Both the position numbers and the translations under genes were made by a program. 64,000 bases of DNA, taken from the NCBI RefSeq assembly GCF_013402875.1, contig NZ_CP058579.1, positions 1,488,001-1,552,000 on the forward strand, in the 5' to 3' direction. Below the pieces are notes generated by a model, which worked only from the letters and a program-made list of their open reading frames with translations, was not told the origin of the DNA and made no database searches. The stretch is from Halorarum salinum. Lineage in GTDB: Archaea > Halobacteriota > Halobacteria > Halobacteriales > Haloferacaceae. Position 1 is the first letter of the stretch; each line of letters opens with the position of its first letter. Shown one piece after another: positions 1 to 64,000 of this stretch.

Positions 1-171
1 GGGCTCCACAAGGTCACCGCGACCGCGTTCGAGCACAACCCCGCGTCCCGGCGGGTGCTGGAGAAGGCGGGGTTCGAGGGGGAGGGCGTCCACCGCGCGG
101 AGGCGTACGTCGACGGCGAGTGGCGGGACATCCACCGCTACGGCCTGCTGGCCGGGGAGTTCGACGGGTGA
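1..171 (+). CDS. GNAT acetyltransferase, C-terminal fragment (RimJ/RimL-like)
   Basis: The gene enters the window from the left; only the last 56 codons are present, ending in TGA at 169-171. The visible part contains the N-x-x-S-x-x-V-L-E-K-A-G-F segment typical of the acetyl-CoA binding half of RimJ/RimL-type GNAT N-acetyltransferases, followed by the usual RxAxxxDGxWxDxxxYGLL ending. It probably acetylates a protein N-terminus or a small amine; the substrate cannot be read from this fragment. It converges on ilvD with a short spacer. Confidence 0.8.
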   Translation, partial: GLHKVTATAFEHNPASRRVLEKAGFEGEGVHRAEAYVDGEWRDIHRYGLLAGEFDG

Positions 172-192
172 GGGGTCCGTCGACGACCGACC

Positions 193-1971
193 TCAGTCCC
201 GCTTCGCCTTCGGATTCGTCACGGCTCCGTTAGCGGCGCTCCCGAAGTCCCGGGCGTACTTCGCCAGCACGCCGCCCGTGTACGCGGGTTCCCGGGGCTC
301 CCACGCGCCCGCCCGCCGCTCCAGTTTCTCGTCGTCCACGTCCACCGACAGCTCCCGGTTCGGGATGTCGACGGTCACCGTGTCGCCGTCCTCCACGAGG
401 CCGATGGGGCCGCCCTCGGCCGCCTCGGGTGCGACGTGGCCGACCATCGGCCCCCGGGTCGCCCCCGAGAAGCGGCCGTCGGTGAGCAGCGCCACGTCGT
501 CCTCGTGGCCTGCGCCGACGACCGCGGCCGTGACGCCGAGCATCTCGCGCATCCCCGGTCCGCCGCGGGGCCCCTCGTTCCGGATGACGAGCACGTCGCC
601 CGACTCGATGTCGCCCGACTGGACGTACGCCATCGCCTCCTCCTCGTCCTCGAACACGCGCGCGGGGCCCTCGTGGTGGAACGCGTCGTCGCCGGTGACC
701 TTCAGCACCGCGCCGTCGGGCGCGAGGTTCCCCGTGAGGACCTTGATCGCGCCCTCCTCCTGGTACGGCTCGTCGACGGTGTAGAGGAAGTCCGCCTCGA
801 TGGAATCGTCTTCGGGGAGCGCGCCGCGCTCCTCGAGATGGGCGAGTTCCTCGGCGATCGTGCGGCCGGTGACGGTCATCGCGTCGCCGTGGAGGTAGCC
901 GCCCGCGAGCAGGCGCCGCATCACGACCGGGACGCCGCCGACCTCGTGGAGGTCGAGCATGACGCGCGTGCCCCCGGGTTGGAGGTTGGCGATCTTGGGG
1001 GTCCGGCGGGAGATCTCGTCGAACTCCTCGATCGAGAGGTCGACGTCGGCCTCCGCCGCGAGCGCGAGCAGGTGGAGCACCGCGTTGGTCGACCCGCCCA
1101 TCGCCACCTGCACTGCGATGGCGTTCTCGAACGACTCGCGGCTGACGACGTCCGAGGGGCGGCGATCCTGCTCGACGCACTCCAGCGCGAGTTCGCCCGC
1201 GCGGCGCGCGACGTCGAGCCGTTCCTCGGACTCGGCGGGCGGGGAGGCGGCCCCCAGCGGCGCGAGCCCGAGCGCCTCGGAGATGGAGGCCATCGTGTTC
1301 GCGGTGAACATCCCGCCACAGGAGCCCGCGCCGGGGCAGGCGTGCCGCTCCAGATCGTCGAGTTCCTCGGCGGACATCTCGCCCTCTGCGTAGGTGCCGA
1401 CGCCCTCGAAGACGTTCTGGACGGTGACGTCCCGCCCCTCGTGCTCGCCGGGCATGATCGAACCGCCGTAGAGGAACACGGAGGGGAGGTCGGTCCGGAC
1501 GGCCGCCATCATCATCCCGGGGAGGTTCTTGTCACAGCCCGCGACCGTCACCAGCGCGTCCACGCGCTCGCCGAACGAGACGAGTTCGACGGAGTCGGCG
1601 ATGACCTCCCGCGAGATGAGGCTGGCCTTCATCCCCTCGGTTCCCATCGAGATGGCGTCCGAGATGGTGACGGTGCCGAACTCGACGGGCATCCCGCCGG
1701 CGTTCTCGATCCCCTCGCGGGCGGCCCCCGCGACGTCGTCGAGGTGGACGTTGCAGGGGGTGACGTCCGCGGCGGGGTTCGGGATGGCGACCATCGGCGA
1801 GGAGAGGTCGCGGTCGTCGTAGCCCATCGCGCGGAACATCGCGCGGTGGGGCGCGCGCTCGGCCCCGGCGGTGACCTCGTGGCTCGGGAGCTCCTCCGAC
1901 TTGTCCCCGGCGAACCGCTCCTCGTCGTGTGCTCCGTCCGGTTCGCGGTCCGGGGCCTGCTGGTTGCTCAT
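193..1971 (-). CDS. ilvD: Dihydroxy-acid dehydratase
   Basis: Dehydrates 2,3-dihydroxy-isovalerate and its methylvalerate homologue to the 2-oxo acids in valine, leucine and isoleucine synthesis; cytosolic Fe-S enzyme. The 592-aa protein has the family signatures GCDKNLPGM (Cys about 146) and [11 protein letters not shown] (Cys about 212 and 218), which supply cluster ligands, and the length fits the family after a roughly 40-residue acidic N-terminal extension common in haloarchaea. A TATA-like box at 1994-2003 is centred 27 nt before the ATG, so the start at 1971 is probably leaderless. It is monocistronic here; no other ilv gene is in the window. Confidence 0.96.
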
Positions 1972-1993
1972 GGAGGCTGGTCGGTACGGACCC

Positions 1994-2003
1994 GCATAAA
2001 CTG
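1994..2003 (-). promoter_or_regulatory. TATA-like box of ilvD
   Basis: Reading on the minus strand CAGTTTATGC, centred 27 nt before the ilvD ATG, the spacing expected for a leaderless haloarchaeal transcript. Confidence 0.6.
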
Positions 2004-2107
2004 TCGCCCACGGACAGTTCTTGCTGTTCGTTCGATAGTGGGTTCAGGCAGCAGGATCCGGTGTGGTGTGAGCGCTTACTCCTGCCAGTCGGAGCGGTCG
2101 AGCGCCC

Positions 2108-2500
2108 GGCCCCTTTCAGTCCCGCTCCGTGGGACGGTCGGGCGAGCGTCGTGGTGGCTCCCCGGGCCTCCCCGGCGGGCGCACCGCGAGCGACCGGCGG
2201 GAGCGAGCCGCGCCCGCCGCATCCCCCGACCGTCAGCCGGCAACCGTAACGCCGGACTACCGACGGCGTGCCGGTCGGTAATCGAGCCAGCGACGCTCGG
2301 TCGGGAAGCCGGCGGGTGGGAATGGAAGGGGCCGCGGCTCTCGGCGAAGTTCTCGTGAGCGCAGCGAACGAGAATTCGGAAGAGGAGCGGAGCGAGTCTT
2401 CGTAAGCGCGGACCGGTAAGCACCACAGCGCGAGGGAGCGGAGCGACCGAGCGCGAGGAGCGCAGCCGGCCGCACCGAGTCGAGAGCCGCGGGGGCTTCC
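2108..2500. repeat. Large structured intergenic repeat, copy A
   Basis: Almost the whole 634-base gap between ilvD and nrdJ is a GC-rich non-coding element that recurs at 11463-11791. Its first ~225 bases are bounded by imperfect inverted 16-mers: GGCCCCTTTCAGTCCC at 2108-2123 and GGGAATGGAAGGGGCC at 2318-2333. Inside are further hairpins, for example TACCGAC/GTCGGTA. Shared blocks with copy B include CCGGACTACCGACGGCGTG, AAGCACCACAGCGCGAG and CCGCGGGGGCTTCCG. Copy A carries about 55 extra bases around 2350-2402 forming two hairpins with GAGCGNAGCGA-type loops. No supported gene lies in it. Confidence 0.8.
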
Positions 2501-2562
2501 GCGGTCGTCACCACGGCAGTCGCGGTGCTGCCCGCTCCACTGGAAACGAACGAGACCGACTC

Positions 2563-2572
2563 GAACAAAAAT
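2563..2572 (-). terminator. Possible U-tract terminator after nrdJ
   Basis: About 35 nt downstream of the nrdJ stop the minus strand reads GGATTTTTGTTC, a T-tract that can end archaeal transcription without a hairpin. Support is compositional only. Confidence 0.35.
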
Positions 2573-2605
2573 CCGAAGCAGTCGGCGACCCGACTCAACC
2601 GGACC

Positions 2606-5600
2606 CTAACACTCGGACCAGCCGCAGGACTCGCACGTCTTGCAGCCCTCCGAGTAGTACAGCGTCATGCTGCCGCAGTCGGGACACTCGGGCGACTCGC
2701 CGTTCGCGATGAGTTCGTCCACCGCGTCGTCCGCGCCGCCGGCGGCCTCCGGTCCGGGTTCGTGGGGGGAGTCGGCCGCCTCCGCGCCGCCGTCCGGCTC
2801 CGGAAGCCCCGAGTCGGCCGCGTCGGAGCGTGCCGCCTCCTCGTCGATGTCGTCGAGGCGCTGCTGGTCCGGGTAGCCCTTGTCGACCTCGTCGTCGAGG
2901 TAGCGCCGGAGCGCGGTGCCGATGGCGTCCGGGATGGACTGGATCTGCTCGCCCTTGTCCCAGGCGACCTTCGGGCTCCGGGTGCCCTGCAATTCGTCGA
3001 CGATCTCGCTCGGGTCGACGCCCGAGCGCAGGGCGGTGGAGATGACCTTCGCCAGCGACTCGGTGAAGGAGTTGGTGAACCCGCCCGAGTGGCCGATGTT
3101 GGCGAACAGCTCGAACGGCTCGCCCGTGCTCGGGTCCTCGTTGATGGTGACGTACACCTTCCCGTAGCCGGTCTGGATGAGCTGGGTGATGCCGCGCAGC
3201 GAGTCGGGCCGCGGGCGCTTCTCGGTGTAGTCGACCGTCGGCTGGTCGGCGGCCTCCAGCAGCCCCTCGACCTCGGCGTCCAGCGCGGCGCGCACGTCCT
3301 CGTTCCCCAGGAAGCCCTCGATGCCGCCGAACACCTCCGAGATCTGCTCGACGAGCGCCTCGGCGGCCTCGCTCTCGTCGGCGAACTCCGCGTTGTCCGC
3401 GCGGGTCGTGAGCACCTGCTTCGAGCGAGTGCCGTCGCGGTAGTAGGTGACGCCCTTGCCGCCGTGGTCGTAGATGTAGCGGAAGACGTCGTCGGCGTCC
3501 TCCACGGTGGAGTCGTTGGGCGCGTTCACCGTCTTCGAGATGGCCGAGTCGACGCCGGCCTGGCAGGCGACCTGGACGCCCGCGTGGTCCTTCGCGGTGA
3601 GATCGCCCGTGACGACGAACAGCTCGCCGATGGCGTCCGGAACGGCGTCCAGCCCGTCGACGCCGTCGAACTCGTTGTTCGCCATCTGCTCCTGGGCCTC
3701 CGTCTTCACGGCCTCGACGTCGACGTCGTTGGCCTCCAGCGTGCGGAGGAAGTAGTCGTCGAACTCCACGAGCATCTCGTCGCCCTGCACGTCGTCGGAG
3801 ACGTTCTTGTAGTAGGCGACGTTGTAGATGGGCTCACAGCCGCCCGTGGTGTTGCCGACCATCGAGGTCGTCCCGGTCGGGGCGATCGTCGTCGTGTTGT
3901 GGTTCCGGATGGGGAAGCCGTCGGCCCACTTCTCGGGGTCCTCGCCGACGTACTGCTCGAACCACTCGGGGTACTCGGTCGGGTTCGCGTACTTCGAGTC
4001 GTCCCAGTCGTCGAACGAGCCGCGCTGCTCGGCGAGGACGTGGGAGGTCCACTTCGAGCCGTGGTTGATGTGGGTCATGAGCTGGCGGGCGATCTCGTTG
4101 CCCACGTCGCTGCCGTAGCGGACGCCGAGCTGGATGTACAGCTGGGCCAGTCCCATCACGCCGAGCCCGATCTTGCGCATCTCGCGGACCTTCCGCTCGA
4201 TCTCCTCGACCGGGAAGTCCGACATCGTGACGACGTTCTCGAGGAACCGGGTGCCGTAGGCGATGCGGTGGTCGAACGCCTCCCAGTCCATCGCGTCCTC
4301 GAGGAACGCGTCGACCGCGTCCGCCTGCGAGTCGAACTCGTCCGCGTGTTCCTCGCTCCAGACGCGCCAGTCCGGGGCGTCCAGCGCCGCGAGCGTCGAG
4401 AGGTTGATGTGCCCGAGGTTGCACGCCTCGTACTCCTCCAGGGGCTGCTCGCCGCAGGGGTTCGTCGCGAGGATGCGGTGCTCGGGGTGCTCCTCCACGT
4501 CGAACGAGTGGAGCTTGTTCACCCGTTCGAGGTAGATGATGCCCGGCTCGCCGTTCTCGTGGGCGCCCTCGACGATGTGCTCCCAGACGGCCTCGGCGGG
4601 CACCGAGAGGACCTCGCCGACCTCGACGTGCTCGCCGAGCCCGAACATGTCGTAGAGCTCCTTCGTCTCGGGCGTCGCGACGTGGGGCTCCCCCGTGCGC
4701 GGGTTCGTGAACGTGAACTCCTCGCCGGCCTCCAGCGCCGCCATGAAGTCGTCGGTGACGCCGACCGAGATGTTGAAGTTCGAGAGGTGGCCCTCGACGG
4801 CGTTCCGAAGGTGTTTCGGGACCTTGCCGTCCTCGCCGATGAGTTCCCGCGCCTCCTCCAGCGCGTCGGCGAAGCTCGTGTGCGTGTAGTCGTCGGGGTC
4901 GTTCAGCTTCAGAGTGTTCGCCAGCGAGACGTCCTTGTTCTTCGCGTGGATGAACTGGATGACGTCCGGGTGGGAGACGCGCATGACGCCCATCTGGGCG
5001 CCGCGGCGGGCGCCGCCCTGCGCGATGGTCTCGCACATCTGGTCGAACGTCCGCATGAAGGTGATGGGCCCGGAGGCGATGCCGCCGGTGGAGCCGACCG
5101 CGTCGCCGTACGGGCGGAGCTTCCAGAACGCGTAGCCCATGCCGCCGCCGGACTGGAACACCTGGGCGGCCTCCTTGGCCGTCTGGTGGATGTCGTCGAT
5201 GTCGTCGTCGGGCGAGTCGACGAAGCAGGCCGAGAGCTGCTGGAGCTCGTCGCCCGCGTTCATCAGCGTCGGCGAGTTCGGCATGAACGAGAGCCGCTCC
5301 ATCAGCTCCCGGAACTCGTCGGCCACGTCCTCGACGTGCGCGGCGATCTCCTCGGGGAGCTCGGGGACGACGGTGTCGTAGGCGAACTTGTTGACGTTGT
5401 AGACGGAGAGGGCCGTCTCGGCGTCGTCGTCGGGGGCGACGCCCTCGCCGAAGACCTCCGCGGCGAGTTCGTCGCGGCGCGGGTGGTCGGGCTTCAGCTG
5501 GTCGGGCGTGACCGTCACCTCGACGTCGCGCTTCTCGGCCTCGTAGACGGCCTCCGCGAGCGCGATGTTCTTCGCGACGCGGACGAACAGCTCCTCCTGG

Positions 5601-5755
5601 GTCTCGGTGAGTTCCCCGTCGGCGTCCTTGCGAAGATAGCGGGCGGGAAGGATGTTGTCGTAGGCGTTGCCGGTGAGCCGCTCCCGGAGGGTCTCCCCCT
5701 GGGTGCGCTTGATCGGCAGGTCGAGTTCGTCAGCGCCGAGGTCCGCGCGACTCAT
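2606..5755 (-). CDS. nrdJ: Adenosylcobalamin-dependent (class II) ribonucleoside-diphosphate reductase
   Basis: Reduces ribonucleotides to deoxyribonucleotides using a cobalamin-generated thiyl radical; needs no oxygen and no small subunit. The 1049-aa protein shows the active-site N-x-C-x-E as NPCGE, an upstream redox Cys in SACF, the GGGMGYAFW loop, and PTGTTSM near the phosphate site. The C-terminus carries a CPDCG...CKTCESCGWSEC cysteine cluster, typical of NrdJ proteins and thought to act in re-reduction or metal binding. No split, intein or frameshift is visible. Its ATG overlaps the stop of a 23-codon mini-ORF (ATGA), so translation may be coupled. Confidence 0.96.
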   Translation of the reverse strand: MSRADLGADELDLPIKRTQGETLRERLTGNAYDNILPARYLRKDADGELTETQEELFVRVAKNIALAEAVYEAEKRDVEVTVTPDQLKPDHPRRDELAAEVFGEGVAPDDDAETALSVYNVNKFAYDTVVPELPEEIAAHVEDVADEFRELMERLSFMPNSPTLMNAGDELQQLSACFVDSPDDDIDDIHQTAKEAAQVFQSGGGMGYAFWKLRPYGDAVGSTGGIASGPITFMRTFDQMCETIAQGGARRGAQMGVMRVSHPDVIQFIHAKNKDVSLANTLKLNDPDDYTHTSFADALEEARELIGEDGKVPKHLRNAVEGHLSNFNISVGVTDDFMAALEAGEEFTFTNPRTGEPHVATPETKELYDMFGLGEHVEVGEVLSVPAEAVWEHIVEGAHENGEPGIIYLERVNKLHSFDVEEHPEHRILATNPCGEQPLEEYEACNLGHINLSTLAALDAPDWRVWSEEHADEFDSQADAVDAFLEDAMDWEAFDHRIAYGTRFLENVVTMSDFPVEEIERKVREMRKIGLGVMGLAQLYIQLGVRYGSDVGNEIARQLMTHINHGSKWTSHVLAEQRGSFDDWDDSKYANPTEYPEWFEQYVGEDPEKWADGFPIRNHNTTTIAPTGTTSMVGNTTGGCEPIYNVAYYKNVSDDVQGDEMLVEFDDYFLRTLEANDVDVEAVKTEAQEQMANNEFDGVDGLDAVPDAIGELFVVTGDLTAKDHAGVQVACQAGVDSAISKTVNAPNDSTVEDADDVFRYIYDHGGKGVTYYRDGTRSKQVLTTRADNAEFADESEAAEALVEQISEVFGGIEGFLGNEDVRAALDAEVEGLLEAADQPTVDYTEKRPRPDSLRGITQLIQTGYGKVYVTINEDPSTGEPFELFANIGHSGGFTNSFTESLAKVISTALRSGVDPSEIVDELQGTRSPKVAWDKGEQIQSIPDAIGTALRRYLDDEVDKGYPDQQRLDDIDEEAARSDAADSGLPEPDGGAEAADSPHEPGPEAAGGADDAVDELIANGESPECPDCGSMTLYYSEGCKTCESCGWSEC

Positions 5756-5823
5756 GCGTCGCGCCCCTCCCCGGCGTGGCCCCGCTTCGGGGCGAATTCG
5801 GTGATGACGTGGTAGTGTTCCAT
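5752..5823 (-). CDS. 23-aa mini-ORF translationally coupled to nrdJ
   Basis: ATG at 5823, stop TGA at 5754-5752, sharing ATGA with the nrdJ start. The peptide begins MEHYHVITEFAPKRG and is otherwise charged. A TATA-like element (minus strand ACGGTTATGACGG, about 5859-5871) would start the transcript roughly 15 nt before this ATG, so it would be the first reading frame on the nrdJ mRNA. It may be a leader or uORF controlling nrdJ, or a small protein. I do not recognise a family; coding status is inferred from position and coupling only. Confidence 0.45.
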   Translation of the reverse strand: MEHYHVITEFAPKRGHAGEGRDA

Positions 5824-6140
5824 GTGTAATTCGGACGGACGTTCGCTTCCGGAGCCACCGTCATAACCGTTGTGGGTCCGGTTCCAGTTGCAGTAATTCA
5901 ACCACGGTTGGGCGCCGTCGCTTCGCGACGACGGTCCTGCCGGGCGAACCGCTACCGGTCGTCCATGGATACGGTCCCAGGAAGTATAAGAGTGTGCAGA
6001 GCGGACCGAAAGTTACGCCGTCGTGCGGTTCGGTCGAAAACACGGGGACGGCAACGTGGTGCAGTGTTGCGTATACGTGGTCATTACTGCGGGGTAAGCG
6101 AGGGGTAAGCGGTATCAACGAAGAGCACGTACCCCCGGAT
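5824..6140. other. Intergenic region between nrdJ leader and small membrane gene
   Basis: 317 bases with divergent promoters: a minus-strand TATA-like element near 5865 for the nrdJ leader and GGGTAAGCGGTATC near 6104-6117 for the plus-strand gene, the latter within a short direct duplication of GGGGTAAGCG. Nothing else recognised; no cobalamin-riboswitch-like structure was apparent. Confidence 0.5.
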
Positions 6141-6350
6141 ATGTCGGTGAACCTCGCTTCGCTCACGGCCGCGCTGCTTCAACTACCGGCGGTGTTCGAG
6201 ACCCAACCGGGCCAGCTGTTCCTCGGCATCGTGGCGTTGCTGGCCGTCATGCTGGTCGGACGGATCGTGCTCAAGATCGCGTGGAAGGTCACCCTCGTCG
6301 CGGGGCTCGGCCTCGGCGCGTTCCTGCTCGTCACCACGTTCCTCGTCTGA
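6141..6350 (+). CDS. Small integral membrane protein (69 aa), unknown function
   Basis: The ATG at 6141 gives a 69-residue protein with two hydrophobic segments (about residues 25-42 and 46-68) separated by a short basic patch containing R and K, so a helical hairpin in the membrane is likely. The frame is open further upstream, but the promoter-like GGGTAAGCGG about 30 nt before 6141 favours this start. No family recognised. It sits between divergent nrdJ and convergent trpG, alone. Confidence 0.65.
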   Translation: MSVNLASLTAALLQLPAVFETQPGQLFLGIVALLAVMLVGRIVLKIAWKVTLVAGLGLGAFLLVTTFLV

Positions 6351-6420
6351 CGGGCCCGGCCGCTCCGCAGCGGAAACGACCGATCCGTAGTCGCGACGCC
6401 GGTCCCCGGGGGGCGCGGCG

Positions 6421-6466
6421 CCGGACGAACCGGTAGCGAACTCTCCGGACGAACCGGTAGCGGACT
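6421..6466. repeat. 24-bp tandem duplication at the 3' end of trpG
   Basis: CCGGACGAACCGGTAGCGAACT (6421-6442) is repeated as the same 22-mer with one change at 6445-6466, immediately before the trpG stop on the opposite strand. It lies in the spacer where the trp operon transcript would end. Confidence 0.75.
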
Positions 6467-6475
6467 CCTACCGGC

Positions 6476-7072
6476 TCAGACGCACTCGGCCAGGAAGTTC
6501 CCGACGACGTCGTGGCCCACCGCCGTGAGCACCGACTCCGGGTGGAACTGCACGGCCTCGATGGGGTGCTCCCGGTGGCGCACGCCCATCACGAGCTCCT
6601 CGTCGCCGTGGCGGGTCGTCGCCGACACGGCGAAGCAGTCGGGCACCTCGGTGGCGACGAGCGAATGGTAGCGGCCCGCCCGGAACCCCTGGTCCAGGCC
6701 GGTGAACACGCCCGCGCCGTCGTGTTCGACCGGGAACGCCTTCCCGTGGACCGGTTCGGGCGCGTGACCGACGCGCCCGCCGTACTCGTACACGGCGGCC
6801 TCGAGCCCGAGACAGACGCCGAGCGTCGGAACCTCGGGCGAGAGCTCCCGCAGGACCGGCATCGTCACGCCCACGTCGCGGTCGTTCCGGGGGTGGCCGG
6901 GGCCGGGACTGATGACCAGCGCGTCGGGGTCGGTGTCGCGGACCGCCGCGAGCGAGGCGGCGTTCCGCAGCACCTCGATCGAGGGGCGCTCCCCGTCGAC
7001 CGACAGGTCGCTCACGTACTCCACGAGGTTGTACGTGAACGAGTCGTAGTTGTCGACGACGGTGACCCTCAT
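6476..7072 (-). CDS. trpG: Anthranilate synthase component II (glutamine amidotransferase)
   Basis: Supplies ammonia from glutamine to TrpE for anthranilate formation. The 198-aa class I amidotransferase has DNYDSFTYNL at the N-terminus, the oxyanion segment SPGPGHP, the nucleophile Cys in GVCLGLEA and the His-Glu pair in QFHPES. Its ATG overlaps the trpE TGA (ATGA, 7069-7072), so the two subunits are translationally coupled. Last gene of the trpDFEG operon. Confidence 0.95.
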   Translation of the reverse strand: MRVTVVDNYDSFTYNLVEYVSDLSVDGERPSIEVLRNAASLAAVRDTDPDALVISPGPGHPRNDRDVGVTMPVLRELSPEVPTLGVCLGLEAAVYEYGGRVGHAPEPVHGKAFPVEHDGAGVFTGLDQGFRAGRYHSLVATEVPDCFAVSATTRHGDEELVMGVRHREHPIEAVQFHPESVLTAVGHDVVGNFLAECV

Positions 7073-8760
7073 CGCTCCGCCTCCGACTCGGCGGCGGCCG
7101 TCACGGGGTCCTCCGCGTCCGCCCCCCGGCCCGCGAGCGCGCGCTCGACGGCCGCGAGGACGCCGTCCATCTTCCCCTCGGTCTCCTCGTACTCGCTCGC
7201 CGGGTCCGAGTCCGCCACGATGCCCGCGCCCGCGCGGACCGTGAGTTCGTCGGCGGCGGTCGAGGCTCGCTCGTCGAGGGTCCCCGGCGACCCGGAGCGG
7301 CCGTGTTCCACCGTCGCGGTCCGGATGACGATGGCGAGGTCGGCGTCGTCGGTCCACGAGAAGTAGCCGACGCCGCCGCCGTACACGCCCCGCGGCTCGA
7401 GTTCCAGTTCGTCGATCAGCTCCATCGCCCGGACCTTCGGCGCCCCGGTCAGGGTGCCGGCCGGGAACGTCGCCCGCGCCGCGTCGAAGGCGTCCGCGTC
7501 GGCCGCGAGCGTCCCGGTCACCGTGGACTCGATGTGCTGGACGTGGCTGTACTTCAGGACGTTCATGAACTCCTCGACCCGGACGGAACCGGGGTCGGAG
7601 ACGCGCCGGACGTCGTTGCGCGCGAGGTCCACGAGCATCGTGTGCTCGGCGCGCTCCTTCCCGTCGGCGAGCATCTCGCCGGCCAGCCGACGGTCCTCCA
7701 CGGGCGAGGAGCCGCGCGGACACGTCCCCGCGATGGGGTTCGAGACGACGCGGTCGCCCCGCACCGAGACGAGCGTCTCCGGCGAGGCGCCGACGACCGA
7801 GCGGTCGCCGTGCTGCAGGAGGTACATGTACGGCGAGGGGTTCACCGACCGGAGCGACTCGTACAGCGCGAGGTCGTCCACCTCGCCCTCGACCGTTCGC
7901 GTCCGGGAGATCACTCCCTGGTAGACGTCGCCGTCGAGGACGTGCTCCTTCGCCGTCCGAACCGCCGCCTCGTACTCGTCGCGCGGGCCCGCCGTCTCGC
8001 CGGTCTTTCGGATGCCGCGGGTCTCCGGCGGCTCGGCCGCGCGGAGCGTCTCCGCCACGTCGTCTGCCTCCGCCGCGAGGTCGTCGTAGACGGCGCCGGG
8101 GTCGTCGTCGGGGCCGACGACCGGCGTGAACACCAGTTCGACGGTCCCCTCGCGGTCGTCGAACGCGAGCGTCCGCGTCGTGAGCACGAACTCCGCGTCG
8201 GGGACGACCGGGTCGGGCCGCTCGACGCCGACCTCCGCGAGGTGGAGGTCGTACACCGCGTCGTACGCCAGAAAGCCCACCAGCCCGCCGTCGAGCGTCT
8301 GCCGGTCCGACTCGGGGAACCCGACGCGCTCCACGTCCGGCAGTGCTGCACGAACCCTGTCGAGCACGTCGTCGCCGCCGGTCTCGACGTACTCGGCGGC
8401 GGGGCCGAGCCGTTCGACCTCGGTCCGGTCGGGGTGGACGGAGACGACCGCCTCGGGGTCGTAGCCGACGAACGAGAAGCGGGCGTGTCGCTCGGCGCCG
8501 CCCGCAGCCGCCTCGCCCGCCGCCCCCCCGGCGCCGGGGACGGTCCCGTTCCCTCCGCTCGGCGCGAACGCGCCGTCCGGGTCGCTGGAGGCGACCTTGC
8601 CGGCGCTCTCCAGCAGGAACGAGTGGTCCGAGCGGTCCGCGAGCGCGGCGTACGCCGTCAGGGGTTCGACCTGGGGGTCGAGCGCCGCCGTGAGATGAAC
8701 GACGGCCGGCCCGTCGACGGACCCCGCCAGGTCGACGAACTCCTCGCGCGAGCGGTTCAT
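7069..8760 (-). CDS. trpE: Anthranilate synthase component I
   Basis: Converts chorismate plus ammonia to anthranilate, the committed step to tryptophan. The 563-aa protein has the chorismate-binding C-terminal half with PIAGTCPRG, DLARNDVRRVS and GTLTGAPKVRAMELID, and an N-terminal regulatory half in which an LLES-type motif (FLLESAG) probably binds feedback tryptophan. An acidic, Gly/Ala-rich insertion near residues 60-90 is lineage-specific. Begins 3 nt after the trpF stop and overlaps trpG. Confidence 0.95.
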   Translation of the reverse strand: MNRSREEFVDLAGSVDGPAVVHLTAALDPQVEPLTAYAALADRSDHSFLLESAGKVASSDPDGAFAPSGGNGTVPGAGGAAGEAAAGGAERHARFSFVGYDPEAVVSVHPDRTEVERLGPAAEYVETGGDDVLDRVRAALPDVERVGFPESDRQTLDGGLVGFLAYDAVYDLHLAEVGVERPDPVVPDAEFVLTTRTLAFDDREGTVELVFTPVVGPDDDPGAVYDDLAAEADDVAETLRAAEPPETRGIRKTGETAGPRDEYEAAVRTAKEHVLDGDVYQGVISRTRTVEGEVDDLALYESLRSVNPSPYMYLLQHGDRSVVGASPETLVSVRGDRVVSNPIAGTCPRGSSPVEDRRLAGEMLADGKERAEHTMLVDLARNDVRRVSDPGSVRVEEFMNVLKYSHVQHIESTVTGTLAADADAFDAARATFPAGTLTGAPKVRAMELIDELELEPRGVYGGGVGYFSWTDDADLAIVIRTATVEHGRSGSPGTLDERASTAADELTVRAGAGIVADSDPASEYEETEGKMDGVLAAVERALAGRGADAEDPVTAAAESEAER

Positions 8761-8763
8761 GGG

Positions 8764-9438
8764 CTACCGCCTCCCGTCGACGGGGGTCCCTTCAGCCTCG
8801 CCGAGCGACCGGCCGGCGTTCCGGACGAACCGGGAGACCGCGGTGTGGTCCTTGGCGCCGCCCTCGCGTTCGACCCCGGAGGCGACGTCGACGGCGAACG
8901 GCTCGACGGTCGAGATGGCCCCGGCGACGTTCTCGGGGGTCAGCCCGCCGGCGAGGACGACCGGCGACACGAGGTCGCGGGCCAGATCGGCGGTCGCGTC
9001 CCAGTCGCCCGTCTCGCCGGTGCCGCCGGCGCCCGACTCGGTCGTCGAGTCGACGAGGACGGCGTCGGCGGCCTCGTCGAGTTCGCGCGCCCGGTCAGGG
9101 TCGTCGTGGTCGACGACGGGTACGACCTTCACGCCCGCCTCGGCGCGGACGTAGCCGACGTCGGCCGGCCCGAGGTCCTCGCCGTGGACCTGAAGCACGT
9201 CGGGGTCGACGAGTCGGGCGGCGTCGACGGCGTCCTGGGCATCGACGGGCATCGTGACCAGCGTCGTCGTGAGGAACGGCGGCGCCGCGGCCGCGAGGTC
9301 GGCGGCGGTCGCGAGGTTCACCTCCCGCGGGGTGTCGACGGGCACGTCCGCGATGACGCCGACGGCGTCGGCGCCGGCCTCCGCGACCGCGCGGAGGTCC
9401 GTCGCGTTCGTGACTCCGCAGACCTTCACCCGCGTCAT
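8764..9438 (-). CDS. trpF: Phosphoribosylanthranilate isomerase
   Basis: Amadori rearrangement of phosphoribosyl-anthranilate to CdRP. The 224-aa TIM-barrel protein starts MTRVKVCGVT, whose Cys is the usual catalytic base, contains the general-acid Asp in VLVDSTTE, and the phosphate-binding LAGGLTPENV and DVASGVE. The ATG at 9438 overlaps the trpD TGA (ATGA), which fixes the start although the frame is open upstream. Confidence 0.94.
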   Translation of the reverse strand: MTRVKVCGVTNATDLRAVAEAGADAVGVIADVPVDTPREVNLATAADLAAAAPPFLTTTLVTMPVDAQDAVDAARLVDPDVLQVHGEDLGPADVGYVRAEAGVKVVPVVDHDDPDRARELDEAADAVLVDSTTESGAGGTGETGDWDATADLARDLVSPVVLAGGLTPENVAGAISTVEPFAVDVASGVEREGGAKDHTAVSRFVRNAGRSLGEAEGTPVDGRR

Positions 9439-10436
9439 TCGCGCATCGCCGCGAGGGTGGCGGCGGCGTCCCCCTCGTCGATGGCGTTCGCGGCGCGTTC
9501 GACGCCCTCCTCGACGGTCGCGGCCTCGCCGGCGACGTAGATCGCCGCCCCCGCGTTCGCGAGGATCACGTCGCGCTTGGGCCCGGTCACCTCGCCCGTG
9601 AGGATGCCCTCGAGGTCCCGCGCGTTCTCCTCGGGCGTGCCGCCCGCGATCTCCGAGACCGGCGCGCGGTCGAGGCCGACGTCCTCGGGCGTGAGCGTGA
9701 ACTCGGTCACGCCGTCGCCGTCGATCTCCGCGACCCGCGTCGGCCCGTGGAGCGCGATCTCGTCGGCGCCGTCGCCGTGGACGACCAGCGCGCGCTCGGT
9801 CGGCATGTGGGTGAGCGCCTCCGCGAGCAGGGGGACGAGGTCGGGGTCGTACACGCCGAGCACCTGCGCTTCCGCGCCGGCGGGGTTCGTCAGCGGGCCG
9901 AGGACGTTGAACAGCGTCCGCATCCCGAGCTCCTTGCGCGGGCCGATGACGGCCTTCATCGCCGGGTGGAACACCGGCGCGAGCATGAAGCCGATGCCGT
10001 CGCGCTCGATGGCGCGCTCGACGGCCGGCGGTTCCGCGTCGACCTTGACGCCCGCGACCTCCAGCACGTCCGCGCTTCCGGACGAGGAGGAGACCGAGTA
10101 GTTCCCGTGCTTGGCCACGGTGACCCCCGCGCCCGCGGCGACGACGGCCGAGGTCGTGGAGACGTTGATCGTGCTGTAGTCGTCGCCGCCGGTGCCGCAG
10201 GTGTCGACGAGCGGGTCCCCGTCGGGGTCGATGGTCCGGGCGGCGTCGCGCATCCCCTGCGCGAAGCCGGCGATCTCGGCCTCCGTCTCGCCCTTCGCCC
10301 GCAGCGCCGCGAGGAGGGCGCCGATCTGTGCCTCCGTCGCATCCTCGAAGACGAGCGTCGACGCCTCGCGCGCCTCCGCCACCGTCAGGTCCTCCCCCTC
10401 GGTCGCGCGCTCGACGTACTCCTGTATTGTGGACAT
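9435..10436 (-). CDS. trpD: Anthranilate phosphoribosyltransferase
   Basis: Transfers phosphoribose from PRPP to anthranilate. The 333-aa protein has the glycine-rich DTCGTGGDDYSTINVST PRPP loop, KHGNYSVSS and the downstream NVLGPLTNPA. First gene of trpDFEG; genes for the later steps (trpC, trpB, trpA) are not in the window, matching the split trpCBA/trpDFEG arrangement known in haloarchaea. I chose the MSTIQEYVERA start because it aligns with the family N-terminus; the open frame upstream encodes low-complexity sequence. Confidence 0.95.
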   Translation of the reverse strand: MSTIQEYVERATEGEDLTVAEAREASTLVFEDATEAQIGALLAALRAKGETEAEIAGFAQGMRDAARTIDPDGDPLVDTCGTGGDDYSTINVSTTSAVVAAGAGVTVAKHGNYSVSSSSGSADVLEVAGVKVDAEPPAVERAIERDGIGFMLAPVFHPAMKAVIGPRKELGMRTLFNVLGPLTNPAGAEAQVLGVYDPDLVPLLAEALTHMPTERALVVHGDGADEIALHGPTRVAEIDGDGVTEFTLTPEDVGLDRAPVSEIAGGTPEENARDLEGILTGEVTGPKRDVILANAGAAIYVAGEAATVEEGVERAANAIDEGDAAATLAAMRE

Positions 10437-10684
10437 GGGTGAACGAATCCGTCTTGTGATGTACGAATGTGTGCATCGGGATAAGGCTGTCGCGAGCGTG
10501 GTCGTGACACGGTCGTCACGAGGGGATCTGCCGACCGGCGCGAGGTGGGGAGCGAGCCTGCAGCGGGCGGGACCGAACGGGGCCGCGGAGGCTTTCGAGG
10601 ACGGTCGGACGGTCGCTCCGTGCCGGTATCGCCGACCACGCGAGCGGACAGGCTTTTGAGGAACCCCCGTGCACGTCACCACCA

Positions 10685-11293
10685 GTGGGCATCTACGACA
10701 GGTACCTCGCGCTCCGCCACCGCCTCCACGACGAGGGCCCGCCCGAGCACGTCGCGCTCGTCATCACCGAGCGAGACCTGCTCGAACAGGGCGCCTACGG
10801 GACGCTGGAGGACGTGCTCGGCTGGGCGTTCGAGTACGGCGCCGAGCGCGTCACCGTCTCCGTCTCGGTGCTCGACGAGGCGGTGGTCGACACCCTCGCG
10901 CGCGAACTCGCGGGGGTCGAGGCCCCCCGGCGCGTCGCGGTCCGGACGCCCGGCGACACCGAGCGCGCGGACGCGCCGGTCCGGGTGAACATCGGCCTCG
11001 GCGGCAAGCGGGAGTTCGCCGCCGCCGTCCGGGAGATCGCCGAGGCCGTCGAGGCCGGGGAGCTGACCCCGGCGGACGTCGACGGAACGGACATCGAGGA
11101 GCGACTGGTGTTCCCGGAGGAGCCGGACCTGGTGGTCAAGACGGGCGCCGAGCGGCTCTCGGACTTCCTCATCTGGCAGTCGGTGTACTCCGAACTGTAC
11201 TTCACGGACGTGAACTGGCGCGACTTTCGGCTGCGGGATTACCTGCGGGCGGTGCTGGACTACCAGAACCGGCAGCGTCGATTCGGGCGCTAG
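10685..11293 (+). CDS. Short cis-prenyltransferase paralogue lacking the catalytic N-terminal motif (candidate accessory subunit)
   Basis: 202 aa, clearly related to undecaprenyl/polyprenyl diphosphate synthases: the C-terminal half has DLVVKTGAERLSDFLIW, YSELYFTDVNW and ends in QRRFGR, the RxG motif that contacts diphosphate across the dimer. The N-terminal DGNRRW-type signature with its catalytic Asp is replaced by HVALVITERDL, so it is unlikely to work alone. The canonical paralogue at 12968-13900 has the catalytic motif but no RxG. This matches NgBR/Nus1-type accessory subunits. GTG start supported by GGCTTTTGAG centred near -29. Role in glycan lipid-carrier synthesis is inferred. Confidence 0.75.
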   Translation: MGIYDRYLALRHRLHDEGPPEHVALVITERDLLEQGAYGTLEDVLGWAFEYGAERVTVSVSVLDEAVVDTLARELAGVEAPRRVAVRTPGDTERADAPVRVNIGLGGKREFAAAVREIAEAVEAGELTPADVDGTDIEERLVFPEEPDLVVKTGAERLSDFLIWQSVYSELYFTDVNWRDFRLRDYLRAVLDYQNRQRRFGR

Positions 11294-11357
11294 GAGAAGT
11301 AGTCGTCCACGTGGCTACTCCTGGAGGTTGAGCCGATTCCGCCGGTCGGAACACGTT

Positions 11358-11472
11358 GAAAGGGGCCGACTTCTGCGCTCGCGCGCCTCGCTGCGCTCCT
11401 CGTTACTCGACCTTCGGGCTCGTTCCTGCGGTGCTTGCGTCGTCGTGCTTCCCGCAGAAGCCGGCCCCTTTC
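11358..11472. repeat. 20-bp inverted repeat flanking ~75 bp
   Basis: GAAAGGGGCCGACTTCTGCG (11358-11377) is matched by its reverse complement at 11453-11472 with one mismatch. The right arm overlaps the left boundary of repeat copy B, so this forms an extra outer structure in front of that element. The sequence between is rich in CTCG/GCGC microrepeats. Confidence 0.8.
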
Positions 11473-11791
11473 AGTCCCGCCCCGTGGGACGGTCGGATGC
11501 CATCGCGTGGTGTCCCCGGGCCTCCCCGGCGGGCGCGGCTCGCTCCCACGGGTCGCTCGCGATTGCGCCCGCCGCATCCCGTCGACCGTCCACCGGCCAA
11601 CGCTCGCCGGACTACCGACGGCGTGCGCGGTCGGTAGTCAGGGCTGCGACGCTCGGCCGAACTTCGGCAGGGTGGGAATGGAAGGGGTCGCGGGTCTCGG
11701 GGAAGGCGCGGACCGTCAAGCACCACAGCGCGAGCGGAGCGAGCGCGAGGAGCGCAGCGGCCGCACCGAGCCGAGATCCGCGGGGGCTTCC
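11463..11791. repeat. Large structured intergenic repeat, copy B
   Basis: Second copy, same orientation as 2108-2500. Boundary arms GGCCCCTTTCAGTCCC (11463-11478) and GGGAATGGAAGGGGTC (11674-11689) remain largely complementary. The internal hairpin GACTACCGAC/GTCGGTAGTC is fully paired here over 10 bp, while copy A pairs only the inner 7. It fills most of the 605-base gap between the short cis-prenyltransferase and the SMR gene; no supported gene in it. Confidence 0.8.
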
Positions 11792-11898
11792 GAGGCGTTC
11801 CGAGTTCCCACGGCTGCTGAACACTCGACGAGGGCGCGAACCACGAGCCAGGCGAACCGGAACCGATAGCCCACCCACGGGCGTACCCCCCAGACGAA

Positions 11899-12222
11899 AT
11901 GTCGTGGTTCGTCCTCCTCGTCGCCGGCCTGTTCGAGATCGCCTGGGCCATCGGACTCGAGTACTCCGAGGGCCTCACGAAGCCGCTCCCGACGGCCGGC
12001 ACCGCCCTAGCGCTCGTCGTCAGCATGGTCCTGCTCGCGCAGGCCGTGAAGGACCTCCCCATCGGCACGGCCTACGCCGTCTGGACGGGCATCGGCGCGG
12101 TCGGAACCGCGACGCTCGGCATCGCGCTGTTCGACGAACCGGCGTCGATCGCGCGCGTCTCGTTCATCTCGGTCATCGTCGTCGGCATCGTGGGGCTGCA
12201 CCTCGTCTCGGGCGGGCACTGA
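11899..12222 (+). CDS. gdx: SMR family exporter, SugE/Gdx type
   Basis: 107-aa four-helix small multidrug resistance protein. The conserved membrane Glu is at position 13 ([12 protein letters not shown]), and the [16 protein letters not shown] block matches the SugE/Gdx branch, whose characterised bacterial members export guanidinium in exchange for protons, better than EmrE. It normally works as an antiparallel dimer. I saw no guanidine-riboswitch-like structure upstream; the leader is the tail of repeat copy B. Substrate assignment is from family similarity. Confidence 0.85.
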
Positions 12223-12285
12223 CGGCCGGTCGGACCTCCGGTCACGTTCGGCGGATCGACGGAATCGTCGTCGTCAGTTCGGGAC

Positions 12286-12296
12286 AAATAATTAAG
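12286..12296 (+). promoter_or_regulatory. TATA box of the 12320 membrane gene
   Basis: AAATAATTAAG, an unusually AT-rich run here, centred about 28 nt before the ATG at 12320; supports leaderless initiation there. Confidence 0.65.
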
Positions 12297-12319
12297 TGTT
12301 GACAGTTCGTCGGGGTCGC

Positions 12320-12967
12320 ATGGCGTTCACCAACGTCCCGCTCCGGCGCTCGGCCGCGCTCGGCCTCGCGGCCGCCCTCCTCGGCTACCTCCCCGCGTTC
12401 GCCCTCGCGACCCTCCGCCGCTCGGCGATCCTCGCGCTCGAACTCCCCGGCGAGTTGCGCGACCCGGCGCCGATGCGCGAGGTGTTCGAGCCGGGGACCG
12501 CGACGGTGGCCGGCTGGCTCTGGTACGACGCCCACCTCGTCCCCGCGTCGCTGCCGACGACGGACGTGTTCGCCGGGCGCGCGGCGCTGACGAACGTGAA
12601 CCTCCTGAACGCCCTCGGCGGCGTCGCGCTCCTGCTGTATCTCGTCCCGCCGGCGCTGCTCGTCGCCGCGGGGTACGCGTTCGTCCGCTCGGGCGGCATC
12701 ACCCTCGCGATGGCCCCGAGCGGGGGGGCGAGCGTCGCGGTCGGCTACACGCCGGCGATGGTGCTCGGCGCGTTCCTGCCGACGGCGTCGGCCACCACCC
12801 CCGGCGGCACGGCCGTCGTCGCCTCGCCGGCCGGCATTCCGGTCATCGTCGCCGGGCTGGCGTATCCGCTCATCTTCGGCGCGCTCGGCGGGGTGCTGGC
12901 GAAGCGACGCGTCGAGGCTACTGACGGGTCCGAACCGAGGGGGGGAACCCCGGCGGAGCGCGCCTGA
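12320..12967 (+). CDS. Integral membrane protein, unknown function
   Basis: 215 aa with about four to five hydrophobic segments: residues 10-30 after a basic N-terminus, then about 90-118, 120-140, 150-165 and 175-200. The loop between the first and second segments (about 60 residues) contains several Pro/Trp and would face outside. A Gly/Ala/Thr/Ser-rich stretch GGASVAVGYTPAMVLGAFLPT suggests tightly packed helices. No family recognised. The ATG at 12320 is fixed by the TATA box. Convergent with uppS, 0-nt gap. Confidence 0.65.
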   Translation: MAFTNVPLRRSAALGLAAALLGYLPAFALATLRRSAILALELPGELRDPAPMREVFEPGTATVAGWLWYDAHLVPASLPTTDVFAGRAALTNVNLLNALGGVALLLYLVPPALLVAAGYAFVRSGGITLAMAPSGGASVAVGYTPAMVLGAFLPTASATTPGGTAVVASPAGIPVIVAGLAYPLIFGALGGVLAKRRVEATDGSEPRGGTPAERA

Positions 12968-13900
12968 TCAGTCCGCCGTCTCGCCCGTCGACTCCAGCGC
13001 CTCGTCCACCTCGGCGGCGTCGCCGCTGGGGAGCGTCTCGTGCAGTCGACTCGCCACCGCGCGGGCAGCCTCCGTCTCGGTCGCGGCGAGCGAGCGGACG
13101 AGCGCGACGGCCCGCTTCGTCCGGGCGCGGCGCCACGACTCCTCGCGGGCCTCGTAGGTGCGGACGCCCCGCAGGAGGTCGACCTTCGAGAACTCCGGCC
13201 AGTACGGCGTACAGAAGAACACCGCCGCCTCGTTGCCGTTGGCGTGCCACGGGAGGAAGTTGGAGGTGCGCTCGTCGCCGCCGGTCCGGATGATGAGGTC
13301 CACGTCCCGGACCGGACGGCGGTAGAGCCGCGACTCCACCTCGTCGACGTCGACGTCGGTCGCGGCGAGGCTCCCGTCGGCCACGTCGTCGGCGACCTCC
13401 CGAACGGCGCCGAGCAGTTCGTTCCGGCCGCCGTACGCCAGCGCGATGTTGAGGGTGAACCCGTCGTATCCCGCCGTCCGATCCTCCGCGTACTCGACCG
13501 CGTCGCGGACCCGGTCGGGGAGCATCCCGACGTCGCCGAGCGCGCGGATGCACACCGACTGCTCGTGGACGCGGTCGGCGTCGGCGAACTCCCGAAGCTT
13601 GGACTCGAGGAGGTCGAACAGCGGTTCGAGCTCCTCCTCGGGCCGCTCGAAGTTCTCGGTCGAGAAGGCGTACAGGGTCAACTCCTCGACGCCGAGGTCG
13701 GCACACCAGTCGAGCACCCGTTCGGTCGTGTCCGCGCCGGCGCGGTGGCCGTCCGGGGCGTCCCCGCCGTGCTCGCGCGCGTAGCGACGGTTGCCGTCCT
13801 GGATGATGGCGACGTGTTCGGGAGCGCCGTCGACCTCGCGGCGGAGGACGCCCTCGTAGGCCCGGTCGAACGCGGCCCGGAGGCGGGAGCGGAGGGTCAC
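12968..13900 (-). CDS. uppS: Cis-prenyltransferase (tritrans,polycis-polyprenyl diphosphate synthase), catalytic subunit
   Basis: Adds cis isoprene units to an allylic diphosphate to make the polyprenyl lipid carrier for N-glycosylation. From the GTG at 13900 it is 310 aa: HVAIIQDGNRRYA has the catalytic Asp and substrate-binding Arg residues, followed by YAFSTENFERP, LNIALAYGGR and DLIIRTGGDERTSNFLPW. The usual C-terminal RxG is absent: after YWPEFSKVDLLRGVRTYE the sequence runs into a basic/Ala-rich tail. The GTG start is supported by ACACATATCC centred 28 nt upstream; the open frame extends further but encodes unrelated sequence. Likely partner: the gene at 10685. Confidence 0.93.
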   Translation of the reverse strand: MTLRSRLRAAFDRAYEGVLRREVDGAPEHVAIIQDGNRRYAREHGGDAPDGHRAGADTTERVLDWCADLGVEELTLYAFSTENFERPEEELEPLFDLLESKLREFADADRVHEQSVCIRALGDVGMLPDRVRDAVEYAEDRTAGYDGFTLNIALAYGGRNELLGAVREVADDVADGSLAATDVDVDEVESRLYRRPVRDVDLIIRTGGDERTSNFLPWHANGNEAAVFFCTPYWPEFSKVDLLRGVRTYEAREESWRRARTKRAVALVRSLAATETEAARAVASRLHETLPSGDAAEVDEALESTGETAD

Positions 13901-13993
13901 GCTGACCCTACCTGCGGCGCCGGAGGATATGTGTCTTTTGAGGCGTGCACGCCCGGTCGGCCCATGGTGGCCGGCGACGGGCACGGAACTTGG

Positions 13994-14857
13994 TTAATCA
14001 CCGGCTACGTCCTCCAGCACCTCGACCTCGCCGGTGAGCAGTCGGTGGACGTACGGCATGTCGATCCCCTCCGCGTCGAAGCGCTCCTTCACGGCCTGGA
14101 CGTACTCGGAGCGGACGCGGACGAAGTCCGAGCGGTCGGGATCCTCGATCCAGAAGTGCGACTGGAGGCCGACCGCCGAGTCCCCGAGCTCCTCGACGCG
14201 GACCGACGGGGCCGGCTCGTCGAGGATCCCCGCGTGGGCCTCGGCCTCCTCGACGATGCAGTCGGTCGCCTCGTCGATGTCGTCGTCGTAGCCGATGCCG
14301 AAGACGAACTTCTGCCGGAGCGTGTCGTACGCGACCGGGTTCGTTACGGGGTTGTTCGCCAGCTCGCCGTTGGGCACGGTGATCCGCTCGTTGTCGAACG
14401 TGCGGACCCGGGTGACCCGGAGGTCGATGTCCTCCACGCGGCCGGCCGTGTCGTCCCACTCGATCCAGTCGCCCACCTCGAACGGCCGGTCCTTCAGGAT
14501 GAACACGCCGGCGACGAAGTTGCCGATCAGGTCCTGGGCCGCGAAGCCGACCGCCAGCGCCAGCGCGCCCCCGAGCGTCGCGGCGGCGGTGAGGAAACTC
14601 GGGAAGCCGGCGGCCATGAACGCGACCGCCAGCGCGGCGAAGAACACGAGGACGGCGACGAGACTGTCCGCGAGCCCCGTCACGCCCGCTTCGAACCCTC
14701 GTCGGTCCAGCGTCCGGCGGACGAGCGGGGCGACGACGAGTTTCCCGGCGAGGTAGACGACGACGAACGCGACCAGGAAGAACAGCGCCCGCCTGAGGTA
14801 CGCCTCGACGTTCGCGAACGGCGCGCCGGCTCCCAGCTGCAGCGCAACGGGGTCCAT
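13994..14857 (-). CDS. mscS: MscS-family small-conductance mechanosensitive channel
   Basis: 287 aa. Three membrane helices at about residues 20-45, 62-85 and 95-125; the last is the Gly/Ala-rich pore helix TM3, continuing into FAAQDLIGNFVAGVFILKDRPF, the MscS signature. Then the beta domain (DRPFEVGDWIEW, VRTFDNERITVPNGE) and a C-terminal alpha/beta domain. Releases solutes during osmotic downshift, relevant for a halophile. TATA-like TTATAAAGAAG centred at about -27 supports the ATG at 14857. Monocistronic. Confidence 0.93.
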   Translation of the reverse strand: MDPVALQLGAGAPFANVEAYLRRALFFLVAFVVVYLAGKLVVAPLVRRTLDRRGFEAGVTGLADSLVAVLVFFAALAVAFMAAGFPSFLTAAATLGGALALAVGFAAQDLIGNFVAGVFILKDRPFEVGDWIEWDDTAGRVEDIDLRVTRVRTFDNERITVPNGELANNPVTNPVAYDTLRQKFVFGIGYDDDIDEATDCIVEEAEAHAGILDEPAPSVRVEELGDSAVGLQSHFWIEDPDRSDFVRVRSEYVQAVKERFDAEGIDMPYVHRLLTGEVEVLEDVAGD

Positions 14858-14961
14858 CGGCCCCGGTTTCGAACGGACTTATAAAGAAGCTGGTGGCGCC
14901 GGCCGCGTGTCGACCGCTCGCGCTCGTCGCCCCCGGCCGCCCGTCGTGGCTGGTCGTAGCG

Positions 14962-16746
14962 CTAGTGGTCGGCCTCGTGGGGGTTCGGCTCCGTCCCGTA
15001 GCGCTCGGCGTGCTCCGTGTACTCGATGAACCGGGGAGCGTCCGGGTCGAACGGCCGCTCCAGCGACGCGAACGCCTTCTTCTTGTCCCACGACTGGAGG
15101 CCGCCGATGGCCGAGCGGTCCTCCAGGTCGTGGTAGTCGAGGTCCGGCTCCGTCAGATCCCACGCCTTCAGCCCCCGCTCGGTGCGGACGATGACGCTGG
15201 AGTACTCGTCGCTCGATCCGACCGAGCCGACCGTGAGGTCCGCGCAGTAGCCGGTGAAGTCGGCGCACTCGTCACAGCCCTTCAGCGCGGCGCCGTGGAA
15301 CTCCTCGATGTCCTCCTCCAGCAGGAGGTTGCCGTCGGTGTCGTAGACGATCATGTCCCCGTGGAGGACGTCGAGCTTCCCGATGTCCCCGGGCCGGATA
15401 TCTCGCTTCTCGGCGAGTTGCTCGCCGACGAGGCGCTCGTAGTTGAAGTTCTTCGTGCACATCAGTGCGATGGTGTAGTCGACGGCACGGATGCCCGCCT
15501 CCTGTGAGGCGTAGTCCCACTCGAAGTCCTGGAGCGCCCGGATCCCCTCGATCTCGCAGGGCGTCCCGACGAGCGCCAGCGAGAGGTCCGCCGGGTCCTT
15601 CTCCGGGAGCTTCTCGGCCCACCGTTCGACGTCGAGGTTCCCGAGCGCCATCGTCTGGTTGTAGAAGCTCCCCGCGTTCGCGATCAGCTCCTCCGGCGTC
15701 GTCGCGAGGAAGCTCTCGGCCTTCCAGGGCTCCTCCTCGGATTCGGTGGCGATCAGCGCGCCGTCGATCTCGCCGGCCTCCAGCAGGTGGATCAGGACCG
15801 ACGTGACGAGCCCGCCGTCCTGGGCGTTCTCGCGCCACGACTCCTCCACCTTCGCGGAGAACTCCGTGATGGGGTCGCCGGCGCCCGTCACGTTGTCCTC
15901 GCCACCGGTGATCTTCCACTGGCGCTCGTAGCGCAGGCCGCCGCGCGGGCAGAAGTCCCAGCACAGCGAGCAGCCGGTGCACATCTTCACGAGCTCCGGG
16001 AGGTCGTCCTCCCCGATGCCGATGGAGTCCGACGGGCAGGCGGCGACGCAGGTGCCACACTGGATGCAGCGCCCCTCGTCGACGACGGCCGCGTCGAGCT
16101 CCATGAACCACGTCTTCCCGTCGGGCGTCTCGATGTCGTTCATCCCCTCCCGGATGGCGTAGCCGGGCGTGTCGAGGTCGACGCCGCCGGGCGGGTTCGG
16201 GCGGTCGGTCGGGTCGCCGTCCTCGAGGTCCTGGCTCGCGCCCTCGGCCGGCGGCGTGAACTCAAGGTCCCGGAGGTTCCCCTCGCCGTCGACGTTCGCA
16301 GGCGTCGCGCCGCCGTCCGGGGCGGCGGCTCGTCGGCCGTCGGTAGTCCCCTCCCGCTCGTGCCCGCAGCCGCAGTTGCCGCCACAGCCACAGGCGTCAG
16401 CGTCCTCGCCGGTTCCGGCTCCGTCGCCGCGCTCGCCATCGTCACGCTCCGGCTCCTCGCCCCGATAGAATCGGATCGGCTTCGCGTCCATTCGGGTGTG
16501 GTCGGCACGGGTTCCGGGGTCGTTGGATCCGCTCGTCGGCGGCACCGTGGCCTCGTCGCTCGTCTCCCCGGACCCCGGAACGCGCGGAAGCGGCCGTCCC
16601 GTGGCGTCGTCCTCGCTGGAGGCACCGGCTTCGCTGGAGGCTTCGGCCCCGGCGGCGTCCTCGACGAGTTCGGGCGCGACGTCGGCGGGCGCGTTCACCG
16701 CGTGCCGCTCATCCCGGCGCTGGTCGTCAGTCATCTGCCGCGACAC
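14962..16746 (-). CDS. FrhB-type F420-binding iron-sulfur flavoprotein, partner of a siroheme reductase
   Basis: 594 aa. The first ~180 residues are acidic/low complexity with a Cys/Gly cluster CGCGGNCGCGH. Next comes a two-cluster ferredoxin domain (CIQCGTCVAACPSD, CTGCSLCWDFCP), then the FrhB/FdhB core with LVGTPCEIEGIRA, LMCTKNF and KGCDECADFTGYCADLTVGSVGS. This family oxidises F420H2 through FAD and passes electrons to Fe-S clusters. The gene overlaps the end of the siroheme reductase gene: a second ATG at 16734 gives an 8-nt overlap and is the likelier start. In methanogen Fsr these two functions are one polypeptide. F420 use is inferred from family and context. Confidence 0.85.
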   Translation of the reverse strand: MSRQMTDDQRRDERHAVNAPADVAPELVEDAAGAEASSEAGASSEDDATGRPLPRVPGSGETSDEATVPPTSGSNDPGTRADHTRMDAKPIRFYRGEEPERDDGERGDGAGTGEDADACGCGGNCGCGHEREGTTDGRRAAAPDGGATPANVDGEGNLRDLEFTPPAEGASQDLEDGDPTDRPNPPGGVDLDTPGYAIREGMNDIETPDGKTWFMELDAAVVDEGRCIQCGTCVAACPSDSIGIGEDDLPELVKMCTGCSLCWDFCPRGGLRYERQWKITGGEDNVTGAGDPITEFSAKVEESWRENAQDGGLVTSVLIHLLEAGEIDGALIATESEEEPWKAESFLATTPEELIANAGSFYNQTMALGNLDVERWAEKLPEKDPADLSLALVGTPCEIEGIRALQDFEWDYASQEAGIRAVDYTIALMCTKNFNYERLVGEQLAEKRDIRPGDIGKLDVLHGDMIVYDTDGNLLLEEDIEEFHGAALKGCDECADFTGYCADLTVGSVGSSDEYSSVIVRTERGLKAWDLTEPDLDYHDLEDRSAIGGLQSWDKKKAFASLERPFDPDAPRFIEYTEHAERYGTEPNPHEADH

Positions 16747-24680: not shown

Positions 24681-25862
24681 CTAGAACAGCGACTCGAGTT
24701 CGTCCTCGTCGTCGCTGACGAGGCTGTCAAGGTTCTCGTCGCTCTCCTGTCTGATCTCGTCGATGTTGTCCTGCGCCTCGATCGCCACCTGCTGGAGCTC
24801 CTTGATGCGCGGGACGTTCGTCACGCCCGACAGCAGGATGACCGACGCCACGAAGCCGGAGCCGGAGACGGGGTAGTCGCCGCCCCGGACCTCCATCGAG
24901 CCGGTCTGCTCCTCGAGCCACTTGCGGCCGCGCTCGATCCCCTTCCGGTTCAGGTGCTGGGGCGGGCCGGCCATGACGAGCAGGGCGCGCTCGGCGCCCT
25001 CGATCTCGCAGGGGAGCGTGAGCCGGCCGAGCGCCGCCTTCCGGACGAGCGAGGTGATGCGGTTCGTCGTGTGGGCCGTGTCGAGGCCGTCGCTGCCGCC
25101 GTCGTCGCCGGTGAGCCGCGAGAGCAGGCCGCCCGAGGACCGCTCCTCGACCTCCTCGCTCGCGTAGCCGACCGTCGACACGCCGCCGCCCGAGAGGGTG
25201 TTGATGATCTCGCTGGAGTCGACGACGGACTCGGCGACCTCCTGGCCGGCCTCGACCTCGCCGGCGCCGAAGAGGATGCCGAACCGCTTCACGATCTCCT
25301 CGTTGATCTCGTCGTAGCCGCCCGACACCGACTCCCCGGTCTTGCGCCAGGCGTCGTTGTCGAACACCATGAGGTTGTCCACCTCGCGGACGAACGTCTG
25401 GAACGACCGGGCCGCGTTGAGGGTGTAGATGCCGCCCTCGTCCGAGCCGGGCAGGACGCCCAGCCCGTACACCGGCTCCGTGTAGATGCGCTTGAGGTGC
25501 TTGGCGAGCACGGGCGCGCCGCCCGAGCCGGTGCCGCCTCCCAGGCCGGCGACGACGAGGAACGCGTCGACCTCGTGGACCGGGATGGAGTCGACCGCGC
25601 CCTGCACCTCGTCGATGTCCTCCTCGGCGATCTCCGCGCCGAGCTCGTTGTCGGCGCCGACGCCGTGACCCTTCACGCGCGACTGACCGATGAGCACGCG
25701 TTGCTCGTTCGGAATGTTCTCCAGCCCCATCAGGTCGGCCTTCGCCGTGTTGACCGCGACCGCCGCGCGGACGATGTCGCTCCCGGTCCGACTGTCGTAG
25801 TCAACGAACGAGTCGACGATCTTCCCCCCCGCCTGACCGAAGCCGACGAGTGCGAGTTTCAT
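24681..25862 (-). CDS. cetZ: Tubulin-like GTPase CetZ
   Basis: 393 aa FtsZ/tubulin superfamily protein; CetZ proteins control haloarchaeal cell shape and motility. N-terminal GFGQAGGKIVD, the T4 tubulin signature GGGTGSGGAP at about residue 109, nucleotide-contact NAARSFQTF and a T7-loop segment; the tail is acidic (SDDEDELESLF), as expected for partner binding. CetZ rather than FtsZ is favoured by the MKLALVGFGQAGGKI start and by the neighbouring cofC, a conserved neighbour of cetZ1. Start ATG 25862, preceded by a strong Shine-Dalgarno. Confidence 0.93.
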   Translation of the reverse strand: MKLALVGFGQAGGKIVDSFVDYDSRTGSDIVRAAVAVNTAKADLMGLENIPNEQRVLIGQSRVKGHGVGADNELGAEIAEEDIDEVQGAVDSIPVHEVDAFLVVAGLGGGTGSGGAPVLAKHLKRIYTEPVYGLGVLPGSDEGGIYTLNAARSFQTFVREVDNLMVFDNDAWRKTGESVSGGYDEINEEIVKRFGILFGAGEVEAGQEVAESVVDSSEIINTLSGGGVSTVGYASEEVEERSSGGLLSRLTGDDGGSDGLDTAHTTNRITSLVRKAALGRLTLPCEIEGAERALLVMAGPPQHLNRKGIERGRKWLEEQTGSMEVRGGDYPVSGSGFVASVILLSGVTNVPRIKELQQVAIEAQDNIDEIRQESDENLDSLVSDDEDELESLF

Positions 25863-26163
25863 CTATCTCCCCTCCTCATTAGGCGAGAGACAATCCCAGC
25901 GTGAATAAAAGGTTTGTGATGCGGCTATCGTTCCTGAGAGAGCGTCGGGCGAATCGCGGCCCGAAACCGCGAGACTGCGTCCTGGTAGGCTCCCATTTCC
26001 GGTTCGACCGAACCGTCCGACACCTGTCTGACGCGTCATGTCTACGAGTCGTTTCGGGGACGAGTCCGCATTAGTTACTCCCCCGATAACGCCGGCATTC
26101 AGTCGTCCCCTACCGGACGGAATGGGCGTTGCTAACCGGACGTGCTCGAACGTTCGGCGGCGC
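25863..26163. other. Intergenic region upstream of cetZ
   Basis: 301 bases; besides the cetZ promoter I see no gene, repeat or RNA. Confidence 0.45.
25867..25912 (-). promoter_or_regulatory. cetZ promoter and Shine-Dalgarno
   Basis: Minus strand: TATA-like CCTTTTATTC (25903-25912), then an 18-nt leader with GAGGAGGGGAG (25867-25877) four bases before the ATG. One of the few clearly leadered genes here, implying SD-dependent translation. Confidence 0.65.
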
Positions 26164-27102
26164 TTACGCCGTGGCATCGGTCGATTGGGCCGTCCTCCGA
26201 CCGTCGGCTAGACCGAGGTACTCGCCGAACGTCTCCAGGTCCGCCTCGTCGACGCCGAACGCCCCGACGTCGTTCGTCCCGACCGTGTTGTCGAACTTCA
26301 GCGAGCGGTACTGGTCGGGTCCGAGCGGGAAGCCCAGCGCCCCGAGCACCGTCAGTCCGACCCGTGCGAGCGGCATCGGGAGGCCCATCACGGAGATCGA
26401 CTTCCCCTCCGCTTCGTACACCATCTCGGAGACCTGCCGGAGCGTGAGCACCTCCGGGCCGCCGAGTTCGTACGTCTCCCCGAGGTGTTCCTCCCCCTCG
26501 ACGCAGTCAGCGAGCATCGGGACGAGGTCCTCCACCCAGATGGGCTGGAACCGTGTCCTCCCGCCCCCGGGAAGCGGAAAGACGGGGATGCCCGGCGCGA
26601 ACGTGCGCTTCATCCGCTTCGTGAACGAGACGAACTCCCCGCCCTCGCCGAAGACGACCGACGGGCGGGTGACGACGTGGGGGAGGTCGCTCCCCCGGAC
26701 CGCCTCCTCCGCGCGGCCCTTGGCGCGGATGTAGTGGGTGTCGCCGTTCGGATCGGCGCCGAGCGCGGACTGCTGAACGAAGCGCTCGACGTCGGCCTCC
26801 CCGGCGGCCCGCAGGAGGTTCTCGGTTCCCCGCCGGTGGATCCGGTCGTGCATCTCGTTGCCGCCGTCGGGGGTGAAAAGCGGCGAGAGCGCGACGAGAT
26901 TCACGACCGCGTCCGCGCCCGCGACCGCATCGACGATCGAGTCGTAGTCGGTCACGTCGCCCGCGACCGTCGCCACGCCGTCCGGGAGGGCCGAGTCGTC
27001 GGGAGAGCGGGCCATCGCCGTCACGTCGTGGCCGCGGTCGTGGAGTTCCCGACAGAGGAACCCGCCGATGAAGCCGGTTCCGCCCGCGATGAGGACCTTC
27101 AT
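26164..27102 (-). CDS. NAD(P)-binding epimerase-like protein, NDUFA9 family
   Basis: 312 aa atypical short-chain dehydrogenase: GGTGFIGGFLCREL is the Rossmann nucleotide loop, DVTDYDSIVDAV and NLVALSP follow, and YIRAKGRAEE has the Tyr-x3-Lys pair. The second half (RPSVVFGEGGEFVSF, PIWVEDLVPML) matches the complex I NDUFA9-like group. Whether it is catalytic or a lipid/quinone-associated assembly factor is not known. CGTTATGTC centred near -28 supports the ATG at 27102. Divergent from pyrG. Confidence 0.85.
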   Translation of the reverse strand: MKVLIAGGTGFIGGFLCRELHDRGHDVTAMARSPDDSALPDGVATVAGDVTDYDSIVDAVAGADAVVNLVALSPLFTPDGGNEMHDRIHRRGTENLLRAAGEADVERFVQQSALGADPNGDTHYIRAKGRAEEAVRGSDLPHVVTRPSVVFGEGGEFVSFTKRMKRTFAPGIPVFPLPGGGRTRFQPIWVEDLVPMLADCVEGEEHLGETYELGGPEVLTLRQVSEMVYEAEGKSISVMGLPMPLARVGLTVLGALGFPLGPDQYRSLKFDNTVGTNDVGAFGVDEADLETFGEYLGLADGRRTAQSTDATA

Positions 27103-27176
27103 ACGTCGAGGTGTTTACTCGGGCGTGACATAACGTTGCGGGCCGTGTGGCGGGGTACGCGTTCGGAGCGGAGCGG

Positions 27177-27233
27177 ATTGATCGGACGGAAGCGAATCGA
27201 TCGGACGGAAGCGAATCGATCGGACGCGGACCG
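27177..27233. repeat. Three 19-bp tandem repeats in the pyrG upstream region
   Basis: ATTGATCGGACGGAAGCGA, ATCGATCGGACGGAAGCGA and a third, degenerating unit ATCGATCGGACGCGGACCG lie head to tail between two divergent promoters. The core ATCGATCGGACG contains the palindrome CGATCG. Confidence 0.8.
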
Positions 27234-27308
27234 TCGAAAACACGTCATCGAACCGTCGTTCCCGGGGCCCTCCGAAACGGTTTTCCTCGGGCCGGGCGCA
27301 CGGTCGGT

Positions 27309-29006
27309 ATGCCGATAGAGGAAACGGGGTACGACCCGTCGCTGGGTCGGAAATTCATCTTCGTCACGGGGGGCGTGATGTCGGGGCTCGGAAAGGGCAT
27401 CACCGCCGCGTCCACCGGCCGCCTGCTCGCCAACGCCGGGTTCGACGTGACGGCGGTGAAGATCGACCCGTACCTGAACGTCGACGCGGGGACGATGAAC
27501 CCCTACCAGCACGGGGAGGTGTACGTGCTGAAGGACGGGGGCGAGGTGGATCTGGACCTGGGGAACTACGAGCGCTTCCTCGGGGTCGACATGACCTCCG
27601 ACCACAACGTCACCACCGGGAAGACGTACCAGCACGTCATCGAGAAGGAACGGGCCGGCGACTACCTCGGCAAGACCGTCCAGGTCATCCCGCACGTCAC
27701 CGACGACATCAAGCGGCGCATCCGCGAGGCGGCCGAGGGCACCGACGTCTGCATCGTCGAGATCGGCGGCACCGTCGGGGACATCGAGGGGATGCCGTAC
27801 CTCGAGGCGCTCCGCCAGTTCGCCCACGAGGAACCGGAGGACAACGTCCTGTTCACCCACGTCACGCTCGTTCCCTACTCGAAGAACGGCGAGCAGAAGA
27901 CGAAGCCGACCCAGCACTCCGTGAAGGAACTGCGGAGCATCGGTCTCCAGCCCGACATCGTCGTCGGGCGCTGTGACGACAGGCTCGACCCCGAGACGAA
28001 GGAGAAGATCGCGCTGTTCGGCGACGTGCCGACCGAGGCCGTCTTCTCGAACCCGGACGTCGAGGACGTCTATCACGTCCCGCTCGTCGTCGAGGAGGAG
28101 GGGCTCGACGAGTACGTGATGGAGCGACTCGACCTGACGGCCGAGGCGCTCCCACCGGGGGAACGCGAGAACACCTGGCGCGAACTCGTCACGCGCGAGC
28201 GGACGGGCGAGGTCGACATCGCGCTGGTCGGCAAGTACGACCTCGAGGACGCCTACATGTCGGTCCACGAGGCGCTGAAGCACGCCGGCCTGGAGCGCGG
28301 CGTCGACGTGAACGTCCGGTGGGTGAACTCCGACGAGATGCTCGAGCACCACGACGAGCGCCTCCGGGAGGCCGACGGCGTCGTCGTCCCCGGCGGCTTC
28401 GGCTCGCGGGGCACCGCCGGGAAGATCGAGGCGATCAGGTACGCCCGCGAGCACGACGTCCCGTTCCTCGGACTCTGTCTCGGCTTCCAGATGGCGGTCG
28501 TCGAGCACGCGCGGAACGTCCTCGGTCTGGAGGGCGCCCACTCCGCGGAACTCGACCCCGAGACGCCCCATCCGGTCATCGACCTCCTGCCCGAACAGGC
28601 GGACGAGGACGACATGGGCGGGACGATGCGTCTCGGCGCCCACGGGACGGACATCCGGCCCGGGTCGCTCGCCTCCCGCGTGTACGGCGCGGACTCCTGC
28701 ACCGAACGGCACCGCCACCGCTACGAGGTGAACCCCGAGTACATCGAGGACCTGGAGGCCGGCGACCTGACCTTCTCCGGGACGGCCGGCCGCCGGATGG
28801 AGATCTTGGAGCGCGAGAACCACCCGTACTTCCTCGGGACGCAGTTCCACCCGGAGTTCCGCTCGCGCCCGGACCGCGCCAGTCCGCCGTTCGTCGGCCT
28901 GCTCGACGCGGTGCTGGAGCGGACCGATCCCCGGCGCTGTGACGGGACCGGCGGGGAAGCCGACGGGAGGGGGGGCGAGGGCGGACACGCGGGGGTGACC
29001 CTCTGA
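27309..29006 (+). CDS. pyrG: CTP synthase
   Basis: Amination of UTP to CTP with glutamine. 565 aa. Synthetase domain: [17 protein letters not shown] (ATP loop), [28 protein letters not shown]; amidotransferase domain: nucleophile Cys in GLCLGFQMA and His/Glu in GTQFHPEF. The acidic Gly-rich tail after about residue 540 is not conserved. Start ATG 27309: the family begins just before KFIFVTGG, and GGTTTTCC is centred near -27. The TGA shares one base with the guaA ATG. Confidence 0.96.
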
Positions 29007-29923
29007 TGGTCGACGCCGACGCCTTCGTCGAGGAGGCCACCGCCGAGATCGGCGACGAGGTCGGCGACGCCAACGCCGTCATCGCGCTCTCGGGCGGGGT
29101 CGACTCCTCGGTCGCGGCGGCGCTCGCGTACCGCGCGCTCGGCGACCGGCTCACCCCGGTGTACGTCGACACCGGGCTGATGCGCAAGGGCGAGACCGAG
29201 GCCATCCGCGAGACGTTCTCGTTCATGGACTCCCTGCGGGTCGTGGAGGCCCAGGACCGCTTCCTCGACGCGCTGGCGGGCGTGACCGACCCAGAGGAGA
29301 AGCGCAACGTCATCGGCGAGGGGTTCATCCGCGAGTTCGAGCGCGAGGCGAGGGAGGCCGACGCGGACTACCTCGTCCAGGGGACCATCTACCCCGACCG
29401 CATCGAGAGCGAGGGGAACATCAAGTCCCACCACAACGTCGGCGGGCTTCCGGACGTCGTGGACTTCGAGGGCATCGTCGAACCGGTCCGCGACCTGTAC
29501 AAGGACGAGGTCCGCGAGGTCGCCCGCGCGCTCGACCTGGAGGAGGTCGTCTCCGAGCGCATGCCGTTCCCGGGCCCCGGCCTGGCCGTCCGCGTCGTCG
29601 GCGAGGTGACCCGCGAGAAGGTCGCGGTCGCCCGCGAGGCGTGTCACGTCGTCGAGGAGGAGACCGAGGAGCACGACCCCTGGCAGGCGTTCGCCGCCGT
29701 GCTCGGCAAGGCGACGGGCGTGAAGGGCGACAACCGCGTCCACGGCTGGGTGGTGACGGTTCGGTCGGTCGAGTCGCGCGACGGGATGACCGCCCGAGCC
29801 CAGGAACTCCCCTGGGAGACGCTCCAGCGCATCCAGTCGCGGATCACCGGGGAGAACGAGAACGTGGCGCGCGTCGTGTACGACGTGACCCACAAGCCGC
29901 CCGCGACGATCGAGTACGAGTAG
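29006..29923 (+). CDS. guaA: GMP synthase, ATP pyrophosphatase subunit (GuaAb)
   Basis: Converts XMP to GMP; in archaea the glutaminase is a separate protein (GuaAa), which is not in this window. 305 aa with the PP-loop [37 protein letters not shown], and the dimerisation domain with [12 protein letters not shown] and the C-terminal KPPATIEYE. Overlaps pyrG by one base, so purine and pyrimidine amidation genes are co-translated. Confidence 0.95.
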
Positions 29924-30030
29924 AGTAGTTCGCGGGCTTCGTTTCACGCCGTTTTCGAGTCGATGGTCGCCTCCGAACGTAACCCGATCGCCTCGAAAGC
30001 CCCCGGGCGCTCGCTGAGCCCGGACGAAGT

Positions 30031-30089
30031 AAGCACCGTAGGGAGGCGAGCGAAGCGAGGCCCCGGAGCCGACAGCCGCGGGGGCTTCC
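30031..30089. repeat. Partial copy C of the large intergenic repeat
   Basis: Downstream of guaA, AAGCACCG..., GGCGAGCGAAGCGAGG and AGCCGCGGGGGCTTCCG correspond to the right-hand end of copies A and B. The inverted-repeat-bounded left part is missing. Confidence 0.6.
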
Positions 30090-30193
30090 GTGACGTTCCC
30101 GACGCCGCCGGCGAACCGATTCCGAAGCACGACGAGGGCCGGTCCGAATCGCGAATAACACGGCTTTTCACCGCGCGAACGCTCCACGGACCC

Positions 30194-30523
30194 ATGACAA
30201 CGAAGACCGCCATCGTCGCCGGTCCCGACGAGGACGACCTCGGGGACGCCCTCGAAGCCCAGGACCTCGAGGTCACCCGACTCGACGGGGTCGTCACCGG
30301 CGACGCCCTCCGGGGAGCCGACGTCGACGGCGCCGCGCTGTTCGTCCTCACCGACGTCGGGGAGGCGACGAGCATCGCCGTCGCGAAGGAACTGAACCCG
30401 GACGTCCGGGTGGTCGTCTACGCGCGCGAGTCGCTGCCCGAGTTCGCGGCCGCCCAGGCCGACCTCGCGGTCGACCCGGAGCTCCTCGAGGCCGACGTCG
30501 TCGCCGAGGAACTCGCCGGATAG
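30194..30523 (+). CDS. Small Rossmann-like protein next to guaA (DUF7126-like)
   Basis: 109 aa. TAIVAGPDEDDLGDALEAQ at the N-terminus, ALFVLTDVGEATSIAVAKEL and VRVVVYARESLPEFAAAQADL resemble a TrkA-N/RCK-like nucleotide-binding half-domain. The family is recurrent beside haloarchaeal guaA/pyrG, from memory, and I call it DUF7126 with caution. GGCTTTTCACC centred 27 nt before the ATG gives its own leaderless promoter. Possibly a ligand-sensing regulator of nucleotide or ion balance; not shown. Confidence 0.75.
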   Translation: MTTKTAIVAGPDEDDLGDALEAQDLEVTRLDGVVTGDALRGADVDGAALFVLTDVGEATSIAVAKELNPDVRVVVYARESLPEFAAAQADLAVDPELLEADVVAEELAG

Positions 30524-30886
30524 CTACGAGGAGACCGCCTCGATCGCCCGTTCGACCCTGTCCGCGCCCTCGGCCGCCTCGTACGCCTCCATGAACGACC
30601 GCGCGACGTCGAGCGCGGCGTCCCGCCCGTCAACGTCGGCGACCGGATCCGTGCGGTCCGGGTCGTCGAAGCGGCCGTGAACGACGGCGACGCGCCAGCG
30701 GTCGGTGTCGCTGTGCGGGGCGTTCGGCTCCGACGGGAACGCCTGGACGGCCACGTCGGCCCCCTCGCGCTCGAACAGCGAGACGGCGCGGGCGTCGTAC
30801 TTCCCGGGCGTCGACTCGAGGTCCTCGACGGGCGTCCACCCGGCCGGGAGGCCGGCGTCCTCGTCCGCGGGGTCGGATGCGACCAT
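30524..30886 (-). CDS. Conserved haloarchaeal protein, unknown (120 aa)
   Basis: Soluble, acidic alpha/beta protein. WTPVEDLESTPGKYDARAV near the N-terminus and a C-terminal helix (DAALDVARSFMEAYEAAEG). No catalytic motif or membrane segment. It abuts the preceding plus-strand gene tail-to-tail with no gap. I cannot assign a family. Confidence 0.65.
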   Translation of the reverse strand: MVASDPADEDAGLPAGWTPVEDLESTPGKYDARAVSLFEREGADVAVQAFPSEPNAPHSDTDRWRVAVVHGRFDDPDRTDPVADVDGRDAALDVARSFMEAYEAAEGADRVERAIEAVSS

Positions 30887-31051
30887 GCACCCCGGTTGGG
30901 CCGCGAGTCACCTAAGCCCGGGGGCGACGGGAAGGTACCGGTAGCCGGTCGCTTAATCGGAGTTAATCCGGCTTCGGAACGCTTCATACCCGGGAATCCG
31001 CGTTCGCCGTTTCCCCCTTTTATGGGGTGTGGGGGAGTCGGGGTGGACGCG

Positions 31052-31876
31052 ATGAACGTTCGACGACTACTCACGGTCGCCGTCGCCGCGCTCCTGGTGA
31101 GCGCCGGCGCGGGGGCCGCCGCGGCAAGCACAGGGGGGACGACCACGAGCACGGCGACGGCCGACGTCGACTCGTACGAGGCCGACGCCGGCTACGATAA
31201 CGGCACGGTGACGTTCGTCGTGACCGCGAACGGCTCCGGCGTCGAGGGGCTCGACGTGGCCGTCGACAACGACTCGGTCGGCACCACCGACGCGAACGGG
31301 TCGGTGACCTTCGAGACCGACGAGTCGGCCTTCGAGGTGACGGCGACGGGCGAGAACGTCACCGGCGAGTTCGCGTACGAACTCGAGAACGACTCGCTGA
31401 CGCTCGTCGAGGGCGGCTTCGAGTACGCCGACGAGGGGGACGACGAGGCCGAAAACGAGACGCGCGGCCCGCCGAGTGAGATGCCCGATCAGGCCGCCGA
31501 GCGTGCACTGAACGTCCACGCGGTCATCAACGCCTACCTCGCGGGTGACCTCGACGAGAACACGACGCTCGGCGAGGCGCTCCGGGACGTCGCATCCGGC
31601 GACAAGTCGCCCGAGGAGGCCGGGGCACCCGCCGACGCGGGCCGACCGGACCACGCCGGCCCACCCGACGACGATGACGACGAGGACCGCGACCGCGGGA
31701 AGCCGGACGACGTCGGGCCGCCCCACGACGACGGGGACGATGACGACGGTGAGGACGACGATGACGACGGTGAGGACGACGATGACGACGGTGAGGACGA
31801 CGATGACGACGACGAAGACGACGAAGACGACGACGGCGACGACCGTGGGAACGGTAACGGGAACGGCCCGCCGTAG
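31052..31876 (+). CDS. Secreted acidic protein with Asp/Glu repeat tail
   Basis: 274 aa. An N-terminal signal peptide (MNVRRLLTVAVAALLVSAG, Ala-rich cleavage region near residue 28), then an Ig-like/transthyretin-type domain with GVEGLDVAVDNDSVGTTD and NGSVTFETDE, a linker, a short helical segment, and from about residue 190 a run of Asp/Glu/Gly including three perfect GEDDDDD repeats, ending GNGNGNGPP. Such acidic tails bind cations and keep surface proteins soluble in brine. A TATA-like TTTTATGGGG at 31018-31027 supports ATG 31052. No family name known to me. Confidence 0.75.
   Translation: MNVRRLLTVAVAALLVSAGAGAAAASTGGTTTSTATADVDSYEADAGYDNGTVTFVVTANGSGVEGLDVAVDNDSVGTTDANGSVTFETDESAFEVTATGENVTGEFAYELENDSLTLVEGGFEYADEGDDEAENETRGPPSEMPDQAAERALNVHAVINAYLAGDLDENTTLGEALRDVASGDKSPEEAGAPADAGRPDHAGPPDDDDDEDRDRGKPDDVGPPHDDGDDDDGEDDDDDGEDDDDDGEDDDDDDEDDEDDDGDDRGNGNGNGPP
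31749..31811 (+). repeat. 21-bp tandem repeat encoding GEDDDDD x3
   Basis: Unit GGTGAGGACGACGATGACGAC repeated three times with near identity, within the acidic tail of the secreted protein. Prone to length variation by slippage. Confidence 0.85.
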
Positions 31877-32072
31877 TCGCCCCCTCGGACCCACGACGTC
31901 GACCGACCGCGTCGAATCGACCGACCACCGACCGACGGACGGCACCTGATCACGGACGCGCCCCGCCGGGGGCGCGACGAGGCACGCGACGGGGCTGCTC
32001 CCGCTCGCCGGGACGGGGGGAACCGGACGGGCACCCACCCACGCTTTTGGTCCAGCGGGAACACCTCCCGCC

Positions 32073-32402
32073 ATGGACCGACTCGCCGACGCACTGGCCG
32101 AACTCGACCCCGCCGAAGGGACGGTCGAGACGGCCGAACTGGTCGCCACCGACGACGTGCTCGTGAAGGCGTTCGCGCTCGGTCCGGACGCCGAACTCGA
32201 CCCCCACGAGCACGCCGACAGCACGAACGTCTTCCACGTCGTCCGCGGCACCGTCACGGTGCTCCGGGACGACGAGGAGGAGCCGGTGACGGCGCCGGGC
32301 GTCGTGCTCCACGAGCGCGGCGCCGTCCACGGCGCCCGGAACGACACCGACGAGGTCGTCGCGTTCACCGCGAGCCTCTACCCGATGCCCGGCGGGGGGT
32401 GA
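32073..32402 (+). CDS. Small cupin-domain protein
   Basis: 109 aa single cupin barrel. Motif 1 is PHEHADSTNVFHVVRG with two His and a Tyr/His-type third ligand; motif 2 is GVVLHERGAVHGARND with a His. Metal binding is therefore likely; the substrate is unknown. ACGCTTTTGG centred at -27 supports the ATG. Isolated between the secreted protein and S8e. Confidence 0.85.
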   Translation: MDRLADALAELDPAEGTVETAELVATDDVLVKAFALGPDAELDPHEHADSTNVFHVVRGTVTVLRDDEEEPVTAPGVVLHERGAVHGARNDTDEVVAFTASLYPMPGGG

Positions 32403-32486
32403 GTTTGAGGAACGGGGTCCGGCGCCGGGCGGCGACGTCGCTTCGCCACTCGCCGATGTCGACTCGAACGGGAAAACTGGCGGCGA

Positions 32487-32864
32487 CTACTCGTCCACGA
32501 CGACGGCGTTCACCTGGCCGGACTGCCCCGGCCGGGAGGTGACGCGCGCGCGTCCGGCGCTCGTCTCGATGACGGCGCCCTTCGTGATGATGTTCCGGCG
32601 AACGTAGTTCACGTTCGAGGGGTTCTCGACGACGTCCTCGATCTCCGCCTCGGTCGTCTCGCCGCCGTCGGTCACCTGCGCGACGTTCGTCGAGAGCGCG
32701 CGGACCTTCTCGCCCGTGCCGCGGGAGGCGACGGTCTGGAACCGGGGCTCGCCGACGGTCGTCTCCGCCGGCTCGCGGCCGAGCTGGTGGCGCTTCTTGT
32801 TGCGGAGCGTTCGGCGTCGACCGCCGGTGCGCTTTCGCTTCTGACGGCCGCTCTGATCCTTCAT
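32487..32864 (-). CDS. rps8e: 30S ribosomal protein S8e
   Basis: 125 aa archaeal/eukaryal S8e: basic N-terminus KDQSGRQKRKRTGGRRRTLRN, HQLGREPAETTVGE, then NPSNVNYVRRNIITKGAVIET and the ending SRPGQSGQVNAVVVDE. Full length. Expected to bind 16S rRNA in the small subunit. Located close to radB on the same strand but with about 95 nt between. Confidence 0.97.
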   Translation of the reverse strand: MKDQSGRQKRKRTGGRRRTLRNKKRHQLGREPAETTVGEPRFQTVASRGTGEKVRALSTNVAQVTDGGETTEAEIEDVVENPSNVNYVRRNIITKGAVIETSAGRARVTSRPGQSGQVNAVVVDE

Positions 32865-32960
32865 ACCAGTACGGACCGGCGGCGGCTACTTGAATCGCTC
32901 GACTCCCGTCTCGGGTCCCTACGCGCCCGCTGGCGACCGTTCTTCGGGGGAGCGGGCCGG

Positions 32961-33653
32961 TCAGGGCTCGTCGGCGTCCTCGATGCCGCCGCCGGCGATC
33001 CGGAACCGTGCGGTCCCGCCGGCGGGCTGTGAGCGGTGCTTCTCGAGGGTCGCGCGACGGTTCCCACCCCTGTATCGGTCGAGTCGGACGACGACGCCGG
33101 TCCAGTGTTCGAGCGTGTTCCCCCCGAGCGGGCGGATCCGGTCGGCGTCCGGGTCGGTGAACACCTGGTTGGTGACGAGGACCGCGAGGTCGTGCTTGCG
33201 GGCGAGCGAGAGGAGGTGGGTGATCTGGGTCGCGACCGTCCGCAGCGACTCGCCGCCCTCCTGGTCGCCGGTGCGTTCGAGCCGGTAGAAGCCCGTCGCC
33301 GAGTCGAGCACGACGAGGTCGACCGACTCGGCGAACCCCTCGGCGTCCCTGACCGCCTCCCCCTGCTCCTCGAAGGAGAGCGCCTCGGTGACGATGAGCC
33401 GCGAGGCGACCTCCTCGACCGGCTCGTCCGTCCGCGCCTCGACGATCTGCCGGAACCGCTCCATCGACAGGTCCTCCGTGTCGACGTACAGCACGGCGTC
33501 GCCGGCGATGGCCGCCTCCGCGGCGGCGGTCAGCGCGACGTTCGTCTTGCCGGCCGCGGGCGGGCCGTACAGCTGCGTGACGACGCCGCGCTCGATGCCG
33601 CCGCCGAGGAGGGTGTCGAGGGCGTCGGAGCCGGTGGTGAGCGGGTCGGACAC
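32961..33653 (-). CDS. radB: RadB, RecA/RadA-family recombination mediator
   Basis: 230 aa. Only the RecA core: Walker A GPPAAGKTNVAL, Walker B LVVLDSATGF, and L2-like region TNQVFTDPDADRIRPLGGN, lacking the N-terminal HhH domain of RadA. RadB assists RadA filament formation during homologous recombination. GTG start; CGCTTAAGAAG centred at -27. Divergent from a YqgF/RuvC-like gene, with only 117 nt between. Confidence 0.94.
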   Translation of the reverse strand: MSDPLTTGSDALDTLLGGGIERGVVTQLYGPPAAGKTNVALTAAAEAAIAGDAVLYVDTEDLSMERFRQIVEARTDEPVEEVASRLIVTEALSFEEQGEAVRDAEGFAESVDLVVLDSATGFYRLERTGDQEGGESLRTVATQITHLLSLARKHDLAVLVTNQVFTDPDADRIRPLGGNTLEHWTGVVVRLDRYRGGNRRATLEKHRSQPAGGTARFRIAGGGIEDADEP

Positions 33654-33770
33654 GGCCCGTTCTCGGTCGTCATCGCTTAAGAAGTCCCCGGACTACGGGG
33701 GGAGACCGCGGCGCCGGCGGTCCCGCACCGCCGACACGGTAAAGCCGTCGAAGCGACGTAGAACCGGGTA

Positions 33771-34511
33771 GTGATCGTCGTCGCCACCGAGGACTTCGCC
33801 CTCTATCACGCCGCGGTCGGAGAGCTCCGCGACCGCGGGGCTACCTTCACCACCGTCGAACCCGGCGCGGACCTGCCCGAGCGCGCGGACGTCGTCGTCT
33901 CGGCGGCCGAGGACGGCGTCTCCTACGAGGACGACGACGTCGAACACGTCACCACGACCGCCGACGACGTTCGGAGCGGCGTGGCCGCCGCCCTCGGCGT
34001 GCTCCGCGGTGGCGACGACCGCCTCGTCCTCGGCGTCGACCCCGGCGAGCGGCCGGGCATCGCGGTGCTCTCGGGCGAGACGGTCGTCGCGGCCTACCAC
34101 GTCCCGGTGGCCGACGCGGTAGAGGCCATCCGCGGGGAGGTCGCGGGCGAACCCGACGCGCTCGTCCGCATCGGCGACGGCGCCCGACTCGAGGGCGCGC
34201 GCATCGTGAACGACCTGGAGGACGTGAGCGTCGAACTCGTCGACGAGACCGGGACCACCCCGTCGCTCGGCGCGGGCGCGACGGGGAAGGGGATGGCCGA
34301 CGTGCTCGCGGCGGTCAACATCGCCGGACGGGAGGGTGACCGCATCGAGACGCGCGACCTCGCTCCCACGCCCGGCGAGATCCAGCGCGTGAAGAACGAG
34401 TCGCGCGAGCGCTCGGACGGCGAGGTGACCATCGGCGAGTCGCTCGCGCGGCAGGTCGCGCTCGGCGACCTCACGCTGGAGGAGGCGCTGGCCGAACAGC
34501 GGGAGGAGTAG
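33771..34511 (+). CDS. RNase H-fold (YqgF/RuvC-like) conserved archaeal protein
   Basis: 246 aa. An N-terminal ~80-residue alpha/beta segment precedes LGVDPGERPGIAVL, a GxDxG first strand of RNase H-like nucleases; later VELVDETGTTPSL and GKGMADVLAAVNIAG resemble the YqgF DE-x-x-TT and D-x-x-AA catalytic signatures. If active it would be a metal-dependent nuclease or resolvase; its divergent neighbour is radB. GTG start with CGGTAAAGCC centred near -28. Function is inference. Confidence 0.7.
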   Translation: MIVVATEDFALYHAAVGELRDRGATFTTVEPGADLPERADVVVSAAEDGVSYEDDDVEHVTTTADDVRSGVAAALGVLRGGDDRLVLGVDPGERPGIAVLSGETVVAAYHVPVADAVEAIRGEVAGEPDALVRIGDGARLEGARIVNDLEDVSVELVDETGTTPSLGAGATGKGMADVLAAVNIAGREGDRIETRDLAPTPGEIQRVKNESRERSDGEVTIGESLARQVALGDLTLEEALAEQREE

Positions 34512-34537
34512 CGACCCGTCCCGACGGCGAAGGCTAG

Positions 34538-34768
34538 CTACTCGTCCCCGACGAACACGGTTTTCACGCGGCTTCCGCACGCCGGGCAGTTCAGCGTCTG
34601 CCACGCGTCGGGGTCGAGTCCGCCCGTCGTCCTCGACCTGACCGCCCGCTCGAGGCCGAACCGCTCGCCGCAGTTGGGACATTCGTAGGCGTCGTCCGTC
34701 CGGGCTTCGTCCCCGGCCCTTCCGTCGTCTCCATCCCCGTTCCCGCCGTCACGCTCCCCGCCGCTCAT
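34538..34768 (-). CDS. Small zinc-ribbon protein following larC
   Basis: 76 aa. After ~28 disordered acidic residues, [16 protein letters not shown] and [18 protein letters not shown] supply two CxxC knuckles. Its ATG overlaps the larC stop (ATGA), so it is in the same transcript. Possibly a metal-handling accessory for the nickel cofactor pathway, or an unrelated zinc ribbon. Confidence 0.75.
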
Positions 34769-36162
34769 CGCTCGCGGGCGGCCGCCTCGGCGCGGCGCAT
34801 CACCTCGCGGGTCGGGACGCCCGACTCGCGGGCCGCCGCCGCGGCGTCGTCGTACTCGGCGCTCACGTCGTACACCTCGCCGTCGACGTCCGAGGCCACC
34901 TTGACGGCGACGTCGAAGGAGCCTCCCCCGAGTTCGAGTTCGACCGTCTCGAACTCGCGCTCGGCGATCCAGCGGTGGCTCGCGCCGCCCTCCCGCACGC
35001 CGAGGGTGCCGGTCTCCTCGGCCAGTCTGCGGGCGACCGCCTCGGCGTCCTCGGGCTTGCAGACGACCTTCACGAGGTGTCCCGGGCGGGACTTCTTCAT
35101 CGTCGCCGGGAGGACCGCGACGTCGAGCGCGCCGACCTCCCGGAGCGCCCCGTGGAGACCGCCGAGCACCTCCGGCGTCGCGTCGTCGAGGTTCGTCTCG
35201 AGGACCGCGACGTCGTCGCGGACGAGGCCCGCACGGCCGGTCGAGGCCGTGGCGGGTTCGATCTCGCCGCCGTCGGCGGCCTCGCCGACGATGGCGCGGA
35301 GGACGTTCGGTCGGTCCGGGAAGTCGTAGCCACCGGCGCCGTAGCCGGACTCCGCGACGCGGAGCGGCGGCAGGCGGTCGGTCCCGTCGGCGAAGTGTGC
35401 GAGGATGGCCGCGCCGGTCGGGGTGAGCAGTTCGGCGTCGACCGGACCGCCGCGGAGCGACCAGTCGGCCCGCTCGGCGATCTCGACGACCGCGGGGACC
35501 GGGACCGGGTAGACGCCGTGGCTGAACTCGACCTCGCCGTCGCCGGTCGCGAGCGGCGTCGTGACGACGTGCTCCGGCGCGAGGTCCGCGAACAGGAGAC
35601 AGCAGCCGACCACGTCCGCGATGGCGTCGTCCGCGCCGACCTCGTGGAAGTGCGTGTCCGCGAGCGGCTTGCCGTGGACCGAGGACTCGGCCTCGCCCAG
35701 GACCTCGAAGGTCGCGAGCGCGTCCGACTCGACGGGTTCCGGGAGGCCCATCCCCTCCACGAACTCGACGACCTCGGCGTAGGTGCGCTGCGGGCCGTGA
35801 CCCTCCGCGCCGTGGTCGTGATCGTGGCCGTGCGAGCGTCCGTGGCTGTCGTCGTGCGAATGGTCGTGCGAGTGGTGTTCACCGTTTCCGTGGGAGTGGT
35901 CGTGGCCGCGGTAGTGATCGTGTGCGTCGTCGTGCCCGTGTGCCTCCCCGTCCTCCCCGCCGTCGGCCCGCGCCTCGTCGTGGACGACGTGTGCGCGGGT
36001 CGCCGCGATGCCGCACTTCTCGACGGTCTCGAACTCGTAGGTGACCGGCAGCGCGTCCTCGACCGGGTCCAGCACCGCCGGGTCTGCGCCGGCCGCGACG
36101 AGCGCGCCGAGCAACATGTCCCCGGCGGCACCCATCCGGCCGTCGAAGGCGAGCGTTCGCAT
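34765..36162 (-). CDS. larC: Nickel pincer cofactor synthesis protein LarC, single polypeptide
   Basis: LarC inserts Ni into the pincer nucleotide used by lactate racemase (LarA) and relatives. 465 aa: [59 protein letters not shown] and [16 protein letters not shown] are all present, so both LarC1 and LarC2 parts are fused, unlike the frameshift-split bacterial gene. An insertion at about residues 75-122 is extremely His-rich and probably binds or stores nickel. No larA, larB or larE is in the window. The start at 36162 fits the family N-terminus. Confidence 0.94.
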
Positions 36163-36399
36163 ACCCCCACCGAGGGGGCCCGGGGTAAAGGCGGTACCGT
36201 CACGGACGTGTTTCCCCACGGTTCGGAGTCGGCGTCTGCCGCACGTCATCCGGTGACCCGATGCTGTTTTGGGCCCCCGCCCCATACCGTGTCATATCGT
36301 GGCACGCCCCGTCGCGAACGGACGGCGAGTGGCGGTAGCAAAGCACTTAACCGCGAACGTGGCGGACAACCCCCACACGAACACCCCGTCCCCCAACAC

Positions 36400-38625
36400 A
36401 TGAACGAAGTCCAACTCGAAGTTGCGAAAGCCTACCCGAACGACTCGGGGCGCGGCATCGCGCGTCTCGACCCCGACACCCTGCTCCACCTGAAGCTCTC
36501 CCCCGGTGACATCATCGAGATCGAGGGCGCGGAGACGACCGCCGCGAAAGTGTGGCGCGCCGACCGGCAGGACTGGAACACCGACACCGTCCGCATCGAC
36601 GGGTTCACCCGCCAGAACGCCGACGTCGGCATCGGCGAGCGGGTCACCATCCGCAAGGCCGAGGCGACGAAGGCCGAGAGCCTGACGCTCGCTCCCCCCG
36701 AGGAGGCGTCGGTCCAGTTCGGCTCGGACGCGGCGGGCATGGTGAAACGACAGATCCTCAAGCGGCCGGTCGTCGAGCGCGACATCGTCCCCGTGATGTC
36801 GAGCACGAACCACCCGTTCATGCGCTCGCCCGGCCAGGCCATCCCGCTCATCGCGGTCGACACCGAGCCGGAGGGCGTCGTCCTCATCACCGAGGACACC
36901 GAGGTCGAACTCCGCGAGGAGCCCATCTCCGGGTTCGAGAAGACGGGGGGCGGCATCACCTACGAGGACATCGGCGGCCTCCAGGGCGAGATCCAGCGCG
37001 TGCGGGAGATGGTCGAACTCCCGATGAAGCACCCGCAGATCTTCCAGAAACTCGGCATCGAGCCGCCCCAGGGCGTCCTGCTTCACGGCCCGCCCGGCAC
37101 CGGGAAGACGCTGCTCGCCAAGGCGGTCGCCAACGAGACGAGCGCCTCGTTCTTCTCCATCGCGGGCCCCGAGATCATCTCGAAGTACTACGGCGAGTCC
37201 GAACAGCAGCTCCGGGAGATCTTCGAGGACGCGAAGGACGACTCACCGTCGATCATCTTCATCGACGAACTGGACTCCATCGCGCCCAAACGCGAGGACG
37301 TCACCGGCGAGGTCGAGCGCCGCGTCGTCGCCCAGTTGCTGACGATGATGGACGGGCTGGAGACGCGGGGACAGGTCATCGTCATCGCGGCGACGAACCG
37401 CGTCGACTCGGTCGACCCCGCGCTCCGCCGACCCGGCCGCTTCGATCGCGAGATCGAGATCGGCGTGCCGGACGAGTCCGGCCGCAAGGAGGTGCTGCAG
37501 ATCCACACCCGGGGGATGCCGCTCTCGGACGACGTGAACCTCGACCGCCTGGCCGACGAGACGCACGGCTTCGTCGGCGCCGACATCGAGAGCCTGACGA
37601 AGGAGGCCGCGATGAAGGCGCTCCGCCGGTACCTCCCCGAGATCGACCTCGACGAGGAGGACATCCCGCCGAGCCTCATCGACCGGATGATCGTCAAGCG
37701 GAGCGACTTCCACGGGGCGCTCGCCGACGTCGAGCCCTCGGCGATGCGGGAGGTGCTCGTCGAACTCCCGAAGATCACCTGGGACGACGTGGGCGGCCTG
37801 GAGGACCCCAAACAGAAGGTGAAGGAGGCCGTCGAGTGGCCGCTCTCCGACCCCGAGAAGTTCGACCGGATGGGCGTGGAGGCGCCGAAGGGCATCCTGC
37901 TGTACGGCCCGCCCGGCACCGGGAAGACGCTGATGGCGAAGGCCGTCGCCAGCGAGACGAACGCGAACTTCATCTCCGTCAGGGGGCCACAGCTCCTCTC
38001 GAAGTGGGTCGGCGAGTCCGAGAAGGCGATCCGGCAGACGTTCCGGAAGGCCCGGCAGGTCTCCCCGACCATCATCTTCTTCGACGAGTTGGACAGCCTC
38101 GCGCCCAGCCGCGGGCAGGAGATGGGCAACAACGTCTCCGAGCGCGTCGTCAACCAGCTGCTCACCGAGCTCGACGGGCTGGAGGAGATGGGCGACGTGA
38201 TGGTCATCGGCGCGAGCAACCGGCCGGACATGATCGACCCGGCGCTGATCCGCTCGGGTCGGTTCGACCGCCTCGTGATGATCGGCCAGCCGGACGAGGA
38301 GGGTCGCGAGCAGATCCTCAAGATCCACACCGGCGACACGCCGCTGGCGCCCGACGTGAGCCTCCGCGAACTCGCGGAGATCACCGACGGCTACGTCGGC
38401 TCCGACCTGGAGTCGATCGCCCGCGAGGCCGCCATCGAGGCGCTCCGGGAGGACGACGACGCCGAGGAGGTCGGGATGCGACACTTCCGCCAGGCGATGG
38501 AGAGCGTTCGTCCGACGATCACCGACGACATCCTGAGCTACTACGAGGGCGTCGAGGAGCAGTTCAAGGGCGGCGGGACGGACTCGCTGCGCAGGGACCA
38601 GGGCGGCCGGATCGGGTTCCAGTAG
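36400..38625 (+). CDS. AAA+ ATPase CDC48/VAT
   Basis: 741-aa unfoldase, hexameric, which feeds proteins to the proteasome. N-domain residues 1-~180 (double-psi barrel), D1 with Walker A GPPGTGKT at about 230 and Walker [14 protein letters not shown]2 with GPPGTGKT at about 502 and [13 protein letters not shown]; arginine-finger regions [13 protein letters not shown] and [12 protein letters not shown]. Length and order match Thermoplasma VAT. The ATG at 36400 matches the usual MNEVQLEV start. A structured element follows the stop immediately. Confidence 0.97.
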
Positions 38626-39033
38626 AACCTCTTTTGCCGGGGGCGCGCTCGCTCGTCGACCCCCCGCAAAACCCGGTGATGCCAAAACGCCGCCCGCTGG
38701 TGCCGACTGCGGTCGGTCAGTCGGCTTCGTTTCCGTCCGGAGCGTTCTCTCGCCGGCCGGTTCCGATCGCGCTCCGCCGGTCCGAGCGATCGGAACGGAC
38801 GGAGCGCACGCTGATCGCTCCTGTACCTCCAGGAGTCCGGCGTGAAACGGCAGTTCTCCGTCTGAGCCCGTGACCCCGCTTGGTAAGTATCGGGACCGTA
38901 TCTCGACGGAATCCGCACCGTAATTCGACGGCAATCCGTGAGTAGGCACATGGCCGAACGCGTCGTTAGGCGGACATAAGATGGCGAAACCGGATTCGCG
39001 ACGGGAGCAGCGTTCGGCGGCATCGACCCGACG
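38626..39033. other. Intergenic region after cdc48
   Basis: 408 bases: the 3' stem motif, unremarkable GC-rich sequence, then a 22/23-bp tandem repeat at 38895-38939 (ACCGTATCTCGACGGAATCCGC, ACCGTAATTCGACGGCAATCCGT) that could be an operator of the next gene, and a possible TATA GACATAAG at 38973-38980. Confidence 0.55.
38631..38672 (+). terminator. 3'-end stem motif after cdc48
   Basis: Six bases past the TAG: TTTTGCCGGGGG ... CCCCCGCAAAA (left about 38632-38643, right 38661-38671) pair over ~11 bp with one bulged C. The same motif follows phoU. Likely marks or shapes the mRNA 3' end. Confidence 0.6.
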
Positions 39034-39600
39034 GTGCTGGTCGCGGTGAACGTGATACTCGCGTCAGCTGGCGGGTTCACCCCGACGCGGCGGGCGATCC
39101 TCGAGCACATCGAGGCCCACCCCGGGGTGCATTTCAGCGAGCTCGTCCGGAACCTCGACGTCGCGTCGGGACAGGTGCAGTACCACCTCCGGAAGCTCCT
39201 GTCGAACGGACAGGTCGCCGAGACGTACCTCTACGGCCGCACTCACTACTACCCCCCCGAGTACGACGCGTGGGAACGGGGCGCGCTCGCGCTCTTCCGC
39301 CGCGAAACGGCGCGGGAGATCCTGCTCCACCTCCTCGAACGCGGGCCGTCGACGCCGCGGGACGTGGTCGGGAGCCTCGACATCGCCCGGAGCACGCTCG
39401 AGTGGCACCTCGAGCACCTCGTCGAACAGGGACTGGTGGACAAGGAGTACGACGGCGGGAACGGCGTCGTGCTGACGGTGGCGCACCCGCAACGAACGGT
39501 GCAGCTGTTGACCGGGGTGATCCCCTCCGCGTCCGATCAGCTCGTGGACCGGTTCCTCAGGTTCGTCGACCAGTTGTTCGCCGGCGGTGACGGCTCTTGA
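39034..39600 (+). CDS. Double winged-helix transcriptional regulator
   Basis: 188 aa with two winged-helix modules: residues ~15-70 (RRAILEHIEAHPGVHFSELVR, QVQYHLRKLLSNGQV) and ~88-145 (REILLHLLERGPSTPRDVVG, STLEWHLEHLVEQGLV). Haloarchaeal relatives lie next to small membrane proteins as here. GTG start; the frame has no earlier initiation codon after a stop at 38977. It may bind the tandem repeat at 38895-38939. Confidence 0.8.
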   Translation: MLVAVNVILASAGGFTPTRRAILEHIEAHPGVHFSELVRNLDVASGQVQYHLRKLLSNGQVAETYLYGRTHYYPPEYDAWERGALALFRRETAREILLHLLERGPSTPRDVVGSLDIARSTLEWHLEHLVEQGLVDKEYDGGNGVVLTVAHPQRTVQLLTGVIPSASDQLVDRFLRFVDQLFAGGDGS

Positions 39601-39642
39601 GCGCCGGAAGCTCCCCGCGAACGCTTACGATTTAACACGGAT

Positions 39643-40014
39643 ATGCGAGTACTCGGTACCACGCCGATGGGGCCGTCAACGCGGACGCTACAGCTCGGGG
39701 CCGACTGGATAGATCCGGGGTACTCGCCGTTGCTCACCGCGACGATCCTCCTGGCGGGGCTCGGCACGACGATGCTCTTTCTCGTCAGCGTGGTCGCGTA
39801 CCGGCAGCGACGGACCTCCCGGTACCTGCTCGTCGCGGTGGCGCTCGCCGCGCTCGTGGTTCGCACGGGGATCGGACTCGGAACGATGCTCGGGTTCGTC
39901 CCGATGACGGTCCACCATCTCGCCTCCCACAGCCTGGACTTTCTCATCGCCGCGGCGATCCTGTACGCCGTGTACCGGAGCGGCCCCGACGTGGAAACGC
40001 TCCCCGCCGAGTGA
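39643..40014 (+). CDS. Three-helix membrane protein (DUF7471-like)
   Basis: 123 aa, helices at about residues 27-50, 58-82 and 86-110; H-x-LASHSLDF in the last one. The pattern resembles the haloarchaeal DUF7471 group seen downstream of winged-helix regulators, from memory. An alternative ATG at 39667 is better spaced from the AT-rich GATTTAACAC. Probably co-regulated with the preceding regulator; function unknown. Confidence 0.7.
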   Translation: MRVLGTTPMGPSTRTLQLGADWIDPGYSPLLTATILLAGLGTTMLFLVSVVAYRQRRTSRYLLVAVALAALVVRTGIGLGTMLGFVPMTVHHLASHSLDFLIAAAILYAVYRSGPDVETLPAE

Positions 40015-40123
40015 CGGCCGCGCCGAGCGGACGCGCCCGTCGCCGTGGGACCCCGCCGTGGGACCCCGTCGGATCGGCCGAAAAGCGACGTCGGCGCGGC
40101 GAGCACTCCACGGTGTGGCGCCC

Positions 40124-40795
40124 TCAGCGTCGTAGGCGGAGCGCACCGACGACCAGCACGGCGGCGATCACGGCGGCCGCGACTCCGACGTCGGCGCCGG
40201 CGAGCAAGCCCGCCCGGTCGGTCCCGTCGTCGGGACCGTCGCCCCGGACGTCGTTCTCGTTCCCGTCGGTTCCCGACTCGCCTTCGCTGCCCGCGGCCGA
40301 CTCGGTCCCGTCGTCGCCGTCCGGTGCCGACTCGGTCCCGTCGTCGTCGGTCTCGTCGGCGTCACCGGGGTACTCGAGGTCGGCCCGGTCGTGGACCTCC
40401 TTCTCGAAGTGGGTGTGGATCTCGGTCCCGTCGAGACTGCCTTCCACGTGGACGACGTACTGCCCGGGTTCGGTGAAGACGACCGCCGCCTCGTACACGC
40501 CCGGTTCGCCGTGACGCTCGCTCACGTTCAGCGGCGTCTTCTCCCCGCCCGCGCCCTGGACGGACACCTGCAGCGTCCCCGCCTGTCCGTCGACCGGTTC
40601 GTCGGTCTCGTTGTCCAGTATTTCGAGCGTCAGCCGCGTCCGTTCGTCGGTGATGACCGGTTCGTCCGCCGCGCCGAAGGTCAGATCGTAGCCCTCCACG
40701 GTTTGCTCCTCGTGTGCCAGGGCCGGACCGGCGGCGCCGACCGCCAGCACCACGACCAGACAGAGCGCGACGAGCGACCTCTGTTGTCTTGTCAC
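40124..40795 (-). CDS. Secreted/membrane-anchored YtkA/FixH-like beta-domain protein
   Basis: 223 aa: signal peptide (LVALCLVVVLAVGAAGPALAHE), a beta-sandwich domain up to about residue 140 with VITDERTRLTLEILDNETDEP and GVYEAAVVFTEPGQYVVHVEG (YtkA/FixH-like), an Asp/Glu/Ser/Gly linker, and a C-terminal anchor (VAAAVIAAVLVVGALRLRR). Thus an externally exposed, C-terminally anchored domain, possibly a copper-site chaperone type; not shown. AT-rich CCGAAAAATCGG lies near -27. Confidence 0.72.
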   Translation of the reverse strand: MTRQQRSLVALCLVVVLAVGAAGPALAHEEQTVEGYDLTFGAADEPVITDERTRLTLEILDNETDEPVDGQAGTLQVSVQGAGGEKTPLNVSERHGEPGVYEAAVVFTEPGQYVVHVEGSLDGTEIHTHFEKEVHDRADLEYPGDADETDDDGTESAPDGDDGTESAAGSEGESGTDGNENDVRGDGPDDGTDRAGLLAGADVGVAAAVIAAVLVVGALRLRR

Positions 40796-41124
40796 GCACT
40801 AACGTTCGCCGATTTTTCGGAAGACGGTTCTGGTCGGACTCTAGAAGCGAGGTCGTCGGGCGCGAACCCGGCCGTTCGGCGGTCTCCCGGCGGAACGCAC
40901 GCTTCCCGGCCGCGCCCGACCGGACGCGTTCGCCATCGGGCGCGCTTGCGCGATCGCCCTCGGGAACGGCGGTGGCAGCGTCGTCGCCGCTCCGAAGCCG
41001 TGGTGGGAACGTCGAACCCGCGGGAGCGGGGTCCGCGGGAGGTCCGACGCGACCGACCGCGTACGAAGGGGACCCGCCATCGCCGGGGGCGGACGACGCC
41101 AGCGGCGGTACCGCGAGCGAGGGA

Positions 41125-41340
41125 GGCGTGGCGGAGCCACGCCGACCGTGACCGGAGGATCGGGGCTCGCGGCCTTTTGGCACTGACGAGCGGAGCTCGT
41201 CTTGCGGCCAGAAACCGACGGGTTCTGGCAGCATTACGGGAAATCTTCGATCTCCCGTCAGCAGTGGGATTCCAGCGGAATCCCACAGCACGAACGGTTT
41301 TGCGGGGTTCGACGAACGCGGGCGGCGTAGCCGCCCGCGT
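41125..41340. repeat. Array of six trinucleotide-loop hairpins
   Basis: Arms and loops in order: GGCGTGGC/GGA/GCCACGCC (41125-41143); GACGAGC/GGA/GCTCGTC (41185-41201); CCAGAAACC/GAC/GGGTTCTGG, one mismatch (41208-41228); ACGGGAAATC/TTC/GATCTCCCGT, one mismatch (41236-41258); GTGGGATTCC/AGC/GGAATCCCAC (41264-41286); ACGCGGGCGGC/GTA/GCCGCCCGCGT (41316-41340). The last sits inside an outer stem TTTTGCGGGG (41298-41307) / CCCCGCAAAA (41350-41359) adjoining the phoU stop. Confidence 0.85.
41147..41165. repeat. 19-bp direct repeat, left copy
   Basis: CGTGACCGGAGGATCGGGG, identical to 42352-42370; the two copies flank phoU and its hairpin array. Confidence 0.85.
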
Positions 41341-41369
41341 GAGGAGGACCCCCGCAAAAGAGGTCCGTT

Positions 41370-42044
41370 CTAGTAGATGAGTTCGTCGTCGTTCTCGAGC
41401 ATGTAGAGGGTACGGGCGGCGATGTTGACCGCGTGGTCGCCGACCCGCTCCAGGTCCCGGATGGTGAGGAGCAGGCGGGAGACGTCCGCCATGATGTCCT
41501 CGACGTCCTCCTCCGAGTCGACGCCCTCGCGCTGGATGAGGTCGCGGACGACCGCGGAACTGGCCTCCTCGCACATCGCGTCGACGTCGTCGTCGGCCTC
41601 CGCCACCTCGTAACAGGCGGCGGTGTCCTCGTCGGCGTAGGCGTTCATCGCGTCCTCCAGCATGTCGAGAGTCGCCTCGCCGATGCGCTGGACGTCCACG
41701 TCCGGGAACACGTCGCGCTGGGCCTCCAGCGTGTACCCCCCGAGGTTCGTCGCGAGGTCGCCGATGCGCTCGAGGTCGGTGATGATCTTGAACGACGCCG
41801 CGATGAAGCGCAGGTCGCCCGCCACCGGCTGCTGGAGCGCCAGGAGGTCGACGCAGTCCTGTTCGAGTTCGAGGTAGAGCCGGTTCACCTCGGCGTCCTC
41901 CTCGATGACGCGGTTGGCGAGCTCCTCGTCCTTCTGTTCGAGCGCGTCCATCCCCATCCGCAGGCGCTCGGCGACGAGTTCGCTCATGTAGAGCACGTCC
42001 TCTCGAAGCTCCGCGAGGCGTTCCTGGTACTGTTTCCGGGGCAT
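41370..42044 (-). CDS. phoU: PhoU-type phosphate uptake regulator
   Basis: 224 aa from MPRKQYQERLAELRED; two PhoU three-helix repeats (E-x-x-L-D-A-x-x-x-D motifs, FIAASFKIITDLERIGDLATN and LLLTIRDLERVGDHAVNIAA, carrying the metal-binding E/D residues). Modulates the Pst transporter. A longer reading from ATG 42089 exists, but TATA-like CGTGTAAGCGTT centred 27 nt before 42044 favours this start and suggests a promoter separate from pst. Followed at once by the structured 3' element. Confidence 0.92.
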   Translation of the reverse strand: MPRKQYQERLAELREDVLYMSELVAERLRMGMDALEQKDEELANRVIEEDAEVNRLYLELEQDCVDLLALQQPVAGDLRFIAASFKIITDLERIGDLATNLGGYTLEAQRDVFPDVDVQRIGEATLDMLEDAMNAYADEDTAACYEVAEADDDVDAMCEEASSAVVRDLIQREGVDSEEDVEDIMADVSRLLLTIRDLERVGDHAVNIAARTLYMLENDDELIY

Positions 42045-42432
42045 ACCCGAACTGTCGTCGGGCGGCGTGTAAGCGTTGCCCTCGGTCACCCCCTTCGGGT
42101 ACGGGACTCACACGGGGGCTCCGGAGGTCACGGGCGGGCGATTCGAGGTCCGACCGGGCTCGGGACGTCGCCGACTGGCCGCTGGTTTCGTCGGTCGACG
42201 CGCGAGCGGAACGGGACGCGGACGGGAAAACGAGCGTGACCGGATCGTGGAACTGGAGGAGAGACCGGAAGCGGGACCGGGGGAGACCTGGTCAGGAGCG
42301 ACTGGGGGAGACCAGATCAGGAAGCGGTACTGGAGGAGGCGGATCGGGAAACGTGACCGGAGGATCGGGGTGAGAACGGGATCGGAATCGACGGGCCCCT
42401 CCCGCCCGGATCCGACGACGGCGTCCGCCCGG
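42045..42432. other. Spacer between pstB and phoU with purine-rich repeats
   Basis: 388 bases. Contains the phoU promoter (42066-42077), two GGGGGAGACCWGRTCAGGA repeats at 42279-42297 and 42304-42322, further GGA/GGG runs, and the right copy of the 19-bp direct repeat at 42352-42370. No gene supported. Confidence 0.6.
42352..42370. repeat. 19-bp direct repeat, right copy
   Basis: Exact match to 41147-41165, same orientation, 1205 bp apart, flanking phoU. Confidence 0.85.
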
Positions 42433-43290
42433 TCATCCGAACTTGCCGGTGATGTAGTCCTCGACGCGGTCGGACTCGGGGTTCTCGAAGATCTCGTTCG
42501 TGTCGTCGAACTCGACGAGTTCCCCGCCCGTGAGGAACACGGCGGTCTTGTCCGAGATGCGCGCCGCCTGCTGCATGTTGTGGGTCACGATGACGACCGT
42601 GTACTCCTCGGCGAGGTCCGCGATGAGGTCCTCGATCTTCGAGGTCGCCACCGGGTCCAGCGCAGACGCCGGCTCGTCCATCAGGATGACCTCCGGGTCG
42701 GCCGCGATGGCGCGGGCGATACAGAGCCGCTGTTGCTGGCCGCCCGAGAGATCCAGCCCGGACTCGTCGAGCTGGTCCTTCACCTCGTCCCAGAGCGCCG
42801 AGCGCCGCAGCGCCCGTTCGACCTGTTCGTCCAGGTCGTCCGTCCGGCCCTGAACCCGCAGGCCGTAGGCGACGTTGTCGTAGATGCTCTTGGGGAACGG
42901 GTTGGGTTGCTGGAACACCATCCCGATGCGCCGCCGCAGCGCCACCGGGTCGACGTCGTCGTCGTACACGTCCTTCCCGTTGAACAGCAGTTCCCCCTCG
43001 ACGCGGGCGGCGTCGATGAGGTCGTTCATCCGGTTGATACACCGCAGGAACGTCGACTTCCCGCAGCCCGACGGACCGATCATCGCCGTCACCTGCCGCT
43101 CGGGGATCTCCATCGAGACGTCGCGGATCGCCTGCGTGTCGTCGTACCAGACGTTCAGGTGTCGGCTCTCGATGACCGTCGGCGCCGTGCCGGACGCCGC
43201 CCCGTCCCGGGAGAGTCCGGCCTCGGCCGGGTCCGTCTCGATCAGTCGGTCGTCCGGTTCCACGTCCACGGTCGTCGTGTCGTCGTTCAT
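42433..43290 (-). CDS. pstB: Phosphate ABC transporter ATP-binding protein
   Basis: 285 aa ATPase of the Pst high-affinity phosphate importer. Walker [14 protein letters not shown]-loop [10 protein letters not shown], signature [14 protein letters not shown], Walker [13 protein letters not shown], and H-loop VTHNMQQAA. The first ~40 residues are an acidic haloarchaeal extension. Starts just after pstA, so it is part of pstSCAB. Confidence 0.96.
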
Positions 43291-43295
43291 GGTTC

Positions 43296-44903
43296 TCAGG
43301 AGCCTCTCTGGTAGTTGTTCCGCACGTAGATGGCGACCGAGTTGATCGACAGCAGGACGACCATCAGGGTCACCACGCCGGCCGCGACCACGCCCTCCCG
43401 GAACGCCTCCTGCGGGCGGAACGCCCAGCCGTAGATCTGCATCGGCATCGCCGTCGCCCGTCCGAACAGTTCCGTCGGCGGCGAGAACAGCGTCTGCGCC
43501 ACCCCGATGATGATGAGCGGCGCCGTCTCCCCGATGGCCCGCCCGAGCGCGAGGATGGAACCGGTCATGATGCCCGGGAGCGCCTCCGGGAGGACGACCG
43601 AGCGCACCGTCTGCCACCGCGTCGCGCCCATGCCGTAGGCGGCCTGTCGCTGGGAGTCCGGGACGGACCGTATCGCCTCCTGCGAGGAGATGATGACGAT
43701 GGGGAGGATGAGCAGAGACAGCGTCATGGCCGCGACGAGCACGATGCCGAATCCGAACCCGACGAGGTTCACGAAGATGCCCAGTCCCAGCAGGCCGTAC
43801 ACGACCGACGGGACGCCTGCCAGGTTCGAGATGTTCACCTGCACGACGCTCGTCGCTAGCCCGCCGTACCCCGACTGCGGGGCGTACTCCTCGAGGTACA
43901 CCGCACAGCCGACGCCGAAGACGAACGAGAGCACCGCCACGAGCGAGATGACGAACACAGAGCCGATGATGGCCGGATACAGCCCGGCCTCCTCGGCGAA
44001 CCGCGAGGGCGCGCTCGTGAGGAACTGCCCGTCGAGCCACGGCTCCGGTCCGACGATCCCGAGCGTCGTGACGAGAAGTTGGCCCAGGAGTAACCCAACG
44101 AGCACGACTACGGGGAACAGAAGTCCCCGTCGTGCGAGTGGGCGGTCGATCGCCGTCTCGGCGGCGTAGGAGGCGATGAGCGTCCCGGGTACGAGTACGA
44201 GGATGACGCCGACCGAAGGGCCGACTCCGGAGACGGACGCCAGGCCGAATCCGGCCGTGGCAGCCGCGACGAGCGTCCCGATCCCAACGAGCGCACCGGC
44301 TCTCGTTCCCGTGCGGTCACGCCAGCGGTAGCCGTAGTAGGCCGCAACGGGAACGCCGACCGTCCAGAGGTAGATGATGACGTCCGTCGGGTAGGTGTTG
44401 ATGGGGCCCTTGAGGACGTAGCCGACCGCCAGTCCGACAACGAGGACGGCCAGCGGAACCGGGAAGGAGAGGCGGTCGTCGTCGTTCGCGCTGCCGTAGA
44501 TGAGCACCGCGACGGCCGGCACGATCCCGAACGTGTACAGCAGCATCCACAGTTGGATGTCGGTGACGACGAACAGGACGACGAGCGCGAGCGCGAACTC
44601 CGTACCGCCGATCAGGCGGACGACGACGCCCTCGACGACGTCCGAGACGCCGGGCGTCCGGACGGCGTACCAGAGGAACCCGACCGCCGGACCGGCGACC
44701 GTGAGGAGGAAGACGAGGAACCACGTCGGCTCGGCCGCTCCGATCCCGAACGCGTCGCCCGAAACGTAACCGAGCAGTACCGCGAGCGTCACGATCCCGA
44801 CGAGCGAGGCGGCGAGCGTCACGTACTCGAAGGCGACGCTCTTCACCCGGCTGACGGAGCCGAAGTCGGTCGTCGCTGACGCCGTCGATTCGGCCGCCGT
44901 CAT
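43296..44903 (-). CDS. pstA: Phosphate ABC transporter permease PstA with long N-terminal membrane extension
   Basis: 535 aa, against about 280-300 in bacteria. The conserved permease is the C-terminal ~230 residues: [21 protein letters not shown], the EAA-like loop [23 protein letters not shown], and [16 protein letters not shown]. The N-terminal ~240 residues hold about seven extra hydrophobic helices with no recognised domain. The ATG overlaps the pstC stop (ATGA). The extension may be a haloarchaeal trait; its role is unknown. Confidence 0.93.
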
Positions 44904-45871
44904 CGGTACTCCTCCCGGTAGCGCCGGACGATCAGTTCGCTGACGACGTTCATGGCGAGCGTGATGACGAACAGGGTGATGCCGATGGCGAACAGTCCGT
45001 CGTACGCGAGTGAACCGCCGGTGATGTCGGAGTTCGCGAGCTGGACCATCGCCGAGGTCATCGGCTGGGCCGGCTTCAGAAACACGTCAGCGGGGTGGAT
45101 GTACGGGATCGAGAGCCCGAGAAGCTGGTCGTAGCGCACCGACGGGAGCCTGGCGTTCGATCCGCTGGCGACCACGACGATCATCGTCTCGCCGATGGCC
45201 CGCGAGAGCGCGAGGATGAACGACGAGACGATGCCCGAAATCGCCGCGGGGACGACGATGCCGGTCGACACCTCGAACTTCGTCGCTCCGAGCCCGTAGC
45301 CGGCCTGCCGGAGCGAGTCCGGCACCGCGTTCATCGCGTCCTCGCTGATCGAGGCGACCATCGGGATGATCATGATGCCGACCATCAGCGACGCCGAGAG
45401 GACGTTGAACGTCGAGATGGACGGGAACAGCGTCGCCCTGAGGAACGGCGTGAGGTAGACGAGCGCGAGGATGCCGTACACGATCGTCGGCACGCCCGCG
45501 AGGATCTCGAGGGCGGGCTTCAGGTAGCTCCGGACCCGGGGGCTCGCGTACTCGCTGAGATAGATCGCGGTGAGGACGCCGATGGGTAACGCGACGGCCG
45601 CCGCCGTGATCGTCACGACGAGCGTGCCGAACACGAGCGGGAGGACCCCGAACGTGACCGGCTGAATGGCGGGACTCCAGTTCGTGCCGGCGAGGAATCG
45701 AAACACCGAGTAGTCGGTGAAGAACCCGACGGCATCGATGACGAGCGCGAAGAGGATCCCGACCGTCGTCAGGACGGAGACGGTCGCACACAGCAGGAAA
45801 AGGAGTTGGTACGCACGCTCGCGGAACGAGCGCGTGCCGTTTCCGACCAGGTCCGGCGAATCAACGCTCAT
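44900..45871 (-). CDS. pstC: Phosphate ABC transporter permease PstC
   Basis: 323 aa from MSVDSPDLVGNG. Six predicted helices; VPTIVYGILALVYLTPFL, the cytoplasmic EAA-type loop GYGLGATKFEVSTGIVVPAAISG, and ALSRAIGETMIVVVA identify the PstC permease. Second gene of pstSCAB, about 120 nt after pstS and overlapping pstA. An in-frame ATG 6 codons upstream exists; the chosen one fits better with the polar N-terminus. Confidence 0.94.
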   Translation of the reverse strand: MSVDSPDLVGNGTRSFRERAYQLLFLLCATVSVLTTVGILFALVIDAVGFFTDYSVFRFLAGTNWSPAIQPVTFGVLPLVFGTLVVTITAAAVALPIGVLTAIYLSEYASPRVRSYLKPALEILAGVPTIVYGILALVYLTPFLRATLFPSISTFNVLSASLMVGIMIIPMVASISEDAMNAVPDSLRQAGYGLGATKFEVSTGIVVPAAISGIVSSFILALSRAIGETMIVVVASGSNARLPSVRYDQLLGLSIPYIHPADVFLKPAQPMTSAMVQLANSDITGGSLAYDGLFAIGITLFVITLAMNVVSELIVRRYREEYR

Positions 45872-45990
45872 TAGTCTGTTTCGGACCAATCTGTCCCGTG
45901 AGGCGGTTCATCGTGCGGTGTTGTGGGTGGAGGGGGGAAAAACGGCGTGGATTCCCGTCTTGCCCGTACGGCTACCATCGATTCGGACGT

Positions 45991-47013
45991 TCACGCGTTG
46001 TCGATGAAGGAGTTGAGCTCGTCGAGTTCCTTCTGCATGTCCTCCTGGGTATTGGGGACGTAGCCGATCTGGTCGGAGATGAGCTCCTGGTTCGCGCTCT
46101 GCTCGACGAAGTACCGCGCGAACTCGGCCTTGTGCTCCTCTTGCATCGACTCCTGGGACGCGTAGGTGAACAACGGGCGGGAGAGCGGCGTGTACTTCCC
46201 GGCCTTCGCGTTCTCAAGCGTCGGCTCGACGGGCCCGTCGCCGTCGTCGATGGCGACCCCTTTCACCTTCTCCTTGTTGCCCTGGTAGTACGCGAAGCCG
46301 AAGTAGCCGATCGCGAACTCGCTTCCCGCCACGCCCTGGACGATGGTGTTGTCGTCCTCGGTGGCCTGGTAGTCCTGGGTGTGCGCGCCGCTCTCGCCGA
46401 CGATGGTCTCGGTGAAGTAGTCGAACGTTCCCGAGGTCTCGGCGGCGCCGAACCGTTCGATGGTCTCGTCGGGCCACTCGCTCCGGACGTCGCTCCACGT
46501 CTGATCGTTGCCGGCATCCGGGCCCCAGATCCGAGCGAGTTCGTCGACCGTCATCGAGTCCACGAAATCAGCTTCGTTGTTGACGACGACCGTCAGCGCG
46601 TCGGTAGCCACGTTGATTTCCTGCCAGGACACGTCGTTCCCCTCGCACTGCTGCTTCTCCTCCTCCTTGATGGGACGCGACGCGTTGTTGAAGTCCGTCT
46701 TGCCGTCGCAGAAGAAGTTCGCGAAGCCGCCGCCCGAGCCGGTCGACTGTACCGAGACGTTCACGTCGGAATGCTCCTTCTGGAACTCCTCGGCGACCGC
46801 GCTCGCGATGGGGAAGACCGTCGAGGAGCCGGCGATCGAGATCTCGCCCGACAGGTTCTGACCGCCCGACCCTCCGTTCGAACCGCCGGAGCCGTCGGAC
46901 CCGCCTGGGTTCTCCTCGCTAGTACAACCCGCGATGCCTGCGACGCCAGCCGCCCCGGTCACGGCGAGGAACTTCCGCCGCGAGAGGCCGCTGAGTCCTT
47001 GGTTGTCGGCCAT
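45991..47013 (-). CDS. pstS: Phosphate-binding lipoprotein PstS
   Basis: 340 aa. Twin-arginine signal SRRKFLAVTGAAGVAGIAGC with a lipobox Cys near residue 30, so it is Tat-exported and lipid-anchored; then a Ser/Gly/Asn linker and the PBP fold with ISIAGSSTVFPIASAV, STGSGGGF, ASRPIKEEE and GAAETSGTFDYFTE phosphate-contact segments. ATATTTATG centred near -28 from the ATG at 47013 indicates a strong leaderless promoter. Confidence 0.95.
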   Translation of the reverse strand: MADNQGLSGLSRRKFLAVTGAAGVAGIAGCTSEENPGGSDGSGGSNGGSGGQNLSGEISIAGSSTVFPIASAVAEEFQKEHSDVNVSVQSTGSGGGFANFFCDGKTDFNNASRPIKEEEKQQCEGNDVSWQEINVATDALTVVVNNEADFVDSMTVDELARIWGPDAGNDQTWSDVRSEWPDETIERFGAAETSGTFDYFTETIVGESGAHTQDYQATEDDNTIVQGVAGSEFAIGYFGFAYYQGNKEKVKGVAIDDGDGPVEPTLENAKAGKYTPLSRPLFTYASQESMQEEHKAEFARYFVEQSANQELISDQIGYVPNTQEDMQKELDELNSFIDNA

Positions 47014-47016
47014 CAA

Positions 47017-47286
47017 CCGAATGGAGCCGACTTGAACATAAATATCCTACTATGTCATCTATATATCGAAGGGGAGGGAACAAGTGACACGGACGCCGTG
47101 CCCGCCGGTTCGATTCGGTATCCGCCACTCGAGGTCAGCGTCGTCCACTTGCGCTCGAACCTACCGCTCTCGACCGGTGAGGTACGTCCGGACGAAGCGA
47201 CACGTACGCGCGGTCCCCGACGATGGCTCGTCCGCCGACCCGGAAATATATAGAATTCCGATAAAGTTATGCCGGGACCGCCGACT
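47017..47286. promoter_or_regulatory. AT-rich divergent pstS / AbrB-PhoU promoter region
   Basis: Contains the pstS TATA (47037-47046), upstream AT-rich CTATATATCG (47059-47068) at about -50 of pstS, and on the other side AAATATATAGAATTCC (47244-47259) and GATAAAG (47260-47266) for the divergent gene. The AT-rich patches stand out sharply from the ~66% GC background and are the likely phosphate-response elements. Confidence 0.6.
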
Positions 47287-48309
47287 ATGGAGAACATGGT
47301 CGAAACGCGGAAGGTGCAGGTGACTGGCGGGTCCACCTACACCGTCTCCATCCCGAAGGACTGGGCGACCGAGAACGGCGTCAGCGCCGGGAGCACCGTG
47401 GAGTTCTACCCGGAGGACGACTCGCTGTTTCTCACGCCCCGGACCGACGAGGAGCGGACCGAGGGGACGCTCGACATCGGCGACCTGTCGGGCGAGGAAC
47501 TCACGCGCGCGGTGATGACCATGTACGTCTCGGGGTTCGACGTCATCGCGCTCGAGTCGACCCGCATCTCGAACGACCAGCGGCGGACCATCCGCGACTC
47601 CACCCAGAGCCTCGTCGGCCTCGAGGTGTTAGAGGAGACGCGCGACCGCGTCGTCGTCCGCGACCTGCTCGACTCCTCGGAGCTGTCGATCCACAACGCA
47701 GTCACGCGGATGCGGCTCATCGCGCTCTCGATGCTGGAGGACGCGGTGGCCGCCCTCGCCGACGGCGACGAGGACATGGCGAAGGACGTCATCCAGCGCG
47801 ACGACGACGTCGACCGCCTCCACATGGTCGTCTCGCGCATCTTCCGGGCGACGCTTCGGACGCCGAAGGCCGCCGACGAACTCGGCGTCGGCCGCGAGAC
47901 CTGCTTCGACTACCACGCCAGCGCCCGCCAGCTAGAGCGGGTGGGCGACCACGCGACGAAGATCGCCCACATCACGCTCCAGCTCCAGGAGGGGAACGGG
48001 GAGGCGATCCCGTCCGAGGTCATCGAGGCCATCGAGGAGATCGAGGCGGAGGCCCGGACCGTCGTCGATCGCGCGATGGACGCCCTGTTCGCCGAGGAGA
48101 ACGCCGAGGCGACCGAACTCGCGAACGACGCGCGGGCGTCGGTGCTCGAGATCGACGAGCGGGCCCGGGGGATCGACGAACTCCTGCGCGACCAGGAGCC
48201 CGCGCGGGCGCAGTTGCTGGGGCTGATCGTCGACTCGGTGTCGCGCTCGGCCGACTACGGCGGAAACATCGCCGAGACGGCGCTCCAGAAGGCCGCCCCG
48301 ACGCCGTAG
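47287..48309 (+). CDS. Phosphate uptake regulator: AbrB-type DNA-binding domain fused to PhoU
   Basis: 340 aa. Residues ~5-50 are an AbrB/SpoVT swapped-hairpin domain (VETRKVQVTGGSTYTVSIPK, GVSAGSTVEFYPEDD), followed by a PhoU-like helical domain with two repeats (LHMVVSRIFRATLR, RQLERVGDHATKIAH). Such fusions link PhoU sensing directly to DNA binding; the gene is divergent from pstS with a shared control region, so it is the prime candidate regulator of this locus. ATG 47287 or 47296. Confidence 0.9.
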   Translation: MENMVETRKVQVTGGSTYTVSIPKDWATENGVSAGSTVEFYPEDDSLFLTPRTDEERTEGTLDIGDLSGEELTRAVMTMYVSGFDVIALESTRISNDQRRTIRDSTQSLVGLEVLEETRDRVVVRDLLDSSELSIHNAVTRMRLIALSMLEDAVAALADGDEDMAKDVIQRDDDVDRLHMVVSRIFRATLRTPKAADELGVGRETCFDYHASARQLERVGDHATKIAHITLQLQEGNGEAIPSEVIEAIEEIEAEARTVVDRAMDALFAEENAEATELANDARASVLEIDERARGIDELLRDQEPARAQLLGLIVDSVSRSADYGGNIAETALQKAAPTP

Positions 48310-48417
48310 GGGTCCGCCCCCGACGAGCCCCCACTGACCGACCGCGCGACCGTCCGGGACGACGGCAGGGACCGCCGAATGCCGGGACTCTTTGCCGCGC
48401 GACCGGCTACATCGACC

Positions 48418-49656
48418 ATGGCCGACAGTTTCCACGACACCGGGGGCCTGGTGGCGGCCCTCGAGGACGCCCCGTTCGACCGTCCGCCCGCGCTCGTCGC
48501 GAACGCGCACGTGACCGGCGTGAGCGTCGCCCGCGCGCTCGACGCCCACGGGGTGCCCGTCGTCGCGCTCGACCGAACCGACACCGGGGTCGCGTGGCCC
48601 TCGGACGCGATCGACTACGCCGGCGAGGTGACCTACCCGCTCGACGACGAGGACGGCTTCCGCGAGGACGTGGAGCGCATCGTCGAGGCGGCCGGGACGG
48701 AGTGCGTCGCGTTCGCCTGCATGGACGACTGGGTCCGCGGGTTCGCGCGAACCGAGCCCGACGGCGTCCGCCTGCCGTTCTCGGACCTCGAGGGCATCGA
48801 ACGCGTGCTCGACAAGGACGACCTCTACCGGCTCGCCGAGGAGCTGGACGTCCCGTACCCCGAGACGTACCGGCTCTCGGAGACGCCCGCAGACGAGGTG
48901 ATCGAGGCGCTGGGCTTCCCGCTCGTGATCAAACCCGCACACAAGCGGAAGTTCGAGGAGGCGTTCGGCACGAACGTGATCGAGGTCGACTCGCGCGAGG
49001 CGTTCGACGAGACGGTCGCCGCCGCGGAGGCGGCGGACGCGACGGTCCTGATCCAGGAGAAGGTGAACGTGGAGGTCGGCGCCGACACCTCGCTGGCCTC
49101 CTACGTCCCGCCGTCCGGCGTGGACGACGCCGTCGCGGTCGTCGGCAACGCCGCGGTCCGGTTCCCCCGGCAGTTCGGCACCTCCTGTCTCGTGGAGACC
49201 GTCGACCGGCCGGCGATCGCCGAACGCGCGCTCTCGGTGCTCGAGGAGACCGGCTACCACGGCATCAGCGAGTCGGAGTTCGTCTACGACGCCGACCGCG
49301 AGGAGCACGTCCTGCTCGACGTCAACACGCGGCCGTGGAAGTGGATCTCCATGCCGGTTCGGGCGGGCGCGAACCTCCCGATGGCCGCCTACGCGGCCGT
49401 CACCGACGCCGAGTACGAGGTCGACGAGGTGGGCGAGGCGCGGTGGGTGTACCTCCGGGACTACCTGGAACTGTGCGCGACCGACGAGGCGTTCTGGGAC
49501 GTGCTCTCCGCTGCGGACTGGGCGAGTCTCGTCTCGGGCACCTTCGAGGACTCGGGGGACCTGACGACGGGCGTGTACCGTCCGTCCGACCCCGAGCCGA
49601 CCGCACAGCTTCTGGGGACGGAGTTCACCGACCGCGAGTACTACTGCTCCTGTTAG
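48418..49656 (+). CDS. ATP-grasp carboxylate-amine ligase-like enzyme
   Basis: 412 aa. An N-terminal Rossmann-like segment (PALVANAHVTGVSVARALDA), then an ATP-grasp core: VLDKDDLYRLAEELDVPYPET, FPLVIKPAHKRKFEEAFG (Lys of the ATP site), VLIQEKVN and the metal-binding LLDVNTRPWKW with Asp/Asn. It would form an amide or peptide bond from an acyl phosphate; the substrate is unknown. ATG 48418 is preceded by CTCTTTGCC at -27. Confidence 0.85.
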   Translation: MADSFHDTGGLVAALEDAPFDRPPALVANAHVTGVSVARALDAHGVPVVALDRTDTGVAWPSDAIDYAGEVTYPLDDEDGFREDVERIVEAAGTECVAFACMDDWVRGFARTEPDGVRLPFSDLEGIERVLDKDDLYRLAEELDVPYPETYRLSETPADEVIEALGFPLVIKPAHKRKFEEAFGTNVIEVDSREAFDETVAAAEAADATVLIQEKVNVEVGADTSLASYVPPSGVDDAVAVVGNAAVRFPRQFGTSCLVETVDRPAIAERALSVLEETGYHGISESEFVYDADREEHVLLDVNTRPWKWISMPVRAGANLPMAAYAAVTDAEYEVDEVGEARWVYLRDYLELCATDEAFWDVLSAADWASLVSGTFEDSGDLTTGVYRPSDPEPTAQLLGTEFTDREYYCSC

Positions 49657-49843
49657 GCCCCGTCCGCCGGGACCCGGCGCCCGCCGACCCCCCGCCGACC
49701 GTTCGGTCGCGACCGGGCGGAGTTGCGACCGGATGGAAACCCGATGACGACCGTCCGCCCGACGCTCGGGAGCCGAACGGCGACCGCCTGTTTTGAAATG
49801 AAAGCCGAATCGTTACCGGACTCCGTGCCCTCCCTCCGATGCC

Positions 49844-50269
49844 ATGCCCGTTGGACACCTCGGACCGGAGGACGTGGCGACCGTCGAACCGGACGCACAG
49901 GTGAGCGAGGCCGTGGACCGGCTCGAATCCGAGAGCGTCGGCGCGGTCGTCGTCGCCGACGGCGACGAACCGATCGGCGTCGTCACCGACCGGGACGTGG
50001 CGCTGGCGGTCGGCGGGGACGAACCGGTCGGGACCGAGCCGGTGCGGTCGGTCATGAGCGAGGACCCGGTGACCCTCCACGAGGACGAGGAGGCGATGGA
50101 GCTCTCCCGGACGATCGACGAACACGACGTCCGGCGGGTCCCGATCGTCGACGACGACGGCGAACTGACCGGGATCGCGACCGCGGACGACCTCGTCGGG
50201 ACGGTCGGCGAACAGCTCGATCGCGTCGCCAACACCATCGAGGCCCAGTCGCCGGAGTACAGCCCCTGA
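49844..50269 (+). CDS. CBS-domain pair protein
   Basis: 141 aa, two CBS motifs: VEPDAQVSEAVDRLESESVGAVVV...IGVVTDRDVALA and VTLHEDEEAMELSRTIDEHDVRRVPIVDDDGELTGIATADDL. One Bateman module, probably binding an adenine nucleotide. Stand-alone members are usually regulatory subunits with unknown partners. Confidence 0.9.
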   Translation: MPVGHLGPEDVATVEPDAQVSEAVDRLESESVGAVVVADGDEPIGVVTDRDVALAVGGDEPVGTEPVRSVMSEDPVTLHEDEEAMELSRTIDEHDVRRVPIVDDDGELTGIATADDLVGTVGEQLDRVANTIEAQSPEYSP

Positions 50270-50396
50270 CCAGGCGGTCCGCCGGCTCCGATCGCGGCAC
50301 GCGTTCGTCGACGTGACGGGGCCGGCTCCCGCATCCCGAGCGGGCGAACGCGCCGACGTCCCCGGTTTTCCGACCGTACCGCACCGCCCGGACCCC

Positions 50397-51287
50397 TCAG
50401 AGCAGCCGCAGCGTCGCGGTCCAGAAGTCCTCGAACGCGGCCTCCAGCGCCTCCTCGGGGTCGCCGGTCGCGTCGCTGCCGGCGGTCCGGTCGGCGTGTT
50501 CGCGGACCTCGGTCAGGACGGTGCGCTCGCCGACCAGGACCACCCTGTCGGCGTCCACGTCGGACAGCCGCTCCCGACAGCGGTCGAGGTGCTCGTCGAT
50601 CTGCTCGTCGCGGATACGCTCGAAGCGCGCCTGCGAGTAGCCGCCCTTGTCGTGCTCGCTCATCACGTCGGTCGTGAAACCCGCGTAGTCGACGCGCTCG
50701 CCGCCCTCGTACGTGCCGAGCGCGAACGTGTCCGACCGGACCAGCCCGAACGCCAGCCGGCCGGTCGGGCGGAACCAGGACCCCTCGACGCGGAACCGGT
50801 CGTCCCACTCGCAGAACGGTTCGGGCGGGAGCGGCGGGTCGAGCGCGCAGGAGACGACGCCGGCGTCGTCGCGGTAGACGAGCGTCGGCGCCGCCCTGCG
50901 GACGAGCGGCGCGCGGTCGCCCAGCCGCTCCCGGACCGCCTCCGGGACGTCCCCGTCGGTCACCATCGCCGAGAGGGCGCCCTCCGTGCCGGCCTCGACG
51001 CTCCGGAGCCGGGAGAGCACCGAATCGAGCCGTCCGCGCCGGAGCGTCTCGGTCCCGCGGAACTCCGCGGCGGCCTCCTCGTCCTCCGCCCGGTCGACCC
51101 GGTCCGTCAGCTCCTCGATGCGGTGTTCGAGTTCGTTGACGCGCTCCTCGGCATCCTGCCGCCTGCGGGCGGCCTCGCGGCGGCGCTCCTCCTCCGCGTC
51201 GAGTCGCGCGCGCAGCGAGTCGCGCTCCTCCTCCAGGTCCTCGATGCGGGACTTCAGCCCGTCGCGCATGAGGAGTCGGTCGAGCAT
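50397..51287 (-). CDS. Vms1/ANKZF1-like (VLRF1) release-factor-fold protein with N-terminal coiled coil
   Basis: 296 aa. Residues ~10-75 are a heptad-rich coiled coil. The C-terminal half has LAFGLVRSDTFALGTYEG and then HDKGGYSQARFERIRDEQI, which matches the conserved Gly-Gly-x-x-Q loop and following basic helix of the Vms1/ANKZF1 class of eRF1-like domains, which release nascent chains from stalled 60S peptidyl-tRNA in eukaryotes. Also ADRVVLVGERTVLTEV. The Gln is present, so peptidyl-tRNA hydrolase activity is plausible. Function in archaea is inferred. Confidence 0.78.
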   Translation of the reverse strand: MLDRLLMRDGLKSRIEDLEEERDSLRARLDAEEERRREAARRRQDAEERVNELEHRIEELTDRVDRAEDEEAAAEFRGTETLRRGRLDSVLSRLRSVEAGTEGALSAMVTDGDVPEAVRERLGDRAPLVRRAAPTLVYRDDAGVVSCALDPPLPPEPFCEWDDRFRVEGSWFRPTGRLAFGLVRSDTFALGTYEGGERVDYAGFTTDVMSEHDKGGYSQARFERIRDEQIDEHLDRCRERLSDVDADRVVLVGERTVLTEVREHADRTAGSDATGDPEEALEAAFEDFWTATLRLL

Positions 51288-51299
51288 ACCCCGACCCGC

Positions 51300-51826
51300 G
51301 GACCGGTTCGGGAAAAAGCTGCCCTCACGGGCCGAGGGAGGTGGGTCGACGGGGCGCTCTCGCGCCGGGGCCCGCTCGGCGGCGCGGACGGCCTCGATCC
51401 CGAGTTCGGCGACGTCCGGGTCGCCCTCGGGCAGGTCCTCGGGCGTGTACCGGCTCCACGAGTCCGCCCCCCCTCGCCGTCGGCCGGGTCGATCTCCCGG
51501 CTCGCCGCGGTCGCGGAGAAAATCTGATCGACGTGCTGGTGCCCGACGGTTCCGTCCTCGTGCACGTTGACGTCGTACAGGAGCGGTGACACGGCCGAGG
51601 AAGCGCCCGGCCGGCCGGACCCGGGTTCCTCCGGGGGGACGCCAGCAGCGTCGCTTCGAGTCCGAGTTCCTCCCGGACTCGCGCAGCCCGGCCTCGTGCG
51701 GGAGTTCGCCCCGGTCGACGTGACCGCCGGGCGGACGGTGACGTCGTGGCGCTCGTGTTCGTGGAGGGCGGTCGCGCCGTCGTCGACGACGTCGACGGTC
51801 GCGGTGAGGTGTCGGGTCGTCTCCAT
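51300..51826 (-). pseudogene. NUDIX hydrolase gene broken by several frameshifts
   Basis: The minus strand from ATG 51826 encodes METTRHLTATVDVVDDGATALHEHERH, then shifts frame to PPGGHVDRGELPHEAGLRE, shifts again for REELGLEATLLA, again for PLLYDVNVHEDGTVGHQHVD and finally ADSWSRYTPEDLPEGDPD. Together these rebuild a NUDIX box (G-x5-E-x7-RE-x-x-EE-x-G-x) in the right order. At least two shifts fall at runs of C or G (C6 near 51640, G7 near 51467). Either a decayed gene or indel errors in homopolymers. No intact start-to-stop frame covers it. Confidence 0.75.
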
Positions 51827-51929
51827 GCCGGCGGGACGGGTCCCCCCCGACTTGGTTGCTCGCCGTCCACGGTGGAACTGAAACCCCCGACGTCGGGCGC
51901 TCCGGCGGGGGGCTTCCGACTCGTGGAGC

Positions 51930-52286
51930 TTACGCGCTCGACTCGCCCTCCCAGCCGGTGAACTGGAGGAGGTCCTCCGCACGGTCGGCGTTCGCGAGGA
52001 ACACCTCGCGGCGGCCGGGGAGCTTCCCCTCCAGGTCGCCGGGGACCGCGTCCTCGGGGAGCGTGAGCGTCCCGCGCGGGACGTCGTCGTCCCCGACGAC
52101 CGGGTAGTGGCGCGTCCCGACCTTCATGACGAGCGGGTTGTCGAGCCGCTCCACGCCCTCGCCGGTCGCGTAGAGCTGCTCGTTGACCCGCTCGTGGTCG
52201 TCGCGCTTGATCGCCGCCTCGCGTTCGCCCCGGGGCTGGACGTAGAGGCGTCCGAGGTAGTAGCCGCTCGAGAAGCGTTCGAACAT
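51930..52286 (-). CDS. Conserved haloarchaeal protein (DUF5802-like)
   Basis: 118 aa, starting MFERFSSGYYLGRLYVQP, with HERVNEQLYATGEGVERLDNPLVMK in the middle and a C-terminal helix EVFLANADRAEDLLQFTGW. The pattern matches the haloarchaeal DUF5802 group as I remember it. Soluble, function unknown. CGCTTAACATGG lies about 35 nt before the ATG. Confidence 0.78.
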   Translation of the reverse strand: MFERFSSGYYLGRLYVQPRGEREAAIKRDDHERVNEQLYATGEGVERLDNPLVMKVGTRHYPVVGDDDVPRGTLTLPEDAVPGDLEGKLPGRREVFLANADRAEDLLQFTGWEGESSA

Positions 52287-52453
52287 GCTCTTCGGGTGAT
52301 GGTAGTCGCCACGACCATGTTAAGCGTTACCAGCAATCGTTATATGGGCGCGCTATCATCCCGGCGCCCGCGGCGGTCCCGTCGCCCACGCGGACTTCGA
52401 CCCCGCCGACCGCGACCGACGGATTCACCCTCGCGGCGACGGACCGGTTCGAC

Positions 52454-53254
52454 ATGCCCGAGTTCCGTCGCTTCGGACAGGGGACCTACAAGCTCGAAGG
52501 GGAACGGTGCGCCGAGAGCGTCGAAACGGCGCTCGAACTCGGCTACCGCCACGTCGACACCGCCCAGAGCTACGACAACGAGGGGTACGTCGGCGAGGCG
52601 CTCGCCGCCGCGAACGTGGACCGCGAGGACGTGTTCGTCGCGACGAAGCTCGCGACGGGGAACCTCGCGTACGACGACGCGGTGGAGTCGGCCCGCGAGA
52701 GCGCCGAGCGGCTCGGGGTCGACGCCATCGACCTGCTGTACGTCCACTGGCCGATCGACACCTACGACGCGGCCGAGACGTGCCGCGCGCTGGACGACCT
52801 GGTCGACGAGGGGCTGGTCCGCAACGTCGGGCTCTCGAACTTCCGGCCCGACCAGCTACGGGAGGCGCGCGAACACCTTGAGAGCCCCCTCTTCGCCCAC
52901 CAAGTGGAGTGCCACCCGCTGTTCCGGCAGGAGGAGCTCCGCGAACTCGCCCGCGAGGACGACCACCGGCTCGTCGCCTACTGCCCGATCGCGCGCAACC
53001 AGGTCGCCGACGTCCCCGAGATCCGGGAGATCGCCGGGAAGCACGACGCCACCCCGGCGCAGGTGAGCATCGCCTGGCTCCTCGCGAAGGAGGACGTCGC
53101 CGCGATCCCGAAGGCGACCGGCGAGGACCACCTCCGCGAGAACCTCGCGGCGACCGACCTGGAGCTCGACGGGGACGACGTCGCCGCCATCGACGACCTG
53201 TCGGAGTCCCGGCGGATCGTCGACTTCGAGGAGGCGCCCTGGAACCGGGTCTGA
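52454..53254 (+). CDS. Aldo/keto reductase
   Basis: 266 aa (beta/alpha)8 NADPH-dependent reductase. The catalytic tetrad is visible: Asp and Tyr in HVDTAQSYDNE, Lys in VATKL, His in YVHWPID; cofactor-binding IPKATGEDHLRENLAA near the end. Substrate not predictable. A TATA-like CGTTATATGG at 52337-52346 would give a leader of about 80-90 nt, or a nearer weak promoter is used. Divergent from the DUF5802-like gene. Confidence 0.92.
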   Translation: MPEFRRFGQGTYKLEGERCAESVETALELGYRHVDTAQSYDNEGYVGEALAAANVDREDVFVATKLATGNLAYDDAVESARESAERLGVDAIDLLYVHWPIDTYDAAETCRALDDLVDEGLVRNVGLSNFRPDQLREAREHLESPLFAHQVECHPLFRQEELRELAREDDHRLVAYCPIARNQVADVPEIREIAGKHDATPAQVSIAWLLAKEDVAAIPKATGEDHLRENLAATDLELDGDDVAAIDDLSESRRIVDFEEAPWNRV

Positions 53255-53361
53255 TCGGGACGCGGGGGCCCGGTCGGGGCGCGAGCCCACGGCGACCACA
53301 TTTACTTTCGCCGCGCCTCCGGCTAAGTATTATCCCCGGATCGGCCGTCTAGCGTGACGCC

Positions 53362-53625
53362 ATGCCAGACACATCCCACACGGAGGTGGAGGCGACCGGA
53401 ACGGACTCGACGGCGGACGGCGGCGGACGGCGGACCGACGTCCGACTCGTGCTCGGCGTCGCGGTGCTGTTCGCGCTGCTCGGCGCGCTGCTGGTGCGGG
53501 TGGCGGGCGGCGGGAGCCTCGACGGGGTCCTCGGCGCCGCGCTCGCGCTGCTGCTCGTCACGGCCGTGGTCGTCGTCTTCGGCGTGGAGACCGTCAGGGC
53601 GGCCGCGGAACTCCTCCGGCCGTAG
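53362..53625 (+). CDS. Small two-helix membrane protein
   Basis: 87 aa: a Thr/Asp/Gly-rich N-terminus of ~26 residues, then helices at about 28-48 and 54-76. No family recognised. AAGTATTATCC lies about 30 nt upstream of the ATG. Convergent with ppc. Confidence 0.65.
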   Translation: MPDTSHTEVEATGTDSTADGGGRRTDVRLVLGVAVLFALLGALLVRVAGGGSLDGVLGAALALLLVTAVVVVFGVETVRAAAELLRP

Positions 53626-53729
53626 ATGTCGGCCCGAGTCACCATCCAGTGCAGGACGAACCAGGCCGCCGGGTGCGGACCGGACGGACGCGAACGGACC
53701 GGTTCGTGCGGTCCGCTCGCTGCCGTCGC

Positions 53730-56438
53730 CTACCCCGTGTTCTTCATGCCGGCCGCGATGCCCTTCACCGTGAGCCGTAGCGCCCGCTCCTCCGCCTCCG
53801 ACCGGTGGGTCCGAGCGAGCAACTGCACCTGCAGGAGGTTCAGCGGGTCGACGTACGGGTTCCGCCGATCGAGGTTCTCCGCGAGCCACGCCCGACCCGT
53901 CAACTCCTCGCGCCCGGTGATCGCCCGGACCAGTTCGACGGCGCGCTCGTACTCCGACTCGATCCGCGGGAAGAAGCGCTCCCGGAGCGGCGGCGGCGCG
54001 AGTTCGGCGTACTCGGCGGCGATCTCCAGGTCGGTCCGGGCGAGCGAGAGCGCGACGTGGTCGACGGTCGTCCGGAAGAACGGCCATCCCTCGTACATCT
54101 CGCGGAGCGTGTCGAGGTCGCCCGTCCCCGTGCAGTCGTCCGATCCCCCCTCGCCCTCCAGGTAGGCGTCCAGTCCCGCGGCGACCGAGTACCAGCCCGG
54201 GAGGATGGCCCGCGACTGGGTCCACGAGAACACCCACGGGATGGCCCGGAGGTCCTCGACGGTCCGCTCGCCCGACCGCGAGGCGGGCCGCGACCCCATG
54301 TTCAGTTCCTCGATGACGGCGATGGGGGTCGCGGTCTCGAAGTACCGGACGAACCCCTCCGAGTCGAGCAGGTCGCGGTACGCCGTGCGGGCGCCCGCCG
54401 CGGCGGCGTCCATCGCCGCCTCCCACTCCTCCTTCGGCCCGGTCGCCTCGCCCGTGAGCGAGCGGAGCCGTGCGCGAACCTGCGCGTCGAGCATCTGTTC
54501 GAGTTCCCGCTCGGCGACGCGGGGGTTGGCGTACTTCTCCGCGATGGCCTCGCCCTGCTCGGTGAACTTCACCTCGCCGGTCGCCGTCTCCGGCGGGAGC
54601 GCCAGCAGCGCCTCGTTCATCGGGCCGCCGCCGCGGGAGATGGAGCCGCCGCGCCCGTGGAACAGGCGCAGTTCGACCCCCACGTCCGCGGCGACCTCGG
54701 CCAGCCGACGGGCGTTGCGGTGGAGGTCCCACGCGGCCGCCAGCGGCCCGTTCTCCTTGTTCGAGTCGGAGTAGCCGAGCATCACCTCCTGGAGGCCCCC
54801 CCGCGCCTCGAGGGCCGCGCCGTACGCGTCGTCGTCGACGAGCGTTCCGAGGATGTCGCGGGCGTTCGAGAGCGCCGAGGCCGTCTCCAGGAGCGGCACC
54901 ACGTCGAGCCCGCAGTGCTCGGGCAGGTCGACGACTCCGGCGAGATCCGCGAGGTAGAGCACCTCGAGCACGTGTGAGGGCTCCTCGGTCATCGAGATGC
55001 AGTAGGCGTCGACGGCCTCGACGCCGTACTCGGCGTGCCAGTCGGCCAGCGCGTCGAACCGCTCGCAGACGCGGGCCGGGGCGTCGGCGAGGCCGTCCGC
55101 GTCGAGCTCGCCGATCGACTCCCCGAGCACCGACTCCGTGAGGACGGCCTGCCGCTCGGGCTCGTCCAGTCCCAGGTAGTCGACGCCCTCGCGGTCGAGC
55201 ACGGCCGCGACGGCCGCGGTGTGGTTCTCCCGGTGGTCCCTGAGATCGAGCGCGGCGAGCGTGAAGCCGAACGTCTCGACCCGCCGCGACAGCGGGTCGA
55301 CGTGCTCGCGCGCGACCGCGTCGTGCCCGTTCGCCCGCAGGTCGGTAGCGAGGTCGTCGAGCGCCGCCTCCAGTTCCCCGGACGAGTCGAACTCCCCGGG
55401 CCTGAGGTCGTCCACCCGGTCGAGTCGGGTCCGGAGGAGGTGGACGAACCGACGGTACGGCTCCTCGGGATGTCGGTCGTCCGCCGTCTCGGCGGCCCGC
55501 GGCACCGCGTCGCGCTGGGCGTCGGCGCGGGCCTCGAACGCGTCGGTGTGGGTCAGCCGCCCGCCATCGTGGCTCACGACGCCGGCGAGCGCGTCGAGCT
55601 CCGCGTCGTACCGCGACAGCACGGCGTCGCGCTGGGCCGCGAGCGTCTCCGCCGTCACCTCTGGGGTGACGTGCGGGTTGCCGTCGCGGTCGCTCCCGGC
55701 CCACGAGCGGAAGGAGAGCACGTCGGGGACGTCGACGGTCGGGTGGTCCTCGCCGACGGCGTCCTCCAGCGCGTCGTAGGCGTCGGCCACCACGTCGAAC
55801 AGGGTGTTCTCGAGGTACCAGCGCACGTCGCGCGCCTCGTCGGTGGGGACGGGGCGGCGCCGCCGCACCTGTCGCGTCGCCCACAGCGACTCGACCTCCG
55901 CCTCGAGGTCGTCGTAGCGCGCGACCGTCTCGCGGCGGGTCAGCCGGCGCTCGTCGAGGTCGGCCAGGACGTCGGCGACGCGACGCAGTTTGGCCTTCAC
56001 CGTCTTCCGGCGCGCCTCGGTCGGGTGGGCGGTGAACGTCGGAACGACACGCACGTCCGCGAGCGCGTCGGCGACGTCCTCGTCGTCCATCCCGGAGAGC
56101 GCGTCGACGGTCGCGCCGAGGCCGTCGGGCAGCGTCCCCTCGTTCTGCCGGCGCCTGACCGTGCGGACGCGTTCGCGCTCCTCGGCGACGTTCACGAGTT
56201 CGAAGTACGTCGCGAACGCCCGCGCGACGGTCCGCGTCGTCTCGGGGTCTAGTCCGGCCAGTCGCTCGCGGACCGGGTCCCGACCGTCCGCCGACCCGCG
56301 CCGGTAGTCGATGGCGCCGGTCCGGACGTCCTCGACCGCCTCGTACGCCGCCCGCGAGGTCTGCTCCTCCAGGACGTCGCCGAGGAGCGTGCCCAGTTCG
56401 CGGACGTCGCGTCGGACGTCGCGCGGTTCGTCCGTCAT
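53730..56438 (-). CDS. ppc: Phosphoenolpyruvate carboxylase
   Basis: Carboxylates PEP to oxaloacetate to refill the TCA cycle. 902 aa bacterial-type enzyme: VPTFTAHPTEARRKTV (catalytic His), SWAGSDRDGNPHV, YSDSNKENGPLAA, FHGRGGSISRGGGP (PEP loop) and the C-terminal KGIAAGMKNTG, all in order. Full length, no frameshift. Monocistronic; promoter not obvious. Confidence 0.97.
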   Translation of the reverse strand: MTDEPRDVRRDVRELGTLLGDVLEEQTSRAAYEAVEDVRTGAIDYRRGSADGRDPVRERLAGLDPETTRTVARAFATYFELVNVAEERERVRTVRRRQNEGTLPDGLGATVDALSGMDDEDVADALADVRVVPTFTAHPTEARRKTVKAKLRRVADVLADLDERRLTRRETVARYDDLEAEVESLWATRQVRRRRPVPTDEARDVRWYLENTLFDVVADAYDALEDAVGEDHPTVDVPDVLSFRSWAGSDRDGNPHVTPEVTAETLAAQRDAVLSRYDAELDALAGVVSHDGGRLTHTDAFEARADAQRDAVPRAAETADDRHPEEPYRRFVHLLRTRLDRVDDLRPGEFDSSGELEAALDDLATDLRANGHDAVAREHVDPLSRRVETFGFTLAALDLRDHRENHTAAVAAVLDREGVDYLGLDEPERQAVLTESVLGESIGELDADGLADAPARVCERFDALADWHAEYGVEAVDAYCISMTEEPSHVLEVLYLADLAGVVDLPEHCGLDVVPLLETASALSNARDILGTLVDDDAYGAALEARGGLQEVMLGYSDSNKENGPLAAAWDLHRNARRLAEVAADVGVELRLFHGRGGSISRGGGPMNEALLALPPETATGEVKFTEQGEAIAEKYANPRVAERELEQMLDAQVRARLRSLTGEATGPKEEWEAAMDAAAAGARTAYRDLLDSEGFVRYFETATPIAVIEELNMGSRPASRSGERTVEDLRAIPWVFSWTQSRAILPGWYSVAAGLDAYLEGEGGSDDCTGTGDLDTLREMYEGWPFFRTTVDHVALSLARTDLEIAAEYAELAPPPLRERFFPRIESEYERAVELVRAITGREELTGRAWLAENLDRRNPYVDPLNLLQVQLLARTHRSEAEERALRLTVKGIAAGMKNTG

Positions 56439-56624
56439 GTGTTGCCGTACGTCACCCGGCGGGTAGAGGCTTTCCCGTTCGGTCGAAGAATTGCCTCGTA
56501 ACCGAAGTAATAACTGAGGCGACTCGCCCCGGGCGGGAGGGCGCTACGCCTCCGAAAATCCGGTCACGGCGCGCGCGTCCCGCCTTTCGTCAGGCTTTTG
56601 CGTAGTCGCCTCGGAGCCGTAGCC

Positions 56625-57518
56625 ATGAGCGCAGACGACAAGTACCCCGGCGATTCGGGACGTCGCCGGTTCGTCAAGGGCGTCGTGGGGGGAGCGGCCC
56701 TGGCAGGGGTCGGCGGCGTGGGGTCCGCGACGGTCAACAGCCTCACGAGCTCGGGCGGGTCGGGCGGCGGGGCCACCGAGGCGATGGCCATCGAGAACAC
56801 CGCCGGGCCGGCGCCCCGCGGGATGCCCCAGATCCCCATCGAGATCGACGACGAGGGGAACATCGGCGGGCTGTGGCCAGAAGTCTCCACCGAGACCGAA
56901 CAGGGGGTCGAGGTCCAGGTCGCCCGGACGGACCTCGGCGGCACCACCTACACGACCGAGTGGTTCCAGTACTGCGGGGTCGAGACGTACCAGGGCATCC
57001 AGCCCGGCTACGAGCCCGAGGGCGGGAACTACTTCCACGCGGGGGACAGTCCCGCCTACGAGTGGCAGGCCGAGCAGATGAGCGGCGGCGACCAGTTCAC
57101 GGTCGACATGTTCTCCGACTACGAGTCGTGGGGTAACGGCATCGGCGCCGAGGGGATGGGCAAGCCCGCGACCGGCACCTGGCGGTCCCAGGACACGGAG
57201 GACACCATCCCGATCCAGTTGCTCCGGAGCCCCGTCATCGAGCAGCTCGCCGAGAACGGCTCCGCGGAGGCCGCCAACGGCCGGACGTACGAGGTCGACT
57301 CCGGCATCCAGCAGTGGCTGCAGGCCTCCACCAGCCAGGGGTTCATCGCGTGGCTGAACAAGTGTACGCACTTCTGCTGTGTCCCCGGGTTCAAGAGCGA
57401 GCCCGGTTCGGCCCGGTACGGCGCGGAGGACGGCGTCTACTGCCCGTGCCACCAGTCCGTGTACGTCCCGTTCAGCATCATCCCGACGCTGTTCGTCTCC
57501 CGTCCGCGCCCCGAGTAA
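56625..57518 (+). CDS. Tat-exported Rieske iron-sulfur protein
   Basis: 297 aa. N-terminal GRRRFVKGVVGGAALAGVGGVG is a twin-arginine signal/anchor. The 2Fe-2S ligands are CTHFCCVPG and, further on, CPCHQSVY (C-x-H ... C-x-x-H). Between lie ~200 residues of an unusual domain with YCGVETYQGIQPGYEPEGG. Expected to pass electrons from quinol to a halocyanin or oxidase; no cytochrome b gene is next to it in this window. GGCTTTTGCG centred at -28 supports ATG 56625. Confidence 0.9.
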   Translation: MSADDKYPGDSGRRRFVKGVVGGAALAGVGGVGSATVNSLTSSGGSGGGATEAMAIENTAGPAPRGMPQIPIEIDDEGNIGGLWPEVSTETEQGVEVQVARTDLGGTTYTTEWFQYCGVETYQGIQPGYEPEGGNYFHAGDSPAYEWQAEQMSGGDQFTVDMFSDYESWGNGIGAEGMGKPATGTWRSQDTEDTIPIQLLRSPVIEQLAENGSAEAANGRTYEVDSGIQQWLQASTSQGFIAWLNKCTHFCCVPGFKSEPGSARYGAEDGVYCPCHQSVYVPFSIIPTLFVSRPRPE

Positions 57519-57584
57519 CCCCGCCTCGCGCGGCATCGCCGCGGCGACGACGCGTTTTTGGCCCGGTCGCCCGCATCCACGACC

Positions 57585-57923
57585 ATGAGCGACGAGGACG
57601 CGGACGGGTCGACGTTCGAGCGGGAACTGGAGAACGCGCGGACGCTCCTCGAGGCCGACGACGTGACCGCCGTCCACGTCGGCGTCGTCCACGGCGAGGA
57701 GGTCGACACGGCGTTCGCACAGACCGCCGACGACCCGCACGAGGAGGGACTCCGCGCGCTGACCCTGCTGGCGACCCACCTCAGGCTGGTCGCCGAGGAG
57801 GCGGGCGTCGACTACGAGACGGTCGCCGCCGACGCCGCCTCGCTGGCGGGGTCGGTGGAGGAACTGCCCGACGTGGGCGACCGCGACGCGGAGTCGGTGG
57901 GCGACTCCGAACGCGAGGGGTGA
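57585..57923 (+). CDS. Conserved haloarchaeal protein (DUF8113-like)
   Basis: 112 aa acidic soluble protein; VTAVHVGVVHGEEVDTAFAQ followed by EEGLRALTLLATHLRLVAEEAGVD, an alpha/beta pattern I associate with DUF8113. CGCGTTTTTGG centred at -28 supports the ATG at 57585. Function unknown; same strand as the Rieske gene, 66 nt after it. Confidence 0.72.
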   Translation: MSDEDADGSTFERELENARTLLEADDVTAVHVGVVHGEEVDTAFAQTADDPHEEGLRALTLLATHLRLVAEEAGVDYETVAADAASLAGSVEELPDVGDRDAESVGDSEREG

Positions 57924-58366
57924 GCCGGACCCGGCGGATCGCGATTCGGGGTCGAACGATCCCCGGACGGCCGCGCGGTTCTCGGTCCGAGAGTGGATCC
58001 GGCCGCGATCGTACGGTTCCCGGAGAGCCTGCGGCACCCGGCTCCCCTGCCGGTTCGGTCGTCGTGGAGCAGTTCCCGAAAACCCCCTGATTCCGGACTC
58101 GGCGCGGCCGCCGTCGTTCGCGTGAGCCTCGCGCGCGTCTACTATATGGCTTCTTCGCCGCTCACGAGACCCCACGAGGGGGCTCGCGTCGCGCGCATCG
58201 ACCCTCCCGGGCGGACGGGTGGAGCGTTCCGGCCGTCGTTCCGGGGAACGTACGGGGCCGATCGGCGCCGAAGCCGCCGGAATCGCGGAGAAGCGGCCCC
58301 GTAGGGGAGGTTACGCTTGGCTATCGTGTCGGGACCGTTAAGTGGCCGTCCGCGATACCGCACCAC
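57924..58366. other. Gene-free region with a 10-bp stem and TATA-like box
   Basis: 443 bases. CTACTATATGG at 58139-58149 is a good TATA-like element not placed for any gene; TACGGGGCCG (58251-58260) pairs perfectly with CGGCCCCGTA (58294-58303) around a 33-nt loop. Together they could mark an unannotated RNA of about 140 nt. The promoter of the next gene is CCGTTAAGTGG at 58335-58345. Confidence 0.45.
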
Positions 58367-59728
58367 GTGACTCACCGACTCCGGCGCGCCGGGGCGTTCG
58401 CCGCCGTCGCGACCCTCGTGCTCGGAGCCCCCGCGCTCGGACCGGCCGCCGCCGCGCCCTTCGCCCTCGTCGCGGTCCTCGCGGCGTTCGTCGTCGACGA
58501 GGGACCCCTCTTCGAGCTGTTCGCCCGGCCGGGCGACCACGAGGACCGCCGACTCAACGGCCTCGCCGGCTTCGCGCTCGCGGCCGCCGGACTCGGCATC
58601 CTCACGATGGAGTTCCCGGGGGCGGTGCCGATGCCCGACACCGTGTTCGCGGCCGCCGTGCTCACGCTCGCGTACGGCAATCTCGGGCGCGAACTCGTCC
58701 GGACGGCGACGACCGACGAGTTCGCCGTCGTCGCGGGGTTCGTCGCGGCCGCCACGCTCGCCGGCACCGTTGGGCAGGCGTTCGTCGCCGCGCTCGCGGG
58801 CGAGTTCTCGGTCGGGGCCGTCCCCGAGTACGCCTTCCTCGCGGCCGTCGGGGCGCTCGTCGCCGCGCTGCTCCGGTCGATCCTCTTCGGCCGCGACGAC
58901 CCGCTGGTGATGGTCTCGGTCGGCTTCCTCCTCTGGCTGTTCGCCGGGCTCACCGGGACCGTCCCGGCCGTCCTCGTCGCGGTCGGCCTGGGGCTGGCGG
59001 TCGCGCTCGGCTGGGTGTCGTACGCGCTCGACGCCGCGTCCGTCCCCGGGATGTTGACGGGCGTCCTCCTCGCGGCGCTCTCGGTCGTCCTCGGCGGCTA
59101 CGGCTGGTTCGCCGTCCTGATCTCGTTCTTCTCGGTCGGCGCGCTCGCGACGAAGTACCGGTACGAGGAGAAACGGGCCCGCGGCGTCGCGGAGGGGAAC
59201 GACGGCGCGCGAGGCACCGGCAACGTCCTCGGCAACGCCGCGGTCGCGCTGTTCGCGGTCGTCGGCTACGCGGCGGCGGCCCGCCTGCTGGACCCGGCGC
59301 TCCCGCTCGCGGGCGTCGCCCCGACGCTGCTCGCGTTCGCCTTCGCCGGCTCGGTCGCGGCCGCGATGGCGGACACGCTCTCCTCGGAGTTCGGCGGGCT
59401 CTACGACGCCCCGCGGCTCGTCACCACCTTCGAACCGGTCGAACCCGGCACCGACGGCGCGGTCACCTGGCAGGGCGAACTCGCGGGGCTCGCCGGCGCG
59501 GCGCTCGTCGGGGCCATCGCCGCGTTCCTGATGCCGCTCGGGGGCGCGGCCCCCGCTCTGGTCGTCGTCGCAGGCGCCGGGTTCGTCGGGATGACCGTCG
59601 ACAGCCTGCTCGGCGCGACCGTCGAGGGAGAGCGCCTGACGAACCAGGCGGTGAACTTCCTCGCGACGCTCGCGGGCGCGCTCGCCGGCGCGGTTATGGC
59701 GTTCCCGCTCGTGGTTTCGATCGTGTGA
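58367..59728 (+). CDS. DUF92 / VTE6-type integral membrane protein
   Basis: 453 aa, about 12 hydrophobic segments. The C-terminal half is DUF92 (TMEM19): GALATKYRYEEKRARGVAEG, GTGNVLGNAAVALFAVVG, AFAGSVAAAMADTLSSEFGG and GATVEGERLTNQAVNF. Plant VTE6 of this family phosphorylates phytyl phosphate with CTP; archaeal members might act on isoprenoid phosphates. GTG start, with a promoter centred exactly 27 nt upstream. Overlaps the next gene by 4 nt (GTGA). Confidence 0.87.
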   Translation: MTHRLRRAGAFAAVATLVLGAPALGPAAAAPFALVAVLAAFVVDEGPLFELFARPGDHEDRRLNGLAGFALAAAGLGILTMEFPGAVPMPDTVFAAAVLTLAYGNLGRELVRTATTDEFAVVAGFVAAATLAGTVGQAFVAALAGEFSVGAVPEYAFLAAVGALVAALLRSILFGRDDPLVMVSVGFLLWLFAGLTGTVPAVLVAVGLGLAVALGWVSYALDAASVPGMLTGVLLAALSVVLGGYGWFAVLISFFSVGALATKYRYEEKRARGVAEGNDGARGTGNVLGNAAVALFAVVGYAAAARLLDPALPLAGVAPTLLAFAFAGSVAAAMADTLSSEFGGLYDAPRLVTTFEPVEPGTDGAVTWQGELAGLAGAALVGAIAAFLMPLGGAAPALVVVAGAGFVGMTVDSLLGATVEGERLTNQAVNFLATLAGALAGAVMAFPLVVSIV

Positions 59729-60192
59729 CGCGCGTTCGACCGGGACGGGAGACCGACGAATCCGCCCTCCGCGCGCTCCAGTGCCACCTCCGTGAGCCCA
59801 GCCCGGACCTGCTCGCGCACGGGCTCCGGGTCGGCGACGTGCTGGTGAGCGTCGCGGGCGAAGGGTCGGACGACGCGCGATCGGTCGACGGGCGGCCGAG
59901 CGACCAGAGGCCGGTGGGGTACGTGTTGCCGGTGCCGGGCGGGACGGACGGGAGCGTCCACGTCGCGGAACTCGTCGTCCACCCGGACCACCGCCGCGAG
60001 GGGCGTGCCGCGGAGCTGCTCGGGCGCGTCCTCGCGGACGCTGACGCGAGGGTCACGCTCCTCGTCGCGCCGGAAAACGACGCCGCGCTCGCGCTCTACC
60101 GGGACCTCGGGTTCGCGGTCGCCGGCCGTCGCCCCGGCTTCTACGACGGCGGCGACGCGCTCGTGATGGCCCGCGAGCCGTCGGACGGGTAG
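59725..60192 (+). CDS. GNAT N-acetyltransferase
   Basis: 155 aa. GSVHVAELVVHPDHRREGRAAELL is the acetyl-CoA pyrophosphate-binding motif A with R/G-x-x-G/A, followed by VAPENDAALALYRDLGFAVAGRRPGFY, typical of RimI-like enzymes. The GTG shares 4 bases with the DUF92 stop, so the two are co-translated. Substrate unknown; RimI-type protein acetylation is possible. Confidence 0.85.
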   Translation: MTRVRPGRETDESALRALQCHLREPSPDLLAHGLRVGDVLVSVAGEGSDDARSVDGRPSDQRPVGYVLPVPGGTDGSVHVAELVVHPDHRREGRAAELLGRVLADADARVTLLVAPENDAALALYRDLGFAVAGRRPGFYDGGDALVMAREPSDG

Positions 60193-60220
60193 GCGCGGCG
60201 TTCGACGGAACGCGTCCGGA

Positions 60221-60886
60221 TCAGGCCCCGGACCGGGAGTTCACGTACCGGCGGTACGCCGGTCCGGCGAGCAACAGGAGCCCCGCGAGCGCCGCGGCGG
60301 CGACGAGCCGCGGGTCGAAGGCGGCGCCGACCCCGCCGGCCGCGACCCGGCCGGCCGAGGCGCCCGCGACGGTCGCGGCGACGGCCCAGGGGACCTCCCC
60401 GACGGCGGTTCCGACGAGGTACGGCCGGAGCCGGACGCCCGCCAGGCCCGCGGCGACGCTGACGGCGTCGGAGGGGGTCGGAAGGAGCCGCGAGGCCGCG
60501 ACCGAGCGGAAGTCGCCCGCGACGCCGACGGCGCGCTCGCCCGCCTCGGCCGCCCGGCGCGTCAGCCCCGACGCCCTGCCGGCCCCCCAGCCCTCGCGCC
60601 CCCGGAGCGCGACCCGGTACGGCGGGACGCTCGTGAGGGTGATCAGCGCGAGCGCGAGGGGCGCCCCCGCGACTCCGTAGGCGTAGCCGGCGAGCACCCC
60701 CAGGAGCGACGTCGGCCACGCGAGCAGCGGACGGACGACCGCGAGCGCGCAGAGCGCGACGGCGAACCGGAGCGGGTCGGCCAGCAGCCAGTCGACCCGC
60801 GAGAGGAGCAGGTCGGGCGAGGCGAGCCACGCCGCTACGAGCGCGAGGAGTGCGAGCACCCCGGCCGCGAGGGCGCGGCGGTTCAC
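60221..60886 (-). CDS. TVP38/TMEM64 (VTT-domain, DedA-like) membrane protein
   Basis: 221 aa from GTG 60886. Helices at about 5-20, 35-75, 150-180 and 190-210 with the VTT signature region FRSVAASRLLPTPSDAVSVAAGLAGVRLRPYLVGTAVGEVPWAV, the re-entrant loop of DedA/SNARE-associated proteins. Possible lipid scramblase or transporter. CGACTTTTTCGG centred 27 nt before the GTG chooses this start. Confidence 0.82.
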   Translation of the reverse strand: MNRRALAAGVLALLALVAAWLASPDLLLSRVDWLLADPLRFAVALCALAVVRPLLAWPTSLLGVLAGYAYGVAGAPLALALITLTSVPPYRVALRGREGWGAGRASGLTRRAAEAGERAVGVAGDFRSVAASRLLPTPSDAVSVAAGLAGVRLRPYLVGTAVGEVPWAVAATVAGASAGRVAAGGVGAAFDPRLVAAAALAGLLLLAGPAYRRYVNSRSGA

Positions 60887-61019
60887 GCGTCCGGGTCGGC
60901 GGCGCGACCGAAAAAGTCGTCCGGTCGAGTTTTGGCCCGACCGCACCGAGACGGCCCGACCCCACCACGCCGTTCGGCGCGACGTTTAAGCGGCCTCCCG
61001 AAAACGGGGATACGAGGCC

Positions 61020-61394
61020 GTGCCGACCGACCGAACCCGAACCGAAACCGTGGAACTCGGCGTCGAACTCCTCGAACACGTCGAGGACGACGAACTCCCG
61101 CTCGCGGAGGCGATGGACCGCATCGAGGCGGTGACGACGAGCCCCACCCTCGCGCGCGACATCCTCGACGCGGCCGAGGACCGCGGGGTCATCGACCGCG
61201 AGGGCGCGACGGTGCGGACCCGGCGCGGCGGCTCGTTCGTCAGGTTCGACTCCCAGGTCCTCACGCGCGAGGGCGAGTTCTCCTGCCGACGGTGCGGGAC
61301 CGGTATCACTACCGGCCACTTCGTCCGGTTCGGGACGGGGGAACTGGGGCCGTTCGGCTCCTCGTGTGTCAGGAAGGTGCTCGGTCGGGAGTAG
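61020..61394 (+). CDS. Conserved haloarchaeal protein with C-terminal CxxC/Cys motif (DUF5830-like)
   Basis: 124 aa. A helical N-terminal half (LGVELLEHVEDDELPLAEAMDRIE, ARDILDAAEDRGVI, winged-helix-like), then GEFSCRRCGTGITTGHFVRF and LGPFGSSCVRKVLGRE: three Cys that could form a zinc site. Matches the DUF5830 group from memory. GTG start, with GACGTTTAAGCGG about 32 nt upstream. Possibly a small DNA-binding protein. Confidence 0.8.
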   Translation: MPTDRTRTETVELGVELLEHVEDDELPLAEAMDRIEAVTTSPTLARDILDAAEDRGVIDREGATVRTRRGGSFVRFDSQVLTREGEFSCRRCGTGITTGHFVRFGTGELGPFGSSCVRKVLGRE

Positions 61395-61414
61395 CGCCCG
61401 GGGCCGGTCGGGAA

Positions 61415-62464
61415 CTACCGCCCGCGGCGGAGCTCCTCGATGAGCCGTTCGATCAGCTCCCGCTGGCGGTCCAGCCGCTCGTTCTGCGCTTCGACCTGCT
61501 GTCTGAGCGCCGCGAACTCCTCGGCGGCGTCGTCGGTCGGCTCGGCGACCTCGAAGCCGGTCTCCTCGAAGGCGTCCTCGTCGGCTCGCGGTTCGGTCGC
61601 GGCGGCCGCGGACCCCCCGTTGGCCTGACCGCCGCTCGCCGACTCGCCGCCGCCGGCGGTCGTCGCGGCTGGCTCGGCGCCCGCGTCGTCCCCGAGCACG
61701 TCCTCCAGCGGGTCCTCGCGGGTCGCGTTCTCGGGGCTCTCGACCTCCGCCGGCTCCGCCGAGAGCGGGTCCGGGCCGTCGCCGAAGTCGACCTCCCCCC
61801 GGTCCTCCTCGTCCTCGCCCTCGGCGTCGGCCGAGAGCGCGCGGAACGCCTCCAGCGAGTCGACGCCGTAGTAGGCCGTGATGACCTCCGTGAGCGACTC
61901 GCGGACCGCGCGGGCCTCCTCGGCGGGCGCCTTGAACCGCTCCTGGCGGCCGTTCACCGAGAGGACGACCGAGGTGGCGACGCTCCCCTCCTCGAAGGTG
62001 AGGTCGGTCACGTCGTCGAACGGGAACTCCTCGTACTCCTCGTCCCAGACGGCCGCGCCGATGTGTTTGACGACGCGTGCGCTCGTGACGACCAGCGTCA
62101 GGTCCGAGAAGCGGAACGTCCGCTCGACGGTCTCGCCGGGGTCGGTGATGTCCGCCGCCGAGAGCACGCCGGCGATGACGGGGTGGAGGACGCCGTCGAA
62201 CCGCTTCCGGGGGACGGCGAACGACCGCTCGCCGTCGAGCCCGTAATCGAGCGTCAGCTTCGCCTTGCGGCGCGACTCGGAGACCGCGATCCGTTCGGCG
62301 TCGTGTGGGTACTCCTCGACCGACTCGTCGGAGAGGAGCCCCTCGCCGCGGTAGATGAGCGTCCGCGTCGGGGTGACGAACAGTTCGTCGTCACCGCCGA
62401 GGTGGACCCGGGCGGCGGGGTCCTCCCCGCCCATCTCCCGCTGGACCAGTTCCGGCAGACTCAT
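61415..62464 (-). CDS. Conserved haloarchaeal protein with PH-like repeats and coiled-coil tail (DUF7115-like)
   Basis: 349 aa. The first ~200 residues contain two beta-rich repeats (ELFVTPTRTLIYRGEGLLSD and LTLVVTSARVVKHIGAAVWD..EEFPFDDVTDLTFEEGS), resembling bacterial PH-like domains; then a ~100-residue acidic low-complexity linker; then a C-terminal coiled coil (EEFAALRQQVEAQNERLDRQ). I associate it with DUF7115. CGGTTTTAAGCC is centred near -28. Likely membrane-associated scaffold; function unknown. Confidence 0.78.
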   Translation of the reverse strand: MSLPELVQREMGGEDPAARVHLGGDDELFVTPTRTLIYRGEGLLSDESVEEYPHDAERIAVSESRRKAKLTLDYGLDGERSFAVPRKRFDGVLHPVIAGVLSAADITDPGETVERTFRFSDLTLVVTSARVVKHIGAAVWDEEYEEFPFDDVTDLTFEEGSVATSVVLSVNGRQERFKAPAEEARAVRESLTEVITAYYGVDSLEAFRALSADAEGEDEEDRGEVDFGDGPDPLSAEPAEVESPENATREDPLEDVLGDDAGAEPAATTAGGGESASGGQANGGSAAAATEPRADEDAFEETGFEVAEPTDDAAEEFAALRQQVEAQNERLDRQRELIERLIEELRRGR

Positions 62465-62592
62465 GCCTCGGATTGACCCGTGCCATGGCTTAAAACCGGT
62501 GGGTCGGCGGGGACCGGGGGACGAGGCGACGCCGTCAGGCGGTCGGGGGAGATGGGAAGCTTCAAGGGTATCACCGCGCCACGTTCGAGTGA

Positions 62593-62740
62593 GCCGGGGT
62601 GGCTTAGCTGGACATAGCGCCGCACTCATAGGGTTTCGAGATTCGGTGCGGACCGCCTTGGAAGCCTCCGCCCCACGAGGCCCGCCGAGCCTCGTACCTG
62701 GGACATGCGGAGATCGCGGGTTCGGAGCCCGCCCCCGGCA
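62593..62740 (+). tRNA. trnM: Elongator tRNA-Met (CAT) with a 74-nt intron
   Basis: 5' exon 62593-62630: acceptor GCCGGGG, D-arm, anticodon stem CCGCA, CAT at 62627-62629, A37. The intron 62631-62704 interrupts at the canonical 37/38 position. 3' exon 62705-62740: A38, TGCGG pairing with CCGCA, T-arm GCGGG-TTCGGAG-CCCGC, acceptor CCCCGGC and discriminator A. CCA is not encoded. An intron of this size at this place is characteristic of haloarchaeal elongator tRNA-Met. Exact splice points need the bulge-helix-bulge fold. An Ile (modified CAT) tRNA is less likely. Confidence 0.93.
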
Positions 62741-63102
62741 TGGTTTCTCTCCGAGCGACGAGTCGACACGCGACGTGCCCCGCCAGCCGGCGAGCGTCGG
62801 GTGACGGGGCGCGTACACCGCTCGACGGTCCGGGAGACGGTGACGGCGAACGGTCCATGGCGCGAGAAGATCCGGAGACCCTCCGGACGTTCGGCCGGGT
62901 CGCGTGCATGTCGGAGCGACCGGGCCGGCGACGTCCGGCTCGTAGCGGAGGGTCCGGGGGTCTGCAATGGGGCCGCTGAACCATCCCCGGTAGACGCGGT
63001 GTACTGCCGCTGGGAAGACAGTTAGCCCTAACAACTTAGGTGTCGGTTGCGTGTCGACCGATCACGGCCGGTCGCTCGGGGCCGCCGTTCGGCTGTGCCG
63101 GC
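62741..63102. other. Gene-free region after tRNA-Met
   Basis: 362 bases. GGTTTCTCTCC directly after the tRNA may end its transcript. Remaining frames are Arg/Ser/Pro-rich and unsupported; I see no repeat or RNA. Confidence 0.45.
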
Positions 63103-63348
63103 CTACTCGTCGTCGTCGGCCGCCTCGCGCTGCTCGCTCAGCTTCTCCCAGATCTCGGTACAGCCCGCCCCCGACGGGACCTCGTCCAGATGGGACCGCT
63201 CACCCTCGGCCTCGGCTTCGGAGGTCTCGCCGGTCCCCCCGCGAGCGTCGACGTCCCCCGTCGAACCCGTCGCTCGAAGCGGACCCGCCTCGTCGGTCCC
63301 GCCCGCCTCCCGGGTCGCCCGGGCGTCCTCGACAGCCTCGTCGCTCAT
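63103..63348 (-). CDS. Small acidic conserved protein (81 aa)
   Basis: MSDEAVEDARATREAGG, a Gly/Thr/Ala/Glu-rich low-complexity middle, and a more ordered end LDEVPSGAGCTEIWEKLSEQREA. The single Cys and Trp in GCTEIWEKLSEQ look like the conserved core. ATG 63348 shares ATGA with the stop of a 28-aa ORF upstream. A longer frame exists upstream but is a shadow of the plus-strand gene. Unknown function. Confidence 0.6.
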   Translation of the reverse strand: MSDEAVEDARATREAGGTDEAGPLRATGSTGDVDARGGTGETSEAEAEGERSHLDEVPSGAGCTEIWEKLSEQREAADDDE

Positions 63349-63431
63349 TCCTCCCCCCGTTCCGCTCTCGCCCGGAACAGCTCCGGCGCGGCGTCGGCCG
63401 ATGCGTGTTCCCGCGGTTCCTCGTCGGTCAT
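63345..63431 (-). CDS. 28-aa leaderless mini-ORF coupled to the 81-aa gene
   Basis: ATG 63431 to TGA 63347-63345; peptide begins MTDEEPREHASADAAPELF and ends ARAERGEE. A TATA-like CCGGCTTATGGG (63456-63466 on the minus strand) is centred 27-29 nt before this ATG, so the mRNA would start at this codon. The stop overlaps the next start (ATGA). This makes it a likely translated first cistron, whatever its product does. Confidence 0.55.
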   Translation of the reverse strand: MTDEEPREHASADAAPELFRARAERGEE

Positions 63432-63649
63432 CGACCCCGCCTACTCGTCGGCGACCCATAAGCCGGTCCTCGCGGTCAAGCGCTTCCGGCGCTCCCCGGT
63501 ACCGGAACGGGTTGCCGTCGTCTCGGTCGGGCGTCGGGACCCGGATCGCCGTCCGGTACCCCGGTTCCGGCGCGGACGGGGCGTCACCGGACGCGACGAG
63601 GGTTGCGCCCGCCGACGGGGCTACGGGCGAGCGCCGCGTCCGTCCGGAC

Positions 63650-63967
63650 GTGACCGTCTCGTTGCGAACGCTGGACGACGGCGCCTGGGTGTCGCTGGAC
63701 GACGAGCGCCGCGCCGGAGCGAGCGAACTCTGGTACGTGGCGGGGGTGTGCGGCTGTCCGGTGGCGGACCTCGTCGTCGAGGGAATCACCGACGTCGCCG
63801 TCGACGGGCGGACCGTCGCCGCCGAGACGTACGGCACCTGCATCCGCTGTGGCGCGTCGGTGACGACCGGCCCGGTTCCCGTCGGACGCCTCGTCGGCGC
63901 CGGATTCGAACCGCTCGCGGCCGGCGCGGTGCGGACGCCGGGCGGCGGGGGAGACAACCGGAAATAG
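63650..63967 (+). CDS. Conserved protein with two Cys pairs (possible zinc binding)
   Basis: 105 aa from GTG 63650. VSLRTLDDGAWVSLDDERR, ELWYVAGVCGCPVADLVVEG and YGTCIRCGASVTTGPVPVG: CGC and CIRC could form one metal site. Alpha/beta protein of unknown function. The start is uncertain because the frame is open for 600 nt upstream and no clear TATA lies at -27; composition and Cys positions favour the C-terminal 105 residues. Confidence 0.55.
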   Translation: MTVSLRTLDDGAWVSLDDERRAGASELWYVAGVCGCPVADLVVEGITDVAVDGRTVAAETYGTCIRCGASVTTGPVPVGRLVGAGFEPLAAGAVRTPGGGGDNRK

Positions 63968-64000
63968 TTTCCTCATTCGGGTAGCCCCGGGGAGGATTGA

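Follow-up and report, generated by a model that had tools for sequence, protein, structure and literature searches.

Why should six hairpins, each closed by a loop of exactly three nucleotides, lie one after another downstream of phoU in the haloarchaeon Halorarum salinum? A sequence-only reading of the window (the whole stretch of 64,000 nucleotides that was analysed) had described them as having unrelated stems, and had taken their regular geometry to imply selection on shape or a process producing inverted duplications with a fixed 3-nt spacer.

Results

A cluster of six hairpins downstream of phoU

The six hairpins are real. All were recovered at positions 41125-41340, with the loop trinucleotides originally listed (GGA, GGA, GAC, TTC, AGC and GTA), and from left to right in the window they are the inner stem of an outer palindrome (H2), hairpins B2, A2, B1 and A1, and the inner stem of a second outer palindrome (H1):

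41125-41143: hairpin, inner stem of H2, 8 bp, loop GGA
41185-41201: hairpin B2, 7 bp, loop GGA
41207-41229: hairpin A2, 10 bp with 1 mismatch, loop GAC
41236-41258: hairpin B1, 10 bp with 1 mismatch, loop TTC
41261-41289: hairpin A1, 13 bp with 1 mismatch, loop AGC
41316-41340: hairpin, inner stem of H1, 11 bp, loop GTA

Stems with a single mismatch had been reported as well, but with the stems extended as above (7-13 bp) they number three rather than two. When the 276-bp stretch was subjected to 2000 dinucleotide shuffles, the mean was 0.35 hairpins and the maximum 4, against the six observed. The cluster is the densest 240 bp in the 64-kb window, the next separate places holding three hairpins, and RNA folding of the hairpin stretch gave z-scores of -8.65 (plus strand) and -9.62 (minus strand). 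Since the whole window contains 153 hairpins with 3-nt loops, compared with 149-175 in three shuffles and hence no excess, it is the cluster that is special and not the genome background.

Anatomy of the phoU 3' element

The sense strand of the element is the phoU strand, that is, the minus strand of the window, and the features recognised in it, together with a second element of the same window, are the following:

41370..42089, minus strand: phoU coding sequence (ORF list and sequence)
41370-41372, minus strand: phoU TAG stop, overlapping the first base of the element
41110..41370, minus strand: complete composite 3'-end element, made up of the base element and two units, delimited by full-length copies elsewhere in the genome; the unit-free base form is also found
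41356..41359, minus strand: TTTT tract, within the 5' arm of H1 and about 10 nt past the stop codon
41292..41370, minus strand: H1, outer palindrome adjoining the stop, GAAC...TTTTGCGGGG...CCCCGCAAAA..GTTC, with inner hairpin 41316-41340 (loop GTA)
41289..41291, minus strand: GTG (usually ATG), foot of H1, with the units entering right behind it, as judged from empty and occupied copies
41232..41288, minus strand: twin-hairpin unit 1, 57 bp, match to covariance model R1
41181..41231, minus strand: twin-hairpin unit 2, 51 bp, with a shorter B hairpin (sequence and genome copies)
41110..41174, minus strand: H2, second outer palindrome, GGCCGC...GCGGT, with inner hairpin 41125-41143 (loop GGA)
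38625..38713, plus strand: a further, short base element of the window that carries no units, directly after a cdc48-like gene

Read in this way, the phoU locus is a composite of two repeat families, a palindromic base element and a 57-bp twin-hairpin unit. Unit 1 is laid out as CTG, hairpin A (41265-41285), CTGCTGA, hairpin B (41237-41257) and TAATG, and its R1 match spans C1:1529229-1529293 of the window genome (G000); unit 2 reads CTG, hairpin A (41208-41228), CCGCAAG, hairpin B (41186-41200) and CAGTG, and is separated from H2 by CCAAAA. The general layout is hairpin A, linker CTGCTRA, hairpin B and TRATG. The stems are thus not unrelated, as had been supposed, nor are the hairpins six independent ones: four of them come from an order-wide two-hairpin unit present here in two copies, and the remaining two are inner stems of the flanking palindromes.

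The base element follows stop codons and is kept after the same genes

The window genome (4.26 Mb) gave 28 matches to the 401-bp query and 37 to the base-element query. Of the 26 elements placed in it, 24 had an upstream ORF, and in 23 of these the stop lay, in gene direction, within about 31 nt of the element start, the remaining one being at 53 nt. Among relatives, 108 of 128 base-element records were found 0-25 nt downstream of a stop, versus 11% of random positions; an upstream ORF was counted if it had at least 60 codons, and 15 of the 128 records had no long ORF upstream. In the copies parsed the base element measured 89-154 bp.

The base element abuts the stop codons of unrelated genes and is oriented along the gene. 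The genes upstream, a mixed set of housekeeping genes named from sequence, include phoU, cdc48 and porB-like, carA-like, polD-small-subunit-like and truB-like genes, among others; they have no common pathway, and a dedicated regulon is not supported. The element is common to the same gene across genomes (cdc48-like, 10; phoU, 8; porB-like, 6) and was found at the same genes in the congeners G001 and G002 and in several genera of the family. On the 3' side of the cdc48-like gene it was present in 9 other parsed genomes, 4 of which carried units there, and when 30 phoU 3' ends were read by eye, 12 had the element, 1 a fragment, 6 a diverged form (GAACCTTTT-hairpin-AAAAGGTTCATCAAAA-hairpin) and 11 none. 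The T-tract adjoins the stop, which suggests that the base element doubles as a 3'-end or termination signal, and such a role would explain why it has long been kept after the same genes.

Some variation within the element was seen in passing. The inner part of H1 exists in two sequence types, each of which also occurs inverted between the GGGGG/CCCCC stem (L014, L030 and L088 versus L015, L017 and L009), and loops such as TTC/GAA are present in both orientations. At L080 (Candidatus Halobonum) and L100 (window genome) the element ends abruptly right after GTTCATGC with unrelated sequence beyond, the sequence past the break in L080 being possibly an insertion element.

The number of units changes in steps of two hairpins

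When the same gene is compared between genomes, the base element proves much more stable than its units. A comparison of array size had been proposed at the outset for strains; between congeners, it disclosed two units after phoU in H. salinum, one in G001 and none in G002; likewise, the porB-like gene is followed by 0 units in H. salinum, 2 in G001, 0 in G002 and 1 each in G006 and G033. Over 113 records, array lengths were 0-4 nt in 71, 52-59 nt in 26 and 108-117 nt in 11, and the longest were one of 165 nt and one of 217 nt, whereas three odd lengths (73, 73 and 76) stem from false anchors. For these counts and the identity counts below, arrays of more than 230 nt were dropped; a small number of records rest on anchors that are false or double (as in L034, L069 for its first record, L071 on the plus strand, L079 for its second record and L118 on the plus strand), and L118 and L154, counted as 4 nt, really carry a unit whose first hairpin was mistaken for the right anchor. 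Array lengths thus step by one unit, that is, by two hairpins, and the proposal that hairpins arise singly through a process with a fixed 3-nt spacer finds no support in them.

In the window genome, 7 of the 23 records with a coding gene upstream had an array of 108-109 nt and 16 had none, and all seven loaded copies carried the same two-unit block. Units were present in 12 of 15 records in G001 and in 5 of 13 in G002 (one of the empty G002 records being a second anchor inside L079). Identities of H1/H2 were 0.714/0.709 for orthologous copies, 0.723/0.726 for paralogous copies and 0.677/0.691 for unrelated between-genome pairs; these are small differences and a weak test, from which gene conversion among dispersed copies would seem to keep the copies of one genome alike.

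Occupied and empty sites

The boundaries of the unit are defined by sites found with and without it. In the base element, empty sites read GTTCATG/CCAAAA and occupied ones GTTCATG(57 bp)CCAAAA. Genomes of genus g14 commonly contain another kind of palindromic element, and in it the unit follows TTTCGTGATG. Ahead of elements of this kind (L149, L152, L157 and L163) stand repeats with a TTATAAA-like motif and CCAAAGCCCCAGCCGC, and long-range pairing is possible between the outer strands of these elements (CAAAG-CCCC-AGCCGCGAGGAC with GTCCTCGCGGCT-GCCC-CTTTG); the elements are possibly transcribed RNA genes.

Right ends of TnpB elements form the third setting; here the unit lies inside the last tnpB codons and antisense to tnpB. 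Read in sense, empty right ends are GAGGGTG/GGGCTTCC (or close to it) and occupied ones GAGGGTG(57 bp)GGGCTTCC. Of 12 aligned right ends, 7 were empty, 4 carried the unit as a clean insertion of 57 bp that keeps the reading frame, and 1 had a different hairpin pair there. The 109-residue TnpB tail of Halobacterium sp. DL1 was fully covered by at least 37 plasmid records among the matches listed, and 33 of the 37 listed full-tail records measured 270-273 nt instead of 327. In the DL1 plasmid (L367:2463-2792), the in-frame 57-bp unit adds 19 residues to this RNA-guided nuclease. A different hairpin-pair insert occupies the same tnpB place in L374, and the tnpB tail of a Halorussus halophilus plasmid (L375) has a pair of 3-nt-loop hairpins elsewhere, upstream of the usual insertion site.

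Each of the three settings has TG at a palindrome's foot just before the unit, and ATG as the unit's last letters. The insertion point is ambiguous by at most the 2-bp TG. The base element itself was found at none of 31 TnpB loci searched with R2, and the idea that it is a TnpB right end is not supported; its likeness to one TnpB right end is loose (GAAC plus a palindrome plus TG). With R1, a further 31 TnpB loci yielded nothing stronger than weak matches, the top one scoring 37.5 bits.

The twin-hairpin unit is an order-wide family

R1 is a covariance model of the unit whose consensus derives from an alignment of 27 units. In this alignment, 16 of the 21 pairs show changes on both sides, and 98.4% of the 567 cells are paired, versus 81.8% in shuffled alignments and no more than 47.6% when partners were slid. 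The covariation score was 0.482 against 0.168 when shuffled, and none of 500 shuffles was as high on the pairing and covariation measures. Matches to R1 were obtained in 142 of 170 genomes of the family (E<=1e-3) and in 170 of 293 Halobacteriales genomes representing 63 of 87 genera (E<=1e-6), with scores of up to 88 bits. Outside the order, weak matches appeared in 7 of 124 genomes (from a phylum sample of 148), the best having 29 bits and an E of 1.4e-6. Copy numbers are lower bounds, 17-35 candidates per genome having been scored for R1 and 19 for R2. Conservation of the array in relatives, which had been named beforehand as a test, is observed at the level of the repeat family.

Geometry was studied in 80 distinct units, taken from the best 85 of 173 matches (the lower-ranked ones being mostly reverse-strand echoes of the same units), which yielded 125 distinct hairpins. 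An odd length compatible with a 3-nt loop was seen in 121 of these, and in 117 of the 121 the loop is closed by a Watson-Crick pair; the length is 21 nt precisely in 111 of the 125, 96 are perfect, and the letters of the loop vary freely. It is for the four middle hairpins of the phoU cluster that the suggested selection on shape is supported, as length, 3-nt loop and pairing are kept throughout the order while stem letters change on both sides.

The linkers are constrained as well. The second base before and the second after hairpin B form a purine contact that is A.G in 59 units, G.A in 20 and G.C in 1, with A.A or G.G in none of the 80. The position flanking hairpin A is T-G in 41, C-G in 31, T-A in 8 and C-A in none. 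Stem mismatches on the sense strand are G.T in 20 cases and A.C in 8 (p 0.036, with hairpins treated as independent, which they are not); a Fisher's test made alongside likewise takes no account of relatedness. This bias and that of the linker pair suggest that it is the sense strand which folds, either as RNA or as single-stranded DNA. A C/D-box or kink-turn reading of the TGATG/CTGA-like linkers was also considered and rejected: CTGA is present in only about 20 of the 80 units, most having CTA(A/G).

Searches for known relatives gave the following picture. Rfam returned no match above the gathering score for window positions 40800-41600 and none for seven element loci except an unrelated sR-tMet; the phage collection searched contained no match, and no description of this twin-hairpin unit was recognised in the literature searched, in which PMC3119063 alone dealt with PATEs and SMRs. 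A GTDB pattern scan retrieved 36 stretches, of which 10 were haloarchaeal (4 Halobonum, 3 Halobaculum and 3 Halolamina) and the remaining 26 look like chance.

Discussion

Origin of the unit

We believe that the twin-hairpin unit is a small non-autonomous mobile repeat of the REPIN/PATE kind which stacks by insertion after its own end, and we give this reading a probability of roughly 0.58. According to it, the base element would be fixed right after stop codons and in gene direction, and the unit would act as single-stranded nucleic acid in its folded form, entering behind the TG at a pre-existing palindrome's foot; as the foot of the second hairpin carries the ATG with which the unit ends, each copy would offer a new target, and tandem stacking would produce 2, 4 and 6 hairpins. 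The unit boundaries, the occupied and empty sites, the order-wide distribution, the covariation and the strict hairpin geometry are there to be read in the genomes. That the unit moves, or has moved, as DNA in the manner of REPINs and PATEs is argued from the comparison of sites and not from an observed move. Self-insertion would be the simplest account of stacking, tandem duplication being the alternative.

What could move the unit is less apparent. The Y1 transposase (PF01797) was not found in the window genome, nor in G001, G002, G163, G020 and G248; it was present in 11 of the 16 genomes of the comparison that included these last five. Five of the six PF01797-free genomes carry many units, and G020 has 4 R1 matches. 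In addition, TnpB is nearly or wholly absent in genus g1, with one broken TnpB in the window genome and none in G001. Varying stems and loops fit poorly with sequence-specific recognition, since hairpins of the REP type keep their sequence. In the left ends of IS608, the left target and the foot of the hairpin are not adjacent. The unit differs in that its left target adjoins the 5' foot of hairpin A, and therefore the known guide and cleavage geometry does not carry over directly. A bolder version, which we hold to be doubtful, is that the unit represents mobile DNA recognised by shape throughout the order, in which any 21-nt hairpin with a 3-nt loop, the right linkers and an A.G or G.A contact would serve, and a mover other than Y1 would target palindrome feet and build stacks at the 3' ends of genes, which the host would long have retained behind the same genes.

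Alternatives were weighed against the mobile-repeat reading. The hairpins could be part of a functional 3'-end RNA: transcription would end at the T-tract of the base element, and a structured 3' UTR, or a terminator or insulator made of clustered hairpins, would protect mRNA ends or block read-through, units being added because more structure is better. Elements lie nearly always just past stop codons in gene sense and are retained after the same genes in several genera, and a T-tract with TC stands at the right place, the TTTT tract resembling the T-stretch terminator of Haloferax (PMC7237163). Moreover, hairpin clusters are reported or proposed as terminators in bacteria (PMC8355165), and the excess of G.T over A.C (20 versus 8) and the lack of C-A at the linker pair are what a folded sense strand predicts. 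However, the strand bias is equally expected for single-stranded DNA, and the T-tract precedes the hairpins, so that efficient termination would leave them untranscribed; the host genes, as read from sequence, share no pathway, many copies have no units, and the unit also resides in tnpB ends, antisense to tnpB. We consider this explanation unlikely.

A scaffold role in the guide RNA of TnpB (omega RNA), with solitary copies as leftover right ends, is very improbable, even though several loci have units at the right end of tnpB, within its last codons, and a relation to IS605 ends is described for the PATEs of Haloquadratum (PMC3119063). Most TnpB relatives carry no unit (33 of the 37 listed full-tail rows, 270-273 nt versus 327), 31 further TnpB loci gave only weak R1 matches (best 37.5 bits) and none with R2, and the strand bias favours the opposite strand; it is the 7 empty right ends among the 12 aligned, and the many units of G001, which has no TnpB, that lead us to reject it. 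Neither do we favour a neutral by-product, in which template switching or gene conversion would yield near-perfect inverted repeats with small loops, devoid of function or transposition. Loops and the inner part of H1 in both orientations would be expected from it, as would paralogous copies as alike as orthologous ones (H2, 0.726 versus 0.709), and small inversions and arm-to-arm copying may indeed add to the near-perfect arms. As a full explanation it is improbable: linkers and the 21-nt hairpin length are kept order-wide, chance hairpin pairs outside the order reach only 29 bits versus up to 88 inside it, and the inserts are precise at 57 bp.

The family shows that a small transposase-free repeat can persist across a whole order through shape and linkers and not through sequence. 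Occupied and empty sites make gain and loss of units directly countable, and the covariance model can be used for annotating haloarchaeal genomes. The findings also raise the questions of what moves or homogenises units where there is no Y1 transposase, and of whether units alter the 3' ends of housekeeping genes.

Comparison with known systems

The elements resemble terminators made of hairpin clusters and T-tracts in their position right after stop codons, their T-tract and their clustered hairpins, but here the hairpins come after the T-tract and are copies of a dispersed family. BOX elements are built from boxA, boxB and boxC modules. With them, the composite shares fixed end modules and a variable number of middle modules; it differs in sequence and domain of life, its end modules are kept after the same genes across genera, and the hairpin pair that forms its middle module occurs in other places as well. 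For the BOX elements of Streptococcus pneumoniae, a modular build and a strong secondary structure are reported (PMC3049150).

REPINs are REP doublets moved by RAYT transposases, short extragenic repeats that sometimes form tandem clusters (PMC3116915). As in REPINs, two neighbouring hairpins make up one short non-autonomous extragenic repeat, and the arrays step by pairs. In contrast, the stems and loops of our unit vary with compensation while only linkers, lengths and pairing are kept, there is no Y1/RAYT partner in the window genome, G001 or G002, and the unit is spread order-wide in archaea.

Among haloarchaea, PATEs and SMR-A are transposase-free palindromic repeats of Haloquadratum, and SMR-A (PMC3119063) is about 110 bp long, has prominent terminal inverted repeats and inserts into the near-terminal palindromes of PATE and IS605 with no target duplication. 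The base element is PATE-like in being too short to code and in having palindromes near both ends and, by inspection, no terminal inverted repeat, although a relation of its ends to those of IS605 type finds no support (R2, 0 of 31 TnpB loci). The unit, for its part, is like SMR-A in its insertion at a palindrome foot with an ambiguity of at most TG, and is set apart from it by description, with 57 bp, or 108 bp for the two-unit block, against about 110 bp. Taken as a whole, this comparison makes it most likely that the unit is, in its way of working, nearest to REPINs and to the PATE/SMR repeats of Haloquadratum.
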